A stretch of 59,750 bases of DNA from Alphaproteobacteria bacterium (GTDB lineage Bacteria; Pseudomonadota; Alphaproteobacteria; SMXQ01): contig SMXQ01000008.1 of assembly GCA_004356985.1 (NCBI GenBank), positions 1-59,750 of the forward strand, written 5' to 3'. Made by a program: the position numbers and the translations under genes. This document shows positions 1 through 59,750 of this stretch, in pieces. The notes under the pieces were generated by a model. It did no database searches, had not been told where the DNA came from, and worked only from the letters and a program-made list of their open reading frames with translations. Positions within the stretch are counted from its first letter, which is position 1. Every line of letters starts with the position of its first letter.

Positions 1-209
1 TCCCGTCCCATAAACACGTACTTGATGCCGTGCTCCTTGAAGCTGCGCTCAAGGTCATCCTTATTGAATTGTGGGCAATACCGGCTGTAGGGGGCTGATC
101 TGACATCGGCCACGACCGACACCTTATGCTTAAGCAACAGCGCCACAAATATTTCCAACGGATGCGTGGAATGCCCGATGGTGAATATTGATCTCTTGCC
201 TTGCGCCAT
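1..209 (-). CDS. DUF488 family protein, N-terminal part (runs off the window edge)
   Basis: Minus-strand reading from ATG at 209: MAQGKRSIFTIGHSTHPLEIFVALLLKHKVSVVADVRSAPYSRYCPQFNKDDLERSFKEHGIKYVFMGR; TIGHS and VDVRS..SR..PQFN are DUF488 signatures. Not in the ORF track because it is truncated. Confidence 0.88.
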   Translation of the reverse strand, partial: MAQGKRSIFTIGHSTHPLEIFVALLLKHKVSVVADVRSAPYSRYCPQFNKDDLERSFKEHGIKYVFMGR

Positions 210-378
210 AATCAGCCTTCCTTAATTCGCGCTCGATCACTGCCGCGATAAGCTTATAGCAGTCTGAAAGAGGGGGTGGGGGCGTCGGAATGAAGATCGG
301 GTCAGGGGGGACCCGCAAGCTAGGTCACAGATTGGTCACGAACCAATCGATACTGCCCCGTAAGGGCAGGACGAAAGG

Positions 379-435
379 CCATACTGATCTCCCGAAAGGC
401 GCTGATTTCTGCACTATTCGGGATGGAACGGGACC
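379..435 (-). other. 5S-rRNA-like segment (degenerate or chimeric)
   Basis: Minus-strand GGTCCCGTTCCATCCCGAATAG..GCAGAAATCAGCGCC..CAGTATGG resembles the 5S loop B/C region (CCC.TTCC(C)ATCCCGAAC..GTGAAA..CAGCGCC..TAGTGTGG). The flanking helices are not recognisable. Confidence 0.35.
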
Positions 436-457
436 AACCAATACACCCCGTTTAGAA

Positions 458-496
458 TTTCAAGACCGCCGCATTCGACCACTCTGCCACCTCTCC
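458..496 (-). pseudogene. tRNA-Ser(UGA) 5' half only
   Basis: Minus strand GGAGAGGTGGCAGAGTGGTCGAATGCGGCGGTCTTGAAA: acceptor 5' strand, D arm, anticodon 5' stem and CTTGAAA loop. The expected ACCGC stem, variable arm and T arm are missing. Confidence 0.75.
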
Positions 497-692
497 GCAC
501 CCCGATCACATACCCCTCACCCGCTTGCCCCGCAACCCCATAGGCATCGCCGCCGGGGCGGGGGAGGGGGCCAGGGTTGGCCAGCACGAAGGGTTCCCGC
601 GCCGGCACCTTTGCCCGGCGCCTTGGGCAGATTGCCGCGGTGATGGTTTGGGATCCCGGCACGGCCGGGCTAACGGCGCATTGGGGAGTGAA

Positions 693-1155
693 TTAAGGCT
701 GATTATCCTGGGAAATGACCGAGGCTTCCGCCATCTGTTCGGCCCGGGCCAAGGTGTTGGCCATGGACCGTTCCACATCCTCGATGACCTTGCGGACTTC
801 ACTGCCGCAATCGTCCAGCTGACTAATTTTTTCGTTGAGAGCGTCAAGGGTTTCGGTGATCTGTTCCGTGGCCTGCCGGGTCTGAGTAGCCAGTGCCTTG
901 ACTTCGTTGGCGACCACGGCAAAACCTCGGCCGGCCTCGCCGGCACGGGCCGCCTCGATGGTGGCGTTCAGGGCCAGCAGATTGGTCTGGGAGGCAATGG
1001 CCTTGACCTGCTTGGAAACCTTGGAGACCTGATCGACTTCTTCCCTGTTCGATCTTGTCGAGTGCGTCAAACACCGGCTGCAGTTCTTTGCTGCTTCCGA
1101 CGTCGCTTTGGGTGGCTTTGCCGCGTGTCACCGCGACGGATACTGGGCTATCCAT
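693..1155 (-). pseudogene. Short methyl-accepting chemotaxis protein signalling domain with a single-nt frameshift
   Basis: Frame from 1155: [38 protein letters not shown]. Frame from 1070: [55 protein letters not shown] (MCP hairpin tip). Dropping one G from CAGGGAAGAAGTC joins them as EQEEVDQV. Confidence 0.75.
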
Positions 1156-1357
1156 TGGTCGTGCTCTCCCGCGCCATGATGCCGATTAACTGCCCGCAAG
1201 TCATTGATAAACCTAGGCTAAAATGATTAAAAAAGTCTTACGGCATTTTCAGCCCGGGCGATAAAAAACGCTTCACCCGTGGGCCCGCAACCCCATGGCG
1301 TCGCCGGCGGAGGAGGGGTAGACTTAAGGGGTTGGCCAACCCCGAGGAGGATGCCCC

Positions 1358-2002
1358 ATGGCGACCGCTTTGTCCCCGCGTGACTACATTCCCCAATCCG
1401 TTGCTCCGCTCAGGGTTGACGCGCCCGGCACCGTGCGGGAAATGCCGGCGCCCAACAAGATCCACCACATCCATATCTTCGCCGACGAAAAATATGACGA
1501 GGTGGTGGCGTTCTATGTGACGCTGCTCAACGCCGAAATGGTGCGCGAACGGCCCAACAACGTCACCTTCCTGACCTATGACGATTTCGACCACCGCATC
1601 GCCATCTTCAAACGCGAGGGGTGGAGCCACCGGGCCGACAAGACCCTGGGCGTGTCCCACGTCGCCTTCGCCTATGACAGCCTCGGCGAGCTGATGTTCA
1701 TCTACAAGAAGATGTTGGCGCTGGGGCATGAGCCCCACCGGGCGCTCAACCACGGCAATTCGACGTCGTTCGACTACCGCGACCCCGACGGCAACGAGGT
1801 CGAGATCATGATGGACAATTACGCGCCGCTCGATAACAAGGCGTACAAGAGGCACTACCAGGGCACCAAGGAATTCGGCAAATCCGGCGACGGCGAATTC
1901 GATCCGGCGAAGATGCTGGCGCTCTACGAATCGGGCGTGCCGGATTCCATCTTGCTCGACCGCGAGGAAGTGAAGCGCCTGGCCGCCGAAGGAAAGCTTT
2001 AA
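1358..2002 (+). CDS. VOC family (glyoxalase/dioxygenase-like) protein
   Basis: 214-aa ORF; KIHHIHIFADEKYDEVVAFYVTLLNAE and GVSHVAFAYDSLGEL..FDYRDPDGNEVEIMMDNY are VOC-fold motifs. Confidence 0.85.
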   Translation: MATALSPRDYIPQSVAPLRVDAPGTVREMPAPNKIHHIHIFADEKYDEVVAFYVTLLNAEMVRERPNNVTFLTYDDFDHRIAIFKREGWSHRADKTLGVSHVAFAYDSLGELMFIYKKMLALGHEPHRALNHGNSTSFDYRDPDGNEVEIMMDNYAPLDNKAYKRHYQGTKEFGKSGDGEFDPAKMLALYESGVPDSILLDREEVKRLAAEGKL

Positions 2003-2356
2003 ACCAGGTCCAGGGAGAACGCCCGCGGCGATTTATCCTTGATCCCCCCGCGGGTGACCTTGACCCCCCGATGCTTTCTCCGCACACCGGCGGGATGGGA
2101 AAAAGCCCGGGCCGAGCGCCGACCCAGGAATGGGATAGCGAACAGGGGGCTGCAACATACCCGCGAACTATTTAAAATACATGGGCTTACGCGGGTTGCG
2201 CCAATACAGAATGGGGCTCGTCATGATGAGCGCATAAATATGCATTATAATTTCTTCTTTAATATTAGAAAAATTCGTCCTGCATTTTATCGATATGCAG
2301 CTGGAATTGTTTATAATGCCGTTCGACTTCATGCAAATTAGTAGAGGCGCCAACTC

Positions 2357-3730
2357 GTGTCTAGCTCTCCGGAAGAAGACCGCGTTGCGGAAGAATCGCC
2401 GTTACCGGAAACCTTGTCGGGCCATGCCCCGCCCGGGGGACAGGCCTGGGATATTCCCCTAGAAGAGGGGATGTCCACCCCGAGCCGGATTCCCAGGCCC
2501 GATTCACGCAACCATCCGCGGTTGGAGATGTATGCCCGCATCCTCTCGGCCATGGGCGCGGTCTTCCTCGCCGGCGCCTTCGTCGCGTGGATTTTCCTAG
2601 CCGATACGGAAACGCTCTCGCTCATCTTCTTCAAGGGCGGCACCGCCATCACCAACATGGGCCTCCTCGCGTTGGCCGGGGTCGCCGCCTTGGGATCGAT
2701 CTTTCTGGTACTGATTCTTCACCCCCTCATGCGCGCCCTTGTCAGCTCGAAGGTCGCCCCCAGGACCTTGGACGCGCCCCAGCGCGCCCTTCTCGAATTG
2801 ATCCCCAGCCCGGTTTTCTTCCTCAATACCGATGCGCGGTTGGAAGACGTGAATTCAGCCTTCATCAAGGCCGTTGGCCGCTCCGCCAGCAATGTCATCG
2901 GACGCAGCATTTACGATTTCATCCCCGAGGACGATCAAGAGGCGACCTATCAGGCCTTGCTCAAGATCGCGTCGCGGGAGGAGGAGGAATTGCGCTGCCC
3001 GATTATAACCAGCCGGGGGACGCGGATCTTCCACATCCAGGCCGAGCCCTATCAGGGCCACAACACGGATTCCCACTATATCGTCGGTATCGGACTGGAC
3101 ATCACCGAGGACAAGGCCGCCGCCGACGCCATGACGTTGAAATACCAAGACATGCACAAGGCGACGTTGCAGACCCTCGAGGTGATCGCCCACGCCGTCG
3201 AGATGCGCGACCCCTATCTTCATGGCCATCACGATCGGGTTTCCCGGCTCTCAGGCGCGCTGGCCGATCAACTCAAACTGTCTGCCGACCAGAAGGCGGG
3301 CATCGAACTGGCGGCCCGTGCCCACGACATCGGCACCATCCGCATCCCCTTCGAGATTCAGGTCAAGCCGGGTAAACTCAGCGAGGCCGAGGTCTCCATC
3401 ATCGAAGAACACGCCCAGGCCGGGGCCGATATCCTGTCGCGCATCGACTTGCCCTGGCCGGTGGCGGAAATGGTGCAACAGCACCACGAATTCATCGATG
3501 GCTCGGGATACCCGAAGGGGTTGAAGGGCTCCGAGATTTCCATGGGCGGGCGGATTCTCGCCGTCGCCGACGCTTACGACGCGCTGATCTCGCAGCGTCC
3601 CTATCGGGCCGCCATCAGCCGGATCGAAGCCCTGCAACGGCTGATGACCCTGTCGGGCCAGCATTACGACCCCAGGGTCGTGACCGCCCTCTCCGAGGTC
3701 TTGCAGAAGCACAAGTCCGACCTGAATTAG
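2357..3730 (+). CDS. Membrane PAS and HD-GYP domain phosphodiesterase-like protein
   Basis: 457 aa, GTG start; two hydrophobic segments, PAS (SPVFFLNTDARLEDVNSAF), HD-GYP (HAVEMRDPYLHGHHDRVS..AHDIGTIRIP..KPGKL..HHEFIDGSGYPKGL..VADAYDAL). Confidence 0.92.
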   Translation: MSSSPEEDRVAEESPLPETLSGHAPPGGQAWDIPLEEGMSTPSRIPRPDSRNHPRLEMYARILSAMGAVFLAGAFVAWIFLADTETLSLIFFKGGTAITNMGLLALAGVAALGSIFLVLILHPLMRALVSSKVAPRTLDAPQRALLELIPSPVFFLNTDARLEDVNSAFIKAVGRSASNVIGRSIYDFIPEDDQEATYQALLKIASREEEELRCPIITSRGTRIFHIQAEPYQGHNTDSHYIVGIGLDITEDKAAADAMTLKYQDMHKATLQTLEVIAHAVEMRDPYLHGHHDRVSRLSGALADQLKLSADQKAGIELAARAHDIGTIRIPFEIQVKPGKLSEAEVSIIEEHAQAGADILSRIDLPWPVAEMVQQHHEFIDGSGYPKGLKGSEISMGGRILAVADAYDALISQRPYRAAISRIEALQRLMTLSGQHYDPRVVTALSEVLQKHKSDLN

Positions 3731-3771
3731 GGGCGGGGGCCGCCGCCAAAGGCCTGCCGCGTTCGGTATTC

Positions 3772-5769
3772 CTAGCGCCCGAACAGGCCCCTGAGGCTAT
3801 CCAAGGGCGAAGAGGAGGGCTTTTCCGTCGGCGATGTGGCGTCCCCGGAACCGGAACCCGAGGACCCGCCCAGCCCGGGAATCAATCCCTTCAACGATTC
3901 CAACAACCTTCCCGGTTGCTTGGCGAGGCTCCCCAGCGCGGCGCCGAAGTCGGGCGAATAGCTGATGTCGTGCCACGGCCCCTTGATGTCGACCGGCACG
4001 GAGATGCCGATGGCGCCGGTCGCCCCGCCCTGGCCCGTGGTGGCGGCCACTATTTTGGGCTCGATGCGGTAATCGATCCGCCGCTTGGGCATGTCGACCT
4101 TGCCCCTGCCGGTCAGCCGCAACAGCGGCGATTTCAACAAGAGATCAAAGTTGGTGAGGATGCCCCGGCGGATCTGGAAGCTGCCGCCCATCTCCGAAAA
4201 GTCCGTCTTCCGGGTTTCGCTGGCGCCCGAATCCAGGAACGCGCTTTTAATGTTCCGCATCATGGCGCCCAGGTTGATCCCCTTGATGGCGCCATCCACG
4301 AAGGTCACCTTGCCGCTGCCGGCAAGTGCGCGGATCATCTCGCGCTGGGTCCGGCCCCTGGTGTTTAGCCTCACCTTCACATTAGCGGTCCCTTCCACCC
4401 GGTCCAGGTCCATGGCGTCGCGCAGGAACGGATTGGCCTTGAATTTGGTGAGCGTCGCGTCGAGGGAGACCGTGGGCACGCCGCGCCCGCCGCGAATCTT
4501 CACCCTCGCCTTACCGACGCCGCCATAAAGCGCCATCTTGGTGAGGTCCGTCACCAGGATGGCGTTCCTAAGAGTCACCTTGAGATTGGATTCACCGATC
4601 TTGATCTTACGAATCAGCAGCCCGGCGACGGTGAGCTCCAGCGCCGCGTCGACACTGTCCAGGGCCGATAGATCGATGGCATCGTCGCTCCAGTCCCCGG
4701 GCCCGGCCTTGGCCGCCTGGGGCTTTCCCGGCGCCGACTTTTCCGGTGGCAAATAAGGATTGAAATCCAACCGGCCGAGCTTCAGCACCGCCTTGATGAA
4801 GGGTTTCGGCCCGCGCCGGTCGAAGGACAGCTCGCCGGTGCCCGCGATCGCGTCGAGGCTGAACTTCGCCTTGCGGAAAGCCACCACATGGCCCAACACG
4901 TCCAACTCTCCGGAGATCTTGAGCGGGCCCAATCCCTTGCCTGGCGCGGCCAGGGGCGAACCCACCCAAGCCGCTAACTTGCGCACCGACGGCACGTCGA
5001 GTTCGATGCGCCCACTGAGCGCATTGTCCTTGCCAGCCGAAGCCCGGCCCTTGAAGGAAAACGCCAGCGGCACGGATTTAAGGCTGATGTCGATTTCCGT
5101 GGTCTTGCCGGCGAGAACCGCGTTGGGGTTCGACACCACCGCGCTCAGGGTTAATTTCTCCTTGTTCCAAACAACCGACCCCTCGGCCCGCATGGGGCTC
5201 GCGAGAGAGGGGAGGGAGACCTTGAGATTGATGCCGTCCACAAGATGTCGGGCGCCGGTCCTCATGTCGGTAAAGCTGATGCGGCCATCGACCAGACGCA
5301 CGTCGCCGAGCCTGAGCCCCCCAAGCCCGGGCACCCCAGCCGGGGTGACGTCATCGGGCTTGGCCGCGGCCGGGCTTGGGGCGGTGCCAAATTGCCAATT
5401 GGGCCGCCCTTCGTTGTCAACCTCCAGGTTGATAACCAGTCTTTCCGCGACCAGGGCGTCGATTTCCAGATTGCCGCTCAGCAGCGGCAGGATGCCCACC
5501 CGTACCGTCAGCCGATCGAGGCTCATCATGGTCTTGGCCCGGCCGCCCTTGGCGTTGCCCAGGGAAACCTTGCCGGCCACGAACTCGGCACGGGGCAGGA
5601 TGGAAAGCTTGAATTCGCCGTCGATGCGGGCCTTGCGGCCGGTCGCCTCCTCGATGCCGGCGATGATCTGCCGTTTGTAAACATCGACCGGAATGAGCGC
5701 CGGCGCGATCAACGCCGCGGCGATCAGCAGTACCAAGAGCACCCCGAAACCGATGAAAAGTTTCTTCAC
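3772..5769 (-). CDS. AsmA family protein
   Basis: 665 aa; N-terminal TM MKKLFIGFGVLLVLLIAAALIAPALIPVDVYK, typical AsmA N-terminus and C-terminal AsmA domain. Confidence 0.9.
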   Translation of the reverse strand: MKKLFIGFGVLLVLLIAAALIAPALIPVDVYKRQIIAGIEEATGRKARIDGEFKLSILPRAEFVAGKVSLGNAKGGRAKTMMSLDRLTVRVGILPLLSGNLEIDALVAERLVINLEVDNEGRPNWQFGTAPSPAAAKPDDVTPAGVPGLGGLRLGDVRLVDGRISFTDMRTGARHLVDGINLKVSLPSLASPMRAEGSVVWNKEKLTLSAVVSNPNAVLAGKTTEIDISLKSVPLAFSFKGRASAGKDNALSGRIELDVPSVRKLAAWVGSPLAAPGKGLGPLKISGELDVLGHVVAFRKAKFSLDAIAGTGELSFDRRGPKPFIKAVLKLGRLDFNPYLPPEKSAPGKPQAAKAGPGDWSDDAIDLSALDSVDAALELTVAGLLIRKIKIGESNLKVTLRNAILVTDLTKMALYGGVGKARVKIRGGRGVPTVSLDATLTKFKANPFLRDAMDLDRVEGTANVKVRLNTRGRTQREMIRALAGSGKVTFVDGAIKGINLGAMMRNIKSAFLDSGASETRKTDFSEMGGSFQIRRGILTNFDLLLKSPLLRLTGRGKVDMPKRRIDYRIEPKIVAATTGQGGATGAIGISVPVDIKGPWHDISYSPDFGAALGSLAKQPGRLLESLKGLIPGLGGSSGSGSGDATSPTEKPSSSPLDSLRGLFGR

Positions 5770-5859
5770 TGCTGCCTCCTTCGAAGCGGTCGCCCGGAAG
5801 GCGCGCCCTGGCGATGGTCCTCATTTACCCAAGGGTTTTTGCTCTCTAAAAGCCCCCGT

Positions 5860-6195
5860 TCAGTCCTCGAACCATGTCCGTTGCCAGGGGATGACCTTGA
5901 TGGACCGCTGTCCCTCGCGGCAATAGGGCTCGGTCTTGGCCAAGGCCTCGGCCTCGGCCAGGCTTCCGCCGCGGACGACGATCAGGCCGCCCGCCTGTCG
6001 CCCGCCGTCGGTGTAGCGGTTGCCGTCGGAATCCCGCGCCGAACCGGCACCCATGAGCTTGCCCTGGTCCTTGAGATCCTGGAGATAGGCGTGGTGCTGC
6101 TCGGCGATCTCCGCGCCGCTGAGAGCGGTCGCCGGCGGGTTCGCTTCCAGGGTGGCGAAAAAGACGTAAAGCTGGTCGACCCGGCGTTCATTCAT
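5860..6195 (-). CDS. YciI family protein
   Basis: MNERRVDQLYVFFATLEANPPA..HHAYLQDLKDQGKLMGAGSARDS..GGLIVVRGGSLAEAEALAKTEPYCREGQRSIKVIPW. Start moved to the internal ATG of the longer ORF. Confidence 0.85.
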   Translation of the reverse strand: MNERRVDQLYVFFATLEANPPATALSGAEIAEQHHAYLQDLKDQGKLMGAGSARDSDGNRYTDGGRQAGGLIVVRGGSLAEAEALAKTEPYCREGQRSIKVIPWQRTWFED

Positions 6196-6209
6196 GGCGG
6201 CGCCTCCGG

Positions 6210-7673
6210 TTAGGCCAGGATCTTGGCGGCCGCGTCCTCGACCGAGGTTCCCTTGAAGAAACCGGGGTTCACCTCGCCGTGCAGGCGCACGATATTGGCG
6301 AAGGTGAAGTCCCGAAAATCGTTGTCGTCGAGAAGATCTTTTTCCACCAGGCTGTAGGCTTGGACCAGGGTCTCGGTCATGTCGGGCACGTCCCAGTGCG
6401 ATACGTCGGAGGAGAACATCGCCCCCAGCCGCGCATCCTCGTGGTTCATGCGGGAATTGAAGGCCGTCGCCAGGGTCCTGTCGTCGGCCTCGCATCCGAA
6501 GAAGAATTTCGGCACGAAAAGATCGTAAATATCGCCTTCCTTTTCGATCCCGCAGGCGGCCCAATCGTCCATGCAGTCGTAATCCTCGACGTTGAAGCCG
6601 GGCCTCGCGCCCATCATCCTGTCGTCGTGGGTCTTGAAGTCGTCGAGATAAGGGGCGTAGGCCTCACCGCCGTATTCGGTCACCAAATCGCGCAACAGGT
6701 CCCGGTCGATCCGGGCCGGATCGAGATTGTCGTGCAGGGCGTTGATGTTGCGCTTCTCCCAGTGCTCGAACAGATCGTTGTAAAGCGTGACCGCCCAGCT
6801 GACGCCGCCTTCCAGGAAACCGAATCGCAGTTCGGGGAAACGGCGGGTGACGCCGCCCAGGAACAGGGCCTTGCAGGATGCGTCGTTGGCGGCCGCGAAA
6901 GAGCCGATATGGTTATAGACGTAGTTGGTTGTCGAACGCCTGGCGCCCCAGCCCTGGCCGCCCACGTGGCAGGTCGGCGCGACCTTCAAATCGACGCATT
7001 TGCGCCACATGGGATCGTAGTCATAGGGGCTGTCGAGCCCCAAGGGATCGATCCACGAAACGTAGCGCGACATCTCGGGCGCCTCGCGTTCGATAATCGG
7101 GATCGGACGGAAATTGAGATTGGTCAGTTGGACTGCCTTGAGGCCCAGGGTATTGATGGAATAATCCAACTCCTCGATCGCCTCTTCGGGCGTCCAGGTG
7201 GGGATCACCGCCGCCGGCGTCATGCGGTCCGCGTAGGGCCCGAACAGGTCGCGGTTCATGGTATTGACGGCCCGGCAGCCGGCCCGCCTGATTTCTTCGT
7301 CGCGGCAGGTGGCAAAGAAAAACTGCGACGAATAGACAATCGCGAAATCGATGCCCATTTCGTCGAGCCTGGCGCGGAACAGGTTGGGCAGCATCGCCGT
7401 GGCGAGATCCAAGGTGTTCTTGGACGGCATGGTCCAGAAGGGCGGCCGGCGTGTCTGTTTGTCGAAACGTTCCTCTGGGGATTGCTTCTGCCAGCTCTCG
7501 CGGCCAAAGCGCGCCGACTTGTAGCGCTCGACGATATCTTTGCCGCCGATTTCCTTCAGGTAATCGACCAGGACGGGATGGTATTCCTGGGTGTGACCGT
7601 CGCCATCGACCACCGGATGGTCGAGTTTCTGGCGTAATTTAAGCGAACGGGAATCAGTCTGGTCAAAAGGCAT
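6210..7673 (-). CDS. Amidohydrolase_2 family metal-dependent hydrolase
   Basis: Start at MPFDQTDSRSL; VVDGDGHTQE, APTCHVGGQG, FGFLEGGVSWA, FSSDVSHWD motifs. Confidence 0.85.
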   Translation of the reverse strand: MPFDQTDSRSLKLRQKLDHPVVDGDGHTQEYHPVLVDYLKEIGGKDIVERYKSARFGRESWQKQSPEERFDKQTRRPPFWTMPSKNTLDLATAMLPNLFRARLDEMGIDFAIVYSSQFFFATCRDEEIRRAGCRAVNTMNRDLFGPYADRMTPAAVIPTWTPEEAIEELDYSINTLGLKAVQLTNLNFRPIPIIEREAPEMSRYVSWIDPLGLDSPYDYDPMWRKCVDLKVAPTCHVGGQGWGARRSTTNYVYNHIGSFAAANDASCKALFLGGVTRRFPELRFGFLEGGVSWAVTLYNDLFEHWEKRNINALHDNLDPARIDRDLLRDLVTEYGGEAYAPYLDDFKTHDDRMMGARPGFNVEDYDCMDDWAACGIEKEGDIYDLFVPKFFFGCEADDRTLATAFNSRMNHEDARLGAMFSSDVSHWDVPDMTETLVQAYSLVEKDLLDDNDFRDFTFANIVRLHGEVNPGFFKGTSVEDAAAKILA

Positions 7674-7928
7674 ATCATCCTCCCATGGCTGCGATGCTTG
7701 ACGGGGCGGGCCCGAAACACCCGGACATCTCTTAGGAAAAAGGGTATACCCCGGCCCCCTCATCGGCAAGCCCCATGGCGGGTCCCGGCGAAGCCTTCCG
7801 CCGCCCCCCAGGATGGCTTCGCCACCCCGGAATCGGGGACCGAAAAATGACAATTCGGGGCTCTGCCCGCCTTCGTCATTGCGCCGCGCTGGCGGCTGTG
7901 TCACAAGGGCCGAAACCTGGAGCCCGCC

Positions 7929-8954
7929 ATGAAAAGCTGCCGCTCTCTGCCCCTTCTGTTTGCCGCGGCGCTCACGCTCGTGCCCGCGGCGCGGTCGGCG
8001 GCCGCGCCGGACGCCTTCGCGGTCTGGCTCAAGGGCATCTACCAGGAGGGCTTGACCAGGGGTATTTCGAAAAAGACCCTGGAATCGGCCCTGACCGGGC
8101 TGACCCCCATCAAACGGGTGATCAGCCTTGACCGGCACCAACCGGAATTCACCCAGACATTTCGTCAATACGTGGACCAGCGCGCCAACGCCTGGCGCAT
8201 CGAAACCGGCCGCAAGCGCCTGAAAATGCACGGCGACCTGCTGAAGGCCATCGGCAAACGCTATGGGGTGCAGCCTCGATTCATCGTCGCGCTTTGGGGC
8301 ATCGAAACCAATTTCGGCCGGCACACGGGTGGTTTTTCCGTGCTGCGCGCGCTGGCCACCCTGGCCTTCGACGGGCGGCGTTCGGCCTATTTCCGCAAGG
8401 AGTTGTTCAATGCACTTGTGATCGTCGATCAAGGCCATATCACGGCGGCCGAGATGAAGGGCTCATGGGCCGGCGCCATGGGGCAAAACCAGTTCATGCC
8501 GTCGAGCTTCCTCAACTACGCCGTGGACCACGATGGCGACGGGCGCCGGGACATCTGGGGGAGCTTGGGCGACGTCTTCGCCTCGGCCGCCAACTATCTG
8601 CGGCAAGCCGGTTGGCGCGGCGATCAGACCTGGGGCCGCGAAGTCAAGCTGCCGCCGAGCTTCGACCAAAGCCTCGCCGGGCTCATGCCGAAGTCGCGGC
8701 CCAAGGGATGCCGGGCCCTGGCAAAGCTTTCGGTGGCCAAAACACTGCCTGAATGGCAGGCGCTCGGCATCCGCCGCCTCGACGGCAGCGCACTGCCCGC
8801 CCGGCCCCTCAAGGCGTCGCTGGCTCTGCCCGACGGTCCCGGCGGCCCGGCCTTGCTGGTCTACCAAAACTTTCGGGCGACGCTGTCTTGGAATTGCTCG
8901 CTGTCATTCGCCGCCGCGGTGGGGACCCTTGCCGACCGGGTCGGGCGGCGATAG
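7929..8954 (+). CDS. Lytic murein transglycosylase (MltB-like)
   Basis: 341 aa; signal peptide; ALWGIETNFGRHTGGFSVLRALATLAFDGRRSAYFRKEL..GSWAGAMGQNQFMPSSFLNYAVDHDGDGRRDIW. Confidence 0.93.
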   Translation: MKSCRSLPLLFAAALTLVPAARSAAAPDAFAVWLKGIYQEGLTRGISKKTLESALTGLTPIKRVISLDRHQPEFTQTFRQYVDQRANAWRIETGRKRLKMHGDLLKAIGKRYGVQPRFIVALWGIETNFGRHTGGFSVLRALATLAFDGRRSAYFRKELFNALVIVDQGHITAAEMKGSWAGAMGQNQFMPSSFLNYAVDHDGDGRRDIWGSLGDVFASAANYLRQAGWRGDQTWGREVKLPPSFDQSLAGLMPKSRPKGCRALAKLSVAKTLPEWQALGIRRLDGSALPARPLKASLALPDGPGGPALLVYQNFRATLSWNCSLSFAAAVGTLADRVGRR

Positions 8955-8971
8955 ATTGCCCGCGTCACAAC

Positions 8972-9991
8972 ATGAGGCGGAAACGTAACAAGGTGATGCC
9001 TTTGGTCCTGAAATTCGGCGCGATGGTCACCGCCCTGGCGCTGCTCGGCGCTTGCTCGGAAACCCAGCTGGTAATTCACGCGGCGAAAAAAATCGCCCGC
9101 GACACCACCGCCCCGGCGCCTCGGGGCATCTACAAGATCGGCAAGCCCTATAAGATCGGCAGCGTGTGGTATTACCCGTCGGTGGATTACCGCTACCAGG
9201 AAACCGGTATCGCTTCCTGGTACGGCCCCAAATTCCATGGAAAAACAACCGCCAACGGCGAGCGGTTCGATCAAAACAACATCTCCGCCGCCCACCGAAC
9301 CCTACCGCTGCCGAGCATGGTCCGGGTGACCAACCTGGAGAACGGGCGCGCACTTCGGGTCCTGGTCAACGACCGTGGCCCCTTCGCCCATGGACGCATC
9401 ATCGATCTTTCGCGGCGCGCGGCGCAGCTTCTGGGATTCATCGCCAACGGCACCGCCAAGGTCCGCGTCGAGATCATCGCCGATGAAAGCCGCCGGCTCG
9501 CCCTGTCGTACGGACGCGGGGCGGGGCAGGTGCAGATCGCCCGGGCCGGCAAGGGGACCCATCATGGGTTGCCCGGCAACCCGACCATCCGCCCGGCGCC
9601 GCGGGTCGCCGTCACCAGGGCCCCGTTGCCCGCGGCGGGCGGCGGCGGTTCATCACCCGCCGCGCCGCGGCCGGCCGCCGCCGCCGCGAAATCGCCGGTG
9701 CGGACCGCCAGCGCCAAACCGCAAACCGACGGGCGAATCATCCAACAAGCCATCGGCGCGGCGCGGATGTATATCCAGGCCGGAACCTTCGCCCAATACA
9801 CCAACGCCAATCGCCTGAGGGCCCGGCTCTCGGTGCTTGGACCGACCAATATCCTCGCCATCATCAACCGCACTCAGCAGATGTTCCGGGTTCGCATCGG
9901 CCCCATCGATGATCTCAAGCGCGCCGATGGCATACTGGAACAGATGATCGGCGCGGGCTTCACCGATGCGCGGCTCATCGTCGACCGCTGA
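8972..9991 (+). CDS. rlpA: RlpA-family septal ring lytic transglycosylase lipoprotein with C-terminal SPOR-like domain
   Basis: Lipobox LLGAC; YQETGIASWYGPKFHGKTTANGERFDQNNISAAHRTLPLPSMVRVTNLENGR..VNDRGPF; SPOR-like C-terminus. Confidence 0.92.
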   Translation: MRRKRNKVMPLVLKFGAMVTALALLGACSETQLVIHAAKKIARDTTAPAPRGIYKIGKPYKIGSVWYYPSVDYRYQETGIASWYGPKFHGKTTANGERFDQNNISAAHRTLPLPSMVRVTNLENGRALRVLVNDRGPFAHGRIIDLSRRAAQLLGFIANGTAKVRVEIIADESRRLALSYGRGAGQVQIARAGKGTHHGLPGNPTIRPAPRVAVTRAPLPAAGGGGSSPAAPRPAAAAAKSPVRTASAKPQTDGRIIQQAIGAARMYIQAGTFAQYTNANRLRARLSVLGPTNILAIINRTQQMFRVRIGPIDDLKRADGILEQMIGAGFTDARLIVDR

Positions 9992-10070
9992 TGAAGGAAG
10001 ATGGAAAATATTCTCCGCGCCACTGGCCACTATCATCGTTGACCGCAAAACAAGCAAAGACCCCGGCACC

Positions 10071-11234
10071 ATGACCCGATCGAGACTTTTCAACACCATC
10101 GCCGTCCCCGCGGCCTCCGCGTTCCTCGCCTGGTTGCTCGCCGTCGCGCCGTTCGCCCCGGCGGCGGCCATCGAGACCAGCGCCAAGCAGGCCATCATGA
10201 TCGATGCCGAAACCGGAACCGTGCTGTTGGCCAAGAACCCCGACCAACCGGTGCCGCCGTCATCCATGAGCAAGATGATGACCGTGTACATGGTGTTTGA
10301 AAGGCTGAAGGAAGAGACCCTTTCCATGGACGACACCTTCGTGGTCAGCCGCAAGGCTTGGAAACGGGGCGGTTCCAAAATGTTCGTCGGGGTGGGCAAG
10401 AGCGTATCGGTGTCGGACTTGCTCAGGGGCGTGATCGTGCAGTCGGGCAACGACGCGTCCATCGTCATTGCCGAAGGACTCGCGGGGGACGAAAAGTCGT
10501 TCGCCGTCAAAATGAATCAAAAAGCCCGGGAGATCGGCCTGACTAACAGCACCTTCAAGAATGCGTCGGGATGGCCCGACGAAGGCCATCTCATGTCGGT
10601 GCGGGATATCGCCATCCTGTCGCGGAGGACGATCAGCGATTTCCCCGAATACTACAAAATCTATTCGGAAAAGACCTTTACCTACAACGGCATCCGCCAG
10701 GGCAATCGTAACCCGCTTCTCTACCGAAACATCGGCGCCGACGGGCTCAAGACCGGGCACACCAAAGCGGCCGGATACGGCCTTGCGGCATCGGCCCAAC
10801 GCGACGGCCGCAGGCTGATCCTGGTGCTCAACGGCTTGCCCACCACCCGCGTGCGGTCGGCCGAGTCCCATCGCCTGATGGCCTGGGGCTTTAGGGAATT
10901 CAGAAATTTCAAACTCTTCCGCAAGGGCGACACGGTGGATGAGGCGCAGGTCTGGCTCGGCAAGGACGAGACCGTGCCCCTGATGGTGGACCGGGACGTG
11001 ACCCTCACCTTGCCGCGCCGCGCCCGGCGCAAGGCCAAGGTCAAGGTGGTCTATACCGGCCCCATCCCCGCACCCATCGCCAAGGGCGCGGTGATCGCCA
11101 CCCTCACCATCACCGCCCCCGACGTGCCAACCGTTCGCATTCCACTGAGGGCGGGGAAGGGCGTCGAAAGGCTGGGTCTCATGGGCCGGCTTTCGGCGAG
11201 TCTGCGCTATCTGCTCTGGGGCTCTCTGAAGTAA
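10071..11234 (+). CDS. dacC: D-alanyl-D-alanine carboxypeptidase (PBP5/6 family)
   Basis: 388 aa; SSMSKMMT (SxxK), SGNDASI (SxN), DGLKTGHTKAAGYGL (KTG). Confidence 0.93.
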   Translation: MTRSRLFNTIAVPAASAFLAWLLAVAPFAPAAAIETSAKQAIMIDAETGTVLLAKNPDQPVPPSSMSKMMTVYMVFERLKEETLSMDDTFVVSRKAWKRGGSKMFVGVGKSVSVSDLLRGVIVQSGNDASIVIAEGLAGDEKSFAVKMNQKAREIGLTNSTFKNASGWPDEGHLMSVRDIAILSRRTISDFPEYYKIYSEKTFTYNGIRQGNRNPLLYRNIGADGLKTGHTKAAGYGLAASAQRDGRRLILVLNGLPTTRVRSAESHRLMAWGFREFRNFKLFRKGDTVDEAQVWLGKDETVPLMVDRDVTLTLPRRARRKAKVKVVYTGPIPAPIAKGAVIATLTITAPDVPTVRIPLRAGKGVERLGLMGRLSASLRYLLWGSLK

Positions 11235-11249
11235 CGCGGCGGCAAGCCG

Positions 11250-11909
11250 GTGAGCGAGATTCGACGGGGCAAGTTGATCACCCTGGAAGGGGGCGAAGGG
11301 GTGGGAAAGTCAACCCAATCGAAACGCTTGGCCGAATTCCTGGAAGATCGTGGGATCACCGTCTTGCGCACGCGCGAGCCGGGTGGCTCCGAGGGGGGCG
11401 AACAAATCCGCAGGCTTCTGGTGGAGGGCGCTCCCGGCCGCTGGACACCGCTCAGCGAAGCCTTCCTGTACGCCGCCGCCCGCGCCGACCACGTCGCCCA
11501 CCTGATCGAACCGGCCCTGGCCGAGGGGCGCTGGGTGATCTCTGATCGATTCACCGATTCCACCCTGGCCTATCAGGGATTCGGCCTGGGCCTGCCGCTC
11601 GACGCGGTGGCGCAAATCAATGCCCTGGCGGTGGGCGAACTCAAGCCCGATTTGACCTTCATCCTCGATCTCCCCGTGGGCGACGGCCTGGCCCGCGCCC
11701 GCGCCCGCGCCCATGACGGCCATGAGTCCGCCCGTGAAGACCGCTATGAACGCATGGACGAAAGCTTCCACCAAAGGCTGCGCGAGGGGTTTCTCACCAT
11801 CGCGCGGAACGCGCCCGAGCGTTGCGTCGTCATCGACACCGCCCGGACGGTCGACCAAGTGGCGCGCGTGATCAGTGTCACGGCCGCAGAAAGGCTGATC
11901 GCGCCATGA
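11250..11909 (+). CDS. tmk: Thymidylate kinase
   Basis: GTG start; GKLITLEGGEGVGKSTQSKRLAEFL, REPGGSEGGE, DRFTDSTLAYQG. Confidence 0.95.
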   Translation: MSEIRRGKLITLEGGEGVGKSTQSKRLAEFLEDRGITVLRTREPGGSEGGEQIRRLLVEGAPGRWTPLSEAFLYAAARADHVAHLIEPALAEGRWVISDRFTDSTLAYQGFGLGLPLDAVAQINALAVGELKPDLTFILDLPVGDGLARARARAHDGHESAREDRYERMDESFHQRLREGFLTIARNAPERCVVIDTARTVDQVARVISVTAAERLIAP

Positions 11910-13036
11910 CCGCTGCCGCGCCCCAAGAGGGCGACCGCCGGGCCCCGAACCCGCGCGCCAACCCCGAGCTTTTGGGCCATGGGCGGGCGGAATCGATCCT
12001 CATGGAGGCGGCGCGGTCCGGGCGCATGCATCACGCCTGGCTGTTGACCGGCCCCAAGGGCATCGGCAAGGCGACCCTGGCCCATCGGTTCTCGCGCTGG
12101 CTTCTCGCCGGTCGCGCGCAAGGAGGCCCGCCGGACGGGTTGTCCGGCGCGGATTCGGCCCCCGGAGATGGGCTCTGGCTCGATCCCGCCGACCCCTTGT
12201 TCCAGCGTATCGCCGCCGGTGGGCACGCCGACCTGCTCACCGTGCAGCGCGAACTCGACGATGCCGGCAAGCGCCTGCGCACGGAGATCGTCGCCGCCGA
12301 CATTCGCAAGGTGGCGGGCTTCCTATCCCTGACCGCGGCGGAAGGCGGCTGGCGGGTGGTGGTGATCGACGGCGCCGAGGACATGAACCGCCATGCCGCC
12401 AATGCGCTTCTCAAGACGCTGGAGGAACCGCCGGCGCGAACCGTATTGCTGTTGGTGAGCCACGCACCGGGGCGGCTGCTGGCCACCATACGATCGCGTT
12501 GCCGCAAGCTGGCCCTGGCGCCCTTGAATGATGCCACGGTCGCCGGCCTGCTCCACGACACCCGGCCCGATCTCGGCGGGGAAGAGGTAAAGGCGTTGAC
12601 CGCCATGGGCGAGGGCTCCATCGGCCGTGCGCTCGGCCTGGCCGATGCCGGCGGCGTGGCGCTTTATGAGGAAATGCTGGGCCTCATCGGCGCTTTGCCC
12701 AACACCGACGCGGCGCGGCTCCACGGGGTGGCCGACGCCATCGCCCGCAGCCGGCCGGAACCCGGCGCCACCGCGGCCTTCGATGTCTTCACCGACCTGC
12801 TGGGCTGGTGGATCGCGCGCCTGGTGCGGGCGCGGGCCACCGGCGTGGTCCCGGCGGAACTGGCGCCCGGTGAAAGCGCGGTGATCGCACGGCTTTCGAC
12901 CATCGGCAACCTTGATCAATGGGTTGAGGTATGGGAAAAGATCAACCGCCTGTTTGGCCGCGCCCGAAGCGTCAACCTCGACCGCAAGCAGGTGTTGCTC
13001 AACGCATTTTTCGCTCTCGCGCGCATCGGCTCCTGA
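11906..13036 (+). CDS. holB: DNA polymerase III delta' subunit
   Basis: MHHAWLLTGPKGIGKATLAHRF; VVVIDGAEDMNRHAANALLKTLEEPPARTVLLLVSHAPGRLLATIRSRCRKL. Overlaps tmk by 4 nt. Confidence 0.93.
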   Translation: MTAAAPQEGDRRAPNPRANPELLGHGRAESILMEAARSGRMHHAWLLTGPKGIGKATLAHRFSRWLLAGRAQGGPPDGLSGADSAPGDGLWLDPADPLFQRIAAGGHADLLTVQRELDDAGKRLRTEIVAADIRKVAGFLSLTAAEGGWRVVVIDGAEDMNRHAANALLKTLEEPPARTVLLLVSHAPGRLLATIRSRCRKLALAPLNDATVAGLLHDTRPDLGGEEVKALTAMGEGSIGRALGLADAGGVALYEEMLGLIGALPNTDAARLHGVADAIARSRPEPGATAAFDVFTDLLGWWIARLVRARATGVVPAELAPGESAVIARLSTIGNLDQWVEVWEKINRLFGRARSVNLDRKQVLLNAFFALARIGS

Positions 13037-13070
13037 GCGGCGGCACCATCATCTAAGAAGGATCACAAGC

Positions 13071-14630
13071 ATGGCGGGGGAGCCCTTTTACGTCACGACG
13101 CCGATTTATTACGTCAACGACGTGCCCCATATCGGCCACGCCTACACGACCCTGGCCTGCGACGCCCTGGCCCGCTTCATGCGCCTCGACGGGCGTGACG
13201 TCTTGTTCCTCACCGGCACCGACGAACACGGCCAGAAAGTGGAAAAAGCGGCCCAGGAACTAGGCATCGCGCCCCAAGAATTGGCCGACCGGAATTCCGC
13301 TAAATTCCGCAAACTGGCCGCCGACATGGGCTATACCAACGACGATTTCATCCGCACCACCGAAGGGCGCCACCTCAAGGCGGTGCAACACCTCTGGCGC
13401 ATTTTGCGCGAACGGGACGAGATTTATCTCGGCACCTATGCCGGGTGGTATTCGGTCCGCGACGAGGCGTTTTTCAATGAATCGGAGCTGATCAAGGGTG
13501 AGAACGGCAAGCTCATCGCGCCCACCGGCACCGGCGCCGAGGTCGAATGGGTCGAGGGGCCGAGCTATTTCTTCCGCCTCGCCGCCTGGCAGGACAGGCT
13601 GCTCGAATTCTATCACCGGAACCCCGATTTCATCGCCCCCGAAAGCCGGCGCAACGAGGTGCTGAGTTTCGTCAAGGGCGGGCTGCAGGACCTGTCGGTC
13701 TCGCGCACCAGTTTCAAATGGGGCGTGCCGGTGCCCGACGATCCCGACCACGTGATGTATGTCTGGCTCGACGCCTTGACCAATTACCTGACCGCCGTGG
13801 GATATCCCGACACGGAATCCGAGGCCTTCACGACCTATTGGCCCGCCGACCTGCACATGGTGGGCAAGGACATCCTGCGCTTCCACGCGGTCTTCTGGCC
13901 GGCGTTCCTGCTGGCCGCCGGGATCGAGCCGCCCCAGCGGGTCTTCGCCCATGGCTGGTGGACCAACGAGGGACAGAAGATTTCCAAGTCGCTCGGCAAC
14001 GTCATCGACCCCACCGCCCTGGTCGCCGAATACGGGCTCGACCAGGTCCGCTATTTCCTGCTGCGCGAGGTGCCGTTCGGCAATGACGGCGATTTTTCCC
14101 GCGCCGCCATGGTCCAGCGTATCAACGGCGACCTCGCCAACGGCATCGGCAACCTCGCCCAGCGCACGCTGACCCTGATCCAGAGGAACTGCGAGGCCAA
14201 GATTCCCCAAGGCGGGGATTCCTCGGACGGCGACAGCGACCTGAGGCGCGCCTGCGGCCCAAGCCTGCTCGCCGCCATGCGCCAGAACATGGAACAACAA
14301 CGCTTTCACATGGCGCTCCAGGAATTCATGTCCGCGGTGAGTGCGGCCGATGCCTATATCACCGCCAACGAGCCCTGGGCGTTGAAGAAAACCGATCCCC
14401 ATCGCATGTCGGCGGTGCTCTATACCCTCGCCGAGGCGATCCGGACCCTGGCCATATTGGCCCAGCCGTTCATTCCCGATGCCGCGTCGCGGCTGTTGGA
14501 TCAACTGGCGGTGCCCGAGGGCAAGCGAAATTTTTCCCAAATCGAGGGCGAGGGGGCGCTGACCCCGGGCACCGATCTCCCCAAGCCCGAGGGCATTTTC
14601 CCCCGCCACGTGCAGCCCTCCGGCGCCTGA
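13071..14630 (+). CDS. metG: Methionyl-tRNA synthetase
   Basis: MAGEPFYVTTPIYYVNDVPHIGHAYT (HIGH-type); FLTGTDEHGQK; NEGQKISKSLGN (KMSKS-like). No C-terminal dimerisation domain. Confidence 0.97.
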   Translation: MAGEPFYVTTPIYYVNDVPHIGHAYTTLACDALARFMRLDGRDVLFLTGTDEHGQKVEKAAQELGIAPQELADRNSAKFRKLAADMGYTNDDFIRTTEGRHLKAVQHLWRILRERDEIYLGTYAGWYSVRDEAFFNESELIKGENGKLIAPTGTGAEVEWVEGPSYFFRLAAWQDRLLEFYHRNPDFIAPESRRNEVLSFVKGGLQDLSVSRTSFKWGVPVPDDPDHVMYVWLDALTNYLTAVGYPDTESEAFTTYWPADLHMVGKDILRFHAVFWPAFLLAAGIEPPQRVFAHGWWTNEGQKISKSLGNVIDPTALVAEYGLDQVRYFLLREVPFGNDGDFSRAAMVQRINGDLANGIGNLAQRTLTLIQRNCEAKIPQGGDSSDGDSDLRRACGPSLLAAMRQNMEQQRFHMALQEFMSAVSAADAYITANEPWALKKTDPHRMSAVLYTLAEAIRTLAILAQPFIPDAASRLLDQLAVPEGKRNFSQIEGEGALTPGTDLPKPEGIFPRHVQPSGA

Positions 14631-14824
14631 CACCTGTGCGGGGTCGGGCCTCCCTTTCGACCCCGAGGTATCCCCCAACACGGGCAGTCCTTTAGGACTC
14701 CTTTACTTCTTTGACAGATACCCTTGGGGGCTGAAATTCCGCGGGTCATGGGCACAAACCGCACCGTTCCCAGGGCCCCTAGGGTAAACTCTTGCAGTGC
14801 ACCGCTTTCCCTTGGAAAGGCCCT

Positions 14825-15850
14825 ATGTTGAGACGACTCACCGCCGTATTCGCGCTGGCGCTCCTGGTTCTCGCGTCATGCGATTCGGGGGATTACGATT
14901 TCGGCCGCGGCCAGGCCGCCTTCGAGAAAGGCGATTACGAGGCCGCGCTGGACCAATGGCGCCCCCTGGCCGAGCAGGGCGACGCCAAGGCCCAGTACCG
15001 GCTCGCCCTCATGCTGGCCAAGGGCCAGGGGGTCGAGCGAAATATCGCAGAATCGTTGAAGCTGCTGCACGGCGCGGCGGCCAAGGGCCACGCGGCGGCG
15101 CAATACCAACTGGCGCGTATTTACGCCGAAGGGCGGGGCGTCAAGAAGGACGGCGCCAAGGCGGCAAAATTCATGCGCATGACCGCCGAGCAAGGCAATT
15201 CCCAGGCCCAGTTCGCGCTCGCCTCAATCTATTTCGACGGCAGGGGGGTCAAACGCGACACCGCGGAGGCGGCGATCTGGTACCGCAAGGCCGCCGATCT
15301 CGGCGACGCCAAGGCGCAGCACAAGCTGGCTAAGATGTATGCCGGGGGGCTCGGCGTCTCCTGGGACTATTCTCAGGCTGCAAATTGGTATCGCTTGGCC
15401 GCCCAACAGGGGCACGCCGGATCCCAATTTGAACTCGGCGTCCTCAACGAGAACGGCCAGGGCGTGAGCAAGGACTTCACATTAGCCGCCGAGTGGTACG
15501 GCAAATCCGCCCGCCAAGACCATGCGGCGGCGCAGTACCGGCTCGGCGAGTTGCTGGCCCAGGGCAGGGGCTTGCGGAGGGATCTCGTGGCGGCGGTGCA
15601 ATGGTACCGCAAGGCCGCGGCGCAGGAACACCCCGCGGCCCATACCGCGTTGGGGCGGCATGCCGCCCAGGGCCTGGGCACCGCCAAGGACGACACCAGG
15701 GCCTATATGTGGTTCGCCCTGGCCACCATCCTCGGCGACAAGGCGGCCGCGAGATCCCAGGAAAAACTGGCGCGAGGGATGACCCCGGATCAGATTTCCA
15801 AGGCACGGACCCTAACCTGGAAGCATCTCCAAGAGCAGAAAAAGAACTGA
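14825..15850 (+). CDS. Sel1-repeat lipoprotein
   Basis: Lipobox VLASC; repeated AKAQYRLALMLAKGQGV-type Sel1 units along the protein. Confidence 0.88.
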   Translation: MLRRLTAVFALALLVLASCDSGDYDFGRGQAAFEKGDYEAALDQWRPLAEQGDAKAQYRLALMLAKGQGVERNIAESLKLLHGAAAKGHAAAQYQLARIYAEGRGVKKDGAKAAKFMRMTAEQGNSQAQFALASIYFDGRGVKRDTAEAAIWYRKAADLGDAKAQHKLAKMYAGGLGVSWDYSQAANWYRLAAQQGHAGSQFELGVLNENGQGVSKDFTLAAEWYGKSARQDHAAAQYRLGELLAQGRGLRRDLVAAVQWYRKAAAQEHPAAHTALGRHAAQGLGTAKDDTRAYMWFALATILGDKAAARSQEKLARGMTPDQISKARTLTWKHLQEQKKN

Positions 15851-15972
15851 TCGGCGCCTTCGTTTCAAGCGTTACATCAGGTCACCACGGCCCCGCCCTC
15901 CATGGGGCGGCGGCTATGGTATCCTTTGTGGCGCGCCGGCCAGCCGGGCCAAAAGCGCCGGGGAGGACAGCC

Positions 15973-16821
15973 ATGACGACACAGGCGGAAAAGGCCGAAC
16001 GCTTCGCCGCCTTGCATCGGCGGCCCGGCATCCTGGTGCTGCCCAATGCCTATGACGCCGCCAGCGCCGCCATCTTCGCCGATGCCGGGTTCAAGGCGAT
16101 CGCCACCACCAGCGGCGGCTGTGCCTTTTCCCTCGGCTTCCGTGACGGCGAGCACATCACCCGCGACGCCATGGCGGCCATCGTCGCGCGCATCTGCGCC
16201 GCCGTCGATCTGCCGGTGAGCGCGGACATGGAGGCCGGATACGGCGCCACCCCGGAAGCCGTCGCCGATACCGTCCGCGCGACCATCGCCGCCGGCGCGG
16301 TGGGCATCAACATCGAAGACAGCACCAAGACGGGCCCCCGGGAGCTGCTCGAATTCGATTTGGCGGTCGCGCGAATCCGCGCCGCCCGCACGGCGGCATC
16401 GGATGCCGGGCTTGCCATGGTGATCAACGGGCGCACCGATGTTTATTCGGTGGCCAGCGGACCGGTGGGCGGCGGGGGAGGGGCGGCCCTGTTCCATGAA
16501 GCGAGTCGCCGGGCCAACGCCTATCTCGAGGCGGGCGCCGATTGCGCCTTCATCATCGGCGCCCGCGACGGTGAACTGATCGGCCGGCTTGCCGCGGCCA
16601 TCCATGGGCCGCTCAACGTCCTTGCCGGGGCCGGCTCGCCATCGGTGGCCGAATTGGAAGCTCTCGGCGTCAAGCGGGTGACGGTGGGCAGCGGCTTCGC
16701 CAAGGCCGCCTTGACCGTGGTGAAAAAAGGCGCCGAGGAACTGCGGGACAAGGGGACCTTCGAGTTCACCCGCGGCGCCCTGGGCCAGGCCGATATCCAC
16801 CGCATCCTGGGCGGCGGCTAG
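15973..16821 (+). CDS. Isocitrate lyase/PEP mutase superfamily protein
   Basis: LPNAYDAASAAIFADAGFKAIATTSGG; VSADMEAGYG; GAVGINIEDSTK; INGRTDVY. Confidence 0.9.
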   Translation: MTTQAEKAERFAALHRRPGILVLPNAYDAASAAIFADAGFKAIATTSGGCAFSLGFRDGEHITRDAMAAIVARICAAVDLPVSADMEAGYGATPEAVADTVRATIAAGAVGINIEDSTKTGPRELLEFDLAVARIRAARTAASDAGLAMVINGRTDVYSVASGPVGGGGGAALFHEASRRANAYLEAGADCAFIIGARDGELIGRLAAAIHGPLNVLAGAGSPSVAELEALGVKRVTVGSGFAKAALTVVKKGAEELRDKGTFEFTRGALGQADIHRILGGG

Positions 16822-16860
16822 AGCATTTTCCAACCAAATTGAATCCATTTGGTTGGAAAG
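16820..16860. repeat. Palindromic intergenic repeat (solo unit), possible bidirectional terminator
   Basis: TAGAGCATTTTCCAACCAAATTGAATCCATTTGGTTGGAAAG: 13-bp perfect stem TTTCCAACCAAAT / ATTTGGTTGGAAA with a 7-nt loop. Confidence 0.8.
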
Positions 16861-16954
16861 TTCTCTTGGCCCACTTGCCCTTGCCTTTGGGCGTGCATCG
16901 GCGGGCGGAGTTGCTAAACTCCGGCGCGACCGGAGACCCAAGGAAAGACCAACA

Positions 16955-17743
16955 ATGCTCGTCGACAGCCATTGCCATCTCGACTTCGACGATTTCAAGG
17001 GCGAATGCGACGATGTCGTCGCCCGCGCCCGGGCGGCCGGCATCACCGGCATGCTCACCATCTGCACCAGGCTTGCCGATGCCGCAAAGATCCGCGCCAT
17101 CGCCGCCGCCCACGACGGAATCTGGTGCTCGGTGGGCGTCCACCCCCACGAGGCCGAGCACGCCGCCGGGGTGACGGCCTTGGATCTCATGGCCCTGGCG
17201 GAGCCCGCCGAGGTCATAGGGATCGGCGAGACCGGGCTCGATTTCTATTACCAGCATTCCCCCCGGGACATTCAGGAGAAAGTCTTCCGCGCCCACATCC
17301 AGGCGGCGCGGGAGACCGGCCTGCCGATCATCGTGCACACCAGGGACGCCGATGCCGATACCGTGCGCATCCTCGCCCAAGAGCAGGCGCGGGGCGCGTT
17401 CGCCGGCGTCATCCACTGCTTCTCCGCCGGCGCCGAGGTCGCCCGCTGCGCGCTGGATCACGGCATGTATATCTCGTTTTCGGGCATCATCACCTTCAAG
17501 AACGCCGATCTCGTGCGCGCCGTGGCGCGCGACGTTCCCATGGAGCGCTTGCTGGTGGAAACCGATGCCCCGTACCTGGCGCCGGTGCCGGTGCGCGGCA
17601 AGCGCTGTGAACCCGCCTTCACCGCCCATACCGCGGCCTACGTGGCCGAGATCAAGGGACTCGGGCTTGACGAGCTGGCCCGCGCCACCACCGATAATTT
17701 CTTCACCCTGTTCCACAAAGCCAACCGGGACGATCTCCCCTGA
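16955..17743 (+). CDS. tatD: TatD family deoxyribonuclease/hydrolase
   Basis: MLVDSHCHLDFDDF; SVGVHPHEA; GIGETGLDFYY; IVHTRDAD; VIHCFSAG; VETDAPYLAP. Confidence 0.95.
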   Translation: MLVDSHCHLDFDDFKGECDDVVARARAAGITGMLTICTRLADAAKIRAIAAAHDGIWCSVGVHPHEAEHAAGVTALDLMALAEPAEVIGIGETGLDFYYQHSPRDIQEKVFRAHIQAARETGLPIIVHTRDADADTVRILAQEQARGAFAGVIHCFSAGAEVARCALDHGMYISFSGIITFKNADLVRAVARDVPMERLLVETDAPYLAPVPVRGKRCEPAFTAHTAAYVAEIKGLGLDELARATTDNFFTLFHKANRDDLP

Positions 17744-17770
17744 GCCCCCCAAGGACAAAGGCGTGAGAAG

Positions 17771-18553
17771 ATGCGCGTAACCATTCTGGGATCGGGTGCG
17801 GCGGGCGGCGTGCCGATGATCGGCAACCAATGGGGGGCCTGCGACCCCGCCAATCCCAAGAACCGCCGGCGGCGGGCGGCGATTCTGGTGGAAGACGGCG
17901 GGTCCAAGCTGTTGGTGGACACCGGGCCCGACGTCAAGGCACAGCTTCTCGACGCCGGAATCATGGCCCTGGACGGCATCCTCTATACCCACATTCACGC
18001 CGATCACACCCACGGAATCGACGAAATCCGCGCGCTGAATCGCCTGCAACGCTCGGTGATCGACGCTTACGGGACCGAAGCTGACTTAAACCACTTACGT
18101 AATATTTTCGGTTATGCCTTTGATCCACCAGGAGAATACAGTGGAAAACCCTCCTTTTACAAACCCTGCCTCAGGGCCCGCCCCATCACCCACGGCAAGT
18201 CCTTTACCGTCGGGGGGATCGAGGTCCTGCCCTTCGCCCAGGATCACGGCTTCATGATCAGCACCGGCTATCGCTTCGGTTCCATCGCCTATACCACCGA
18301 TGCGGTGGACCTTGACGAGGCGGCCTTCGCCGCGCTATCGGGCGTCGAGATCTGGATCGTCGGCTGCCTGCAGCGTGAACCCCATCCCACCCATGCCCAT
18401 TTCGACCGCGTCATGGAATGGATCGAAAGGGTAGGGCCTACCCGCGCCGTGCTCACCCATCTTTCCGTGCGCATCGATCATCAGGCGCTGGCGGCGGTGT
18501 TGCCGGACCACATCACCGCCGGTTACGACGGTCTGGTCATCGAGAGCCCTTGA
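17771..18553 (+). CDS. MBL-fold metallohydrolase (PhnP-like)
   Basis: MRVTILGSGAAGGVPMIGNQWGACDP; YTHIHADHTHGIDEIRALN; AVLTHLSVRIDH. Confidence 0.88.
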   Translation: MRVTILGSGAAGGVPMIGNQWGACDPANPKNRRRRAAILVEDGGSKLLVDTGPDVKAQLLDAGIMALDGILYTHIHADHTHGIDEIRALNRLQRSVIDAYGTEADLNHLRNIFGYAFDPPGEYSGKPSFYKPCLRARPITHGKSFTVGGIEVLPFAQDHGFMISTGYRFGSIAYTTDAVDLDEAAFAALSGVEIWIVGCLQREPHPTHAHFDRVMEWIERVGPTRAVLTHLSVRIDHQALAAVLPDHITAGYDGLVIESP

Positions 18554-18681
18554 AATTTCACTTTTTTTCACCCGCGCTTACCCCTGGGGCAGCCAAAGGC
18601 ATTAGGAAGCAGGGTTTTTTTCGATGTTTGAATGGCTTAGATAAATACCCTATATTTTCCATAATATACATTATGCGATAA

Positions 18682-18696
18682 TTAACGATACATTAA
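18682..18696. promoter_or_regulatory. Exact CtrA-type box TTAA-N7-TTAA
   Basis: TTAACGATACATTAA in an AT-rich island between convergent genes; motif match only. Confidence 0.3.
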
Positions 18697-18702
18697 TTCC
18701 CC

Positions 18703-19257
18703 TCACATCCATTCGAATCTTTCATCCACGAGCCGTCTGCCGCCCCGTCTCCCGGGCAACGGCGTTTCGCCAAACCCGCAAGACCGGCCGCCCATCTTCA
18801 CGAAAAATCCGCGCGACGGAATACCGTGGAGCACCATTGCGTAGAAATCACCCATCCAAACCGCCTGCAAACCGACGGAAAACGCCTCAAACAAGGCCCT
18901 GCCGAGGCCCCGGCCCTGGCACCGTTTCAGCAAATACATGGCATAGAGCTCACCACGGCGACCATAGGCGGCCTCCCGCGCGGCCCCGCCATGGGCGAAC
19001 CCTACGATCTCGCCCGCCTCATCCTCGACCACCAGGAAAACACGGTCCGGCGGCGACTGCGCTAAGGCCGATTGCCACATTTCGGTTCGGTTTTCCGCCG
19101 TTCGCCCATGGAGATAGGTCCGCGCCATGATCCCGCCATAGGTCTCGCGCCAGGAAATCACATGCACCCGGGCGATGGCCTCGGCATCCAGCAGCCGCGC
19201 GGGCCGTATGGAAAAGCCACGGGGGATCAAGGGAACCTGCCTATCTGCAGCGCCCAT
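18703..19257 (-). CDS. GNAT family N-acetyltransferase
   Basis: FSIRPARLLDAEAIARVHVISWRETYGGIM; ELYAMYLLKRCQGRGLGRALFEAF. The longer ORF upstream overlaps mazG antisense and was trimmed. Confidence 0.85.
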   Translation of the reverse strand: MGAADRQVPLIPRGFSIRPARLLDAEAIARVHVISWRETYGGIMARTYLHGRTAENRTEMWQSALAQSPPDRVFLVVEDEAGEIVGFAHGGAAREAAYGRRGELYAMYLLKRCQGRGLGRALFEAFSVGLQAVWMGDFYAMVLHGIPSRGFFVKMGGRSCGFGETPLPGRRGGRRLVDERFEWM

Positions 19258-19416
19258 GAACTTAACCCGCCGGCAATGCGGCACCGGGCGCGCGCCCCAT
19301 TGTGCCCCAACCGGGCAACCGCGGCCACAGCCATGGCCTGGAAGGTTCTCTCCACCCGCGCGGCGTTCTACACTTGGCCGGAAACACCCCAACCTTCCGC
19401 CCGAGGCGCGCCATCC

Positions 19417-20247
19417 ATGACCACCGCACCCATAGACAAACTGATCGACGTGATGGCGCGGCTGCGCGACCCCGAGGGCGGCTGCCCCTGGGATATGGAG
19501 CAGGACTTCGAGACCATCGCTCCCTACACCATCGAGGAAGCCTACGAGGTGGCCGACGCCATCGCCTCGGGCGACAAGGCGGTGTTGCTCGGCGAGCTCG
19601 GCGACCTTCTCTTCCAGGTGGTCTTCTACGCCCAGATGTCCCGCGAGGATGGCGGTTTCGATTTCGACGCCATCGCCCGCGCCGCCACTGAGAAAATGAT
19701 CCGCCGCCACCCCCATGTCTTCGGCGGCCAGGCGATCGACGATGCCGATGCCCAGACCCGGGCCTGGGAGGCCCACAAGGCCACCGAGCGCGCCGGCCAA
19801 GACGCCGGCAACGGCGGCCCTCGACGCACCCTGGCCGGGATCGCCCGCGCCCTGCCCGCCCTGGTCCGCGCCCATAAGCTCGCCAAGCGGGCGGCCCGGG
19901 TCGGCTTCGACTGGCCGACCACGGCCGCCGTCATCGCCAAGATCGAGGAGGAGCTTTGTGAGGCCAAGCAGGAAATCGCCGCCGGGGCGCCCGCGGCGCG
20001 GGTCAAGGACGAAATCGGCGATCTCCTGTTCGCCGTCGCCAACCTCGCCCGCAAGCTCGATATCGATCCCGAAGCGGCGCTGCGCGGCACCAACGACAAG
20101 TTCACCCGCCGCTTCGCCCATGTGGAGGACCGGCTCGCCCAACGCGGAACCACGCCCGAGGCCGCCGACCTCCATGAGATGGACGCGCTGTGGAACGAGG
20201 CCAAGGCCGCGGAGGGTAAGGCCGCATCACCGTCTTCAAAGGGATGA
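19417..20247 (+). CDS. mazG: Nucleoside triphosphate pyrophosphohydrolase
   Basis: LRDPEGGCPWDMEQDFETIAPYTIEEAYEVADAI; GELGDLLFQVVFYAQM; RRHPHVFG; VKDEIGDLLFAVANLARK. Confidence 0.96.
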   Translation: MTTAPIDKLIDVMARLRDPEGGCPWDMEQDFETIAPYTIEEAYEVADAIASGDKAVLLGELGDLLFQVVFYAQMSREDGGFDFDAIARAATEKMIRRHPHVFGGQAIDDADAQTRAWEAHKATERAGQDAGNGGPRRTLAGIARALPALVRAHKLAKRAARVGFDWPTTAAVIAKIEEELCEAKQEIAAGAPAARVKDEIGDLLFAVANLARKLDIDPEAALRGTNDKFTRRFAHVEDRLAQRGTTPEAADLHEMDALWNEAKAAEGKAASPSSKG

Positions 20248-20271
20248 GCCGCTCCCCTGCCCTCGCCGGAC

Positions 20272-21165
20272 TTATTCCCCGCCATCGGGGTTTGCCAACA
20301 GGTCGATCAGGGACGAGGTGTCCCAGCGCCCGCCGCCGCGTTGGTGGATGCGCCCATAGAAGCCATCGACGATTTCCGTGACCGGAAGCGCCGCGCCGTT
20401 GGCATCGGCCTCGTCGCGGCAGATGCCGAGATCCTTGCGCATCCAGTCCACCGCGAAGCCGAAGTCGAAATCACCGCGGATCATGGTCTTGGCGCGGTTC
20501 TCCATCTGCCACGATTGGGCGGCGCCCTGGGCGATCACGTCGATGACCTTGTCCATGTCGAGCCCCGCCCGGGCGCCGAAATTAAGCGCCTCGGACAGGC
20601 CCTGCACGAGGCCGGCGATGCAGATCTGGTTGACCATCTTGGTGAGCTGGCCGGCCCCCGCCGGGCCCATCAGGGTCACCGCCTTGGCATAGGCCTTCAT
20701 CACCGGCTCGGCGCTGGCGAAGACCGCCGCCTCGCCCCCCACCATGATGGTGAGCCGGGCCCCTTCCGCCCCCGCCTGGCCGCCGGACACCGGCGCGTCC
20801 AGGAAGCCGATCCCCCGCCCCTTGGCCGCCGCCGCGAGCTCGCGGGCCAGTGTCGCCGAGGCCGTGGTGTGATCGACGAACACCGCCCCCGCCGCCATGG
20901 CGGCGAAGGCCCCGTCTTGGCCCAGGGCGACCTGGCGCACGTCGTCGTCGTCGCCGACGCAGGCGAAAACCACATCGGCGCCCTTGGCCGCCGCCGCCGG
21001 GCTCATGGCCTTGGCCCCGCCATGGGCGGCGACCCAGGAATCGGCCTTTGCCGTGGTTCGATTGAACACGGTGATCCCATGGCCCGCCGCCGCCAGGTGG
21101 CCCGCCATGGGATCACCCATGACACCGAGGCCGATAAAGGCCAGTTTGTAAGTGCTTGGCGCCAT
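20272..21165 (-). CDS. NAD(P)-dependent beta-hydroxyacid dehydrogenase (3-hydroxyisobutyrate dehydrogenase family)
   Basis: FIGLGVMGDPMAGHL; FLDAPVSGGQAGAEGARLTIMVGG; GAGQLTKMVNQI. Confidence 0.93.
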   Translation of the reverse strand: MAPSTYKLAFIGLGVMGDPMAGHLAAAGHGITVFNRTTAKADSWVAAHGGAKAMSPAAAAKGADVVFACVGDDDDVRQVALGQDGAFAAMAAGAVFVDHTTASATLARELAAAAKGRGIGFLDAPVSGGQAGAEGARLTIMVGGEAAVFASAEPVMKAYAKAVTLMGPAGAGQLTKMVNQICIAGLVQGLSEALNFGARAGLDMDKVIDVIAQGAAQSWQMENRAKTMIRGDFDFGFAVDWMRKDLGICRDEADANGAALPVTEIVDGFYGRIHQRGGGRWDTSSLIDLLANPDGGE

Positions 21166-21247
21166 GTTGTCCTCCGATTGCCTAGAGCATCTCCCGTCCA
21201 GTGTGCCCCATGGGGGCGAAGGGAATCAATTTGTCCGCACTGTGCGC

Positions 21248-21512
21248 TAGAGTACTTCCGGGTTAAATTGACCCATTTGACCGGGATGATTTTTCCCCAA
21301 GGCTAGGCGCGTGTCGCATGGCGATGCGGGGCATCGGCAAAGATACGCAACGACGCCTTGGGGGAAAAGCACCCGGCCTACGGTGGGGCTCATGGGCTTC
21401 CAGGGTGCGTTGCGACCCTCGCCCGATGCGGTGCATCGCGCTTCGAACCGCGCCTACCCTGGAAGCCCATGAGCCCCATCAAATTGATTCAATTTAACCC
21501 GGAAGTACTCTA
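21248..21512. mobile_element. MITE/REPIN-like nested palindromic element with 24-bp terminal inverted repeats
   Basis: TIRs 21248-21271 TAGAGTACTTCCGGGTTAAATTGA and 21489-21512 (exact reverse complement). Internal arms: 21291-21303/21355-21368 and a 23-bp perfect pair 21384-21406/21456-21478. No ORF assigned inside. Confidence 0.8.
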
Positions 21513-21520
21513 GGGGGCGC

Positions 21521-21546
21521 AAAGAAAGGGCCGCGAAACGCGGCCC
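21521..21546 (-). terminator. Rho-independent terminator of the groESL operon
   Basis: Minus strand: GGGCCGCG TTT CGCGGCCC followed by TTTCTTT, 31 nt downstream of the groEL stop. Confidence 0.85.
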
Positions 21547-21576
21547 CTTCCCTTACACGTTCGTTTTGGCGGCGGG

Positions 21577-23241
<1,665 letters not shown>

Positions 23242-23271
23242 CTATGTGGGGATGAATACAAAATTCGTGCC

Positions 23272-23559
23272 CTATTCCAGGACACCCATGATGTCGCTTT
23301 CCTTCATGATCAGAAGGTCCTTACCGTCGACCTTGACCTCGGTGCCGGACCACTTTCCGTAAAGGATGCGGTCGCCCTTCTTGACGTCCAGCTTCTGGAT
23401 CTTGCCGTCGTCGCCGCGGATGCCCGGCCCGACGGCGATGACCTTGCCCTCGGACGGCTTTTCCTGGGCGGTGTCGGGGATGATGATGCCGCCCGCGGTT
23501 TTCTCTTCCGCGTCCACCGCTTCGACGATCACGCGGTCATGCAAAGGCCTGATATTCAT
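23272..23559 (-). CDS. groES: Co-chaperonin GroES (canonical length)
   Basis: 95 aa; [46 protein letters not shown]; ends with DIMGVLE. Confidence 0.98.
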
Positions 23560-23614
23560 TTAACGATTCTCCTTGATGTTCAAACTGTTTAACTTTTTTG
23601 GATCGATTTCCGGC

Positions 23615-23989
23615 TCAGCAGCAATCCATGCCAGGCACGTGGGTGTGGTCCGACGACGCGGCGGCGGCGGCCGCCTTGCCCTTGGTCTGAACCACCGCCT
23701 TGCCGTCCAGAATGCCGAGGATGTCGCCTTCCTGGACGATCAAAAGGTCCTTGCCGTCGACCTTGACCTCGGTGCCGGACCACTTGCCGAATAGGATTCG
23801 GTCGCCCTTCTTGACCGAAAGCTGGTGCCGATTGCCTTCGGTGTCGCGGCTGCCCGGCCCGACGGCGATGACCTTGCCCTCGGACGGCTTTTCCTGGGCC
23901 GTGTCGGGGATGATGATGCCGCCCGCGGTCTTCTGTTCCGCGTCCAGCGCTTCGACGATCACGCGGTCGTGCAAAGGCCTGATGTTCAT
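23615..23989 (-). CDS. groES: Second GroES copy with a 29-residue Ala-rich, His/Cys C-terminal extension
   Basis: 124 aa; GroES core near-identical to the neighbour, then [29 protein letters not shown]. Confidence 0.96.
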
Positions 23990-24048
23990 GACCCTCTCCC
24001 TTGAAACGTTATCGATTCAATACCTTAAAGGGGCTTCTCCGAGCGCTG

Positions 24049-24075
24049 TTAGCACTCCCCTCAAGTGAGTGCCAG
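24049..24075 (-). promoter_or_regulatory. CIRCE element (HrcA operator) upstream of the groES-groES-groEL operon
   Basis: TTAGCACTC-N9-GAGTGCCAG; consensus TTAGCACTC-N9-GAGTGCTAA (7/9 in the right arm). Confidence 0.93.
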
Positions 24076-24178
24076 TGATATACGAACTGCCCCCGCCACT
24101 GTCAAGCGGGGTCCGCCAAAATAATCGCGCCGGACGCTTATTTTCGTGATTTTTTGGGAATTCGGGCCGCCGGCGCCC

Positions 24179-25561
24179 CTATTGGGCGGCGCGTTGGCCC
24201 CGGGCGTGCTCGGTCACGCCGCCGTAATGGTGGCCGAAGCGCTCGGCATCGGCGGGCCCCAGGCCGACCGAGAGGCGCACGCCCCCGTCGGCCGCCTCGG
24301 TGCGCTCGACGACCTCGCCGTGCTCGTACAGCCAGGCCATGGCGGCGCCGTCGGCCGGCCCGAGAGAGTAGTGATAAACCCGCCGGCCGGCCGCCAGCCG
24401 CCGGTCCATGGCCTGGAGAAGCGCATCGCTCCCCTCGCCGGTCAGGGCCGAGACCGCGGCGAGGTTCGGATTGCGCCCGGCGCGGGCGATGACCGCCTCG
24501 CGTTGGGCGGGTTCGAGCAGGTCGATCTTGTTGAGCGCTTCGATCGGCGCGCCGCTCTCCTCGGTCTCGAGCCCGAGATCGCGGAGCACGTCTTCCACGT
24601 CTTTTTTCTGGGCTTCGCTGTCGGCATGGGCGATGTCGCGGACATGGACGACGAGATCGGCGGAGAGCACCTCTTCCAGGGTCGCGCGGAAGGCGGCGAC
24701 CAGGCCGGTGGGCAGGTCGGAGACGAAACCCACGGTGTCCGACAAGATGATCTTGCGGCCCGACGGCAATTGGACCCCCCGCATGGTGGGGTCCAGGGTG
24801 GCGAACAGGGTGTCGTCGGCCGGCACCTTGGCGTGGGTGAGAAGGTTGAACAGGGTGGATTTCCCGGCATTGGTGTAGCCCACCAAGGCGACCACCGAAA
24901 CCGGCACCCGGCGGCGCGCGGCGCGGTGGAGCCCGCGGGTGCGCGCCACATTTTCGAGATCGGCCTTGATGCGGGCGATGCGGGTGTCGATCTGGCGCCG
25001 GTCGGCCTCGATCTGGGTCTCGCCGGGTCCGCCCAGGAAACCGAAGCCGCCGCGTTGGCGCTCGAGATGGGTCCAGGACCTGACCAGGCGCGAGCGTTGA
25101 TAACTCAGCGCCGCCAGTTCCACCTGGAGGCTGCCCTCCCGGGTGCGGGCGCGGGCGCCGAAAATTTCCAGGATCAGGCCGGTGCGGTCGATCACCTTGC
25201 ACCTCCAGGCAAGCTCCAGGTTGCGCTGCTGGATCGGCGTCAAGGTGCCGTCGACCACCACCACGTCGACCCTGCGATCCTCGAACTCGGCCTTGAGCGC
25301 CTCCACCGCGCCGGTGCCGAACAGGGTGGCGGCGCGGGGACGGGCGACCCGCGGGGCCTGGGCCAGAACCACCTCCAATTGAATGGCCTCGGCCAGGCCG
25401 CAAGCCTCCTCCAGCCGCGCCTGGGCATCCCGCCTGATGGAATTTCGGGTCCGCAAAATCGGCACCACCACGGCCGCGCGCCCCGAAAGGGGACCGCCGG
25501 GATCGTCAGCTCCCGGCGGCGCGCCGTTTGAACGGCGGTTTGGATTCGACTCAGAGGGCAA
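24179..25561 (-). CDS. hflX: GTPase HflX
   Basis: SYQRSRLVRSWTHLERQRGGFGFLGGPGETQIEADRR; VALVGYTNAGKSTLFN; ATLDPTMR; LSDTVGFVSDLPT. Confidence 0.97.
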   Translation of the reverse strand: MPSESNPNRRSNGAPPGADDPGGPLSGRAAVVVPILRTRNSIRRDAQARLEEACGLAEAIQLEVVLAQAPRVARPRAATLFGTGAVEALKAEFEDRRVDVVVVDGTLTPIQQRNLELAWRCKVIDRTGLILEIFGARARTREGSLQVELAALSYQRSRLVRSWTHLERQRGGFGFLGGPGETQIEADRRQIDTRIARIKADLENVARTRGLHRAARRRVPVSVVALVGYTNAGKSTLFNLLTHAKVPADDTLFATLDPTMRGVQLPSGRKIILSDTVGFVSDLPTGLVAAFRATLEEVLSADLVVHVRDIAHADSEAQKKDVEDVLRDLGLETEESGAPIEALNKIDLLEPAQREAVIARAGRNPNLAAVSALTGEGSDALLQAMDRRLAAGRRVYHYSLGPADGAAMAWLYEHGEVVERTEAADGGVRLSVGLGPADAERFGHHYGGVTEHARGQRAAQ

Positions 25562-25587
25562 GACGCAGGCTTGGCATCTGCACGGGC

Positions 25588-25869
25588 TCAGGCCTCGACA
25601 TCGGCCCCCGCCTCGGCGGTGTCGGACGCCTGGTCCCCATCGCCCTCCCAGAGCTGGACCGGAGTCGCCGGCATGACCGTGGAAATGGCGTGTTTGTAGA
25701 CCAACTGAGAGTGATTATCGCGGCGCAACAGGACCGAGAAATTGTCGAACCAAGTGACAATGCCCTGGAGTTTTACGCCGTTTACTAGAAAGATCGTGAC
25801 GGGGGTCTTGTTCTTGCGGATGTTGTTGAGAAACACATCCTGAAGATTCTGTGATTTGTCAGCAGCCAT
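25588..25869 (-). CDS. hfq: RNA chaperone Hfq
   Basis: [67 protein letters not shown]. Confidence 0.98.
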
Positions 25870-25958
25870 TTTATGATTCTTTCCATCAATTATGTTTGTG
25901 GTTTACCTGAATCAACCGGCGCGTGCGAAGACGCCGGAACTGTCATTTTTCCACCCTA

Positions 25959-26660
25959 TTACCGTCCGGATATGGGAGCGAATCGATCCTGCACAAGCTT
26001 TTTCAACCCCTCCATACCCCGCACCCGGCATTGTGCGTCCACAAATTGGACGAGATTATGACGAATAAGTTCCGCTTCGGTGCCGTCGCGGAGAAAAAAG
26101 ACCGGCGTCAAACCCGAATTCAACGCGCATTGGACATCGATGGCGCCATCGCCCACGAACCAGACGTCCGGTCCGGCACCGATGCCGCTGCCGTCCAGCG
26201 CCATTTCGACCGGCGCCGGGTCGGGTTTGTCGGAATTGGCGTCGGTGGCGCCGACGATCTTACCGAAAAAACCGTCCCAGCCGAGCCGCTCCGCCTCTTG
26301 GCGGAGATAGCCGCCCGCCTTATTGCTGACGACCCCGAGATAGAGCCCAAGTCCGGCCAGCCAGGACAATACCTCGGCGCTCCCCGCCAGGGGCTTGAGT
26401 TGGTCGAGATGGACCGCGGCGTAGCGGTCATAGAAGATTTTCCGCGCCTCGGTCCAGCGCGCGCCGAACATTTCTGGGAAACTGTCGCGCAGCGACTTGC
26501 GCACCCGGGACCGGGTTTCCTCGAGGCTCCAGGTGGGGTGGTCCATGGCCGCGAAGGTGGTGTTGAGGGCGTCGTGAATGGCCGGCCAAACGTCCACCAG
26601 GGTGTTGTCCCAATCGAAGATGATCGCCCGCGGCGGCGGCGGCCCGTTGCCGGCCTTCAC
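25959..26660 (-). CDS. HAD superfamily hydrolase (phosphoglycolate phosphatase-like)
   Basis: AIIFDWDNTLVDVWPAI; GVVSNKAGGYLRQE; DKPDPAPVEMAL; VWFVGDGAIDVQCA. Confidence 0.9.
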   Translation of the reverse strand: MKAGNGPPPPRAIIFDWDNTLVDVWPAIHDALNTTFAAMDHPTWSLEETRSRVRKSLRDSFPEMFGARWTEARKIFYDRYAAVHLDQLKPLAGSAEVLSWLAGLGLYLGVVSNKAGGYLRQEAERLGWDGFFGKIVGATDANSDKPDPAPVEMALDGSGIGAGPDVWFVGDGAIDVQCALNSGLTPVFFLRDGTEAELIRHNLVQFVDAQCRVRGMEGLKKLVQDRFAPISGR

Positions 26661-27520
26661 CGGCGGTCTCCGCCGGCCGCCGCGTGGGCCGTGTAATCGG
26701 CCAGCAGCCTCAGGGAAAAGGGGCCGGGGACACCGCTGCCGATGGGGCTGCCGTCGATCCGGGTGATGGGCATCACGTAAGCCGTGGTTCCGGTCAGGAA
26801 CGCCTCGGCCGCCGCCTTGGCCTCATCGACGCTGAAGGCACGCTCCTCGAAGGCCAGCTCGGCGCGGGCGGCCAGGGCGATCACGGCGCGGCGGGTGACC
26901 CCGTCGAGGATGGCGTGATCGGCCGGCCGGGTCACCAGCACGCCGTCTTGGCTGATGATCCAGGCATTGGCCGTGGCGCCCTCGGTGATCAGACCGTCTT
27001 CGTCCACCTGAAGGGCCTCGAAAGCTCCGGCTTCCTTCGCCTGCTGTTTGGCCAGCACGTTGGCCAGCAGGGAAACGGTCTTGATGTCGCACCGCTTCCA
27101 GCGGATATCGGGCACCGTGATGACGGCGCAGCCCTTTTCCACCAAGCCCGGTGCCGGCCCCGAGACCGCGCGCGCCATCATCACCAGGGACGGTTCCGCA
27201 TCCGCCGGGAAGGCATGATCGCGGGCGGCCACGCCACGGGTGATCTGGAGATACAAGATGCCCGACCTCACGCGGTTGCGGCGCACGGTCTCGCGCATGA
27301 CATGGGCGAGCGCCCTCTCCCCCATGGGCGCCTTCATGGACAACGCCGCCAGCGACCGGGCAAGCCGGTCCAAATGCGGCCGTTCGTCCACCAGGCGCCC
27401 TCCCTGCACCCCGATCACCTCGTAGACGCCGTCGGCGAACTGGAAGCCGCGGTCCTCGACATGGATGGCGGCCCGCCGGTGGGGCAGGTAACGGCCATTG
27501 ACGTAGGCGATTCTTGACAT
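26657..27520 (-). CDS. dat: D-amino-acid aminotransferase (class IV PLP)
   Basis: AYVNGRYLPHRRAAIHVEDRGFQFADGVYEVIGVQGG; YLQITRGVAARDHAFP; RCDIKTVSLLANVLAKQQA; EGATANAWII. Confidence 0.9.
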   Translation of the reverse strand: MSRIAYVNGRYLPHRRAAIHVEDRGFQFADGVYEVIGVQGGRLVDERPHLDRLARSLAALSMKAPMGERALAHVMRETVRRNRVRSGILYLQITRGVAARDHAFPADAEPSLVMMARAVSGPAPGLVEKGCAVITVPDIRWKRCDIKTVSLLANVLAKQQAKEAGAFEALQVDEDGLITEGATANAWIISQDGVLVTRPADHAILDGVTRRAVIALAARAELAFEERAFSVDEAKAAAEAFLTGTTAYVMPITRIDGSPIGSGVPGPFSLRLLADYTAHAAAGGDRR

Positions 27521-27570
27521 CTTCGGCGATCGGTTGTGATTGGCAACGGGGCTTCGGGCGCGCCGGCCGA

Positions 27571-28947
27571 TCAGAAGAATTCGAGGCTGACCGCGAACAT
27601 GCGCTCGACCTGCTTGATGACATCGGTTTGGGCGAAAAGCACGACCCGATCATGGGCCCGCACCACGGTGTCGCCGCGCGGCATGATCACCTCGCCGTCG
27701 CGCACCAGGGCGCCGATGATCAGCCCCTGGGGAAGTTTGGCCTCACGCAAGGGCGCGCCCACCAGATCCGATGATTCCACGGCCTCGGCCTCCATGATCT
27801 CGCCGAAGCCCTCGTGGAGCGCGTAAGCGGCGCGGATGCGGCCGCGGCGGATATGCTGCAGGATCGTCGAAACCGTGATTGCCCGCGGCGATATCACGAC
27901 ATCGATTCCAAGGGTGGTGACCAGCGGCGAGTAGGTCGAATTGTTGATCAGGGCCATGGCCTTCTTGGTGCCGTAGCGCTTGGCCAGCAAGGAAGCGAGG
28001 ATGTTGACCTCGTCCTCGTTGGTCACCGCCACCACCGCTTCCGCGGCCGACACATTCGCCTCTTCGAGAATTTCCGGATCGAGGGCATCGCCGTGGATGA
28101 CCACCGTGTGATCCAGGGCATTGGCGGCGCGTTCGGCCTGCTCGCGGTTGAATTCGATGATCTTGGCCGAGACCCCGGGATGATTCTCTTCGATCTCGCG
28201 GGCGAGATAGGTGCCGATATTGCCGCCCCCCAGGATGATGACGCGGCGCGCTTCGGGTTCCTCGTGACCGAAGGCGGCCATGACCCGGGGGACATGCTTG
28301 GAATCGGCGATGAGATAGACCTCGTCGTCGGGCAATAGATGCTCGGTCGAATTGGGCACGAACCCCTTGCCGCCGCGCACGATCCCGACGATGGTGATGT
28401 TGAGATTGGGGAACAGCTCTTGCAGTTGGCCCAGCGGCGTGTCGACGATGGGACAATCATCGGCGCAGCGCACGCCCAGCAACTGTACCAGGCCGTCGGC
28501 CAGGGTAAGGCTGTCGAACGCGCCCGGCGCGTGAAGGCGCCGCGAAATGGCCCGCCCCACTTCGATCTCGGGCGAGATGATCACGTCGATGGGCATGTTG
28601 TCGCGGCTGAAAAGATCCGCCCACATGGGCTGGAGATAGCTCTGGTGGCGCACCCGCGCGATCTTGGTCGGCACTTCGAACAGCGAATGGGCGACCTGGC
28701 AGGCCACCATGTTGACTTCATCGGCATAGGTGACGGCGATGATCATATCGGTGTCGCCCGCCCCGGCGGCCTCGAGCACGTGGGGATGCGAGGCGAATCC
28801 TTCCATGGCTTTGACATCCATGGAATCGCCGATCTTCTTGATCTGCTCCGGCGACTGGTCGATGACCGTAACGTCGTTATTTTCGGTGACCAGGTGGCGA
28901 ACAATGCTCGTCCCCACCTGACCGGCTCCGCAGACTATCACCTTCAT
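27571..28947 (-). CDS. trkA: Trk system potassium uptake protein TrkA
   Basis: 458 aa; MKVIVCGAGQVGTSIVRHLVTENNDVTVIDQSPEQ and a second RCK domain VIILGGGNIGTYLAREIEE. Confidence 0.96.
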   Translation of the reverse strand: MKVIVCGAGQVGTSIVRHLVTENNDVTVIDQSPEQIKKIGDSMDVKAMEGFASHPHVLEAAGAGDTDMIIAVTYADEVNMVACQVAHSLFEVPTKIARVRHQSYLQPMWADLFSRDNMPIDVIISPEIEVGRAISRRLHAPGAFDSLTLADGLVQLLGVRCADDCPIVDTPLGQLQELFPNLNITIVGIVRGGKGFVPNSTEHLLPDDEVYLIADSKHVPRVMAAFGHEEPEARRVIILGGGNIGTYLAREIEENHPGVSAKIIEFNREQAERAANALDHTVVIHGDALDPEILEEANVSAAEAVVAVTNEDEVNILASLLAKRYGTKKAMALINNSTYSPLVTTLGIDVVISPRAITVSTILQHIRRGRIRAAYALHEGFGEIMEAEAVESSDLVGAPLREAKLPQGLIIGALVRDGEVIMPRGDTVVRAHDRVVLFAQTDVIKQVERMFAVSLEFF

Positions 28948-29000
28948 GCCTACCGCCTATCCCCGACCTTTCGGTTGCGCCGCCATGGCCGTCAAAGTCG

Positions 29001-30407
29001 TCATGTGCCGGTTTTCTCGCGCTGGACGCTGTCCCTGCCGAGACCGAGCGTCTTGAGCTTGCGATGAAGGGCGGAGCGTTCCATGCCGACGAACTCGGCC
29101 GTCCGCGACACATTGCCGCCGAAGCGGTTGATCTGGGCGGTGAGGTATTCCCGTTCGAACATTTCCCGGGCCGCCCTGAGGTCGAGCCCCATCATGCGGC
29201 TACCGCTGTCGCCGCGCAGGACGGCGGGCCCCGCCGCACCGATCTCATGGGGCAAAGCATCGGCGTGGATCATGCCGTCCTCGTCCCGGGGCGCCATGAT
29301 CAGGAGCCGTTCCACGACGTTGCGAAGCTGACGCACATTGCCCGGCCAATCGTGGGCCCTGAGCGCCGCCAGGACATCGTCGCCGATGACCCGTTCGGTG
29401 AGTCCCGAGGAACGGGCCGCGCGCTCCATGAAATGGTTCACCAGTTCGGCGATGTCTTCGCGCCGCTTATCGAGAGGCGGAATGGCAATGGGGACCACGG
29501 CCAACCGGTAATAGAGGTCTTCGCGGAAGCGGCCCAGGCCGATCTCTTCCTCGAGATCGCGGCTGGTTGCGGACATGACGCGGACGTCGACCTCGATGAG
29601 GCTGCTGCCCCCCACCCTTTCGAAGGTCTGCTCCTGCAGGACGCGAACGATCTTGCCCTGGGTCTCGAGCGGCATGTCGCCCACTTCATCGAGAAAAAGA
29701 GTCCCGTTATGGGCCGCTTCGAACAACCCGGTATGCCGCGGCCGGCCCGCGCCCTCGGTGCCGAACAGCTCTTCGGCCAGGCGGTCGGGATGCATCGAGG
29801 CGCAATTAATGGCGACGAAAGGCCCAAGGGCTCGGCCCGATTCGGCGTGAATCAGGCGGGCCGCGATCTCCTTCCCGACCCCGGCGGGACCGCAGATCAG
29901 CACCCGGCTGCTGGTCGGCGCAACCCGGCTGATCGCAGCGCGCACCTGGGATATGGCGGGAGAGCTTCCGACCATTTCGATTTCGCCGCCGGCGCGCTGC
30001 CTCAGGTCCAGATTTTCCCGCCGCAGCCGGGCGGTTTCTATGGCCTGTTCGGCAAGATGCAGCAGACGGTCGGTCTTGAATGGTTTTTCGATATAATCGT
30101 AGGCGCCGCGCTTGATGGCCGCCACCGCCGTCTCGATATTGCCGTGCCCGGAGATCATGATTGTGGGAATCCCCGGGTAGTCTTCGGTCAGGACATTGAG
30201 AATCCCCAGCCCGTCCAGTTCGCTGCCCTGGAGCCAGATATCCAGGATCACCAGGCTCGGCCGGCGCTGATCGATCTCCCGCAACGCCGCTTCCGAATCC
30301 CCGGCCTCGCGCGTCGAATAGCCCTCGTCCCTGAGCACGCCCGCGATCAACATGCGGATGTCCTCTTCGTCATCAACCACCAGAATATCGTGGGTCAATT
30401 CCGTCAT
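29001..30407 (-). CDS. ntrX: Nitrogen regulation response regulator NtrX
   Basis: Receiver (ILVVDDEEDIRMLI..LVILDIWLQGS), AAA+ domain without GAFTGA, Fis-type HTH C-terminus; adjacent to ntrY. Confidence 0.93.
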   Translation of the reverse strand: MTELTHDILVVDDEEDIRMLIAGVLRDEGYSTREAGDSEAALREIDQRRPSLVILDIWLQGSELDGLGILNVLTEDYPGIPTIMISGHGNIETAVAAIKRGAYDYIEKPFKTDRLLHLAEQAIETARLRRENLDLRQRAGGEIEMVGSSPAISQVRAAISRVAPTSSRVLICGPAGVGKEIAARLIHAESGRALGPFVAINCASMHPDRLAEELFGTEGAGRPRHTGLFEAAHNGTLFLDEVGDMPLETQGKIVRVLQEQTFERVGGSSLIEVDVRVMSATSRDLEEEIGLGRFREDLYYRLAVVPIAIPPLDKRREDIAELVNHFMERAARSSGLTERVIGDDVLAALRAHDWPGNVRQLRNVVERLLIMAPRDEDGMIHADALPHEIGAAGPAVLRGDSGSRMMGLDLRAAREMFEREYLTAQINRFGGNVSRTAEFVGMERSALHRKLKTLGLGRDSVQREKTGT

Positions 30408-32734
30408 TTTGCGCGTTCTTCAGGATTGTCGGTTTGCGATACCTTTGGCGCAACGCCGGGCACGCCATCGGCCTGGAATATGAGGCTCACCCGGGCGCCA
30501 CCTTGGTCGGCGTCTTCCAAAACAAGCGTTCCCCCATGATCCTCCATGATCTTCAGCACGATGGCAAGGCCAAGCCCGGTCCCCTGGGTACGGGTCGTGA
30601 CGTAAGGGTCGGTGATGTCCTGGTCATGGTCCTTGGGCAACCCCACGCCATCGTCGGTGACGGCGATCACGATGTGCTCTTTGTCGTGGCCCACCGCCAC
30701 GGTGATATGGCCGAAGCCGTCCTGGCCATCCCCCGATTTTCCGGCCCCCGATTTTCCGGCCTCCGATTTTCCGGCGACCGACTTGCCGGCCCCCGACTTG
30801 CCGGCGATGGCGTCGGCGGCGTTCTGTAAAAGATTGGTCAAGGCCTGGCCGACTTGGCGATCGTCGCAAACCAGTTCCACCTTAACCTCGGGGAGGTCGA
30901 GGTGGTAGGTAATCGACGGATTGGCGCTGCGCTGCAGGAACACCGCGCGGCGCACCATATCGGCGACGTCGTGCCGGTCGAGGGTCGGTGACGGCATCTC
31001 CGCAAAGGCGGAAAATTCGTCGATCATGTTACCGATGTCGGCGACTTGGCGAATGATGGTATCGATGCAGGTCGAGAAGGTCTGGGGATCAGACTTTACC
31101 TCTTCGAGATAACGGCGCTTCAACCGCTCCGCCGCCAACTGGATCGGAGTCAGCGGGTTCTTGACCTCGTGGGCCAACCGGCGCGCGACGTCGGACCATG
31201 CCGCCTTACGCTGGGCGGCGATGAGTTCGGTGATGTCGTCGAAGGTCACCACGAAGCCGCGGTCTTGGTCTTGGTCTTGGTCTCTCTCCCCCTCCACCGC
31301 AAGCCGGACCTGCAGCGTCCGCGGCCTGCCCTGACGGAAAACCTGGATCTCCGACTCGACCGTCTGGGCCGGGCCGCGGCGCGCGCGCTCCAGCAATTCC
31401 CCCAGTTCCGGCACGAAATCGGTGATCGGGCGCCCCAGGTCGAGGGCCAGGTCGGTGGACAAAAGTTCCGATGCGGTCTGATTGGGGAATTTTATGCGCC
31501 CAAGGTGATCGAGGCCGATCACGCCCGCCGAAACGCCCGAGAGGACCGCCTCGATGAAGCGCCGCCGGGTATCGATCTGGGCGTTGGCTTCGACAAGTTC
31601 CGCGCGCTGGCTTTCCAATTGGCTGGTCATGCGGTTGAAGGCGATGCTCAAGGAACCCAGTTCGTCGGTGCCCTCCTCCTCCACCCGCGCCGTCAAATCG
31701 CCGGCACGGACCCTTTCGGTGGCCGCCACCAGGCCGGCGATAGGCATCGCCAGCTTATTGGCGAAGTTGAGCCCTACCCAGACCGCGACGAACAGGAGCA
31801 ATAGGGCCACCACCACGAAAATCAACGCAAAAAGGGTCTCCAGGTCGGAACGCACCCGTTCGAGGGACTGATACGCGCTGACCGCCGACCGCGTCTTTTG
31901 GACGTGCTCCAGGACCTTGGCATCGACGAAGCGGCCGACCATCAAGAAGGCATCGACGAACCGTTCCAGCCGGATCAGCGCCCGGATTCGATCGTCATCG
32001 TCTGAGGAAAGATAGACGATGCCGCCTTGGCGCGCGCGTTCCATGGCTTCCAGGGGCGTTCGTTCGAAAGCGAGAGAGAAGCTCAGGCGCGAACGCCCGA
32101 AGACCCGTCCGGAGCCGTCGAACACGATCGCTTCGGAAAGCCCGCGCAGTTCGGTATGAACCTCCACGACGCGGGAAAATGCGCGGCGGTTGTTGATCAG
32201 CGCCGGCCCCTGCTGGTTGAGATCGCTGGCCATGCCGATGATGTCGCCGGTGATATTGCGGCGGTGTTCCTTGAGGTAGGAATCGGCGACCGCCTGGGAT
32301 TGGGTGAGCGCGGTGCGGACCGTGTCGCTGAACCAGTTCTGCACCCCGAAATTGAAAACCAGCGCCGAAAAAAGCGCGACGATGACGGCCGGGGTCAGGG
32401 CCACCAGGGAAAACAGCACCACGAGACGGATGTGCAGCCGCGACCCCGCCGACCCGCGACGCCGTTCCAGCCAGACCTGGACCATGCGCCGGACCACCAG
32501 GACTCCCAAAGCCAGCAACAAAATGAGATCGAGATAAAGCAGGCCGACCACGAGGTCCGTCGCCCTCGGCACGTCGCCCGATGGTTGGGTGAAGGCGACA
32601 TAAGTCGCCACGCCCGAGAGCGCCGAACAAACCGCCAGCCCCACGGCGAGCTTGCCCGCCAAGCCCACGCGGGTCGCCCAACGCACGAACTCGCCGATGG
32701 TCCAGGAAGCGGTCTTGGCTGTGTTCTCTGTCAT
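30404..32734 (-). CDS. ntrY: Sensor histidine kinase NtrY
   Basis: 776 aa; TMs, HAMP, PAS, H-box [26 protein letters not shown]-box NLLQNAADAI, G1 DDGVGLP. Confidence 0.94.
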   Translation of the reverse strand: MTENTAKTASWTIGEFVRWATRVGLAGKLAVGLAVCSALSGVATYVAFTQPSGDVPRATDLVVGLLYLDLILLLALGVLVVRRMVQVWLERRRGSAGSRLHIRLVVLFSLVALTPAVIVALFSALVFNFGVQNWFSDTVRTALTQSQAVADSYLKEHRRNITGDIIGMASDLNQQGPALINNRRAFSRVVEVHTELRGLSEAIVFDGSGRVFGRSRLSFSLAFERTPLEAMERARQGGIVYLSSDDDDRIRALIRLERFVDAFLMVGRFVDAKVLEHVQKTRSAVSAYQSLERVRSDLETLFALIFVVVALLLLFVAVWVGLNFANKLAMPIAGLVAATERVRAGDLTARVEEEGTDELGSLSIAFNRMTSQLESQRAELVEANAQIDTRRRFIEAVLSGVSAGVIGLDHLGRIKFPNQTASELLSTDLALDLGRPITDFVPELGELLERARRGPAQTVESEIQVFRQGRPRTLQVRLAVEGERDQDQDQDRGFVVTFDDITELIAAQRKAAWSDVARRLAHEVKNPLTPIQLAAERLKRRYLEEVKSDPQTFSTCIDTIIRQVADIGNMIDEFSAFAEMPSPTLDRHDVADMVRRAVFLQRSANPSITYHLDLPEVKVELVCDDRQVGQALTNLLQNAADAIAGKSGAGKSVAGKSEAGKSGAGKSGDGQDGFGHITVAVGHDKEHIVIAVTDDGVGLPKDHDQDITDPYVTTRTQGTGLGLAIVLKIMEDHGGTLVLEDADQGGARVSLIFQADGVPGVAPKVSQTDNPEERAK
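30731..30805 (-). repeat. 15-bp minisatellite x5 within ntrY, encoding (AGKSx)5
   Basis: ccccgattttccggc / ccccgattttccggc / ctccgattttccggc / gaccgacttgccggc / ccccgacttgccggc. Confidence 0.97.
31261..31284 (-). repeat. 6-bp repeat (GGTCTT)n within ntrY, encoding DQDQDQD
   Basis: ggtcttggtcttggtcttggtctc. Confidence 0.95.
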
Positions 32735-32801
32735 CCGAACATCAAGCCGCGGTGGGCGCGGCAGGCACCGGGGGCGGCCCCACGCCGGACGCTTGACATT
32801 G

Positions 32802-34247
32802 TCATTTTACGCCCCGAACGACCTGGATGTCCAACTCACGCAGTTTCTTGCGCAAGGTGTTGCGATTGAGGCCGAGCAATTCCGAGGCCTTGATCTGATT
32901 GCCCCTGGTCGCCCCCAGGCACACGGTCAGGAGCGGACGTTCCACCTCCCGGATGATCCTCTCGTACAGACCCGGTGGCGGCAAACCGTCCTTATGAGCG
33001 GAAAAATAGTCCCGCAAGTGGCGTTCCACGGCGGACCCCAGGTTTTCGCTGTCGCGCTCCTCGCCGGTTCCGGCCAGGGCCGGCACCTCGGAAAGCTCCG
33101 CCTCGATGACGTCGGCGCCGATCACCTCCTGGGAGTAAAGGGCGGCGAGCCGGCGCACCAGGTTTTCCAGTTCCCGAACGTTGCCCGGCCAGCGGTAGGC
33201 GCGCAGGCGTTCCATGGCCATCTCGTCCAACCGCTTGGCGGGCAAGCCTTCCTTTTCGGCCTGGGTCAGGAAGTGGCGCACCAGGGTGGGCACGTCTTCC
33301 GTCCGTTCGCGCAGCGGCGGCAGGCGGATGGGCACCACGTTGAGGCGGTAGAACAGGTCTTCGCGGAACAATCCCTGGGCCACCAAGCGACGAAGATTAT
33401 GATGGGTGGCGGCAACGATCCGGACATTGGTGCGGATCGGCGTGCGCCCGCCGACGGTGGTATACTCGCTTTCCTGGAGGACCCGGAGCAAACGGGTCTG
33501 GGCTTCCACCGGCATATCGCCGATCTCGTCGAGAAACAGGGTTCCTCCTTCGGCCTGCTCGAAGCGTCCCATGTGACGCTGGGTGGCGCCGGTGAAGGCG
33601 CCGCGCTCATGGCCGAACAGCTCGCTTTCGATCAAATCCCTCGGGATCGCCGCCATATTGATGGCGACGAAGGGGCCGGTGCGGCGCGGCCCGTAATCAT
33701 GCAGCGCCTTGGCCACCAATTCCTTTCCGGTCCCCGATTCGCCGCTGATGATCACCGTCAGGTCGGTCGAGATCAGCCGGGCCAACGTCCGGTAAATCTC
33801 CTGCATGGCCGGGGAACTGCCGATCAACGGCAATTGTTCTTCATCGGCGTCCTTGTCGTCGCGCCGTTCGACCCGGGCGGCCGGCTGGGAAAGCGCCTTC
33901 TTCACCGCCCCGACCAACTCGACCAGGTCGAAGGGCTTGGGGAGGTATTCGAAAGCGCCCCGCTGGGCCGCCTTGACCGCCGTCAACAAGGTGTTTTGCG
34001 CGCTCATCACAATGACCCGGAGGTTGGGCCGGAGCTTGCGAATCCGCGGCAGCAGATCGAGCCCGTTCTCATCGGGCAAGATCACGTCGGTGATCACCAC
34101 ATCGCCTTCGCCGTCCTCGATCCATTTCCACAGCGTCGCGGCATTGGACGTCGCCCGCACCGCAAACCCGTTCCGTGTCAAGGCCTGGGTTACCACCATA
34201 CGGATGGCCTTATCATCGTCGGCCAAAAGAACCGTGCTCTCCGCCAT
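32802..34247 (-). CDS. ntrC: Nitrogen regulation response regulator NtrC
   Basis: [72 protein letters not shown]. Overlaps the ntrB stop. Confidence 0.97.
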
Positions 34248-35368
34248 TAGGCGACCTCCGTTTCCCGGTAAGCCGGGAGATAGACCCGGAACACGGTGCA
34301 TCCCGGTTCGCTGGTGAATTCGATCATGCCGCCATGATCGCCAATGATCTTCGCCACCAAGGCAAGCCCCAAACCGGTTCCACTCGCCTTGGTGGTGACG
34401 AAAGGATCGAACAGATGGGCCTGGATATCTTCGGCGATACCCTCGCCGTTATCGATCACCGCGATCACCAAGGGCAACTGGGTCCGCGTGTCGGATCCGG
34501 GACGGGCGACACGGAGGCCGTGCTGGTAACCGGTGGTGATGGTAATTTCCCCGCCCCGGTCGGCCACCGCCTCGGCCGCGTTCTTGACCAGATTGAGAAA
34601 CACCTGGATCAACTGGTCGCGGTCGCCCGCCACCGGCGGCAGCGAAGGGTCATAGCGTTCCTGAATCCGCACGGAGCGGGCGAAGCCGTTCTCGGCCAGC
34701 TTGCGCACATGTTCGAGCACCTGGTGGATGTTGACCTCCCCCTGGTTGATCAAGGGCTGTTCGGAAAATGCGTCCATGGAGTCCAGCAAGGCGCAGATGC
34801 GATCGGTCTCATCGCAAATCAGGTGGGTGAGCTTGCGGTCTTCGTCGTCGGCACCCTGTTCGAGCAACTGCGCCGCGCCGCGGATGCCGGACAGCGGATT
34901 CTTCACTTCATGGGCCAACACCGCGGCCATGCCGGTGAGGGAACGGACGGCGCTGCGGCTGTTCAGCTCGCCGGTCATCTTGGAGGTGATGGTGCGGTCG
35001 TGAAGCGAAACCACCACCGAACCGGGTTCGTCGTTGATGGGCGCCACCGCGATGGTCACCAGGCGGGCCCCGGTGCGCTGCGTTTGCAGGGTCACCCCAT
35101 ATTCCGAAAGGCTGCTTCCGGACTTTCTCACTTGGCCGATCATCGCGAACAGCGGCCCATCGGTGGGCACCAGATCGGCAAGATTGCGTGCCACCAGCCA
35201 CGACTGGCTGGCGTCGAAAAATAGTTCGGTGGCCTGATTGACGTATTCAACGGTACCATCGCTGCCCACCACGAGCACCGGATCTGACAGTGAATTCAGC
35301 ACCGCTTCGAAGCGCGCCTCGGGGCCATCGCCGGGCGGCTGCCGCGCTGCCGCGCCGGGGCCCCTCAT
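34247..35368 (-). CDS. ntrB: Nitrogen regulation histidine kinase NtrB
   Basis: PAS, H-box [22 protein letters not shown]-box [10 protein letters not shown] boxes DNGEGI / [18 protein letters not shown]. Confidence 0.95.
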
Positions 35369-36405
35369 GCCGCGGCCTCCTCCACCTGTCCCCCGGCGCT
35401 GGGTCCGCATACTTGATCGGCGGCGTGATCGAAGAACGCCGCCAGCGCCACCCGGACCGCCGCCGGGTGCTCCAGGCGAAACAACGTCGCGCGGAACCTG
35501 GCGCCGCCCGGCAAGCCCTGCACGTACCACCCAAGGTGCTTGCGGGCGTGGCGAATGCCGCGGATCACGCCATGATAGGAAAGAATGTCTTCGAAATGAC
35601 GGAGCGCAAGGCGCCCGCGCGCGGCAATGCCGGGGTCGGGCAAGCGGATCCCGTCTTTCAGGAAGCGCGCGACCTGGGCCGGGAACCACGGCCGGCCGCA
35701 AGCGCCGCGGCCGATCATGACGCCGTCGGCGCCGGACCGCGAAAGCGCCTTGGCGGCATCGTCCAAATCGGTGATGTCGCCATTGACGATGACCGGAAGG
35801 GACACCGCCGCCTTGACCCGGGCCACGGCGCGCCAATCGGCCTGCCCGGCATAGAACTGGCACCGCGTGCGGCCATGGACGGTGATCATGCGCACCCCCG
35901 AATCCTCGGCGATGCGCGCGATGCGCGGCGCGTTCAGGCTGGAATCGTCCCAACCCAGGCGGATTTTCAGGGTCACCGGCAAATCAACCGCCCTGACGGC
36001 GGTTTGCAAGATGCGGCCGACCAGAATCTCGTCGCGCATCAACGCGGAACCGGCCTGCTTATTGACGATTTTCTTCACCGGACACCCCATGTTGATGTCG
36101 ATGATCGCCGCCCCCCTGTCGGCATTGAGGCGCGCCGCCTCGGCGACGATTTCCGGTTCGCAGCCGGCGAGTTGCACCGCCATGGGGAATTCCTCGGCCT
36201 CGGTCCGGCCGAGCTTGATCGACTGGGCGGTCTTGCGGACCATGGCCTGGCTGGCGATCATCTCGGAGACCACCAACCCCGCCCCCAGGCGCTTGACCAT
36301 GCGCCGGAACGGCAGGTCGGTCACGCCGGACATGGGTGCCAGCAGCACGGGATCTGTCACGGCCACCGGGCCGATTTGTATGGTCATAATTTGTGCAATT
36401 TCCAA
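35365..36405 (-). CDS. dusB: tRNA-dihydrouridine synthase (NifR3/DusB)
   Basis: [83 protein letters not shown]. Confidence 0.96.
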
Positions 36406-36490
36406 ATCTGGCTACTAGATGGGCACACTATCCCCGGCCCGGCCCAAAAACAAGGCATTGGCGGGAATTGAGGGCCGCCCGCCCGCCGGG

Positions 36491-37303
36491 TTAAGGCAAG
36501 ATCACATCGGTCACCAGCTTGACCCCGGGGTAACCGAGGGTCAGCAGCAGATAGGCAAGCAACAAATAGCGCGCCGCCCGGCGCCCGGCCATGCCGCTCG
36601 CCCGGTGGACGATCAGCAGTCCGGCGATCACCGTGAAGGAGAGGATCGAAAGCAGGGTCTTGTGGTTGAAAACGAGGATGACCCCGCGGTCGAGAAACTC
36701 GATCACCATGCCCGACAGAAGCCCCAGGCCCAGCACCAATGTGGACGCGGCGAGAAGACGGAGCTGCAGCGTCTCGCCCTCGGACACCGAGGGCAGGATC
36801 GCCGTCAGGCGCGTCGGCCGCCGCGCTTTCAAGGCCCGCTCCTGGAGGAAAACGCCCAAAGCGGCCGTCGCCGCCAAGGTCATCAGCGCATAGGTCGTCA
36901 CCGAAATCCCGATATGCAGGTTGAGCCAGGGCCCGGCGAGGCTCGCCGGCGCCGGGCGCGCCGGTGCCTGGGCCCAGAAGGTGGCGATGGAGCCGAGAAC
37001 CACGATATAGGGGCCGAACACCACGAGCAGCCGGGCGAACGCGCCGCTTGCCGCGGAAATCGACACGAACAAGACCAGGGAGAGGGAAATGGTGATCCAT
37101 AGGCTGGCCGCGATGCCGGTCTGCCAAGCCGACGCGAAGAGCACCCAGGTCCAGGCCATGGCGCCCGCCGCCGCCGCCGCCAATACCCCCCAGAAAACAA
37201 CGTCGCGGACATCGGGTTCGGGACCGGGCCCCCGGCGGTAGAGCAGCAGCGCCGAGGGCACCAGCGCGGCGAGGGCCGCCAAATTGAAGACGAACGGGTT
37301 CAT
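36491..37303 (-). CDS. Cytochrome c assembly/CcsA-like inner membrane protein
   Basis: 270 aa, multiple TM segments; PWLNLHIGISVTTYALMTLAATAALGVFLQER, VFNHKTLLSILSFTVIAGLL. Confidence 0.85.
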   Translation of the reverse strand: MNPFVFNLAALAALVPSALLLYRRGPGPEPDVRDVVFWGVLAAAAAGAMAWTWVLFASAWQTGIAASLWITISLSLVLFVSISAASGAFARLLVVFGPYIVVLGSIATFWAQAPARPAPASLAGPWLNLHIGISVTTYALMTLAATAALGVFLQERALKARRPTRLTAILPSVSEGETLQLRLLAASTLVLGLGLLSGMVIEFLDRGVILVFNHKTLLSILSFTVIAGLLIVHRASGMAGRRAARYLLLAYLLLTLGYPGVKLVTDVILP

Positions 37304-37526
37304 GGCGGCCGGACTATATCACCGATCACCTTTGCGGGTGCCGTGGCTTATGCCTCGGCCTGGAAATTCAGGCCCCCAACCGCACGGAAACCGTGGACTT
37401 CCCCCGCCGGCCTTTGGGCGGGAAATAACACCGGGGCAAGTGACCCAATGCCCCGCGCAGAGCGTTTTATTTATTCCGCCAAACGTCTTACTATGATAGA
37501 TGCCCTCGTCTCATCGGAGTACCGCC

Positions 37527-38036
37527 ATGTCTTCACTGCACATCGCTAAAATGCCACCTATCCGGAAACTCGCCACCTTGGCCGCCATCGCCATCACCAG
37601 CCTTGGTCTCATCGCCTGCGCCGAGAACCAGGGTCCCAAGGAAAGGGGCGGCACCGTGATCGGCGCCATCGCCGGCGGGTTGCTGGGCTCGACCATCGGC
37701 AAGGGATCGGGCAAGGTCATCGCCGTCGGCATCGGCGCCGTGCTCGGCGGGTTGGTCGGTTCCGAGATCGGCAAGTCGCTCGACCGGGCCGACCAGGCCT
37801 ATATGAGCCGCACCACTCAGCAGTCCCTGGAATCCCAGCGAACGGGACAGGCCTCGACTTGGCGGAACCCCGACAACCGGCATTCCGGCACCGTGACCCC
37901 GACCCGCACCTATCGACGAGAGAGCGGCGAGCACTGCCGGGAATTCCAACAGACCGTGACCATCGACGGACGGACCGAACGGGCCCATGGCACGGCCTGC
38001 CGCCAGTCCGACGGAAGCTGGAAAATCATGAATTAG
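37527..38036 (+). CDS. Glycine-zipper 2TM / 17 kDa antigen-like lipoprotein
   Basis: Lipobox LIAC; GTVIGAIAGGLLGSTIGKGSGKVIAVGIGAVLGGLVGSEIGKSLD; CREFQQTVTIDGRTERAHGTACRQSDGSWKI. Confidence 0.9.
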   Translation: MSSLHIAKMPPIRKLATLAAIAITSLGLIACAENQGPKERGGTVIGAIAGGLLGSTIGKGSGKVIAVGIGAVLGGLVGSEIGKSLDRADQAYMSRTTQQSLESQRTGQASTWRNPDNRHSGTVTPTRTYRRESGEHCREFQQTVTIDGRTERAHGTACRQSDGSWKIMN

Positions 38037-38176
38037 CCGACCCGCGGTTCGCGGTTGGTTGGCCAGGCGCCCCTGGCGCCGGCCGAGAGTCCTGATCGGG
38101 CCCGGCCCAGGCGCCATCGCGCTTGGCAGGCGGGGGAAGCGCGGCTACCCTCGCTCTCCATGGATGGGGAATCAAC

Positions 38177-39400
38177 ATGGCCGGCTGCGTCGCCCTGATC
38201 GTCGCCGCGGGCCGCGGCGCGCGGCTCGGGGCGGAGGGTACTGAGGGCGCACCATCGCCCAAGCAATACACGCTTCTTTGCGGCCGGCCCATGCTGAGCC
38301 ATGCGGTGGCGGCGTTCCTAGACTCCGACGCCGTAGCCGCCGTGCGCGTGGTGATCCATGCGGACGACCGCGCGCGCTACGACGACGCGGTCGGCCATCT
38401 AAGCCTTTTGGAGCCGGTCCAGGGCGGCGCGAGCCGCCAGGATTCGGTGCGGGCGGGGCTTGAAAGCCTGGCCGGGGAGGGCTTCGATTCCGTGCTCATT
38501 CACGATGCCGCCCGGCCCTTGGTGGACGCCGCGCTGATCGCCCGGACGCTCGAAGCGCTGGCCGCCCACCCCGGCGCCGTCCCGGCCCTGGCCGTGACCG
38601 ACAGCCTCAAACGCGGCGCCGGCGGCATCATCCTCGAGGCGGTCGAGCGAACCGAATTATGGCGGGCGCAGACGCCCCAGGGGTTTTCCTTCACCACCAT
38701 CCTCGAGGCCCACCGCCAGGCGGCGGCCCTTGGCACCGGCGGCCATACCGACGACGCCGCCATCGCCGCCGCCGCCGGGATCGAGGTGGCCCTGGTGCCG
38801 GGCGCGGAAGACAACTTCAAGATCACCACCAGGGAAGATCTCGCCCGTGCCGAACGGCTGCTCGCGGGAGCCGGCGAAACCCGTACCGGACAGGGTTTCG
38901 ACGTCCATGCCTTCGGCGCCGAAGGCAGCGGCCCGGTGCGGCTGTGCGGCGTCGATGTCCCCCACGGCCGCGGCCTCGAGGGTCATTCCGATGCCGACGC
39001 GGGGCTTCACGCCGCCACCGACGCCGTGCTCGGCGCCCTGGCCGAAGGCGACATCGGCAGCCATTTCCCGGCCACTGACGAGGCCTGGAAAGACGCCGAT
39101 TCCGCCACCTTCCTCGGCCACGCCTTGGGCCTGCTCAAGGCCAGGGGCGGGACCCTCGTCCATCTCGACGTCACCATCATTTGCGAACACCCCAAGATCG
39201 CCCCCCACCGCGCGCCCATGCGCGCGGCCATGGCCGCCATCCTCGGCATCACTATCGATCGCATCAGCGTCAAGGCGACGACCACCGAAGGACTGGGCGC
39301 GCTGGGCCGCGGCGATGGCATAGCGGCCCAGGCCGTCGCCACCATATGCCTGCCCCCCATTCGCCCGGCCCCCATTCGCCCGGAAAAACCGGCCCCATGA
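38177..39400 (+). CDS. ispDF: Bifunctional IspD/IspF
   Basis: IspD: VALIVAAGRGARLG..PKQY..VLIHDAARPLVD. IspF: RTGQGFDVHAFG..LEGHSDADAGLHAATDAVLGALAEGDIGSHFP. Confidence 0.97.
   Translation: MAGCVALIVAAGRGARLGAEGTEGAPSPKQYTLLCGRPMLSHAVAAFLDSDAVAAVRVVIHADDRARYDDAVGHLSLLEPVQGGASRQDSVRAGLESLAGEGFDSVLIHDAARPLVDAALIARTLEALAAHPGAVPALAVTDSLKRGAGGIILEAVERTELWRAQTPQGFSFTTILEAHRQAAALGTGGHTDDAAIAAAAGIEVALVPGAEDNFKITTREDLARAERLLAGAGETRTGQGFDVHAFGAEGSGPVRLCGVDVPHGRGLEGHSDADAGLHAATDAVLGALAEGDIGSHFPATDEAWKDADSATFLGHALGLLKARGGTLVHLDVTIICEHPKIAPHRAPMRAAMAAILGITIDRISVKATTTEGLGALGRGDGIAAQAVATICLPPIRPAPIRPEKPAP
39356..39384 (+). repeat. 15-bp near-perfect duplication at the ispDF 3' end, encoding IRPAPIRP
   Basis: cccattcgcccggcc cccattcgcccgg. 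Confidence 0.9.
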
Positions 39401-39939
39401 GCGGCGCCCCAGATTCCCCCGGTGCCCCGGCCTCTCATTCCCCGGGCCTTCCCCCCGGCCTTTCGTTCTGGAGCCCCGCCGCCCTGATCGGCACCTGGTT
39501 CGGAACCGGGTTGCTGCCCAAGGCACCGGGGACTTGGGGATCGCTGGCGGCGCTGCCCATCGCCTGGATGCTGGGCGCGCGCTTCGGGCCCGCCGCCGTG
39601 ATCCTGGCCGCCGCCGTGCTTTTCGTCCTCGGCCTATGGGCGGTCAAGGCCTATCTCGCCCAAACGCCCGACCGGGACCCCGGCGCCATCGTCATCGATG
39701 AAGTGGCGGGCCAGATGCTGGCGGTGGCCCCCGCCGGGCTCGACCCGCTGGCCTTCGGGCTCGGATTCATCGCCTTCCGGTTCTTCGATATCCTCAAGCC
39801 CTGGCCCATCAAGGCCCTGGAGCGCGGCCTCGGCGGGGCGCTTGGCGTGATGGCCGACGACATCGCCGCCGCCCTTTATGCGGCCGCCGTTTTGGCCCTG
39901 TATTTCATCCTGACGGGACGGCCCCATGACCTTTTCTAG
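39397..39939 (+). CDS. pgpA: Phosphatidylglycerophosphatase A
   Basis: GTGLLPKAPGTWGSLAALP; VIDEVAGQMLA; FIAFRFFDILKPWPI. Confidence 0.95.
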   Translation: MSGAPDSPGAPASHSPGLPPGLSFWSPAALIGTWFGTGLLPKAPGTWGSLAALPIAWMLGARFGPAAVILAAAVLFVLGLWAVKAYLAQTPDRDPGAIVIDEVAGQMLAVAPAGLDPLAFGLGFIAFRFFDILKPWPIKALERGLGGALGVMADDIAAALYAAAVLALYFILTGRPHDLF

Positions 39940-40435
39940 ATCATCTCTGGAATTGGCCCACGCCGTCATCGAAGCCGCCCGGCACAAGCGCCTGACCCTG
40001 ACCACGGCGGAATCCTGCACCGGCGGGCTGATCGCCGCCTGCCTCACCGAGGTGGCGGGCGCCTCATTGGTCTTCATGCGCGGCTTCGTGACCTACGCCA
40101 ATGAGGCCAAGACCGATCTTCTGGGCGTGCCCGAGGACATGATCGCCGAGATGGGCGCCGTCAGTGAAGAGGTCGCCCGGGCCATGGCCCAGGGCGCCAT
40201 GGAGCGCGCAGGCGCCGATATCGCGGTGTCCGCCACCGGCATCGCCGGGCCCGGCGGCGGCACGCCTGGCAAACCCGTGGGCCTGGTGCACATGGCGGCG
40301 GCCAGGCGCGGCGGCGCGACGATCCATCAGGAAAGCCGCTTCGCGGGCGACCGCCGGGCGGTGCGGGACCAGGCGTTGGACGCCGCCCTTGCGCTTCTGC
40401 TGCGACAGGCCGAAACTGCGCCGGCCCGCGATTGA
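39926..40435 (+). CDS. CinA family nicotinamide-nucleotide amidohydrolase
   Basis: LTLTTAESCTGGLIAACLTEVAGAS; GFVTYANEAKTDLLGV; SATGIAGPGGGTPGKPVGLV. Confidence 0.95.
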   Translation: MTFSRSSLELAHAVIEAARHKRLTLTTAESCTGGLIAACLTEVAGASLVFMRGFVTYANEAKTDLLGVPEDMIAEMGAVSEEVARAMAQGAMERAGADIAVSATGIAGPGGGTPGKPVGLVHMAAARRGGATIHQESRFAGDRRAVRDQALDAALALLLRQAETAPARD

Positions 40436-40459
40436 GGGCGCCCAACCCGTCCCACGAAC

Positions 40460-41188
40460 ATGCCTCGCGGACCCTCTTCCATGCCTCCCATATCCGACCC
40501 CACGCTTCCCTATCGCATCACCGTGCGCAATTTCATCGGCATCACCCTGATGGCCGGCCTGATCTTCCTCATCGGCGGCGTCATCCTGGTCAAGCTGGAC
40601 CCCACCATCTTCACCGAAGAGCGCGCGGTGCTGGACAAGCTGTTGTGGTTTTCGCTGCTGGCGACGGCCGGGGTGCTGGCCTCCACCGGTTACGTGCTGG
40701 CCTCGCGCACCACCATGGGATGGGCGATCATCGGCCTGACGCGCCCCGAGGCGCGCTGGATCCTCATCGCCGTGGCGACGGCGGCGGCGCTGTTCTTCGC
40801 CGGCGAGCGGCTGGATTCGCTGATGGGCCTGGGCATCATCGAGAGCTCCCGGGCCAGTTACGCGGCCACCTTGGAAACCCAGGTCGGGCTGCTCGGGCTC
40901 ATGGTGGTGCTCGCCGTCATCCTGCCGATCTCGCTGGAGATCTATTTCCGGGGCGTGCTGTTCAACTTCCTGCGCGGCCTGGTGGGGCTGGAAGCCGCCA
41001 TCGGCCTATCGGCCCTGGTCTACGCCCTGTTGTTTTTCAACCCGGAAGTTCCCGTCTACATGGCCTATGGCGTGGTTCACGGGGCCGCGTTCGCGGTACT
41101 ATTCGTCCGCTCGGGATCGCTCTGGACGGCAATCGCCGCCCACGCCACCCTGGCGGCGCTGACCGTCGCCAAGGTCGCCTGGGCCTGA
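40460..41188 (+). CDS. CPBP-type intramembrane protease-like membrane protein
   Basis: Multi-TM; ISLEIYFRGVLFNFLR, AYGVVHGAAFAVL, AIAAHATLAAL. The first glutamate of the EExxxR motif is replaced. Confidence 0.8.
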   Translation: MPRGPSSMPPISDPTLPYRITVRNFIGITLMAGLIFLIGGVILVKLDPTIFTEERAVLDKLLWFSLLATAGVLASTGYVLASRTTMGWAIIGLTRPEARWILIAVATAAALFFAGERLDSLMGLGIIESSRASYAATLETQVGLLGLMVVLAVILPISLEIYFRGVLFNFLRGLVGLEAAIGLSALVYALLFFNPEVPVYMAYGVVHGAAFAVLFVRSGSLWTAIAAHATLAALTVAKVAWA

Positions 41189-41254
41189 TTCCGGGCCGGG
41201 CACCACCGCGCCCGGAGTTTCGGCTATCCTCATTGTCAATTCGGGAGGCGAGAC

Positions 41255-42364
<1,110 letters not shown>

Positions 42365-42373
42365 GGGCCGCGT

Positions 42374-42904
42374 TCAATCGGCCTCGGCACCCGCCCCATA
42401 CAACACGTCGGCGCGGGTCTCGAAGGCGTCCACCATGTGCGTCACCACGTGGTCGAAGACCGTGCCTATCAGGGCGTCGAGAACCCGGGAGTGGAAATTG
42501 AATTCCACCAGGAAATCGATCTCGGTGCCACTATCAACGGGGTGGAACACCCAGTGGTTGGCCATCTCGCGCATGGGGCCGCGGATGTATTCGACGTCGA
42601 TGCGGGGCGGCGCCCTATCCTTATCCTCCCCGGCCTTCGCCTCGGCGCCCTCGCCCTCGCCCTCCATGGCCCCGGCACTATCCCAGGCACCGCCGCCGCT
42701 CAGCGTCACCCTGGAATGGAAGGTTTCCCGGAACAGCCCCTTGCCCACCACCACGTCGGCCAGCAGCACGCCGTTCTCGCGGCCGGTCACCCGCGCGGCC
42801 AGGCACCAGGGCAGGAATTCAGGGTAGCGCCCGATATCGGCGACCAGGTCGAACATCTGCTTGGGGCTATAGGGCAGGCTGCGGGTTTCCGCGTGGCGGT
42901 GCAT
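42374..42904 (-). CDS. Coq10/RatA-like SRPBCC (START-fold) protein
   Basis: SLPYSPKQMFDLVADIGRYPEFLPWCLAARV; EIDFLVEFNFHSRVLDALIGTVFDHVVTHMVDAFETRAD. Confidence 0.9.
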   Translation of the reverse strand: MHRHAETRSLPYSPKQMFDLVADIGRYPEFLPWCLAARVTGRENGVLLADVVVGKGLFRETFHSRVTLSGGGAWDSAGAMEGEGEGAEAKAGEDKDRAPPRIDVEYIRGPMREMANHWVFHPVDSGTEIDFLVEFNFHSRVLDALIGTVFDHVVTHMVDAFETRADVLYGAGAEAD

Positions 42905-42917
42905 GGGCGGGTGCGGC

Positions 42918-43889
42918 CTATTGGGCGTCGAGGCGGTCGCCGCGAGCGGCGCCCAGACGGTCCTCGCGGGCGGCGCCGAGGCGGTCCTCGCGGGCGGCCC
43001 GCAGGCGGGCGAAATCGTCGCCCGCGAAATAAGACGAGCGCGTCAGCGGCGAGGCCGAAACCAGGAGGAACCCCTTGCCGTAGGCCATCTTCTCCAGGCC
43101 GGCGAATTCGTCCGGCGTCACGAAGCGCGCCACGGTTGCATGGCGCGGGGTCGGTTGCAGGTACTGGCCGATGGTCAGGAAATCGACATTGGCGGCGCGC
43201 AGGTCGTCCATCACCTGGTGGACTTCCCGGAGCTCCTCGCCGAGACCCACCATGAGCCCCGACTTGGTGAACATGGCCTCGTCCAGTTCCTTGACCCGGT
43301 CCAACAGCCTGAGCGAATGGAAATAGCGCGCGCCGGGGCGGATCGTCGGGTAGAGCCGAGGCACGGTTTCCAGGTTGTGGTTGAAGACGTCGGGGCCGGC
43401 GCGGGCGACCGCTTCCATGGCGCCGGGCTTGCGCAGGAAGTCCGGCGTCAACACCTCGATGGTGGTGCCCGGCGCGCGAGCGCGGATGGCGGCGATGCAT
43501 TTCACGAACTGGTCCGCGCCGCCGTCGGCCAAATCGTCGCGGTCCACCGAGGTGATCACCACGTGGGAGAGGCCGAGTTCGGCCACGGCGGTGGCCAGGT
43601 GCCCCGGTTCCCGCGGGTCCACCGTATTGGGCTTGCCGGTCTTGACGTTGCAGAACGCGCAGGCCCGGGTGCAGGTATCGCCCAGGATCATCACCGTGGC
43701 ATGGCCCTTGGCCCAGCACTGGCCGATATTGGGGCAGGCCGCTTCCTCGCACACGGTGTTGAGCGACAAGTCCCGCATCAGCTTGCGGGTGGCAAAATAT
43801 TCCGGCGAAGTCGGCGCCTTGACCCGGATCCAATCGGGCTTGGGCAGCCTCGGCGCCTTATCGCCCTTGATGTTCTCTACCTTGGCCAT
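42918..43889 (-). CDS. lipA: Lipoyl synthase
   Basis: [26 protein letters not shown] (radical SAM CxxxCxxC); [31 protein letters not shown]. Confidence 0.97.
42925..42996 (-). repeat. 24-bp repeat x3 at the lipA C-terminus, encoding (AAREDRLG)n
   Basis: gcgtcgaggcggtcgccgcgagcg / gcgcccagacggtcctcgcgggcg / gcgccgaggcggtcctcgcgggcg. Confidence 0.95.
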
Positions 43890-43896
43890 GATCCGA

Positions 43897-45321
<1,425 letters not shown>

Positions 45322-45337
45322 GTTGCTCTCCCGCGCC

Positions 45338-46672
45338 CTAGAGGATAAGCCGTACCGGATGCTCGACCAAGCCCTTGAAGGCGGCCAGGAATCGCGCGCC
45401 GACGGCGCCGTCCACGGCCCGGTGATCGCAGCTCAGGGTGCAGGTCATCAGCATCGCCGTGCAGATTTCACCATCCCGCCCATTCCCGTCGGCGCGCTTT
45501 CGCACGACCACGCGCTCTTCACCGGCGCCGATGGCCAGGATGCAGGCCTGGGGCGGATTGATGACGGCGGCGAACTCACGCACCCCCATCATGCCCATGT
45601 TGGAAATTGTGAAGGTCCCGCCCTGGTATTCCTCCGGGGCCAGCTTGCCGTCGCGCGCGCGCGCGGCGAGCTCCTTGACCTCCGCCGATATTGCGGCGAT
45701 CCCCTTCTTTTCCGCCGACCGCACGATGGGCGTGATCAGCCCGCCATCGGTCGCCACCGCCACCGACACATCGGCCGCCCCATAGAGGATCATGGCCTCG
45801 TCGCTCCACGACGCATTGGCGGCGGGCACTTCTTGCAAAGCTAGGGCCACGGCGCGGATGATGAAATCGTTGAGGGAAATGCGCAACGCCTCGTCGCTGG
45901 CGTTGATCTCGCGCCGGAGGTCGACCAAGGCGTCGATCCCGCAATCCACGGTGACGTAGTAATGCGGCACGTTCTGTTTCGATTCGGTGAGCCGCCGGGC
46001 GATCACCTTGCGCATGGTGGAATGGGGCTCGGCCCGTGCCGCCGCGGCCGGAAAACTCTGGCCCAGGCCGGCGAAAATGCCGCCGCCGCCCAAGGCGCCG
46101 CCCGACGCCATGGCGGCGTCAATGTCGGCCTTGACGATGCGCCCATGAGGACCGCTGCCGGTGACCCGCGCGAGATCGATCCCTTCCGCCTTGGCCATGC
46201 GCCGGGCCAGGGGCGAGGCGACCACACGGACGCCGGGCGTGCGGGCCGGGGCTGGCTTGGGAGCCCTTGGCGTGGTTGCAGGCGCGGGCGCTTGAGCCAT
46301 GGGCGCCGGTGTTGGCCCGGCGGGCCCAGGCGCAGGTGCGGCGGCTGCGGGAGCCGGGGCCGGCTTTGGCGCGGCCTTGGCTTCGGCCAGGGCGGCCTTG
46401 ACGGCGGCGTCCAGGGCGGATTTGTCCTCGCCATCGGCAACGATCACGGCGATGGGGGTATTGACGGCGATGGCATCATCGCCGGCTTCGGTCAGGATTT
46501 TGCCCAGAATCCCCTCGTCGGTGGCTTCCACCTCCATGATCGCCTTGTCGGTCTCGATCTCGGCCAAGAGATCGCCGGAGCGCACCGCCTCGCCTTCCTT
46601 CTTCAGCCACTGGGCGATCTTGCCCTCGGTCATGGTCGGCGACAACGCCGGCATTCTAATGGTGACGGGCAT
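45338..46672 (-). CDS. pdhC: Pyruvate dehydrogenase complex dihydrolipoamide acetyltransferase (E2)
   Basis: Lipoyl domain [17 protein letters not shown]; peripheral subunit binding [15 protein letters not shown]; catalytic [16 protein letters not shown]. Confidence 0.97.
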
Positions 46673-46684
46673 TATCGAACCCCC

Positions 46685-48070
46685 TCAGTCGCGGTAGGTG
46701 ACGGCACGGACGCCGGCCACCACGTCTTCCACCTTGGGCAGGGCCAGGGCTTCGAGATTGGCGGCGTAGGGAAGCGGCACGTCGGCGGCCGAGACCCGGT
46801 GAAGCGGCGCGTCAAGATCATCGAACGAGGCTTCCATGATCACCGCCGCGATTTCGGCGTTGATCCCGGCATAGGGCCAGCCTTCCTCCACGGCGACGAT
46901 GCGGTTGGTCTTGGCCACCGAGGCGGCGATGGTCTCCCGGTCGAGCGGCCGCAGGGTGCGCAAGTCGATCACCTCCGCGTCGATCCCCTCGCCCGCCAAC
47001 TGCTCCGCCGCTTGCAGGGCGAGCTCAACCATGCGTGAAAAGGCGACGATGGTGACGTCGCTACCGCCGCGCACCACCCGGGCCTTGCCGATGGGGACGA
47101 CGAATTCGGGGTCCACGGGAACGTCGTCGCGGCGCCCGTAGAGAATTTCATGTTCCAGGAAAATGATCGGGTTGGGGTCGCGGATCGCCGCTTTCAAAAG
47201 CCCCTTGGCGTCGTCGGCGGCAAAGGGTGCGACCACCTTGAGGCCGGGGATATGCGCGAACCAGCTGGCGTAACATTGGGAATGCTGGGCCCCCACCCGC
47301 GCCGCCGCGCCGTTGGCGCCGCGGAACACCACCGGACAGGTCATCTGGCCCCCCGACATGTAGCGCGTCTTGGCGGCTGAGTTGATGATTTGGTCCATGG
47401 CCTGCATGGAGAAATTGAAGGTCATGAATTCGACGATGGGTTTCAGCCCGCCGAAGGCGGCGCCGATTCCAAGCCCGGTGAATCCCTGTTCGGTGATCGG
47501 TGTATCGACCACCCGCAGGGGCCCGAACTCCTCCAGCAAGCCCTGGCTCACCTTATAGGCGCCCTGGTATTCGGCGACTTCCTCGCCCATCAGGAAGACG
47601 TCGGGATCGCGGCGCATTTCCTCGGCCATGGCCTCGCCCAAGGCCTCGCGCACGGTGATCGACTTGGTGTTGCCATAGAAGGCGGGATCGACATCGCCTG
47701 AAACCGCCGCCGCCGGGGCCGCCGGGCGGGGCGCCGCCGCCTTGGCTTCGGCGGCAGCGGGGGGGGCGGGCGCCGGCACCGGCGCCGGGCCTTGATTGAT
47801 GATGGCCTCGACGGCGGACGCATCCTCGCCGTCCTCCAGCAACACCGCGATGGGCGCGTTGACGGCGACGTTCTCGGTCCCCTCGGCGACCAGGATCCGG
47901 CCCAGAATCCCCTCGTCGGTGGCTTCGATCTCCATGGTCGCCTTGTCGGTCTCGATCTCGGCCAACAGGTCGCCGGAACGCACCACCTCGCCTTCCCGCT
48001 TCAGCCACTTGGCGAGCTTGCCCTCGGTCATGGTCGGCGACAGGGCCGGCATCAATACCCTAACGGCCAT
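46685..48070 (-). CDS. pdhB: Pyruvate dehydrogenase E1 beta with N-terminal lipoyl domain
   Basis: Lipoyl [78 protein letters not shown]. Confidence 0.97.
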
Positions 48071-48073
48071 GGT

Positions 48074-49165
48074 TCAGGCCTCCGCCAAAACGTCTGTGTA
48101 GAGTTCCGAGGGATCGGGTTCGGCATCGGCGACGGCGAATTCCGCGGCCTCGGTGACGCGCTTCTTCACACCGTCGTCGATCTTCTTGAGATCCCCGGCA
48201 CTGGCCAAATCATGCTCGAACAACAGGTTCGAAAGGTGGTCGATGGGATCGCGTTCCTCGCGCACCTTCTGGACTTCGTCGCGGGTCCGATAGCGCGCCG
48301 GGTCGGACATGGAATGTCCCCGGTAGCGGTAGGTCTCCATCTGCAGGATTTGCGGCCCCTTGCCGGCGCGGCAATACGCCACGGCGGCGGCGCCCGCCTC
48401 CCGCACCGCCAGCACGTCCATGCCGTCGACCTTGTGCCCGGGAATGCCGAAGGGCTCGCCGCGGCGGAAGAAATCGGGGCTGGCCGAGGCCCGGCTGACC
48501 GATGTCCCCATGCCGTATTGGTTGTTTTCGATGATGAAGATGACCGGCAGCTTCCACAGCGCGGCCATGTTGAAGCTCTCGAACACCTGGCCCTGGTTGG
48601 CGGCGCCGTCGCCGTAATAGGTCAGCGAGACACCGCCGTCGCCGCGGTAGCGGTGGGCGAAGCCAAGCCCATTGCCGATGGGCACCCCGGCGGCGACGAT
48701 GCCGTGGCCGCCATAGAAATTCTTTTCCTTGGAAAACAGGTGCATGGATCCACCCTTGCCCCGGGAGGTGCCGCCGCGCCGGCCGGTCAGCTCGGCCATC
48801 ACCCCCTTGGGATCCGTGCCGCAGGACAGCATGTGGCCGTGATCCCGATACGACGTCAGCACCGAATCCCTGGCCTCGATGTTGGCCTGCATGCCGACCA
48901 CAACCGCCTCCTGGCCGATATAGAGGTGGCAAAATCCGGCGATTTCGCCCTGACCGTAAAGCTGTCCCGCCTTTTCCTCGAAGCGGCGGATCAGCAGCAT
49001 GGACTCATAGAAACCAAGAAGCTGTTCCCGGCTTTCCTTGGGTTTCTCGATCCTCGCCTTGGTTTTGACCTTGGCCGTGCGCGCCGAATTGGCGGCGCCC
49101 TTGGCCTGGCCGGAACGCTTGCCCGTAGAACGCGCCTTCCGGGTTTGGGTTGTCGTTCGTGCCAT
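48074..49165 (-). CDS. pdhA: Pyruvate dehydrogenase E1 alpha
   Basis: LLIRRFEEKAGQLYGQGEIAGFCHLYIGQEAVVVG; GDGAANQGQVFESFNMAALWKLPVIFIIENN. Confidence 0.97.
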   Translation of the reverse strand: MARTTTQTRKARSTGKRSGQAKGAANSARTAKVKTKARIEKPKESREQLLGFYESMLLIRRFEEKAGQLYGQGEIAGFCHLYIGQEAVVVGMQANIEARDSVLTSYRDHGHMLSCGTDPKGVMAELTGRRGGTSRGKGGSMHLFSKEKNFYGGHGIVAAGVPIGNGLGFAHRYRGDGGVSLTYYGDGAANQGQVFESFNMAALWKLPVIFIIENNQYGMGTSVSRASASPDFFRRGEPFGIPGHKVDGMDVLAVREAGAAAVAYCRAGKGPQILQMETYRYRGHSMSDPARYRTRDEVQKVREERDPIDHLSNLLFEHDLASAGDLKKIDDGVKKRVTEAAEFAVADAEPDPSELYTDVLAEA

Positions 49166-49545
49166 CGATGGATTCCCGTTTCCGCCCTAGTGTTGCCGGG
49201 CCCGTTGAAGCGGGCCTTGTTCGACCGGGGTTGGGCCGCGAAGGTCCAATGCCGTCGGCGAGGGAAACATACACTTCTTTTCATTAACGATAAAAGAACA
49301 AAATATGTTGAGAATTCAAAGGGATATGAATTATTAACTTATATACGATTATTAATGGAATTTAAAGCCGTGGATGGCCCCCGCAGGGTAACATTGCCGA
49401 TCATAACGCCAGAAACACGACAGATTGCCACCCTGGACCGTTGCGGCGGACGCGCGCGGTTGAATTCCCTCGATCGGACCCGGCCCCCCGGGGCGCCGCC
49501 GCCACCCACCGGCCGCCACCCACCGAAGGGGTCGGTGCTCAGCGC

Positions 49546-49947
49546 TCAAAGGTGGTGGTGATAAGATGGTCCAGCGCGCGGCTCCACCCCGCGCCATGCG
49601 GCCGGCGCCTTTCCATGAGCCGCCGTGGGCGACCGCGCGCCGCCCATGATGATGATGTCGTCGGGGTGGACCAGGCCCAGCACGCTTCGCACGCGTTCTT
49701 CCAGAAGGTCGGGATCCAGGCTTTGGGGTTGGAGAAGACCAACGCGGTGGGCGAATTCGGTCCGCCTGGCGACGGTTTCGTCATATTGGAGCTGGGCGGT
49801 CTCCACCTGCTGGCTGAGCTTCAGCCAAGCGATCAGGCCGCGGTCGCCCTGGATCACGTGGTAGGCGAAATAGCCAAAAAGGGTAATTCCCGCAACGGGA
49901 CCGACGATGTGACGTGCGCGGCGCCTGATTTCGCCGAGAAGATTCAT
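49546..49947 (-). CDS. FtsB/DivIC-family septum formation initiator
   Basis: 133 aa; short N-terminus, one TM, coiled-coil (LKLSQQVETAQLQYDETVARRTEFAHRV), DLLEERVRSVLGLVHPDDIIIM; next to pdhA/eno. Confidence 0.85.
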   Translation of the reverse strand: MNLLGEIRRRARHIVGPVAGITLFGYFAYHVIQGDRGLIAWLKLSQQVETAQLQYDETVARRTEFAHRVGLLQPQSLDPDLLEERVRSVLGLVHPDDIIIMGGARSPTAAHGKAPAAWRGVEPRAGPSYHHHL

Positions 49948-50139
49948 GGCGGGAGAGAATCACAAGCCACCCACCCGCGTCAACAGAAAAAATCCATTAG
50001 AATCTTTAATTTAGTGGTCGTTGCCGGCGCCCCGGCGGAAACAACGTCAGGGCAATTTCAGCCAACCGGGCCGCCGCCTGGGCTAAAATGGCGCGCGCCC
50101 GGCCGGACTCGAGGTGCTAACGGCCGCCCGGGACGGCCT

Positions 50140-52300
<2,161 letters not shown>

Positions 52301-52304
52301 GATC

Positions 52305-53939
<1,635 letters not shown>

Positions 53940-54063
53940 TCACGATACATCATTGGTTGTCGCCGACCCAAACAAAACGTACCCCTCGCATCAAAAATGG
54001 GCGGCTCACCCGTCGCCACCCTTCGCTCCACGCCAGGGCCCAGCCCCCACCGACCGGTCAGAT

Positions 54064-54387
54064 TTAGCGGCCAAGAGGCACCCCCGGGCGCGTTGGCGCC
54101 TGCGGCGTGGCGGGGGCGCTTGGCCTGGGCGTCACGCCCTGGTCCAGCACCGATTGAGGTTTGCGGTCCTGACTGGCGAGGATCGCCAGGGTCAGGGAGG
54201 TCGCCATGAACGCGGCGGCCAACATCGCCGTCGCCCGGGTCAACAAATTGGACTGGGCCCGGCTCGTCATGAAGCCGCCGCCGCCGCCGCCAATGCCCAG
54301 CGCGCCGCCTTCGGACCGTTGCAGAAGCACGCAAATCACCAGAGAAAGCGCCAGAATCAGGTGGATGGTGAGAATAATGGTGTTCAT
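54064..54387 (-). CDS. secG: Preprotein translocase subunit SecG
   Basis: MNTIILTIHLILALSLVICVLLQRSEGGALGIGGGGGGFMTSRAQSNLLTRATAMLAAAFMATSL. Confidence 0.94.
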   Translation of the reverse strand: MNTIILTIHLILALSLVICVLLQRSEGGALGIGGGGGGFMTSRAQSNLLTRATAMLAAAFMATSLTLAILASQDRKPQSVLDQGVTPRPSAPATPQAPTRPGVPLGR

Positions 54388-54476
54388 AGCGTCCCGGAAG
54401 TTGGCCTGAACATAAGGCCATCGCAAGCGATTTTAAAGGGCAAATTCGTGACCTCCAATACGGTGGCCGCGGCCGC

Positions 54477-55226
54477 CTAGGACGCCGCCAGGGCAATGGC
54501 GAGGAAAGAGCCCGCATCCAGGCTGGCGCCGCCGATGAGCGCGCCGTTCACGTTGTCCACCGAGAGCAGCTCGGCGGCGTTCTCGGGGTTCACCGACCCC
54601 CCATAGAGAAGACGCAAATCGGCCGCGCCGGCGGCGATCCGGGCGATCTCGGCGCGGATATGGGCGTGGGCCTCGGCGATCTCCGCCGCCGTCGGCGTGC
54701 GCCCGGTGCCGATCGCCCATACCGGCTCGTAGGCGACCACCGTGTTGGCCGCCGTGGTGCCTTGGGGGAGCGAACCCGCGATCTGTTCCGACAAAACCGC
54801 GAAGACTTGCCCGCCATCGCGTTGGGCCGCGGTCTCGCCGATGCAAATGACGGCGATCAATCCCGCGTCGTGGGCGGCGGCCGACTTGTCCCGCACCAAG
54901 GCATTGCCCTCGAAGTGATCGCCGCGCCGTTCCGAATGTCCGGTGATCACGAAGGAAGCCCCGGCCTCGGCCAGCATCGGCGCGGAAATGTCGCCGGTAT
55001 GCGCGCCGCTGGACTGGCCGTGGCAATCCTGGCCGCCGACGGCGACCGCCGATCCCGCGAGGGTTTCAGCCACGGCGGCCAAGGCAACGGCCGGCGGGCA
55101 AACCAGAAGGTCGCAGCGGCCCGCCACCTCGGGGGCGCGCTCGGCTATGGCGCGCGCCAAGGCGATGCCCGCGCCGCCGCCGCCGTTCATCTTCCAATTG
55201 CCCGCGATCAACGGCTTCACCGCCAC
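54477..55226 (-). CDS. tpiA: Triosephosphate isomerase
   Basis: [74 protein letters not shown]. Confidence 0.97.
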
Positions 55227-55488
55227 CTCGTTCTCCCCTCGGGTCCGGCCCGAATGACCCGGTTCACCGGGCTTTTAGCACGGCCCGCGCCGGGGTCCAA
55301 GACAAGGGCGCCGGCGGCGCCCATGGCGGCCACGCCCATAGCGCCGATGATGGCGCCCCTGCCGATCGCGCCAATACGGTATTGCGGGCGCCCATGGCCC
55401 CTTCTATGATGCCGCGGAAATGGCGGCCGTTTCCCAAGCGGGGAGCACCCGCCCTTTGCTTTCAAGAACTTAGCAGGTTTCGTGAAAG

Positions 55489-57360
55489 ATGCTTCAAGCC
55501 CTTCGTGACAAGGCCAGTTCCTGGGTCATCAAGATTCTGCTTGGCCTGTTGATCATCGCCTTCGCGATCTGGGGGATCAACGACGTCTTCCTTGGCGAAC
55601 GCGACCCTGCGGTGGCCACGGTCGGCGATGTCAAGATCGCCCGGTCCCAGGCGGACGAGGCGCTGCGCGACGAACTCAACCGGCTCCGCCCGGTGTTGGG
55701 AACCATCGACCGGGAGGCCGCCTTTCGCATGGGCCTCACCAACCAGGTTCTCACCCGGCTGATCAACCGCACCGTAGCCAACATCGCGGCCCAGGAACTG
55801 GGCATCGTCGCCTCGGATCAGATGGTCAATCGAAGTATCCGCTCCGACCGCAGGTTCTTCGACCAAAGCGGCAAATTCAGCCGCAACTTATTTTACCAGA
55901 CGCTATCCAACGCCAATATGGCCGAGGGCTACTACGTTTCTACCCTGAAACAAAGCCTGCCGTCGGAACACCTGAACCGGGCCGTTTCCGGCAACATTCC
56001 GGTGCCGAAGGCGCTGATCGGTCCGCTGACGCGATTCCGTTCCGAGCAACGCACGGCGCGGACGGTCCTGGTCCCGCCACCCTTGGGCGCGGCGCGGGAA
56101 CCCAAGGGCGACGAGCTCGAGGCCTTTTACAAGGAAAATATATCTGGCTTCATGGCCCCCGAATACCGGGACGTGACCTTCATCCACCTTGATCCCCGGG
56201 AATTGTCCAAAGAGGTCCGGGTGGCCGAGGAGAAGATCAAGGAAAGCTACGCCCAGCGCATCGAGGAGTTCACCCTGCGCGACCGGCGCAAGTTGGCACA
56301 GGTGGTCTTCCGGACCGAAGCCGGCGCCGCGGCGGCGGCGGCGGCCATAAAATCCGGCAAGAGCCTGGCCGAGGCCGCGAAGGAAAAAGGCAAGACCCAG
56401 AAGGTCGTGAAGCTCGGCTGGGTCGAACAGAAGGACCTGTTCACGGTCCTGGCGAAACCCGTCTTCGCGCTGAAAAAAGGCGAGACAAGCGGCGTTCTCA
56501 AGAGCCCGCTGGGCTGGCATATCGTCGCCATCGAGGATTCCGAAATAGGCCGGGTCAAGCCTCTTTCCGAGGTCCGCAAGCAGGTGCGCGACGGCCTCGC
56601 CGCAGGCGAAGCGCAAAACTCCATCTTCGCCCTGGCCAACCAGCTCGAGGACAGCCTCGCCGCGGGCGCCGATATCAAGGCCGCGGCGGCCAGGCTCAAC
56701 GTCAGGGCGGTCAACGTCCCCGCCCTTGACCGCCAAGGCCTGGGACGGAACGGCAAAAGGGTCGCCAAACTGCCCATCGGCGGCAAATTTCTGCGCACCG
56801 CCTTCGAACATTCCGACGGCGAATCCAGCACCCTGCGCGAAACCCAAGCCGGCGGATTTTACATCCTGATGGTCAATAAGGTGATGCCGCCCAAGGTCAG
56901 GCCGCTGAAAGATGTCCGCCGCATCGCCGTCACGGCCTGGAAAGCCGAGCGGCAGGCGCAAGCGGCATCGAGGCGGGCCAAGGCGATTGTCGCGCGCCTC
57001 AAGAAAGGCGACAACTTCGCGGCCATCGCCAGGGACGAAAAGCTCGAGGTCAAGACCTCGCCGGCCTTTACCCGGCTCACCCACGAAGCGCAAAGCGGCG
57101 TGGCCGCGGCGTTGGCCGAAAAACTCTTTTCCCTCAAGGTCGGGGATGCCGCCATGGCGGAATCCACCCAGGGCTACGTGGTGGGCGTACTGGCATCGGT
57201 CAGCGCCGGGGCCGGCAAGCAAAAGGCCGCGGTCGCCGAAGGCACCCTGCGGGAGATCCGCCAAGGCATGGCCGCCGACTTGACCGCGCAGCTCCTCGAA
57301 GCCTTCCGCCGGCGCGTCACCATCAAGACCTATCCCGACCTCCTCAGAGACCGGATATAG
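55489..57360 (+). CDS. ppiD: SurA N-terminal / PpiD-like peptidylprolyl isomerase
   Basis: MLQALRDKASSWVIKILLGLLIIAFAIWGINDVF; parvulin region RKLAQVVFRTEAGAAAAAAAIKSGKSLAEAAKEKG..GVLKSPLGWHIVAIED. Confidence 0.92.
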   Translation: MLQALRDKASSWVIKILLGLLIIAFAIWGINDVFLGERDPAVATVGDVKIARSQADEALRDELNRLRPVLGTIDREAAFRMGLTNQVLTRLINRTVANIAAQELGIVASDQMVNRSIRSDRRFFDQSGKFSRNLFYQTLSNANMAEGYYVSTLKQSLPSEHLNRAVSGNIPVPKALIGPLTRFRSEQRTARTVLVPPPLGAAREPKGDELEAFYKENISGFMAPEYRDVTFIHLDPRELSKEVRVAEEKIKESYAQRIEEFTLRDRRKLAQVVFRTEAGAAAAAAAIKSGKSLAEAAKEKGKTQKVVKLGWVEQKDLFTVLAKPVFALKKGETSGVLKSPLGWHIVAIEDSEIGRVKPLSEVRKQVRDGLAAGEAQNSIFALANQLEDSLAAGADIKAAAARLNVRAVNVPALDRQGLGRNGKRVAKLPIGGKFLRTAFEHSDGESSTLRETQAGGFYILMVNKVMPPKVRPLKDVRRIAVTAWKAERQAQAASRRAKAIVARLKKGDNFAAIARDEKLEVKTSPAFTRLTHEAQSGVAAALAEKLFSLKVGDAAMAESTQGYVVGVLASVSAGAGKQKAAVAEGTLREIRQGMAADLTAQLLEAFRRRVTIKTYPDLLRDRI

Positions 57361-57380
57361 GCTCGAAGACCGGATATAGG
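57348..57380 (+). repeat. 14-bp direct repeat overlapping the ppiD stop codon
   Basis: agaccggatatagg(ctcga)agaccggatatagg. Confidence 0.95.
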
Positions 57381-57382
57381 CC

Positions 57383-58894
57383 ATGGACTGCCTGCCCCTG
57401 TACGGCGCCTTCGCGGATGATTACGCGGCGGGGCGGCCGCAACTCGTCTGGACCCGGCTGGTGGCCGATCTCGAGACCCCGGTATCGGCCTTTTTGAAGC
57501 TCGCCCACGGGGAGCCCATGAGCTTCCTTTTCGAATCCGTCGAAGGCGGTGCCACGCGGGGACGCTATTCCTTCATCGGCCTCAAACCGGACCTGATCTG
57601 GCGCTGCCGCGGCGCGGCCGCGGAGATCAACAGAAACGCCATCGAGGACGCGGACGCCTTCACCCCCGAGGCCGAAGAGACCTTGGCCTCGCTGGCGTCG
57701 CTCCTCGCCGAATGCGCCATGGACACGCCTCCGGAACTGCCGCCCATGGCGGCGGGGCTGTTCGGTTACATGGGCTACGACATGGTGCGCCTCATCGAAC
57801 GCCTGCCCGACGACAATCCCGATACCCTGGGCGTGCCCGACGGCATCTTCCTGCGCCCGACGGTGATCGCCATCTTCGACAATATAGAGGACGTGGTGAT
57901 GCTCATCACCCCGGTCTGGCCCGATGACCGGCGCGGGGCGCAAGAGGCCTATGACGCGGCCGCCGTCCGGCTCGGCGAAATGGTGGACGCCTTCGCCGCC
58001 CCCCTTGACCACGCGCTCCTGAACCCGCCCCCCGGGGAGGCGCCGGCGCCGGTGCCGGTCTCCAACACCACGCGCGAGGCCTATCACGCCATGGTGCGCC
58101 GGGCCAAGGAATACATCCTCGCGGGCGACATCTTCCAGGTGGTGCCGTCCCAGCGCTTCTCGGTGCCGTTCACCCTGCCGCCTTTCACCCTCTACCGGTC
58201 GCTCAGGCGCCTCAACCCCTCGCCCTTCCTTTTCTTTCTCGATTTCGGCGCGTTCTCGGTGGTCGGATCCAGCCCCGAGATCCTGGTGCGCCTGCGCGCC
58301 GGCACCGTCACCATCCGCCCCATCGCCGGGACCAGGCCGCGGGGCGCCGACGCGGCGGAAGACCAGCGCCTGGAAGACGACCTGCTGGCCGATCCCAAGG
58401 AAATCGCCGAGCACCTGATGCTGCTCGACCTTGGGCGCAACGACGTCGGGCGGGTCTCCAAGATCGGCAGCGTCCACGTGACCGAGCAGATGAAGATCGA
58501 ACGCTATTCCCACGTGATGCACATCGTGTCCAATGTCGAAGGCGAAATCAGCGATGGCCTGAGCGCGCTGGACGCGCTGGGCGCCGGGTTCCCGGCCGGC
58601 ACCGTGTCCGGGGCGCCCAAGGTCCGGGCCATGGAAATCATCGATGAGCTGGAATGCACCCGGCGCGGCATTTACGGCGGCTCGGTCGGCTATTTCGCGG
58701 CCAACGGTTCCATGGACCATTGCATCGCCTTGCGCACGGCGGTGGTCAAGGACGGGACCATCTTCGTGCAGGCCGGCGGCGGCGTGGTCGCCGATTCGGA
58801 CCCGGAAGCGGAATACCAGGAAAGCTGCAACAAGGCCCAGGCCTTGATCCGCGCCGCCGAGGAGGCCGTCGCCTTCGCCGCGCGCTCGGAATAG
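57383..58894 (+). CDS. trpE: Anthranilate synthase component I
   Basis: GRYSFIGLKPDLIW; VVPSQRFSVPF; FLDFGAFSVVGSSPEILVRL; IAGTRPRGA; SGAPKVRAMEIIDELE; RRGIYGGSVGYF. Confidence 0.97.
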   Translation: MDCLPLYGAFADDYAAGRPQLVWTRLVADLETPVSAFLKLAHGEPMSFLFESVEGGATRGRYSFIGLKPDLIWRCRGAAAEINRNAIEDADAFTPEAEETLASLASLLAECAMDTPPELPPMAAGLFGYMGYDMVRLIERLPDDNPDTLGVPDGIFLRPTVIAIFDNIEDVVMLITPVWPDDRRGAQEAYDAAAVRLGEMVDAFAAPLDHALLNPPPGEAPAPVPVSNTTREAYHAMVRRAKEYILAGDIFQVVPSQRFSVPFTLPPFTLYRSLRRLNPSPFLFFLDFGAFSVVGSSPEILVRLRAGTVTIRPIAGTRPRGADAAEDQRLEDDLLADPKEIAEHLMLLDLGRNDVGRVSKIGSVHVTEQMKIERYSHVMHIVSNVEGEISDGLSALDALGAGFPAGTVSGAPKVRAMEIIDELECTRRGIYGGSVGYFAANGSMDHCIALRTAVVKDGTIFVQAGGGVVADSDPEAEYQESCNKAQALIRAAEEAVAFAARSE

Positions 58895-59028
58895 CCCCGC
58901 CTGGGCCAACGGTCGCGCCAGCGGAACACGCCGAGCCAATGAGCCCGAGGGCCCGAAGGCCGATTGCGGGCGAAGATGGGTGTTGGCATAATGGCCGCCA
59001 GCCGCCGGTCCACCATGGAGCTTTCCCG

Positions 59029-59640
59029 ATGCCTCGCCTCGCCCTCCTCGCCTTGATCCTCGGCCTCGCCCTGTGGCCCCCGGCGCCGCCCGCCCGGGCC
59101 CAGTTGCTCGACTTCCTGACCGCGCCCAAGACCTTGTTCGACCGCCTCATCGAAGCGCGGTCTACCTCAGACATCCTGGAGGACAACAGGATCGTCGCCG
59201 AGGTCAACGGCATCATGATTGACTTGGGCACCATCAAGGCATCGACGGAGATTTACGAACAACGGCTGTTGATCACCGGCATGTTCAACGACCGGAAACT
59301 CTACGACAAGTTCCTCGCCGACGTGAAAAAGATCACCGGCGTCAAAAAGCTTTACTGGCACGTGACCCACATGACGGAGAAAGAACAGGAGCGCCGGGAA
59401 GAGAAGAAAGAACTGTTGCAATGGGTCGACGCGGTTTCCCTGGACGTCAGTGTCGGCCTCAACCTGGTGGGCACCCTCAGCATCGCCGACGTGAATTTCC
59501 GCGTCGCCGTGGACGCCTATTCCAACGTTTATTTGATGGGCCGAGCGCGCTCCCAACCGGAGATGGACAAGGCCATCAAGGTGTCGCGGGAAACCGAAGG
59601 GGTCAAGAAGCTTTACAATTACGCCATCGTCCGGCCGTAG
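59029..59640 (+). CDS. BON-domain secreted protein
   Basis: Signal peptide; DNRIVAEVNGIMIDLGTIKASTEIYEQRLLITGMFNDRKLYDKFLADVKKITGVKKLYWHV and a second BON-like unit. Confidence 0.85.
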   Translation: MPRLALLALILGLALWPPAPPARAQLLDFLTAPKTLFDRLIEARSTSDILEDNRIVAEVNGIMIDLGTIKASTEIYEQRLLITGMFNDRKLYDKFLADVKKITGVKKLYWHVTHMTEKEQERREEKKELLQWVDAVSLDVSVGLNLVGTLSIADVNFRVAVDAYSNVYLMGRARSQPEMDKAIKVSRETEGVKKLYNYAIVRP

Positions 59641-59750
59641 AATCGGGGCCCGGTCGAGGGGTAATCTCGCCGGGGCGTGCTTTCTTCCCCCGGGGCAAGC
59701 TGCTATAAGGGGCGATCAAGCCTTCTATTTCAGTTTAGAAATAATCTTCA

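Follow-up and report, generated by a model that had tools for sequence, protein, structure and literature searches.

Introduction

Among the small repeats that populate bacterial genomes, MITEs with IS630 ends represent an already known kind of element, and IS630-derived MITEs are treated in a review of bacterial MITEs (PMC10969869). Several other described repeats deserve comparison. The CIR repeats of Caulobacter (Chen and Shapiro 2003, J Bacteriol 185:4997, cited in PMC10969869) are reported to be organised as inverted repeats and to include a GANTC site within one repeat, and RIME (Rhizobium-specific intergenic mosaic elements) go back to Osteras et al. 1995 (cited in PMC2573895 and PMC2873474). 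The QMITE1 and QMITE2 elements of Coxiella burnetii are MITEs that lie near gene 3' ends, fold strongly as RNA and in some cases yield small RNAs; QMITE2 has direct repeats of 7-11 nt and carries a GTAG REP, while QMITE1 was reported as unique to Coxiella (PMC5896051). Outside the MITEs, the put RNA of HK022, small and composed of two stem-loops, works on RNA polymerase in cis.

Here we analyse a 265-bp element found in the window, a 59,750-nucleotide stretch of an alphaproteobacterial genome. It resembles the IS630-derived MITEs in being short and non-coding, with terminal inverted repeats, a TA duplication, many copies and no transposase of its own. It differs from them by a conserved twin-hairpin interior, which is also found with the ends of other transposon families.

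The element and its setting

The element sits between groEL and a 3-hydroxyisobutyrate dehydrogenase-family gene, both encoded on the minus strand (Table 1). Its outer ends are perfect over 24 bp and 91% complementary over 32 nt (21247-21278/21482-21513). Two inner pairs lie between them, one of 23 nt with 100% complementarity (21384-21406/21456-21478) and one of 20 nt with 85% (21284-21303/21355-21374). Apical CGATGC-GGG-GCATCG and CGATGC-GGT-GCATCG are both present, as are CGCAACG and CGTTGCG segments. Folded as DNA, the element reaches -102.7 kcal/mol versus -45.1 +/- 3.7 for dinucleotide shuffles (z = -15.4; 0 of 200 shuffles match), a strength far outside chance expectation, and the nested palindrome is thereby confirmed.

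Table 1. Coordinates of the element, its parts and its neighbours in the window
Feature	Position	Strand	Remarks
Whole MITE	21248..21512	.	265 bp, counting the TA at both ends; 21248-21249 and 21511-21512 are the duplicated target TA
Left terminal inverted repeat	21248..21271	+	IS630-type TAGAGY end; sequence TAGAGTACTTCCGGGTTAAATTGA
Hairpin A of the twin core	21280..21378	sense +	Internal loops TAGGC / AACGAC, apical CGATGC-GGG-GCATCG; R2 97.8 bits, E 2.5e-25; covariation
Linker separating hairpins A and B	21379..21381	.	3 nt
Hairpin B of the twin core	21382..21480	sense -	Inverted paralog of A; R2 96.2 bits, E 7e-25
Right terminal inverted repeat	21489..21512	-	Perfect inverted copy of the left repeat
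groEL terminator-like hairpin (context)	21528..21547	-	GGGCCGCGAAACGCGGCCCC; outside the element, between it and groEL; kept in relative G001, which lacks the element
groEL (Cpn60; context)	21577..23217	-	ORF; PF00118, E 1e-74
3-hydroxyisobutyrate dehydrogenase-family gene (context)	20272..21165	-	ORF downstream of the element; PF03446 and PF14833
End-only short form of the same family	16819..16867	+	Two ends, no core; a PEP-mutase-family gene takes its stop codon from the first TAG

A MITE with IS630-type ends

A search of the host genome with the element returned 56 matching places. Of these, 7 are near-full copies (91-100% identity), several others are longer or incomplete, and many are mere fragments; the genome also holds end-only forms of about 48 bp. 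Further matches were found in a congeneric genome (G003, 31) and in two genomes of a sister genus (G004, 29; G008, 23). The sister-genus elements have their interior in common with the host element, while their outer 20 bp or so are mostly different (TAGAGCGGTTCTYGGTAGATAGGAA). No close relative of the window element was found in plasmid and phage collections.

Empty sites were sought in congeners by joining the flanks of 13 host copies with a single TA. A clean single-TA empty site was recovered in G003 for a 265-bp copy (L007; GAAACCAC[TA]GATATAGGG), and equally clean sites were found for a 407-bp copy (L016) and two 48-bp forms (L030, L035). As for the window's own site, the groEL-dehydrogenase neighbourhood occurs without the element in family relatives, whose spacers do not permit a base-level alignment. 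The target is YTAR: C or T precedes the TA in 35 of 37 elements with TAGAGC ends, and G or A follows it in all 37. Being short, non-coding, dispersed in multiple copies and bounded by terminal inverted repeats, with target duplication and empty sites, the 265-bp element is a MITE.

Some host copies contain further short repeats. One of about 25 bp (GTCATGCGMAGCGTGCATCCGCACGAC) is nested in L008, L010, L012, L016, L017 and L066, on both arms of one stem in some copies (elements of 318-407 bp) and in tandem in others. Another short palindrome (ACCTTCCGGCCCATTTGAACCACTTGGCCGGAAGGT) adjoins L002 on its left flank and L010 on its right, as if elements could possibly cluster or insert side by side.

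At 265 bp the MITE is too short to encode a transposase; the resident IS630-family element of the host genome takes about 1,054 bp. This resident (G000:C78, L079 683-1738) has perfect 16-bp ends (CTAGAGCGGTTTCAAT), and both of its ORFs match NF033545 transpos_IS630. Its ends begin CTAGAGC like those of the MITE, a likeness limited to the first few bases. IS630 relatives across Alphaproteobacteria, about 1,054 bp long, mostly have C-TAGAGC...GCTCTA-G termini (hyphens marking the element boundary), and one in another genome (L244) ends in TAGAGCATTTTCCGATC, near the TAGAGCAYTTTCCRAC of the MITE family. We infer that the MITE was probably moved in trans by an IS630-family transposase, movement itself not having been shown. 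Which IS630 was responsible remains undecided, because the resident copy shares only the first few end bases. The IS5-type DDE_Tnp_1 transposases of the host genome (L097, L098) were rejected as a source, as their ends do not match. A REPIN/RAYT reading was set aside on the grounds that ends, TA duplication and target fit IS630; no search for a RAYT gene stands behind this rejection.

An earlier note, made from the sequence alone, had described a nested palindrome with perfect 24-bp terminal inverted repeats next to the groESL terminator, and had proposed a non-autonomous mobile element. The palindrome is upheld by complementarity and fold, the setting by the adjoining groEL and terminator-like hairpin, and the MITE by its many copies, its single-TA empty sites and an IS630 with matching ends in the host genome. 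The note had called for a parent transposase sharing the ends, and the resident IS630 resembles the MITE ends over their first few bases only. Its REPIN-like alternative is not supported, since ends and target match IS630.

A twin-hairpin core shared by elements with different ends

The interior of the MITE consists of two hairpins of about 99 nt each, A read on the plus strand and B on the minus strand, and the same covariance model fits both. Since they match one model on opposite strands, A and B are ancient head-to-head (inverted) paralogs and not independent stems. The order on either strand is the sense hairpin followed by the antisense one in 57-59 elements, with a spacing of usually 3-6 nt; the sole case of opposite order falls between neighbouring elements. 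With this head-to-head order, a transcript from either side meets the sense hairpin first. Similarity between the two hairpins within a single element (0.53) does not exceed that seen across elements (0.54), so the duplication predates the spread of the core and the arms have not been homogenised. Versions with a single hairpin also occur in Kiloniellales (L155, L169, L212) and outside Alphaproteobacteria (L305, L357), some in elements of about 158 bp with TACCAA ends and others without obvious ends.

A search with a degenerate hairpin pattern retrieved at least 112 stretches. Nearly all were from Alphaproteobacteria, including Rhizobium, Neorhizobium, Shinella, Hoeflea, Nitratireductor, Roseibium, Kiloniellales, Rhodospirillales and Hyphomonadaceae; hits in Acinetobacter (L185), Coriobacteriia (L196) and Nocardia (L227) were excluded from the alignment as probable chance matches. 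With a covariance model built from 30 diverse copies (R2), the core was detected in at least 39 of 337 sampled alphaproteobacterial genomes, covering 36 of 253 genera. A second model (R3), run on 399 genomes of the phylum, found it in at least 43; of these, 29 lie outside Alphaproteobacteria, in ten families. These counts are lower bounds, only 10-13 candidates having been scored per genome.

The same core is enclosed by many types of ends. The two main ones are TAGAGC, with a TA duplication, and TACCAA, with a TNA duplication: an identical trinucleotide flanks both sides in 38 of 51 TACCAA elements, versus 13.8 expected. This trinucleotide is only ever TAA, TTA, TGA or TCA (for example in L129, L138 and L144), all of which are stop codons on one or the other strand. 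Other ends around the core are TAGCCCG-TTTCTCA, TAGTGYCCTRTCCC, TTAGGAGCCTGTCTGAG, AGAGCCTATTTCAG, TAGCACCCACTATCAGG and CTAGTACCTCTGAGCAG. End-only palindromes of about 50 bp exist for both main types. An autonomous insertion sequence with TACCAA ends was sought in 12 genomes; the pairs of ends examined there lay about 50 or 240-400 bp apart, without any close to 1 kb. Because the same cassette occurs with many other ends, the twin-hairpin core is not a by-product of IS630 and constitutes a shared passenger module.

Stop codons and gene context

As the element starts with TAG and targets TA, its insertion into TAA or TAG keeps a stop codon. For ORFs of at least 100 codons, the element end falls exactly at an in-frame stop in 24 of 37 TAGAGC elements, versus 14 and 5 in the shifted frames. 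No clear enrichment was seen for TACCAA elements (21 of 51, versus 18 and 15). In the survey of gene context, genes were called crudely, by ORF and GC3. Copies were seen in every gene context, divergent genes included, and many lie between same-direction genes.

A possible alternative reading of this distribution is that the element acts as a bidirectional terminator, or as an mRNA 3'-end stabiliser, for the genes running into it. In its favour, 34 of 79 facing gene 3' ends coincide exactly with the element boundary, and convergent settings form the most frequent class (21 of 70). Against it, the hairpins of the window copy have no trailing U-run and groEL has its own terminator there; an intrinsic terminator does not need conserved internal loops; the many copies between same-direction genes are close to the next start; and the TA or TNA target alone accounts for the location at stop codons.

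Covariation and evidence for an RNA

The pairing of the core is supported by three sequence sets. In a MAFFT alignment (A1), 82.4% of cells pair, versus 64.5% when shuffled, with 221 two-sided changes versus 78. The corresponding values are 91.5% versus 60.6% and 1682 versus 487 in alignment A2, and 92.0% versus 53.5% and 392 versus 122 in a held-out set of 28 matches from 22 loci outside the building of R2. Sliding the partner columns of the held-out set by one to three positions abolished the signal. The shuffle controls ignore the relatedness of the sequences. Unpaired positions are more conserved than paired ones (1.02 versus 0.60 bits), and the loops are the same outside Alphaproteobacteria: (U/A)AGGC, CGCAG, CAAG and CGCAACG.

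On the motif-sense strand, with the register set by the loop motif, there are 121 G-U pairs to 42 A-C mismatches, where composition alone predicts a ratio of 1.3-1.4. In the same elements the counts are 137:47 for the left hairpin and 128:45 for the right one, and 62:12 in the held-out loci. A mutational bias of one strand cannot explain the excess in both hairpins, because they point in opposite ways. The end repeats, with 40 G-U versus 37 A-C, served only as a check on the counting, their orientation being arbitrary. We infer from the excess on each hairpin's own sense strand that the core has probably been selected as a folded RNA. Our confidence is moderate, since the excess is weak in A1 (1.74, versus 1.34 by composition) and model-fitted alignments are biased towards standard pairs. 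In Rfam 15, the window region gave only sub-threshold miRNA-like matches, and among 14 core-holding loci no match fell on the elements.

Two other explanations of the pairing should be weighed here. Palindromes are prone to hairpin-templated repair, and the element might be an ordinary MITE with an inert interior whose pairing is kept by such repair or by gene conversion between arms. In L008 and L017 the nested inserts occupy the two arms of a single stem, as arm-to-arm copying would produce. We nevertheless hold this explanation to be unlikely, given the stronger conservation of unpaired loops than of stems, the sense-strand G-U excess in both hairpins, the presence of the core in elements with different ends and the absence of homogenisation between hairpins of one element.

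It is also possible that the core works as DNA, its hairpins being extruded from single strands or supercoiled DNA and bound by transposase, replication or nucleoid protein, which would aid the spread of the element. A general mobility aid would accompany many end types, as the core does, and the end-only forms look like shortened derivatives of the long ones. However, a sense-strand G-U preference is not what one would expect if both strands of the structure served as DNA, and the 48-bp end-only copies also occur at clean empty sites; the core is therefore dispensable for movement.

Returning to the earlier note, its inner stems, apical hairpins and CGCAACG/CGTTGCG segments held, while its "two large independent stems" failed, since A and B are inverted paralogs. 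Its suggestion of a selected structure was borne out by strong compensatory covariation. None of the outcomes that it had named as refuting (a single copy, no empty-site polymorphism, no covariation in the arms) was met. It had not seen that the core is common to elements with other ends, nor that the structure appears to act at the RNA level.

A proposed role in insertion tolerance

Taken as a whole, the account that we consider likely is that of an IS630-moved MITE carrying a conserved RNA cassette with a role in insertion tolerance, in which transposition, RNA selection and the role itself are inferred. An IS630-family transposase would recognise the TAGAGY ends, insert the element at YTAR and duplicate the TA. 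The target TA would often lie within a stop codon, which the TAG start of the element would rebuild, and copies may thus settle harmlessly at gene 3' ends; of this step, the enrichment at stop codons is shown. In either orientation of insertion, an entering transcript would yield the sense hairpin first and the antisense one second. The RNA of the core would then engage the transcription or RNA machinery, for example by countering polarity or by fixing the upstream mRNA end, making the insertion tolerable in transcribed but untranslated DNA. This last step is inferred and has not been shown.

Sequence does not discriminate among anti-polarity, 3'-end formation or protection, and processing as possible roles of the RNA. 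Besides the caveats given above on the G-U excess, the shuffle controls and the resident IS630, two points speak against the main account: to our knowledge there is no transcript, binding partner or phenotype for the core, and the copies between divergent genes make a role in transcribed DNA less obvious.

A bolder reading would see in the core one ancient RNA module of head-to-head hairpins, a passenger of MITEs from several unrelated transposase families across Proteobacteria, providing insertion tolerance via transcription or RNA decay. We lean slightly against it. If true, it would amount to a general insertion-tolerance RNA of small mobile elements.

Comparison with known systems

The Coxiella QMITE1 and QMITE2 are, like the window element, MITEs that combine strong RNA folding with a position near gene 3' ends, but the direct repeats and GTAG REP of QMITE2 set it apart; this comparison does not rest on aligned sequences. 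The CIR repeats share with our element the character of alphaproteobacterial intergenic repeats of more than 100 bp, and about half of the TAGAGC elements have a GANTC near an end. GANTC is nevertheless depleted in the elements (24 versus 38.3 expected for TAGAGC, 10 versus 46.7 for TACCAA), and an association with GANTC/CcrM was rejected, the sites being rarer than expected in both types. RIME are likewise abundant palindromic intergenic repeats, of rhizobia, whereas the present core extends beyond Alphaproteobacteria. The put RNA of HK022 provides, by analogy only and with no sequence relation tested, a working model for an RNA that eases the passage of transcription. In our case, by contrast, a transposable element carries the hairpins, the second of which is antisense to the motif.

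As far as we searched, an interior common to MITEs of different transposon families is not described in PMC10969869 or PMC5896051. The novelty of the shared interior is provisional: CIR and RIME are the likeliest earlier sightings, and their sequences were not compared.

The usual view of MITEs is that they are insertion sequences that have shrunk and whose interiors carry no meaning. In the present case, one MITE interior is conserved across a phylum, independently of the mobilising ends, with covariation of the RNA type and a hairpin symmetry under which orientation does not matter. Should the RNA prove functional, it would offer a compact, orientation-independent device for study and would help to account for the persistence of many insertions beside and between genes. 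We predict that certain intergenic repeats known for a long time, among them possibly CIR or RIME, are members of one superfamily.
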